A DNA stretch of 20,797 bases from a virus. The DNA is taken from IMG/VR virus record IMGVR_UViG_3300037189_005291, positions 1 to 20,797 of that record. One strand, written 5' to 3'. Positions 1-20,797 of this stretch are shown in pieces; positions within the stretch are counted from its first letter, which is position 1, and each line of letters opens with the position of its first letter. Position numbers and translations under genes: made by a program. Below the pieces are notes generated by a model that was not told where the DNA came from, searched no databases, and worked only from the letters and a program-made list of their open reading frames with translations.

Positions 1-435
1 CTTGCAATGCCACGTAAGTATCGTGCAATCAAGAACAATCTTAAGTTCTATGCTGGTACAGATGCATTCCAAGGAATTGTAAAGCATAATGGTACACTTG
101 CAGACGCAGTTGCTGAAGCACTTACAGGACAAATTCCTGGAAGCACTCAGACAAACCGTCAAAACTACCTTGATGGTAATGGTCAGACATTCGGTGGAGC
201 ACGTACAACTCGTGTTCTCGGTGTTGACGTACAAGAAGTTCCTTACTACCCTGCAGGATATGTCGATTTGACATTCCCACAGAACCGTGTATGGGGATTC
301 CAACGTGATATCACTGTAAACCGTTTCTACCAACCAAAGAAGGACACAATCGAATACACAGTATTCGTTCGTTTCGGAATTCAATGGGAAGAACTTGATG
401 CAATCGCTTACGCAGATGCTGCATCAGATTCATAA
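1..435 (+). CDS. Major capsid protein, C-terminal part (5' end outside window)
   Basis: The frame is open from base 1 (codons CTT GCA before the first ATG at 7), so this is most likely the 3' end of a longer gene rather than a 142-residue protein starting at 7. The last ~65 residues have the look of the end of an HK97-fold capsid protein: a Pro/Tyr-containing stretch, then alternating hydrophobic strands (DITVNRFYQP, YTVFVRFGIQW) and a short acidic tail. Position fits: the connector genes follow directly. All nine arginines visible are CGT codons, while the next genes use AGA almost only, which is the usual mark of a very highly expressed virion protein. A hairpin terminator follows 20 bases after the TAA. 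Capsid assignment rests on context plus C-terminal style; I cannot see the N-terminal arm or the E-loop. Confidence 0.75.
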   Translation, partial: LAMPRKYRAIKNNLKFYAGTDAFQGIVKHNGTLADAVAEALTGQIPGSTQTNRQNYLDGNGQTFGGARTTRVLGVDVQEVPYYPAGYVDLTFPQNRVWGFQRDITVNRFYQPKKDTIEYTVFVRFGIQWEELDAIAYADAASDS

Positions 436-453
436 TCTCTAGATTCATAGATT

Positions 454-482
454 AGGGGGGCAGCGTAAAAACTGTCCCCCTT
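454..482 (+). terminator. Hairpin terminator after capsid gene
   Basis: GGGGGGCAG (455-463) pairs with CTGTCCCCC (472-480), a 9-bp stem with one G-U wobble, around the loop CGTAAAAA (464-471). An outer A-U pair is possible. The stem is GC-rich in an AT-rich background. The following bases (TTAGTCATATTCT) are only loosely U-rich, so it may be a partial terminator or an mRNA 3'-end stabiliser. It separates the capsid gene from the connector genes. Confidence 0.6.
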
Positions 483-492
483 AGTCATATTC

Positions 493-501
493 TGATATAA
501 T
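493..501 (+). promoter_or_regulatory. Extended -10 promoter P1 (TGATATAAT)
   Basis: TG-A-TATAAT is a perfect extended -10 element directly downstream of the capsid terminator hairpin. The expected start is near base 508, giving a very short leader that begins at the GGAGG (508-512) of the next gene (GTG at 519). No TTGACA-like -35 is visible at the right distance. Five further intergenic gaps carry the same type of element. Confidence 0.6.
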
Positions 502-518
502 AGCAGTGGAGGATAACC

Positions 519-854
519 GTGTCATTAGCAACAGATTTAAGCAAGAAGACTGTATTTGAGTTAAAGTCGTATGCCAAAAAGAATAATATAGACTTGTATG
601 GTGTATCTACCAAGGCTGAAATTTTAGAAGTAATACTTTGCTTTGTTCCAAAAGAAACAAATATAGACCAAAAAGTAGAAGACCCAGCAGAAACAGTTGC
701 AGTATTTGCTACACACAGTTTAAGATCTTCTGAACTAGGAGAACTGACCAAGGGCTATAATATTGTCACAAAAGAAAAGGCAAAGGTTTGGCTAAAACAC
801 AAGGCAGTAAGATCAGCGACACCTGAAGAGGTAGCAAGGGAGTATCGTAAATAA
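519..854 (+). CDS. Small Rho-N/SAP-like virion or connector-region protein
   Basis: 111 residues, GTG start with GGAGG six bases upstream. Residues ~10-41 form a helix-turn-helix-like stretch (VFELKSYAKKNNIDLYG then STKAEILEVIL) of the Rho N-terminal/SAP type, often linked to nucleic-acid binding. After a low-complexity acidic linker (~43-59), residues 60-111 form a second small domain with KGYNIVTKEKAKVWL and ATPEEVAREY. I know this kind of C-terminal domain only as a conserved unassigned phage protein found next to capsid genes. It could be a minor capsid or connector accessory protein. Stop TAA overlaps the next ATG (TAATG), so translation is probably coupled to the adaptor gene. Function unproven. 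Confidence 0.7.
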   Translation: MSLATDLSKKTVFELKSYAKKNNIDLYGVSTKAEILEVILCFVPKETNIDQKVEDPAETVAVFATHSLRSSELGELTKGYNIVTKEKAKVWLKHKAVRSATPEEVAREYRK

Positions 855-1756
855 TGGAAGTTTTTAGATTACCACCATTTCCAATAGTAACAACCTGGGA
901 TGTCCCAGAGGCTAATGCTGAATATTCAATATATATAGAAGATCTAGTTGACCACTCATTTGAAAATATTTCAGTAACTTCAGATGCAAATTCCCAAATA
1001 ACATATACGGTCCCAAGATCTAACACACAGTTTGATAGAACATTTTTATTTAGAGTCATAGATGCTGATGAAGAAGTTGTCGTTGATAGTAACCTTGACA
1101 TATTAAGACCATATGTAGATCCAGCCAGTTTATCAACAACTGCTTCAGAATATCAAGAATATAAAATGCTTGAGTTGGCTGCAAGATCAATTATTGATAG
1201 CATTGTTGATGGAGGCTTTTATGATAACAAGCATATCCTACAGACAATCGGAATGGGAACTGACTATTTTCCAGTTTGGGAAGATGTAAACAGAGTTCTT
1301 AAAGTTTATGAAAACAACGTATTAGTGTATGACATTGATGCAGAATCAAATGAGTATACCTATGTTGTTACTTTGGATAATTCTGCAATACAAAGAGTGG
1401 AAACTAATCTTTATAATAGATCAGAATCAAGACCAATAACTATACCTGTATCAGTTGGTAACTTAGCATTTTATGGTTATGCTGGCGTAGCATTTCCACA
1501 GGGATATGACTATACATTTATTCTGGATACTGGATATAAAGCAATTCCAGCAGACATTGAGTATGCGACAAAATTATTAATAGAAGATTTAAAATGTGGA
1601 AAACTAGATTACTACAAGAGATATGTTACCTCATATTCTACGGACCAGTTTAAAATGCAATTTGACAAGACCATGCTAGATGGCACTGGCAATATGATGG
1701 TTGATAAAATTCTTAGCAAATATCTAAAGCAGATAACGAGAATTGGTATTCTATAG
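854..1756 (+). CDS. Head-tail adaptor (connector) with N-terminal Ig-like domain
   Basis: 300 residues. The C-terminal ~80 residues (AIPADIEYATKLLIEDLKCG, then KLDYYKRYVTSY) have the helical pattern of HK97-gp6/SPP1-gp15-like adaptors, the ring that docks under the portal. Family members are usually only 100-200 residues. Here residues ~5-92 add a beta-rich segment with an Ig/FN3-like alternation (TTWDVPEANAEYSIYIEDL, then FLFRVIDADEEVVVD), and a middle part (~93-215) carries more strands. It starts at an ATG overlapping the previous stop, with GGGAG at 838-842 upstream. All arginines are AGA, typical of the low-copy proteins in this region. The adaptor role is inferred from order (capsid side, before closure and completion genes) and C-terminal pattern. 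Confidence 0.65.
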   Translation: MEVFRLPPFPIVTTWDVPEANAEYSIYIEDLVDHSFENISVTSDANSQITYTVPRSNTQFDRTFLFRVIDADEEVVVDSNLDILRPYVDPASLSTTASEYQEYKMLELAARSIIDSIVDGGFYDNKHILQTIGMGTDYFPVWEDVNRVLKVYENNVLVYDIDAESNEYTYVVTLDNSAIQRVETNLYNRSESRPITIPVSVGNLAFYGYAGVAFPQGYDYTFILDTGYKAIPADIEYATKLLIEDLKCGKLDYYKRYVTSYSTDQFKMQFDKTMLDGTGNMMVDKILSKYLKQITRIGIL

Positions 1757-2205
1757 TGGAATGTCTAGATAAAACTGATTTCATTTTTCCAATGAAGGCA
1801 GATGTATACTATCCAATTATTAGCCAAAGCGAATATGGGCAGGCAAAAAAAGAATGGCGATATGATAGAACGATAGTTTGCAATGCTACTCCAGTTGGAT
1901 CAATGAGTCAGGAAGATCTAAAGCCTGCTACATTTTTGCAGTTTGAAAATAAGTTAGTTACAAGAATAAAAGAAGATATTAGAATATCAAGTGAAAATGG
2001 CAGTAACGCTATGTCAAACATACTTGTAACAAATATTAGATCTGCCTCTGACAATATCATTTATTTAGAAACTGCAGGAAGCCGTGCTGGTAAAGGAACT
2101 ATTTATGAGGTTGGAACTCTTGAGCCATTTATAAATCCATTTGGATCAATAGAATATTTTAAGGTTTTATTGCGTAGAGCAGAAAACCAAACAGTAGGTG
2201 ACTAA
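1756..2205 (+). CDS. Head closure (stopper) protein
   Basis: 149 residues. The N-terminal pattern ADVYYPIISQSEYGQAKKEW followed by a cysteine-containing strand is typical of siphovirus head-closure/stopper proteins, which seal the connector after packaging and receive the tail. Place in the order (adaptor, then closure, then completion, then tail terminator) matches. The start used is GTG 1756, whose G is shared with the TAG stop of the adaptor gene, suggesting termination-reinitiation; no good Shine-Dalgarno precedes it. ATG 1792 (in frame, 12 codons later) is an alternative that would begin just before the conserved YYP segment. Stop TAA overlaps the next ATG. Confidence 0.65.
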   Translation: MECLDKTDFIFPMKADVYYPIISQSEYGQAKKEWRYDRTIVCNATPVGSMSQEDLKPATFLQFENKLVTRIKEDIRISSENGSNAMSNILVTNIRSASDNIIYLETAGSRAGKGTIYEVGTLEPFINPFGSIEYFKVLLRRAENQTVGD

Positions 2206-2882
2206 TGAGAGTAAGTCTGGATAGTAGAAGTTTAGAAAAGCAATTAGTTAATATTGTTGAATACTCTTTTGGATTTTTAGATGGAGTAGAAAATGGCAAG
2301 TCTCAGTTTTTAAATAATTTAGCAAAATCAAGCATAGAAGTTTTAGCAAACTATATAGATATATCTGCAAGAGGAAACCCAAAAGCATTACACCATATAT
2401 ATGAATGGTATCAGGTTGGCAGTCCAGGGGCAAGACTTTTTGATTTAACCTATACAGTTAACTCTTCAAAAATATCTATTAACTCATCTTTTAAACAATC
2501 AAAGAGTTTAAGCCAAAATTCTAATGAGCCATTTTATGAGAAAGCAAAAATAATGGAAGCAGGATCCCAAATAAGAATTCATCCAAAACCAGGATCTGCA
2601 CTAAAGTTTAATATCGATGGAGAAACTATATTTACCAAAAAGGCAGTTACGATTCCCAATCCAGGAGGCACTGAAGTCAAAGGATCTTTTGAAAGAGTCA
2701 TGGATGAGTTTATGAATAACTATTTTAAGCAATCATTTTTAAAAGCAAGTGGTTTATTTGATTATCTAGAAAACCCTAAGATATATAAGCAAAACCTAAA
2801 GGCTGGATCTAGAGGTGGAAAAGGTGTTGGTTTGAGCACGGGATATAAATGGATTATTAATGCAAAGATTGGTGTAGAATAG
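2205..2882 (+). CDS. Tail completion protein, HK97-gp10-like
   Basis: 225 residues. The segment with LHHIYEWYQVGSPGARLFDL (~residues 62-81) and the following beta strands resemble HK97-gp10-type tail completion (neck) proteins. The C-terminal third is helical and Lys/Gly-rich (KAGSRGGKGVG), which could be a flexible or DNA-facing tail. AGGTGA at 2196-2201 lies close to the ATG, which overlaps the previous TAA. It sits between the closure and tail terminator genes, which is the standard slot. It is somewhat longer than many family members (100-160). Assignment by pattern and position, not by alignment. Confidence 0.6.
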   Translation: MRVSLDSRSLEKQLVNIVEYSFGFLDGVENGKSQFLNNLAKSSIEVLANYIDISARGNPKALHHIYEWYQVGSPGARLFDLTYTVNSSKISINSSFKQSKSLSQNSNEPFYEKAKIMEAGSQIRIHPKPGSALKFNIDGETIFTKKAVTIPNPGGTEVKGSFERVMDEFMNNYFKQSFLKASGLFDYLENPKIYKQNLKAGSRGGKGVGLSTGYKWIINAKIGVE

Positions 2883-2886
2883 TCTT

Positions 2887-3441
2887 ATGGTATTAAGTAT
2901 TACAGAAGAGACAGCGTTCCCCCCAACGTTCTTAAATGCATACATTTTTAATGAACTCAAAGAGTTTGGGCTTATGTCATCCAATTCTCCATTAATGCCA
3001 ATCCTCCCATCTACTGGCCCAATTAATATTGAAGATATATATAATGATGAGGTTTATATAAGACAAGAAACTGACTCAGTTGTTATAATGTATGATAGGC
3101 TTATTAGATTAAGACCAAATGCTTTCTATAGGCACAAGCGAGAGCAACTTATTTATTTCTTGTATTCGACTAACATGGACACTTTATACGGGGCATTGAG
3201 AGTGATCTCAGACTGCCTAGATAGAGAAGATGCAGCAGCAGAAGATTTAAACAAGTGGCTAGGGGCAAACCAGGATAAGGTTCCCCCACTAAATGTCAAA
3301 TTTCATAATTTAAAGGTTTTTCAGGCAGATGAGAGCAGAGACGTTGCTGAACTGGCTTCCGCTAGAACTGTTTTTGTTAATAAGATAATCATAGAGTACG
3401 ACTACCACTCAACAGACACAGCCACCAGCCGCTATAAGTAA
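2887..3441 (+). CDS. Tail terminator protein
   Basis: 184 residues, directly before the tail tube gene, which is the usual position of the tail terminator that caps the tail tube and joins it to the neck. Sequence shows an N-terminal helix (LNAYIFNELKEFGL), strands VYIRQETDSVVIMYDRLIRL, a helix with YFLYSTNMDTLYGALRVISDC, and a last strand TVFVNKIIIEYDYH, an alpha/beta arrangement compatible with lambda-gpU/gp17-like terminators. The Shine-Dalgarno is weak; with only four bases after the previous TAG, coupling is likely. Assignment is mainly by synteny. Confidence 0.6.
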   Translation: MVLSITEETAFPPTFLNAYIFNELKEFGLMSSNSPLMPILPSTGPINIEDIYNDEVYIRQETDSVVIMYDRLIRLRPNAFYRHKREQLIYFLYSTNMDTLYGALRVISDCLDREDAAAEDLNKWLGANQDKVPPLNVKFHNLKVFQADESRDVAELASARTVFVNKIIIEYDYHSTDTATSRYK

Positions 3442-3447
3442 AAAGGC

Positions 3448-3456
3448 TGTTATAAT
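3448..3456 (+). promoter_or_regulatory. Extended -10 promoter P2 (TGTTATAAT) of tail tube gene
   Basis: TG-T-TATAAT begins seven bases after the TAA of the tail terminator gene. The expected start is about 3462-3464, giving a ~44-base leader before the tail tube ATG at 3507, the longest leader of the six promoters here. No -35 box is recognisable. Together with the terminator at 4166-4201 it makes the tail tube gene a separate transcription unit. Confidence 0.6.
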
Positions 3457-3461
3457 TATTG

Positions 3462-3500
3462 ATGAGGAAACAACGCCAAATTTCAAAGAAAAAGAGGTGA
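3462..3500 (+). CDS. Possible 12-codon basic leader peptide
   Basis: A tiny frame in the leader of the tail tube mRNA: ATG 3462, product MRKQRQISKKKR, TGA 3498-3500. Seven of twelve residues are basic. Its ATG falls at the predicted transcription start of promoter P2, so it could be read as a leaderless frame. Its stop codon lies inside the Shine-Dalgarno AGAGGTGA (3493-3500) of the tail tube gene, six bases before that ATG. This could be chance; there is no proof it is translated. Confidence 0.2.
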   Translation: MRKQRQISKKKR

Positions 3501-3506
3501 CATAAT

Positions 3507-4145
3507 ATGGCATATACACGTGGAACGTCTACCAACATTATTGTTGGTGCAGCAGCACTTTTTGTTGCAGACACAACCTTAACTCCAAATACATTGGAGT
3601 CTTTTGTAGCAGATGAGTCATTCAGAGATACTCTTTCTGATAACACTGCAGAATATACAAACGTAGGTTACACCATGAACGGTCTTGAATTGCAGTTCCA
3701 ACCAGACTTCGGCGAAGTCCAGGTAGACCAAGTTCTTGACGTTGCTAAACTTTATAAGCAAGGCATGCAAGTTAATCTTGCAACTGCTTTTGCTGAAGCC
3801 ACACTAGAGAACCTTCTCCTTTCATTGGCTTATTCCGAATCAAATCTTAATGGAGTAAAGTCAACTGCTAATGGACAAGAACTTAACTTGTCTGCTGGTG
3901 ACATTGGAGAATGTCCTGTAGAACGTGGTATTGTTGCGGTAGGTCCAGGAACTGGTGATTGCGAAGATTCTGCTTTTGTAGAGCGTGTCTATTCAGCATA
4001 CCGTGCTCTGTCTATCCAAAATGTAACAGTATCTGCTAAGCGTGATGCTGCTACAATGTTTGAAGTTACATTCCGCTTGCTACCAGAAGATACTTCTGGA
4101 TCATACGGTAAGATCGTTGATCGTACATGGACTCCAGCATCATAA
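3507..4145 (+). CDS. Major tail tube protein
   Basis: 212 residues with strong AGAGGTGA (3493-3500) six bases before the ATG. Beta-rich with alternating strands, e.g. NIIVGAAALFVAD near the N-terminus, GYTMNGLELQFQPDFGEVQVD in the middle and LSIQNVTVSAK / FEVTFRLLPED near the end, the usual pattern of siphovirus tail tube subunits that stack as hexameric rings. Seven of its eight arginines are CGT/CGC codons, matching the capsid gene and unlike the AGA-using neighbours, which fits a protein made in hundreds of copies per virion. It has its own promoter and a strong terminator. It lies between the tail terminator gene and the chaperone/tape measure block, as expected; the SGNH-like gene is inserted after it. 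Confidence 0.82.
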   Translation: MAYTRGTSTNIIVGAAALFVADTTLTPNTLESFVADESFRDTLSDNTAEYTNVGYTMNGLELQFQPDFGEVQVDQVLDVAKLYKQGMQVNLATAFAEATLENLLLSLAYSESNLNGVKSTANGQELNLSAGDIGECPVERGIVAVGPGTGDCEDSAFVERVYSAYRALSIQNVTVSAKRDAATMFEVTFRLLPEDTSGSYGKIVDRTWTPAS

Positions 4146-4165
4146 TAAATTAATTTATTAGCGAC

Positions 4166-4201
4166 AAGCCCACCAGTAAAATGGTGGGTTTTGTTGTTTT
4201 T
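4166..4201 (+). terminator. Rho-independent terminator after tail tube gene
   Basis: CCCACCA (4169-4175) pairs with TGGTGGG (4182-4188) around the loop GTAAAA; G-U and A-U pairs extend the stem outward (4166-4168 with 4189-4191). It is followed by TTTTGTTGTTTTT (4189-4201), a good U tract. It lies 21 bases after the tail tube stop and is the clearest intrinsic terminator in the window. Confidence 0.85.
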
Positions 4202-4211
4202 ATGATAGAAT
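4198..4211 (+). promoter_or_regulatory. Extended -10 promoter P3 (TGATAGAAT), direct-repeat copy 1
   Basis: TTTTATGATAGAAT contains TG-A-TAGAAT (4203-4211), an extended -10 with one mismatch to TATAAT. It overlaps the end of the terminator U tract. The expected start is near 4218, giving a ~23-base leader with GAAGG (4233-4237) before the SGNH-like gene. The same 14 bases recur at 4777-4790, after that gene. Confidence 0.5.
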
Positions 4212-4240
4212 TATTAAATGGTTTTAAAAAGTGAAGGTAT

Positions 4241-4792
4241 ATGATATATATATTTGGAGATTCACATACAGATAGGCTAGAGGTGAGTAGCCTTCCTAAT
4301 AACAAGATAACATATTGTTCTGAGCAGGGTAAAACTGCCTGGGCTTTTGACTATAGTAAATATGATATTTTGCAAAATTTAAACAGTAGTGATGTAATAA
4401 TACCTTGGCTAGGATATGTTGATATTAAAAATAGACTACCTAAAACTTTAAATACAGATGAATGTGTATTAAGGTATATGAATAAAACTTTTGATTATTT
4501 TCCTAATAATAGAATAATATTTATGGAACCTTTTCCACAGTTTAAGGTCTATATGGGAAAAAACACTGGAGGATATGTACCATATGATGAAAGACTATTG
4601 CAGCATAATATTTTTGTAGAATCTTTGCATAAATACTGTGAAAAGTTTGGTCTAGATAAGCCTGTTCCAATAACTAAAATAATCAACCTAGACGTTAATA
4701 GAATTCAGCATGGGGTAGATGATCATATAGAATTGCACCATTATAGAAGAATATCAAACTATCTAAAACATCAAAGTTTTATGATAGAATAA
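4241..4792 (+). CDS. SGNH/GDSL-like hydrolase, moron-type insertion
   Basis: 183 residues. The protein begins with IFGDSHT: D7-S8 in block I of the SGNH fold, where Ser is the nucleophile. G30 with KTAWAF follows, then a block-III-like LGYVDIKNRL (57-66), in the place where many relatives have a GEID or GxND motif, and a C-terminal DDHIELHHYRRISNYL (160-175) like the catalytic D-x-x-H-L block. Here the usual block V His aligns with Glu164 and two His (166,167) follow, so activity is uncertain. No signal peptide. SGNH enzymes remove acyl or acetyl esters; a role in trimming host surface polysaccharide or in lysogenic conversion is only a guess. The gene is AT-rich with AGA/AGG arginines only, has its own promoter, sits directly after the tail tube terminator, and interrupts the usual tube-chaperone-tape measure order. 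Confidence 0.6.
   Translation: MIYIFGDSHTDRLEVSSLPNNKITYCSEQGKTAWAFDYSKYDILQNLNSSDVIIPWLGYVDIKNRLPKTLNTDECVLRYMNKTFDYFPNNRIIFMEPFPQFKVYMGKNTGGYVPYDERLLQHNIFVESLHKYCEKFGLDKPVPITKIINLDVNRIQHGVDDHIELHHYRRISNYLKHQSFMIE
4777..4790 (+). promoter_or_regulatory. Extended -10 promoter P4 (TGATAGAAT), direct-repeat copy 2
   Basis: TTTTATGATAGAAT, identical to 4198-4211, lies inside the last codons and stop of the SGNH-like gene (encoding FMIE-stop). TG-A-TAGAAT is at 4782-4790, so the expected start is near 4797, only about three bases before the ATG of the long tail chaperone gene (4800). A transcript from here would be nearly leaderless. Confidence 0.45.
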
Positions 4793-4799
4793 AATACCT

Positions 4800-5489
4800 A
4801 TGGCAACTACTATTTATAAAACCCAGACTGCAAAATTGTTTGATGGTACTGAGTTAGAAATAATACCACTTAAGATAAAACATCTTAGAGATTTTATGGT
4901 TGCTTTTGATTCTATAAAAGAAGCCAAAGATGATGAGAGCGCTATAGAGGTTTTAGTAAATTGTGTAAGAATATGCATGAAGCAGTTTTATCCTAAAATA
5001 TCAAATAGCGTAGAGGATGTTGAAGATAATTTTGACTTGCCAAATATATATATTATCCTAGACGCTGCTGCTGGAATTAAGATTAATAAAGTATCTCAGG
5101 AACCAGTAAAAGACCAAGCAGAAAAAAGCGGGGAAACCTGGGAAACCCTAGATCTAGCCAAACTAGAGTCTGAAGTATTTTTATTAGGAATATGGAAAGA
5201 CTATCAAGAACTAGAATTATCACTATCTATGCCAGAACTCATGGCTACATTAGAAATAAGTAGAGAATTAGACTATACAGAAAAAAAGTTTTTAGCAGCA
5301 ATGCAAGGGGTAGATTTGGACACTGAATCTGGCAAAGGTCAGCAGGCCTGGGAAGACATGAAAGCCAGAGTTTTCAGTGGTGGAAAAACAGCAGATGCAA
5401 ATGATGTTTTATCATTACAAGGTCCTAAAGCAAAAAGTTTAGGGTTTGGTATTGGTATGGGTCTTGATTACGAAGACCTAACAAAATAG
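4800..5489 (+). CDS. Tail assembly chaperone, long form (in-frame G+T)
   Basis: 229 residues. Residues 1-98 are a G-type chaperone domain (KLFDGTELEIIPLKI, DLPNIYIILDAAAGI) and are paralogous to the whole next gene. After a charged linker (99-120), residues 121-229 are a T-like domain with WKDYQELELSLSMPELMATL (132-151), KKFLAAMQGVDLD and an end LGFGIGMGLDYE. In lambda and most siphoviruses, G and GT come from one gene by a -1 frameshift and coat the tape measure while the tube polymerises around it. Here G and T are already fused in frame. No Shine-Dalgarno precedes ATG 4800 (AGAATAAAATACCT); the promoter repeat at 4777-4790 could give a nearly leaderless mRNA. All four arginines are AGA, suggesting low expression. 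An A6 run at 5122-5127 lies in the linker. Confidence 0.8.
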   Translation: MATTIYKTQTAKLFDGTELEIIPLKIKHLRDFMVAFDSIKEAKDDESAIEVLVNCVRICMKQFYPKISNSVEDVEDNFDLPNIYIILDAAAGIKINKVSQEPVKDQAEKSGETWETLDLAKLESEVFLLGIWKDYQELELSLSMPELMATLEISRELDYTEKKFLAAMQGVDLDTESGKGQQAWEDMKARVFSGGKTADANDVLSLQGPKAKSLGFGIGMGLDYEDLTK

Positions 5490-5490
5490 T

Positions 5491-5507
5491 GTTTTTATGC
5501 TATAATT
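5491..5507 (+). promoter_or_regulatory. Extended -10 promoter P5 (TGCTATAAT)
   Basis: GTTTTTATGCTATAATT contains a perfect extended -10 (5498-5506). It matches P3 (4196-4212) at 15 of 17 bases. The expected start is near 5513, giving a ~17-base leader carrying AGGAGGT before the short chaperone gene. It begins two bases after the stop of the long chaperone gene. No -35 seen. Confidence 0.65.
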
Positions 5508-5519
5508 GAGACAACCTAT

Positions 5520-5526
5520 AGGAGGT
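5520..5526 (+). promoter_or_regulatory. Strong Shine-Dalgarno AGGAGGT fixing start at 5530
   Basis: AGGAGGT lies four bases before ATG 5530. It decides the start of the short chaperone: an in-frame TTG at 5506 would place the Shine-Dalgarno inside the coding region and would also put the start codon within the promoter. The product from 5530 begins MATT, as the paralogue at 4800 does. Confidence 0.85.
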
Positions 5527-5529
5527 AAA

Positions 5530-5850
5530 ATGGCGACAACTACTCATGAGTCTGATACAGTTAAACTGATTGATGGCACAGAAATAACCGTTCGCCCACT
5601 AAAAATCTCTCTTCTTCGTCCGTTTATGAAGAAGTTTGAAGGGGTGGCAAAGGTTGCAGAGGACAACGAAAAATCAATGACTCTGCTAATAGAATGTGTT
5701 CAAATTGCTATGCAGCAATATAAGCCAGAATTGGCTGGGGACATTGCAAAATTGGAAGATCTATTAGATCTCCCTACTGTGTATAAAATCGTAGAAGCAG
5801 CATCTGGTATCAATCTATCATCTGTTACTGACGTTTTAAATATGCAATAA
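5530..5850 (+). CDS. Tail assembly chaperone, short form (G-only paralogue)
   Basis: 106 residues, matching residues 1-~100 of the protein encoded at 4800. Shared features in the same order: MATT start, KL-DGTE, PLKI--LR-FM, C-V-I-M-Q, ED--DLP--Y-I--AA-GI. A hand alignment gives roughly 40% identity over ~100 residues. It ends in DVLNMQ with no T-like domain, and no T domain follows in another frame before the tape measure gene, so this is a stand-alone G. It has a perfect extended -10 promoter and AGGAGGT, and both arginines are CGC/CGT, all signs of stronger expression than the long form. The likely role is the abundant chaperone subunit coating the tape measure during tail assembly; it is not expected in the mature virion. 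Confidence 0.8.
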   Translation: MATTTHESDTVKLIDGTEITVRPLKISLLRPFMKKFEGVAKVAEDNEKSMTLLIECVQIAMQQYKPELAGDIAKLEDLLDLPTVYKIVEAASGINLSSVTDVLNMQ

Positions 5851-5871
5851 TTAATAGAAGAGGTATGATAC

Positions 5872-8800
5872 GTGGCTGATGTCAATGCTAATATTAATGT
5901 AAACATTGATAGTTCAGCAGCCCTTGCCCAACTCAAGGTTTTGCAAAGGCAAATATCCACGTTTCATACTTCTATTGCAAAAAGCAGTGAGTCTGCTGCA
6001 ATTGCACAAAAGTCATTACAAAAAAATCTACTAAACAGCATTAACTCTCTCGGCGCTTTCTCTGCCGAAATGAGAACTGTCAAAACCACATCTGAGGCTT
6101 TTACAACATCGCTTGAAAAAAACAAGTTTTCAATGCGAGAGTACTTCCGATATGCTGGAGGTGCTACAAAAACTTTTGGAAAACTTTTCAAGTCAGAGTT
6201 TGACACAATTGAAAAAGTTGCAACAGAAAGAGTCAAGCGACTTCAAACACAATATATCAAATTAGGTCGTGATACCAATGGCGCAATGCAGGCTATGTCT
6301 ATTATGCCAACCAGTCTTAACCTAAATGATTATGCAACAAAGACTTCTATAGCAGCACAAAAACAAGCACTGTTTAATCAATTAATGAAGCAGGGATCTA
6401 CCAATCTTCTAAACTTCGGTAAGAATACACAGTGGGCAGGCCGTCAGTTGATGGTTGGTTTTACAGTTCCATTATCTATACTTGGAACAACAGCCACCAA
6501 AACATTTATGGATATGGAAGCCCAAGCGCTTAAGTTTAAAAAGGTTTATGGAGATTTATTTACTTCTCAAGAACAAACTCAGGCAGCGCTAGATGGCATT
6601 ACAGAACTTGCTAGAGGATTTACTCAATATGGCGTTGCAGTTTCCCAGACAGTTGGCCTTGCAGCCGATGCTGCAGCAGCAGGTTTCCAGGGTATAGATT
6701 TACAAAGACAAACAACGGAAGCAACACGACTTTCTGTATTAGGACAAATAGATAGCCAAAAAGCACTTGAGACAACTATATCTCTTCAAAATGCTTTTAG
6801 CATGTCCTCTGCAAACTTAGCATCATCAATTGACTTTCTTAACGCAGTAGAAAACCAAACCGTTGTATCTCTTGATGATATTACAACTGCTATTCCAAAA
6901 GTTGCTCCAGTAATCCAACAACTTGGTGGAGATGTAAAAGATTTAACATTCTTTATGGCTGCAATGAAGGAAGGTGGAATTAATGCATCTGAAGGAGCAA
7001 ACGCACTTAAGTCTGGTCTTGCAGCATTAATTAATCCTACTGGCAAAGCAAACGAAATGCTAAAGCAGTTTGGTATAAATGCAACTGATATTGTTACAAG
7101 AAATAAAGGAAATCTAAAAGCAACAGTTATAGAATTTGCACAAGCATTAAATCAACTAGATCCACTAAACAGAGCACAGGCAATTGAGCAAATGTTTGGA
7201 AAGTTCCAGTTTGCCCGTCTATCAACACTTTTTGCTAACGTTACAAAAGAAGGAAATCAGGCTGCTCGTGTTCTTGCATTAGCAAATTCCTCAGTAGAAG
7301 ATCTATCATCTTTATCTGAAAAAGAACTTGGACAAACAGCAGAATCTGCAATGAATAAGTTTAAGAAAACTGTTGAAGATCTTAAGGTAGCCCTTGTTCC
7401 AGTAGGTAAAGCATTTCTTGAAGCAGTAACTCCAATTGTTGAATTTGTTGGAAACATTTTAGAAAAATTTGGAAACCTATCTGATGGAACTAAAAAAGCA
7501 ATAACATTAATGTTAACTGCAATTGGTGGACTTGGCCCAGTTCTCCTTATGACATTTGGTTTGCTTGCAAACGGTGTAGCAAATATTGTTAAACTCTTTT
7601 TGACATTAAGAAACGGATACCTAAGACTAACTGGACAATCCCAAATACTTGGAGAACAAACCCAATACTTAACAATGGAGCAGATCGATGCTGCTGCTGC
7701 ATCACACTCATTAAACCAGGCACACGCAAGTTTAACTCAACAATTTACAGTAGAGGCAGAAGCACTAAATGGATTAATTAGTGCATATCAAAGTGCCACT
7801 GTAGCAGGACAGAACTTTATGCTAAATAATCCTGGTGCAATGCTACCACGCAAGTATGCAGATGGAGTAGCAATAGTTCCAGGAAGTGGTACTGGCGATA
7901 CTGTCCCAGCAATGCTTACTCCAGGAGAAGCAGTTATTCCTGCTCCAATGGCTAAGAAGTATGCACCATTAATACAGGGAATGATTGCTGGAAATATACC
8001 AGGGTTTGCAAAGGGAGTCCTCAGTGTTGGTGGAAGAGCAGTAGGTGCAAATCTATTTAATGATAGAAACGCAGCACAGATTCAGTCTGTAATTGACAAT
8101 ATGATGAACGCTACATCTGGAGTTGCAAACGCACAAACAATTATTGCAGAAACACTTGCAAGAGTTTCTCAAGATGCTAGAATAAGTTTTTCAAGTTTTA
8201 CAAAAGAACTAGATATTGTTGCAAGAGAAATATCTAATATTCAAATACCAGAAAACATTATTGGAGAAAGAGATTACAGTGCATCAGGTGCTGGAGTTAA
8301 AGGTAGTGTTTCTGCACAACTTATGGGCACTCGTGGAGATCTGGGTGCTGAAGAAGTAAGACGTGCTAAAGTAGCAGCAGATGCAGTTCGTAAAGCCTAT
8401 GAAGATATGGGAATTTCTGGAAGAAAGTTAGAACAAGCCTTACAGGTTGATAGAGCACACATAGTTGAAGTAACTCAAGCAGAAAAAAGATATAGCGCAG
8501 CATGGGATACTAGATTGTTTGTTGCACAAGCAAGAGCAGAAAATGAAATGAGTATGCTTCTTACTAATGAAAAAAATCAAAGAGCATATATTTCAAAATT
8601 ACAAAATGTTGATGCTTCAGAATCAATGAAGGCTTCAATACTTGAAAAGATTACAAGAGATCTTGCACTATCAGAAGAAGAACTTCAAATACAGGCACAA
8701 ATCTTAAAAGAGATGTTAGCAGATGCACAATTAATGAAGTCAACAACTTCTGGATTTGGTGTAATTGCACAAGGAACAATCGCAGCAGCAGGTGCCAGAA

Positions 8801-11800
8801 TGAGTATGGGACCAGCATCAGCAGGTGTTGGCTCTAGATCCGCTGCAGAAATTGCTGCTGCACAACAAGATTTAATTCTACAAAAGTTTAGAGGTAATAC
8901 AGAATTTATTAGAGTAATAGAAGCAGAAGGAGTTGAAGCAATAGATCAGGCACTTACTGCCATGGAACAAAAAGCAGAAACAAGATCTCCTTCAAAGAGA
9001 ACAAGAAGACTTGGCAAAAATATTGTAGATGGCCTTAGACTTGGAATGCAAGATGGAGACACTGCACTTAAGGTCAAGGCAGAAGAAACAGCAAATATTG
9101 CAACACTCTCAAATACAGGTGGCCCAGTTAGACCAAGAACAACAATTAGTCAACTGACATCACAAATGCCTATTTCTGATGAAATTAAAAATAAAACAAC
9201 ACAACAGGCAAGAAGCATGCAAGAGACCCATGAGAGGCTTTCTAAACTTAACTCTGCCATAATGGGTGGAACCTTTGCTTTAACCTCTCTAGCAGGCGCT
9301 GGATCGCTTATGGGGGGTGCTATAGGCAATGCATCAAGCCAAATAATGAAGTTCTCAGGACTACTTTTTGGATTAATGTCAGTAACTCAATTACTTACCC
9401 AAGCAAAGGTTGCAGAGTTACTAGCAAGCAGGGCAGCCCTAGGAGCATCAGCAGCAAAGTCTGTAGGTGGGACTGGATTCTTTAGTTTATTATTGCGAGG
9501 TGCACAATATCTAAAAGCATTTCTAGGACCAATTGGTTTAGCAACTGCTGCAATTGGTGTTGTCGTTGGTGCATGGAAGGTTTATTCAGGAGTTCAAGAA
9601 GCACAGAGAGTAAAACTAGAGGCTTTTGGAATTGCTGTTTCTAATAGCACAAAGCAACTAAAAGCATTGGGAGAATATTTTGGAGTAACTCCAAGAAAAA
9701 CTGGTTTTGATAGCAAAACTGGCCTATCTGTTCAAAGCGGTAAAGGCAGAACTAAACTAGATGAGTTTTTATCCTCTGATACTTTTACAAAAGAATTTTC
9801 AAAAGATGTTTCAGCAACAAAAATCTTGTCAGATCAAGAAGCAATACTTGCATTAAAATTTAGAGGGCTAGAACTTTTATCAAAAGACTTTTCTAAAGAA
9901 CAAGTTCAAATTATTATTGATGCAATTAAAGAGCAGGCTGGGAAATCAAATCTTGATATTGATTTTGGATCTATAAAGTTTGACGAAAAAAGTATAATTT
10001 CAATTCAAAAAGACTTACAAGAATCTTTTAAGAAAGTTGCAAAGGGATTTACTAAAAAGGGTAATGTATTACAAGATACTCTTATAAGTGGAATTGATCC
10101 AAATACTGGTAAAGCAACTAAATACAGAAATACAGTTTTGTCTAATCAGTTCCAAGCAACAATAAAAAATCAAGCAAATCTGATGAAGACCTATTTGCAA
10201 ACAACCCAAGGACTTTTTGATCAAGGAACAATAAGTGGTGAAACTTATAACACCATGATTACTAATATGTTTAATGAATTAAGAACCAGCGTTCCTGAAG
10301 CAAGTCAACAACAGATTATTTTAAATTCTGTTTTTGCAGATATGGAAAATCCATTAAGCAAAGCAATAACAATGATGTCAGATTATAAAGATCAACTATT
10401 ACTTACACAAGCAGCAGGTCTTGGATTACAGACTAGTATTTCCCAACAAGATCTTGATGCCTTGTCTTATGGCGGTAATGATATTTTCTTAATAGGAAGA
10501 AAACAAACTGCAGAAAGAAAAATCAATTCTTTAATTGCTGAAAGATTAAAGATGATTAAAGAAGCAAATGCTGCAAGCGTAAATGATTATATTACACCTA
10601 CTACTGATTCAGGACCTAAGAAAAAAACTTGGGCAGAATTAGTAAAAGAGCAAAGTGATAGAATCAAGTCATTAGATGACCAAAAGAAAGCAATGCAAAA
10701 ATTAACTGCTGCTGGAGTTTCATATAAAGATGCCCTAGATATTATTCAAAATGCTGAAGACGCTGCACTTATTGCAAACTCAAAAGCAACAACAGCAAAA
10801 ATTAAGGGGTATGCGGAATTAATTAAAAAAGGTAGAGAATATGCTCTAGTTACTAAAGAAAATGCTAAGGCAGAGTTTGATGCACAAAATGATATTGCAC
10901 AATCATATTTTTCAGCACAAGAAGCATTGATCAAAAATCAAAGAGAGGCTGGAGCAGAAGATCTTCAAAATAAGATTGACGTAGCAAAGGTAGCAATTGA
11001 TGCAGCCCAAATAGATGTAGATGCACAACAAAAACTAATTGATTCTAATATTAGAGATATTTCTGCTCTAAATAATGCAATAGATAAGAACTACGATAGA
11101 CCAATTCAGGCAATAAATGACGAGTCTACTATCCTTCAAAACAATCTAAGTATTATAGATCACCAGTCTAATCTGATTAATGAAAAGTATGATGCCCAGG
11201 CCAAGGCATTAGACGAAGTTTCACAAATTAATGAAAAAATTGCAGCACAAGAAAAGTCTAAGTTGACAATTGCAGATGCAATTACTCAAGGAGATATTTC
11301 TGCTGCTGCTGCTGCAATGCAAGATGCTAGGGCACAAGCAGCAAATGCTCAAGTAGGAAATCTTCAAGATGCACTTGATGCTGCAAGAGAAGCAGAACTT
11401 GCAAGAATAACTGTTGGTGGTTTGACTAAGGCTCAGATTGATGAAAAACTATATCAAAATTCTCAAGAAATATTTAGACTAGAACAACTAAGAAGAATAG
11501 AGCAAGAGAAAGTTATAAAACTACAAGATGCAAATTATAACTATGAGCAAGAAATTCTTAGAATTAAAGAACAGATCATTGCCCCACTACAAAAAAGTGT
11601 TGATGAAAATACTATACTTTTAGATAAGTATAATAAACAAACAGAAGAATTAGTTTTACAATTAAAGTATCTTGGTAAAACAGCAAAAGAGTGGGAAACA
11701 AATCAAATAGAGATAGATGCAGCATACTCATCTTTGATTACATACAATAATACACTTGATTCTACGCTGGAGGCAATGAAGTTGATCAATGCTGAATGGA

Positions 11801-12321
11801 ATAAACTATCAGGAAGCAAGCAATCTTCAAACAGTGAAAACTTTGGATTTAATACAACAGATCCTACATCTGCAGCATATGTAGATCCTATAGGTAAGGG
11901 TGTGGATCCAACTAATTATGGATACACAAGCAAGAACCCTTCATTTACCTACTCCCCATGGCCTGGTTTTGCTAAGGGTGGCTTAGTTCCTAGATATTTT
12001 GCTAGTGGTGGATTTGCATCAGGAACTGACACTATACCGTCAATGCTTACCCCAGGTGAGTTTGTCATGACACGCAAAGCAACAAGCCAATATAGACCAA
12101 TTTTAGAATCAATGAATAGACAAAGTTTTAATGTTCCAGGAAATAACGGATACACTGGTTCTAAGGTCACACAAGTTTCAAATTCTAGTTCGTCTTCAGT
12201 GTATAATTATAATGTTGGAATTACAGTTGGTGGCTCTAATGTTAATGCAAATGAAATAGCAAAAACAGTTATTGATCAAATTAGAACCATTGACTCACAA
12301 AGAATTAGAGGACAGCGATAA
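5872..12321 (+). CDS. Tail tape measure protein
   Basis: 2149 residues, the longest gene, directly after the chaperones. GTG start with GAAGAGGT (5857-5864) seven bases upstream. Residues ~180-560 are a PhageMin/TP901-type tape measure core (AGRQLMVGFTVPLS, EAQALKFKKVYGDLF, MAAMKEGGINASEGANALKS). Hydrophobic stretches at ~543-577 and ~1217-1240 may become membrane-inserting segments during DNA ejection. Two copies of the GTDT-PxMLTPGE motif lie near ~670-695 and ~2045-2065, and an SPSK motif (RSPSKRTRRLGKNIVDGLRL) at ~1038. Residues ~1666-1975 are a long coiled coil. At about 0.15 nm per residue this predicts a tail near 320 nm if uncleaved. No lysozyme or peptidase domain was recognised. Its 5' part uses more CGN arginine codons than the rest. 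The stop overlaps the next ATG. Confidence 0.93.
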   Translation: MADVNANINVNIDSSAALAQLKVLQRQISTFHTSIAKSSESAAIAQKSLQKNLLNSINSLGAFSAEMRTVKTTSEAFTTSLEKNKFSMREYFRYAGGATKTFGKLFKSEFDTIEKVATERVKRLQTQYIKLGRDTNGAMQAMSIMPTSLNLNDYATKTSIAAQKQALFNQLMKQGSTNLLNFGKNTQWAGRQLMVGFTVPLSILGTTATKTFMDMEAQALKFKKVYGDLFTSQEQTQAALDGITELARGFTQYGVAVSQTVGLAADAAAAGFQGIDLQRQTTEATRLSVLGQIDSQKALETTISLQNAFSMSSANLASSIDFLNAVENQTVVSLDDITTAIPKVAPVIQQLGGDVKDLTFFMAAMKEGGINASEGANALKSGLAALINPTGKANEMLKQFGINATDIVTRNKGNLKATVIEFAQALNQLDPLNRAQAIEQMFGKFQFARLSTLFANVTKEGNQAARVLALANSSVEDLSSLSEKELGQTAESAMNKFKKTVEDLKVALVPVGKAFLEAVTPIVEFVGNILEKFGNLSDGTKKAITLMLTAIGGLGPVLLMTFGLLANGVANIVKLFLTLRNGYLRLTGQSQILGEQTQYLTMEQIDAAAASHSLNQAHASLTQQFTVEAEALNGLISAYQSATVAGQNFMLNNPGAMLPRKYADGVAIVPGSGTGDTVPAMLTPGEAVIPAPMAKKYAPLIQGMIAGNIPGFAKGVLSVGGRAVGANLFNDRNAAQIQSVIDNMMNATSGVANAQTIIAETLARVSQDARISFSSFTKELDIVAREISNIQIPENIIGERDYSASGAGVKGSVSAQLMGTRGDLGAEEVRRAKVAADAVRKAYEDMGISGRKLEQALQVDRAHIVEVTQAEKRYSAAWDTRLFVAQARAENEMSMLLTNEKNQRAYISKLQNVDASESMKASILEKITRDLALSEEELQIQAQILKEMLADAQLMKSTTSGFGVIAQGTIAAAGARMSMGPASAGVGSRSAAEIAAAQQDLILQKFRGNTEFIRVIEAEGVEAIDQALTAMEQKAETRSPSKRTRRLGKNIVDGLRLGMQDGDTALKVKAEETANIATLSNTGGPVRPRTTISQLTSQMPISDEIKNKTTQQARSMQETHERLSKLNSAIMGGTFALTSLAGAGSLMGGAIGNASSQIMKFSGLLFGLMSVTQLLTQAKVAELLASRAALGASAAKSVGGTGFFSLLLRGAQYLKAFLGPIGLATAAIGVVVGAWKVYSGVQEAQRVKLEAFGIAVSNSTKQLKALGEYFGVTPRKTGFDSKTGLSVQSGKGRTKLDEFLSSDTFTKEFSKDVSATKILSDQEAILALKFRGLELLSKDFSKEQVQIIIDAIKEQAGKSNLDIDFGSIKFDEKSIISIQKDLQESFKKVAKGFTKKGNVLQDTLISGIDPNTGKATKYRNTVLSNQFQATIKNQANLMKTYLQTTQGLFDQGTISGETYNTMITNMFNELRTSVPEASQQQIILNSVFADMENPLSKAITMMSDYKDQLLLTQAAGLGLQTSISQQDLDALSYGGNDIFLIGRKQTAERKINSLIAERLKMIKEANAASVNDYITPTTDSGPKKKTWAELVKEQSDRIKSLDDQKKAMQKLTAAGVSYKDALDIIQNAEDAALIANSKATTAKIKGYAELIKKGREYALVTKENAKAEFDAQNDIAQSYFSAQEALIKNQREAGAEDLQNKIDVAKVAIDAAQIDVDAQQKLIDSNIRDISALNNAIDKNYDRPIQAINDESTILQNNLSIIDHQSNLINEKYDAQAKALDEVSQINEKIAAQEKSKLTIADAITQGDISAAAAAMQDARAQAANAQVGNLQDALDAAREAELARITVGGLTKAQIDEKLYQNSQEIFRLEQLRRIEQEKVIKLQDANYNYEQEILRIKEQIIAPLQKSVDENTILLDKYNKQTEELVLQLKYLGKTAKEWETNQIEIDAAYSSLITYNNTLDSTLEAMKLINAEWNKLSGSKQSSNSENFGFNTTDPTSAAYVDPIGKGVDPTNYGYTSKNPSFTYSPWPGFAKGGLVPRYFASGGFASGTDTIPSMLTPGEFVMTRKATSQYRPILESMNRQSFNVPGNNGYTGSKVTQVSNSSSSSVYNYNVGITVGGSNVNANEIAKTVIDQIRTIDSQRIRGQR

Positions 12322-12959
12322 TGGCTACTTCAGCCTATGTAGTAGGAAGAAAGAGATACCAAAGACCACAGGCAATGCTTTGGTCTAATAACCCTGGAAC
12401 TTTAGTAGATGGCTTATATGTCCCAACTGGGTATGAAATTGGATCAAATGTTCCAACTGGTACTGACCCAGAACTAATAGACCAATTTTTAATTCTTTCG
12501 GATCATAATAGAAATGATATTAGTTTTAGCGGAACAAGAATTGAACAAAGACAGAGAACTGTAAATGGCAGAATGAGATCTCATCATATTGCAGATAAAC
12601 TTACAATATCTACTTCTTGGAACAATTTGCCATCAAGAAGATATTCAACTGTTCCAGATTTTGATTTAGAAACAGGAATCTCTCCACATAAGAATCAAAA
12701 TGACGAGTACACATCTGATGGTGGTGCAGGTGGTGTAGATATTCTAGATTGGTATAAAAATCATACTGGATCCTTCTGGTTGTTCCTATCCTATGATAAT
12801 TATAGTAATTTTGGAAATGATGAAAATGCATTTGATCATCTTGGACAGTATAGTGAAATTTTAGAAGTATTTATAGCAGACTTTAATTATAGTGTTATAA
12901 AGCGTGGTGGAAGTAACTTTGACCTCTGGAATATATCGGTAACACTGGAAGAGGCATAA
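12321..12959 (+). CDS. Distal tail (Dit-like) / minor tail protein
   Basis: 212 residues immediately after the tape measure, the usual Dit slot. The protein is beta-rich and soluble. It has a central Gly-rich stretch (DGGAGGVDILDWYKNHTGSF, ~133-152) and a C-terminal strand pair (EILEVFIADFNYSVIKRG, then LWNISVTLEEA) that resembles the end of Dit/tube-like domains that fit a ring at the tail tip. AGAGGA (12307-12312) lies eight bases before the ATG, which overlaps the tape measure stop; the next gene follows directly. Dit proteins form the hexameric hub linking tube and baseplate. I call this from order and strand pattern, without any diagnostic motif. Confidence 0.6.
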   Translation: MATSAYVVGRKRYQRPQAMLWSNNPGTLVDGLYVPTGYEIGSNVPTGTDPELIDQFLILSDHNRNDISFSGTRIEQRQRTVNGRMRSHHIADKLTISTSWNNLPSRRYSTVPDFDLETGISPHKNQNDEYTSDGGAGGVDILDWYKNHTGSFWLFLSYDNYSNFGNDENAFDHLGQYSEILEVFIADFNYSVIKRGGSNFDLWNISVTLEEA

Positions 12960-15900
12960 ATGTTTATAAATGAAGAATTAAAAGATCATTTACAAACATC
13001 TTCATCTATTAAAATTAATTCATTAGTTTTAGCAGAATGGAATATGAATACTCCAGATAATATTTATAAAGTTGGAAACTATCGCCATAGACCGCTTGAA
13101 GAAGATTCTGTATATAAATCAATCACAAGTAATTTTGATAATCAAGATTTAAATAATGCATACACAAATGCAACAGATGCAGATGTAGTTGTTGATGGTG
13201 GATATACAGATGCAGACGTTCCACAAACATTTTTATCAAATAAAGATAAGATGAAGATGATATATTCTTTAGAGGACTGCCTTAATCCTTTTAGGCCAAG
13301 GTCTGGAATCAATAAACCTTTATATTTTAGTGGAAGATTCTTAGCAAACTCTGGGTCTCGATTGGCTGAAAGACCAAGATACTATATGCCTTCAAGAAAT
13401 GATCAGTTTAAATACTGGACATCCTATAGAACTGAAAATGGCATAGAGCGTGGTATTGCAAAAAATAAAGTAAACAACTTGTTCTTTATTGATGACACTG
13501 CCCCTTTTGTTGTTTATAAAGAACAATTGCCAGCAAACAGGATAGTTGTTAAGATGCAAACTAATGTTGGCGATGTTAACCTTGGTCCGTTTACAACTAT
13601 TACAGGGTCAGTCGAGGATCCTCTGTATGGTGAAACAAATAAAACAGTTCCTAAACGGTGGAAGATTCAAACCCTTAACGGAAATAACTGGGTAGATGCA
13701 TATAGTTTTAAAGATGATGACACTAGAGATAATGGACTAAGCATTGTTGGTTCAGATGGATATGTTGAACTACAGTATGGTTTGATAGTTCCAGAAACAT
13801 ATAAAGATATTTTTATTTTTGCAGAACAACTTTCTTCTGAAACCCTTTTGCCTTCAGAATCTATAGACGGGTATGCATACCTTGTTGTAAGTAATGAGGG
13901 AGAGAATGGACTATTTTATATTTGGACTAATGGAGAGTATGAAACATTTACTCCAAAATATGGATGGAAACTTGGTACAGAAGATATAACAAATAATACA
14001 GACTTTGTTTCTGATCTAACTAATCCAAAATATTTTGCAAACCCTATAAGTGGATCTACAACATACAGAGAGTTTGAATATATTCGTGGAATTAGAATTG
14101 TTTGTTACACAATGAATAAGTTTGATTCAACATTTGATCTTATTGAAATGTCCCCACGACTTGTTGCAGATATCTCTGACAGAGTTATTGATTTTAAGGT
14201 AACAAAGGTTTTGTCTGATCTTGGAATTACATCAATGCCAGTTGGACAGTTGCTTGCGTCTACTGGAAACCTAAGTTTATTTGACTATGATCAAGCGTTT
14301 AATGAAGAAAATACTAACAGCATAATTCATAAATATATAAGAAAGAATATTAAGTTTAACTTTTATGAAACAATTCTTGATGTAAACGGTAGCGACTACT
14401 ATGTTCCAATAAAAACATTATACTCTGAAGGATTTCCTCAAGCAGACTTTACTGGCTCAACAATTTCCTTAACTCTAAGAGACATGTTCTTTTTCTTGGA
14501 ATCTATGCCAGCACCAAGAATGCTAACAACAGAGACATCCCTAAGTTATGCAGTCTCTCTACTTCTTGACTATGTTGGTTTTACTAACTATTCTTTTAAA
14601 ACAGTTAATGGAGAGTCCGAAGCCATCATTCCATATTTCTTCGTAGCACCAGACCAAAACGTGGCACAGGTATTAAATCAGTTAGCAATTGCAACACAAA
14701 CATCAATGTTCTTTGATGAATATAATAATTTTATTGTAATGAGCAAAGACTATCTTATGCCAGATGCTGCAGACAGAGAAACAGACTTTATCATATCTGG
14801 ATCAAATAACCAAACAGATACTGGTGTAGTTAAGAATTCATCATCTGGCTATCTTCCTAATATTTTATCGATATCTTCAGAAGATAAAAAGATTTATAAT
14901 GATGGCAAGATTAACTATACCGAAAGATATATTCAAAGATCTTACGGATCAATTCGTCAATCAACATTAGTTGATAATGAAAAAACATGGATATATAAGC
15001 CATCATTGTTATGGGAAGTTTCTGGCACTGATGCTACAAAGACTATAAATGAAGTTGCTTCTAAGCAAGGAAGTTATGTCCTTGGTGCAATGCCACTTAA
15101 TTCAAATCTTCCAAATGTTCCACCTACTGTTTCAAAAAATGTAGTTATAAACAATATAATGGACTTAGGTGAAAATATATATTGGCTAACAAGATATAAT
15201 GGATACTTTTATTCAAACGGTGAAATTATAAAGTATGATGCTGTTCAGTTTAATATTACATTACCGATATGGTATCCAGTAAAAACTGATGGGTCAATAG
15301 ACGAATCCAAGCCAATGCCTGTATTGCCAGGAAGAACTGCTCCTACTGGATATAGACAGGGATCTAGCAATATATGGATAACAAGCAATCAAGAATACCA
15401 AAAGTATTTTTCACAATTACCATTTAATGGAAAAATATATCCAACTGGACTTATTAGAATTTTTTCTAAGCCATACTATGAGACTGTAGCAGGAGTTGCT
15501 AGACTAAAAAATGGAGATGTTGCAGAACATGGTCGTGCACAGTTTGGAACAACAATAGCATCACACTTTGCAGGAATTGGAGATTATTGGTCAAACAATG
15601 ACTATGTACGTGGATTTAATATGGAATCAGAATATCTATATACCACTAAACTATTACAAAATATATCCTATCCAACAACAACTCTTGGTCTTGCTGGCAG
15701 TGATAATGTTTTGGCTAGACAAACAAGCAGAAGTGGCATTATTAAAAACTTTATGGCTACAAATTATTTAACTGAAACCCAAGTAAATAATCTAAAAACT
15801 ACACAAACTGGAACAGTTCAGTCATCTGCTCTTGTTATAAATGGACCATCATTTACAACTTCTCAAAAGCCAATTAACTTTTTATCATACGTATATAAGC

Positions 15901-17369
15901 AACTAGATGATTCTTATAAGCATTTTGGAACAAGAGTACGCATAGTTGGAACCGTAAACAATGATGTTAATGAGACACAGGCCCCAATCGGCAGTACCCC
16001 ATATTATCAAGCAACAGCATCTGCAACAGATCAGAATACAAACATAGGTGGTTCGTCTGGTGGAATAGCAGTACTGTTAAATCCTGAAACAAATAATGGA
16101 TACTACTTTGAAATTGCAGCACTAACAGAAAAAAATATAAGTACATACCTAAATCTTGATTCATCTGGTGAATCTGATATAGCAATAAATAATATCTTAT
16201 TCTATAAAGTTAAAAAACAAAGTGGACAAGATAAAGCAATTCCAATTAAACTTTGGGGGGGACTAACAAGTATCCTTGTTGATGATGGTAAGTTTACTGG
16301 ACAATACAGAGTAAGCGGTGAATCAAATCCAACTGTTTACGATCTTGCTGTAGAATATCAAGATATTGGAACTACCAGAAGATTCTTCCTATATATCAAT
16401 AATAAGTTAGTTCAAATTGTTGATGACCCAGATCCTCTTCCAAAGTATAACAACATAGCATTGTTTACTCGTGGATCTTCAAAATGCATGTATGAAAATG
16501 TATATGCACTAACAGATAACTATTCTCAAAATACAGTATTTACAGTTGGGCAAACACTTTCTAGTGCTTTTGGTGATAATGAGATTAATGCAAATGAATC
16601 ATTTTCAAGATATGCTATGAGTGGAATTGTCCAATCTACATACCTATCTGGCATTAGTGCACAACAACCACCACAGTACAAGATGTACTTTGAAGAATTT
16701 GGAACAATCATGAGAGAGTGTGCATATTTTGATATTAAGTATGATCGTGCATTCCCAGCACTTTATGCAAAACTTTCCCCAGTTTTAAATAGAATAAAAG
16801 GATATACAGTATCTGGCTTTGTTGCAGACTCTTATGGTGCAGAATTCTTAATCTTTAACTCTACAGATAAGGCACTTAGCCTAGATGAAACTACTGGAAA
16901 CTTTTTAAGAATACAAGGAATTACGTTTACACAAGATACAACATACCAATTAAGCGTAGATGAATACTTTAACAAACGTGGAAACTTTTCAACTCCAGAA
17001 TTAAAGGGTAGCCAACTTGTATATGCACCTTTCATAGAACAAGAAAAATATGACACAATTAAGCAAAGCAGAATGATCTACGGTAAGAATGAATTCTCTA
17101 TTGATAGCCAGTATATTCAAACAGAAGATGATGCTAAGTCTTTGATGGGATGGATTATTAATAAGGTTATGGTACCTAAGAAATCGATTGGCGTAAACCT
17201 ATTTGCTATCCCAACTATTCAACTAGGCGATATCTTAACAATTGACTATAAGAATGAAGAAGGGATCAATGTAGTTTCTTCTGATACTTCTAGATTTGTT
17301 GTGTATAATATAGAGTATGCTAGAAATAGTAATGGCCCAAGCATGACGCTTTATTTGAGTGAGGTTTAA
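12960..17369 (+). CDS. Large tail-tip hub / Tal-like minor tail protein with lectin-like insertion
   Basis: 1469 residues; GGAAGAGG upstream of ATG 12960. Order (tape measure, Dit-like, then this) marks it as the tail-tip hub or tail-associated protein. Residues ~400-620 hold hub-like strands and helices (DRVIDFKVTKVLSDLG, YVPIKTLYSEGF, QNVAQVLNQLAIATQTSMFF). The last ~80 residues end in IPTIQLGDILTIDY (near 1419), a pattern common at the end of gp27-like hub proteins. Residues ~985-1185 look like a concanavalin-A/LamG-type beta sandwich (GGIAVLLNPETNNGYYFEI, YDLAVEYQD, RRFFLYINNKLVQIVDD, NNIALFTRGSSKCMYENVY), probably a glycan-binding insertion. The N-terminal 370 residues contain further beta-rich, possibly carbohydrate-binding, parts. 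No peptidoglycan hydrolase motif seen. Likely roles: closing the tube and host surface recognition. Confidence 0.75.
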   Translation: MFINEELKDHLQTSSSIKINSLVLAEWNMNTPDNIYKVGNYRHRPLEEDSVYKSITSNFDNQDLNNAYTNATDADVVVDGGYTDADVPQTFLSNKDKMKMIYSLEDCLNPFRPRSGINKPLYFSGRFLANSGSRLAERPRYYMPSRNDQFKYWTSYRTENGIERGIAKNKVNNLFFIDDTAPFVVYKEQLPANRIVVKMQTNVGDVNLGPFTTITGSVEDPLYGETNKTVPKRWKIQTLNGNNWVDAYSFKDDDTRDNGLSIVGSDGYVELQYGLIVPETYKDIFIFAEQLSSETLLPSESIDGYAYLVVSNEGENGLFYIWTNGEYETFTPKYGWKLGTEDITNNTDFVSDLTNPKYFANPISGSTTYREFEYIRGIRIVCYTMNKFDSTFDLIEMSPRLVADISDRVIDFKVTKVLSDLGITSMPVGQLLASTGNLSLFDYDQAFNEENTNSIIHKYIRKNIKFNFYETILDVNGSDYYVPIKTLYSEGFPQADFTGSTISLTLRDMFFFLESMPAPRMLTTETSLSYAVSLLLDYVGFTNYSFKTVNGESEAIIPYFFVAPDQNVAQVLNQLAIATQTSMFFDEYNNFIVMSKDYLMPDAADRETDFIISGSNNQTDTGVVKNSSSGYLPNILSISSEDKKIYNDGKINYTERYIQRSYGSIRQSTLVDNEKTWIYKPSLLWEVSGTDATKTINEVASKQGSYVLGAMPLNSNLPNVPPTVSKNVVINNIMDLGENIYWLTRYNGYFYSNGEIIKYDAVQFNITLPIWYPVKTDGSIDESKPMPVLPGRTAPTGYRQGSSNIWITSNQEYQKYFSQLPFNGKIYPTGLIRIFSKPYYETVAGVARLKNGDVAEHGRAQFGTTIASHFAGIGDYWSNNDYVRGFNMESEYLYTTKLLQNISYPTTTLGLAGSDNVLARQTSRSGIIKNFMATNYLTETQVNNLKTTQTGTVQSSALVINGPSFTTSQKPINFLSYVYKQLDDSYKHFGTRVRIVGTVNNDVNETQAPIGSTPYYQATASATDQNTNIGGSSGGIAVLLNPETNNGYYFEIAALTEKNISTYLNLDSSGESDIAINNILFYKVKKQSGQDKAIPIKLWGGLTSILVDDGKFTGQYRVSGESNPTVYDLAVEYQDIGTTRRFFLYINNKLVQIVDDPDPLPKYNNIALFTRGSSKCMYENVYALTDNYSQNTVFTVGQTLSSAFGDNEINANESFSRYAMSGIVQSTYLSGISAQQPPQYKMYFEEFGTIMRECAYFDIKYDRAFPALYAKLSPVLNRIKGYTVSGFVADSYGAEFLIFNSTDKALSLDETTGNFLRIQGITFTQDTTYQLSVDEYFNKRGNFSTPELKGSQLVYAPFIEQEKYDTIKQSRMIYGKNEFSIDSQYIQTEDDAKSLMGWIINKVMVPKKSIGVNLFAIPTIQLGDILTIDYKNEEGINVVSSDTSRFVVYNIEYARNSNGPSMTLYLSEV

Positions 17370-17370
17370 A

Positions 17371-18231
17371 ATGGCTATACATGATATAGATCCTGAAGAT
17401 GCTGCACTATTAGCCAAATCAAAAATGACCCCTGTAGTATATAAAACTCCAAACATCACAGTTGGAACAGCACAAGATCGTGCAGTAACACAATTGATAA
17501 ACTATGGTAGCGCTGCTCTGACTGCTTCTGAAAAAGGTGTGCTAGGTTTATCTACACCCAATATTTCTGTTAAGCCATCTGCCTACAATCCATTAAGTGG
17601 AAATGCTTTTATTGATGCAGCAGGAAGCAGTAGAGGAACTCCAGTAGTTGCAGCACCTATAGCAGCACCAAAAGAGCCAACATCTACAGCACCAGCAGCC
17701 AGCCAAACAAAAACAGTGTCAGTTAATTCTCAAACAACAGTTGCTCCAGTATCTTCAACACCACAGACCCCAACAGTTGCTGCAGCATCTATGGCTGCAC
17801 CTTCAGTTAAAACTGCACCAATAGATACAGTTCTTTTTGATAATTCTTCTTTAGATAGTGCAATTCTTTTTGATTTAATTTTTGAAGATATTGGTGGTCA
17901 AGAATTAATCAATATAGCAAGAAATGATACAGTTAATGGGCAACAGATTTCTTACCAGCCAATTGCTAACCTATCAGCAATACAGCAACAGTATAACCCA
18001 AATAACATTCTAAATATTCAGGCCACGGCAGACAAGTATTTTCAAAACTTTTCAATTAAGTTAGACAACAAGATACCAGTAGTGGGAAATGGTCCTAATG
18101 GAAACAATGTCTATGTTGAATCCAGTACTGGAAATATCATTGTTGAAAGTATTAATCTTGATAGCGATGAGCAAATAGAGATATATGTGGCAACGAGTGG
18201 TACAATTGATATAGAAACTTTTGGAGCGTAA
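17371..18231 (+). CDS. Minor tail protein with Ala/Pro/Thr-rich linker
   Basis: 286 residues. Start ATG 17371 chosen because GAGTGAGG (17357-17364) lies six bases upstream; an in-frame GTG at 17359 lacks this and would overlap the hub gene. The N-terminal ~88 residues are a small domain. Residues ~89-148 are a low-complexity Ala/Pro/Thr/Ser/Val linker (VVAAPIAAPKEPTSTAPA). The C-terminal half (LFDLIFEDIGGQELINIARN, LDNKIPVVGNG, VYVESSTGNIIVESINLDSD) is beta-rich. The N- and C-terminal parts probably sit on different parts of the tail tip, joined by the flexible arm. I recognise the C-terminal style from other phage tail-tip proteins but cannot give a function. Confidence 0.65.
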   Translation: MAIHDIDPEDAALLAKSKMTPVVYKTPNITVGTAQDRAVTQLINYGSAALTASEKGVLGLSTPNISVKPSAYNPLSGNAFIDAAGSSRGTPVVAAPIAAPKEPTSTAPAASQTKTVSVNSQTTVAPVSSTPQTPTVAAASMAAPSVKTAPIDTVLFDNSSLDSAILFDLIFEDIGGQELINIARNDTVNGQQISYQPIANLSAIQQQYNPNNILNIQATADKYFQNFSIKLDNKIPVVGNGPNGNNVYVESSTGNIIVESINLDSDEQIEIYVATSGTIDIETFGA

Positions 18232-19350
18232 ATGATAACTAATACTGGTAAGAATATTATTGGCAAGTATTTGCTTGGACAGGTTCCAGCATATGCGTCA
18301 TATATTGCTGTTGGCTGCGGTCCAAAGCCATTGTTGACATCTGATCCAGTTGGCGACTATTCTGCTAAAACAAATCTAGACTTTGAAATGTTTAGAATTC
18401 CTATTACTTCGAGGGGATTAATTAATGAAGATGGAATATCTAAGATAGTCTTAACAGCAGAACTACCAACAGAAGAAAGATACGAAATCAGTGAGGTTGG
18501 AATATACTCTGCTGGATCAAACCCTTCTGCTAAGTCATATGACAGTAAAACAATCCTATCATTTTCTTCTACAGAAACTTGGCAAAGACATACATCAACA
18601 GCATCGACAACAATTCCTACAATATCTGCTTCATTGGATAGCCCAAATGATGACAATATAATTGCAACAACTGATCCAGTATTTCAGACTAATGCAGATA
18701 ATAATATTTTTTATAAAGTAAATAGAGCACAAAGATATGAAAGATGTAGGTTTTTAAATAATACAGTTATTGTTCGTGGAGACGAAGCAGAGTTAACCTC
18801 TGGCACACACCTAACAGTTGAAGATGGATCAAACCATATTCATATAACTGGTACAACTGTTGATCTAACAAAGAACTCTCCAATTGATGAACTAAGACTT
18901 GCTTTTTCAGTTTTAAATAAAGATGGCGATTCTTTGTCTATTCCAGACTCTGCTAAAATTCTTTTAGAGTTTGCATCTACAGATAGTGCTGGTGCAGAAT
19001 ATGCAAGGTTTGAGGTAGATCTGCAAGACTCAGTTGATGGTGTTGATTTTGCATCAAATAGATATTACACAGTTAAAAAGCAATTACAAGAATTATATAG
19101 AAGTGCTAACTTTACCTGGGACATAGTTACTACTATTAAAATCTATGCCTCTGTATTTAAAGATGACGCACCTTCTGGAGATTATTACATCGCAATGGAT
19201 GCATTAAGACTAGAAAATATAGCAACGGTAAATCCACTTTATGGCTTGGTCGGATATTCTATTATTAGAAATGATACAGAAGAAGCAATTGTCAAGGCTC
19301 CAAACTCAAGCAACTATTTAGAATTTAGATTTGTGGTTGGTGTTTCATAA
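18232..19350 (+). CDS. Minor tail / tail fibre-like protein
   Basis: 372 residues; ATG follows the previous TAA without a gap, with GGAG ~7 bases upstream. Residues ~1-95 resemble the N-terminal part of phage fibre or baseplate attachment proteins (GKYLLGQVPAYASYIAVGCG, FEMFRIPITSRG, YEISEVGIYSAG; the EVGIYS motif is common). Residues ~218-335 form a second beta-rich domain (DELRLAFSVLNKDGDSLSI, AKILLEFASTD) with jelly-roll-like spacing, possibly carbohydrate binding. A last strand ends the protein (YLEFRFVVGVS). It is probably a fibre or side protein attached to the tail tip. Stop TAA overlaps the next ATG. Confidence 0.65.
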   Translation: MITNTGKNIIGKYLLGQVPAYASYIAVGCGPKPLLTSDPVGDYSAKTNLDFEMFRIPITSRGLINEDGISKIVLTAELPTEERYEISEVGIYSAGSNPSAKSYDSKTILSFSSTETWQRHTSTASTTIPTISASLDSPNDDNIIATTDPVFQTNADNNIFYKVNRAQRYERCRFLNNTVIVRGDEAELTSGTHLTVEDGSNHIHITGTTVDLTKNSPIDELRLAFSVLNKDGDSLSIPDSAKILLEFASTDSAGAEYARFEVDLQDSVDGVDFASNRYYTVKKQLQELYRSANFTWDIVTTIKIYASVFKDDAPSGDYYIAMDALRLENIATVNPLYGLVGYSIIRNDTEEAIVKAPNSSNYLEFRFVVGVS

Positions 19351-19850
19351 TGGCAGATAAAGAAATAAAGAAAGCAAAAATAAATTACGATAGCCTGCCA
19401 GATATAAACCCATTACTTGAAGGCCATATTGTGAGGTACAGAATTATTTCAGAAGACAAGAACAGAACATCTCACTGGTCTCCAACACATTTGATTAAGC
19501 CAGACTATACATATATTACTGGAAATATAGCACATAATAAGGCTGGAAGTTTAATGAGCCTTGTATGGGATGCTGTAAAGTTAACAAAAGATGGCAGCGT
19601 AGTTAAAGTAGCAACTGAATATGATGTTTGGGTAAGATGGGATAAAAATGATGGTGGAGATTGGATCTATGTATCTAGATCAAATGGTTCAAGCATAAGT
19701 GTTTTAATTCCAGACACCTATTTTATTTTTGGTATTGACCAAGAGGAAGCACCTAATAAACTATCTGTTGAGGTATATCTTAAAGGAAATCCCATTATGA
19801 GAGATGTAGACTTCCTCAAAGTTTATGAAGGTGGTCCATGGACAGTTTAA
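19350..19850 (+). CDS. Minor tail protein, Ig/FN3-like
   Basis: 166 residues. A single beta-sandwich-like protein: GHIVRYRIISEDKNRTSHWS (25-44) has the spacing of FN3-type strands with a conserved W, followed by VVKVATEYDVWVRWDKNDGG, IYVSRSNGSSISVLI and SVEVYLKG. The Lys-rich N-terminus (KEIKKAKIN) may be an attachment segment. Shine-Dalgarno weak (GGTTGGTG); the ATG overlaps the preceding stop, so coupling is likely. Such small Ig-like proteins usually decorate the tail tip or help adhesion to the cell surface; no specific ligand can be inferred. Confidence 0.55.
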   Translation: MADKEIKKAKINYDSLPDINPLLEGHIVRYRIISEDKNRTSHWSPTHLIKPDYTYITGNIAHNKAGSLMSLVWDAVKLTKDGSVVKVATEYDVWVRWDKNDGGDWIYVSRSNGSSISVLIPDTYFIFGIDQEEAPNKLSVEVYLKGNPIMRDVDFLKVYEGGPWTV

Positions 19851-19859
19851 TGCTATACT
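19851..19859 (+). promoter_or_regulatory. Extended -10 promoter P6 (TGCTATACT)
   Basis: TG-C-TATACT, one mismatch to TATAAT, begins immediately after the TAA at 19848-19850. The expected start is near 19866, at the AGGAGG (19865-19870) of the next gene (ATG 19876), so the leader would be very short, as for P1. The preceding GTTTAA resembles the GTTTTTA before P3 and P5. No -35 seen. Confidence 0.5.
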
Positions 19860-19875
19860 TAAGTAGGAGGAAATA

Positions 19876-20319
19876 ATGTCAAAAATACCTTTGCCAGAAA
19901 GAGGGCAACCGCTAGACGTAACATATCTGTATCATCTTGCTGAAACAGTAAACGATTTATCGACACAGGTTTCATCTGCTACATATAACTATACAACTAT
20001 TGATACAGTAAGCGCTGGTAAGCAAAATATCAAAACATCAGAGGCTAGAGTTATTGGTGGATACGTTCAGGTATATAACAATGCAACAGTATCTTCATCT
20101 TCTGAAAAAACATTCTCATATGACTTCCCAAGTGACTTTAAATATCAACCTATTGTAACCGCAACACCAGTTAATATTGGAAACACTCCAGCAGGTCAAA
20201 ATGTTACAGTAATTTTAAAAACAATCACAACATCAAGAGTTGAAGGCGTGGTAAGATTTGGTGCTTCTGGAGACCTTTCTCTTGCTGTTAATCTAATTAT
20301 TGTTGGTATACCAAATTAA
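19876..20319 (+). CDS. Baseplate/minor tail protein, H-type-lectin-like C-terminus
   Basis: 147 residues with AGGAGG five bases before the ATG. Residues 1-35 (PLPERGQPLDVTYLYHLAET, then VNDLSTQV) look like an attachment helix seen at the start of small phage tail-tip proteins. Residues ~75-147 have strand spacing like H-type lectin domains (KTFSYDFPSDFKYQPIVTAT, NVTVILKTITTSRVEGVVRF, LAVNLIIVGIPN), a six-stranded fold that forms trimers and binds sugars. I infer a receptor-binding or adhesion accessory protein. It has its own promoter in the gap before it, suggesting higher or separately tuned expression. No metal or sugar-binding residue can be assigned by eye. Confidence 0.6.
   Translation: MSKIPLPERGQPLDVTYLYHLAETVNDLSTQVSSATYNYTTIDTVSAGKQNIKTSEARVIGGYVQVYNNATVSSSSEKTFSYDFPSDFKYQPIVTATPVNIGNTPAGQNVTVILKTITTSRVEGVVRFGASGDLSLAVNLIIVGIPN
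20303..20314 (+). promoter_or_regulatory. 12-bp perfect palindrome before the MerR-like gene
   Basis: TTGGTATACCAA is a perfect inverted repeat ending seven bases before ATG 20322. It lies in the last codons of the previous gene (encoding VGIPN), so it may be a coding accident. Its position directly before a DNA-binding protein gene makes it a candidate operator. Confidence 0.3.
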
Positions 20320-20321
20320 AA

Positions 20322-20797
20322 ATGGCAAGATCAGATATAACTTCTAAACAGAAGATTATCAATGATGTATATAATGATTCTCCAGTCATTAAAGGAAATC
20401 AAAAGATATGGTTTTTAAATGGAGATCTCATTAGGCTTCATCATAGTTCAAGATCTACAGGTATGGTAACGTTTTATAATATTACTAAGGACAGACTTGA
20501 GACATGTTTAAGATCTGACTTTAGAAAAAATAGACAAAAAGCATACACTGTTGCAGAGACTGCTAAATTAATTAATCGTCACAGAAAGTATATCCCAACA
20601 TTAATTAAACAGGAAATCATTCCTCCACCAATAGGATCCAAGGTTAATGGACAAAGGGGATGGCAAATCAGATCATATTATTCTGAAGACCACGTTAGGG
20701 AGATTCGTGATATACTTGCAAGTATACATATTGGACAACCAAGAAAAGACAAATTAATAACAAATAATATGACTCCTACAAGCCAAGAGTTGACAAG
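20322..20797 (+). CDS. MerR-like helix-turn-helix DNA-binding protein (3' end outside window)
   Basis: The frame from ATG 20322 stays open to the window end (158 complete codons). Residues ~75-99 (YTVAETAKLINRHRKYIPTL) match the MerR-type helix-turn-helix. The wing lies at ~101-120 (PPPIGSKVNGQRGWQIRSYY) and is followed by a helix starting SEDHVREIRDIL, as in excisionase/MerR-like winged helices. Residues 25-70 (KIWFLNGDLIRLHH, TFYNITKDRLETCL) form an additional, probably nucleic-acid-binding, N-terminal domain. No Shine-Dalgarno is visible; the gene begins two bases after the previous TAA. Possible jobs: late-gene regulator, DNA-packaging or terminase-related factor, or repressor of neighbouring genes. 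I recognise the fold only, not the gene. Confidence 0.65.
   Translation, partial: MARSDITSKQKIINDVYNDSPVIKGNQKIWFLNGDLIRLHHSSRSTGMVTFYNITKDRLETCLRSDFRKNRQKAYTVAETAKLINRHRKYIPTLIKQEIIPPPIGSKVNGQRGWQIRSYYSEDHVREIRDILASIHIGQPRKDKLITNNMTPTSQELT

Follow-up and report, generated by a model that had tools for sequence, protein, structure and literature searches.

Apparent replacement of a tail chaperone frameshift by a tandem gene pair in relatives of the Stanwilliamsviridae phages

Most long-tailed phages make two forms of their tail chaperone from one gene through ribosome slippage. In phage lambda, G coats the tape measure protein, and GT couples the tape measure to the major tail protein, at a ratio of about 30:1 (PMC5009743). 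A permanent GT fusion without a separate G, engineered in phage TP901-1, gave particles that look intact and are non-infectious (PMC4493119). In the PRFect study, 342 SEA-PHAGES genomes carried two chaperone genes with no annotated join, and missed joins were presumed (PMC10885494). No earlier report of a frameshift being replaced by a gene pair was found in the open literature that we searched.

The Stanwilliamsviridae, Streptomyces phages of about 130 kb, are the closest named and the closest cultured relatives of the phages considered here. All 12 of the members examined carry a single G gene with the T domain in an overlapping −1 frame, and a joined G–T product is annotated in some of the records (Yaboi, Emma1919).

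Two chaperone genes in the window and its relatives

We analyzed a 20.8-kb virus record (20,797 nt, the whole stretch being called the window below) that holds a siphovirus tail module. On its plus strand, the major tail protein gene, an SGNH-like ORF, the GT gene, the free G gene and the tape measure gene follow one another in this order. The major tail protein gene (3507..4145) was assigned from a match to phrog_2175, a weak match to the major tail protein family phrog_885, and synteny, while the tape measure gene (5872..12321, 2149 aa) matched TIGR01760 at 4e-31; their products are the presumed clients of the T and G domains, respectively. The GT gene (4800..5489, 229 aa) is an in-frame fusion of a G domain (about residues 1–100), a linker (5096..5145) and a T domain (about residues 112–229), and the free G gene (5530..5850, 106 aa counted from the ATG) encodes a paralogue of this G domain. 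In the relatives too, the chaperone genes come after that of the major tail protein and before that of the tape measure. Elsewhere in the window, the protein encoded at 519–854, located between the major capsid end and the adaptor, showed a weak Rho_N/SAP-like match at its N-terminus, and a truncated ORF at the end of the tail module (20322–20795) has, by eye, the look of a MerR/HTH-type DNA-binding protein.

The first-pass annotation, made from the letters of the window, had described ORFs of 229 and 106 aa, with the short one repeating the G domain of the long one at about 40% identity. Indeed, the short protein is 43% identical to the first 100 residues of the long protein (E 1e-25). Both proteins matched phrog_10504, and the T part of the long protein also matched phrog_10474. 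These assignments hold across the family, since both profiles were matched by 51 of the 51 diverse relatives of the long protein, and phrog_10504 by all 74 proteins of the short-gene alignment, which comprises free G and frameshift-type G. In tblastn searches, the G and T genes of 124–127 Streptomyces phages matched, many of them annotated as tail assembly chaperone. The short protein is homologous both to the G domain of the long protein and to the G of frameshifting phages. The structure model of the long protein had a confident G domain (about 91 pLDDT); the full model matched A0A6J5QVP5 (probability 1.00), Kitkat (0.94), EfaCPT1 (0.93) and N15 GT (0.85) in a viral structure library, where its matches are tail assembly chaperones, including an Enterococcus frameshift chaperone. 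The model of the short protein was poor (pLDDT 63). Pfam and NCBIfam searches returned nothing for either chaperone, and no credible match was obtained among solved structures by sequence or fold.

Six IMG/VR scans together with Streptomyces phage records yielded 489 loci with 328 distinct core sequences; the initial architecture labels of three loci were discarded, namely L024 and L064, which are cut off by a contig end, and L350, whose G ORF is split. The pair, with a free G gene after the fused GT gene, was found in 201 of the 328 cores, and a single G gene with T in an overlapping −1 frame in the other 127, which include every sampled Streptomyces phage (Stanwilliamsviridae). The two architectures were mutually exclusive. 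No intermediate was present among the 328 cores, and the census contained neither a frameshift locus with a second G nor, where the contig continues, a fused gene without one, the second G being present in 201/201 distinct fused-gene relatives with a complete region. The pair phages are mostly environmental and come from many metagenomes, with a constant gene order and a gap of tens of nucleotides in nearly all. Furthermore, whole-contig searches of 20 long contigs (57–130 kb) detected exactly two G matches in 11/11 pair phages and exactly one in 9/9 frameshift phages, with no extra G copies elsewhere in these contigs; likewise, each of the 124 Streptomyces phage records matching the short protein did so at one place. 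GTDB genomes, searched for a prophage or host clue, contained no relative carrying either protein, and no plasmid match was found. These results confirmed that the duplicated chaperone is real and extends far beyond the window, with the long–short pair carried by 201 distinct cores.

Slippery sites and expression signals

We compared the G/T junctions of the two architectures. An in-phase X_XXY_YYZ heptamer was present at the G/T overlap in 115/126 frameshift loci, mainly as C_CCA_AAC (57), G_GGA_AAC (32) or C_CCA_AAT (20), and the remaining 11, which are Boydwoodruffvirinae-like, have an imperfect C_CCG_GAA at the same place. In the Boydwoodruffvirinae loci L159, L163, L164, L167 and L168, the site reads GAC CCG GAA without a canonical heptamer, a putative slippery site of an unusual kind. 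In contrast, a frameshift-type heptamer was in phase in the linker of none of the 201 distinct fused genes (0/201), and none is in phase in the linker of the window. As read from the sequence, the GT gene is one continuous frame with no frameshift-type heptamer and would not be classed as a −1 programmed-frameshift cassette. This supports the claim, made initially for the window, that G and GT are probably produced from two tandem paralogous genes rather than by frameshifting. As far as sequence can tell, the claim withstood both findings named at the outset as refuting it, a working frameshift site in the long gene and a short protein that is no G-type chaperone.

A recoding event might nevertheless be hidden in the long gene, which would still yield G by frameshifting or truncation and leave the short gene as a spare. 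The linker of the window does contain the runs AAAAAAGC and GGGGAAACC, and some in-phase XXXYYYZ occurs in 33/201 fused genes; however, these are mostly A-runs, and many fused linkers share a GGGAAAC that is not in phase and stems from a conserved Trp–Glu codon pair. Phase and the lack of conservation led us to reject a hidden frameshift in the fused gene. In addition, every contig that continues past the fused gene carries the short gene, which appears, by every signal, to be the more conserved and better expressed copy, so that hidden recoding of any kind is very improbable. We also rejected frameshifting from the short gene's 3' end into other sequence, as TTTAAAY is scattered (21 occurrences in 200 genes), GGGAAAC occurs twice, and no T domain lies downstream.

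The two genes differ in their initiation signals. In the window, the gap after the GT stop codon holds the extended −10 promoter TGCTATAAT (5498..5506) and the Shine–Dalgarno sequence AGGAGGT (5520..5526) of the G gene, while GT has no Shine–Dalgarno sequence (duplex energy +0.2 vs −11.5 kcal/mol for G). The first-pass annotation had recognized these features of both genes, but overlooked the extended −10 promoter of GT itself, TGATAGAAT (4782..4790), which lies 9 nt before the ATG, and the intrinsic terminator after the major tail protein gene (4166..4201, a 26-nt hairpin of −15.6 kcal/mol followed by a T-rich stretch). The one correction to that reading is that GT is not simply a gene weakly translated from a shared message, since it has its own promoter, at leaderless spacing, behind a terminator. 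GT is the sole gene in the window with a −10 at this spacing.

The same arrangement is conserved in the relatives. The Shine–Dalgarno sequence was stronger for G than for GT in 196/196 of them, with a mean of −2.15 kcal/mol for GT. For GT, 130 of the 151 distinct upstream regions have an extended −10 at 5–10 nt from the ATG, against a mean of 0.8 after shuffling, and the other 21 have none at this distance. The extended −10 of G lies at 18–39 nt in 147/149 distinct regions, with the consensus TGNTATAAT, and the hexamer TATAAT occurs in 148/150 G promoters vs 32/140 GT promoters. A terminator upstream of GT was detected in 70/70 sampled relatives (shuffled 4), and none was found between GT and G. 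In frameshift relatives, the chaperone −10 is located at 22–41 nt and is accompanied by a Shine–Dalgarno sequence, and the gap from the major tail protein gene to the chaperone gene is 80–120 nt, vs 60–100 nt in most pair phages. Since the frameshift relatives have this spacing and a Shine–Dalgarno sequence, the upstream copy appears to have lost its leader.

Actinobacteria can translate leaderless mRNAs well, and a leaderless message therefore need not be a weak one. The norm in Mycobacterium tuberculosis is a −10 centred 7–12 nt upstream of the start point (PMC3898074). Because the GT spacing matches this norm, transcription should start at or just before the ATG, and the GT mRNA, which also has no Shine–Dalgarno sequence, should be leaderless. 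That the spacing was kept while the Shine–Dalgarno sequence was lost suggests that a leaderless start was either selected or tolerated. The ratio of the two proteins could instead be almost wholly transcriptional, with the leaderless start of GT being an unimportant by-product, or with GT translated from read-through transcripts. The far higher share of TATAAT in the G promoters, the lack of a terminator between GT and G, and the leaderless transcription of one in four M. tuberculosis genes (PMC3898074) are in keeping with this proposal. It is nonetheless rather unlikely, as the 5–10 nt spacing to the ATG is conserved and the Shine–Dalgarno sequence lost, unlike in the frameshift relatives.

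Codon usage also separates the two genes. All four arginines of the window GT gene are AGA (4/4) and those of G are CGC or CGT, just as had been noted at the outset. Across the family, CGT and CGC account for 0.84 of the arginine codons in the major tail protein, 0.68 in free G, 0.28 in the tape measure and 0.16 in GT. Similarly, ATA makes up 0.52 of the isoleucine codons in the G domain of GT vs 0.08 in free G and in frameshift-type G, and the T domains of both architectures are ATA-rich (0.39–0.43). The codon usage of free G thus resembles that of the major tail protein, and that of GT is of the low-expression type, which independently supports an abundant G and a rare GT. The expression signals as a whole would fit G greatly outnumbering GT.

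The window differs from its relatives in the SGNH-like ORF (4241–4792), which starts with MIYIFGDSHTD, lies between the terminator and GT, and was assigned by eye, no family match being found for it. It is flanked by an exact 14-nt repeat, TTTTATGATAGAAT (4198–4211 and 4777–4790), that contains the GT-type promoter. One copy of the promoter TGATAGAAT (4203..4211) consequently stands directly after the terminator, with the SGNH-like ORF now downstream, and the insertion left GT its own promoter copy. An ATG after the first promoter copy, also at leaderless spacing, opens the short frame MVLKSEGI (4218–4244), which overlaps the SGNH-like start and is perhaps a stump of the original GT start context. 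Together with the AT-rich composition and AGA codons of the long gene, the repeat and the absence of the ORF from every other fetched locus might suggest that the pair itself is peculiar to the window, as a recent duplication, a cassette acquired horizontally with the SGNH-like ORF, or an assembly artefact. However, the AGA bias of GT is family-wide, and the 201 distinct relatives from many metagenomes with constant gene order rule out an artefact, a recent transfer or a window-only oddity. Such an origin thus deserves next to no credence for the pair, and holds only for the SGNH insertion.

Origin of the gene pair

We then considered the trees of the G and T domains. The G tree places the fused-gene G domains in one clade (100/99) and the free G proteins in another (99/90), with G from the nearest frameshift phages joining the free G proteins (98/87). 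The fused copy's G domain falls outside this clade of free G and near-frameshift G on a long stem branch, which led us to assume acceleration after duplication; a single clade of fused-gene G and free G was not rejected (p-AU 0.43). In the T tree, the T domains of the pair phages nest among those of the frameshift phages, and the frameshift loci around L217 form a clade either next to the pair group or within it. Furthermore, L353 (2642–3384) is a frameshift locus with C_CCA_AAA and a long-branch G, and its T domain groups with the pair phages. The T tree therefore requires two changes, not one, and the placement of L353 and the L217 clade makes a reversal or recombination possible. Overall, the trees would fit one duplication and one in-frame fusion from a frameshifting ancestor.

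The long stem of the fused G domain could also mean that the paralogues have divided the work, such that coating of the tape measure falls to free G, and the G domain within the long protein has taken on another function, for example docking at just one tape measure end or binding free G, leaving no classical GT. Conservation is indeed lower for the G domain of the long protein (mean pairwise identity 0.58) than for free G (0.68), and the two G domains within one phage are only about 38–41% identical. However, the long G domain matched the same family in all 51 relatives and has its invariant positions in common with free G, and faster change would also be expected with few copies and relaxed codon selection. 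We thus consider such a division of work doubtful; it would in any case refine the duplication and fusion reading rather than contradict it.

We therefore favor the reading that the usual −1 programmed frameshift of the chaperone cassette was replaced once by gene duplication and in-frame fusion, with a probability of roughly 0.8. The fuller account, in which a conserved frameshift was lost once in a large lineage through duplication, fusion and a leaderless rare product, with the ratio set by transcription and initiation, is likely too, although we hold it with somewhat less assurance. The ancestor would have had one G gene with T in an overlapping −1 frame, and this chaperone gene would have been duplicated in tandem. 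The downstream copy would have retained only G, with an ancestral-style promoter and a strong Shine–Dalgarno sequence, and the upstream copy would have lost the slippery site, its leader and its Shine–Dalgarno sequence, become an in-frame GT fusion, and kept a promoter near the ATG, from which a leaderless mRNA should arise. Abundant G would then coat the long tape measure protein, while scarce GT would use its G domain to bind the tape measure and its T domain to recruit the major tail protein. The G:GT ratio would be set by the two promoters, by leaderless vs Shine–Dalgarno initiation and by codon usage, not by slippage, and read-through of the GT transcript into G would presumably contribute.

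Meaning and comparison with known systems

These results bear on the question of why tailed phages conserve the frameshift, whether for the ratio itself or for the recoding, for example for sharing one G sequence. The pair lineage may serve as a natural experiment, in which there is no recoding, the two G sequences have diverged to about 40% identity, and the ratio would instead depend on contrasting promoters, initiation signals and codon usage. This suggests that the G:GT ratio is what selection sees. The pair would also offer an example, placed on a tree, of two separate genes taking over from a recoded one, and it leads to the prediction that a leaderless mRNA serves to set the dose of a phage assembly protein. 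For annotators, the resulting rule is that a second tail chaperone gene need not mean that a frameshift was missed.

Compared with gpG and gpGT of lambda, the pair phages have the same G domain and T extension encoded between the major tail protein and the tape measure, and the same expected need for G far above GT (30:1 in lambda, PMC5009743). However, lambda uses a −1 programmed frameshift at GGGAAAG, whereas the pair phages have an in-frame GT and a separate tandem G, each with its own promoter. The Stanwilliamsviridae (Karp, Yaboi, Lululemon) share the protein family, at about 35–45% identity, and the gene order, but carry only a single G gene, T being read in the −1 frame from an overlap that contains C_CCA_AAT (Loccivirinae) or C_CCG_GAA (Boydwoodruffvirinae). 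The engineered gpG-fs-T of TP901-1 has a fixed in-frame GT as in the pair phages, but no separate G (PMC4493119), and its lack of infectivity may explain the absence of fused genes without a second G. Outside phages, the nurf-1 isoforms, reported to have split into paralogues after duplication, offer a parallel, since one gene with two overlapping products became two genes there as well; the ancestral mechanism there was not ribosomal frameshifting (PMC6752949), whereas in the pair phages it is recoding that would have been replaced.
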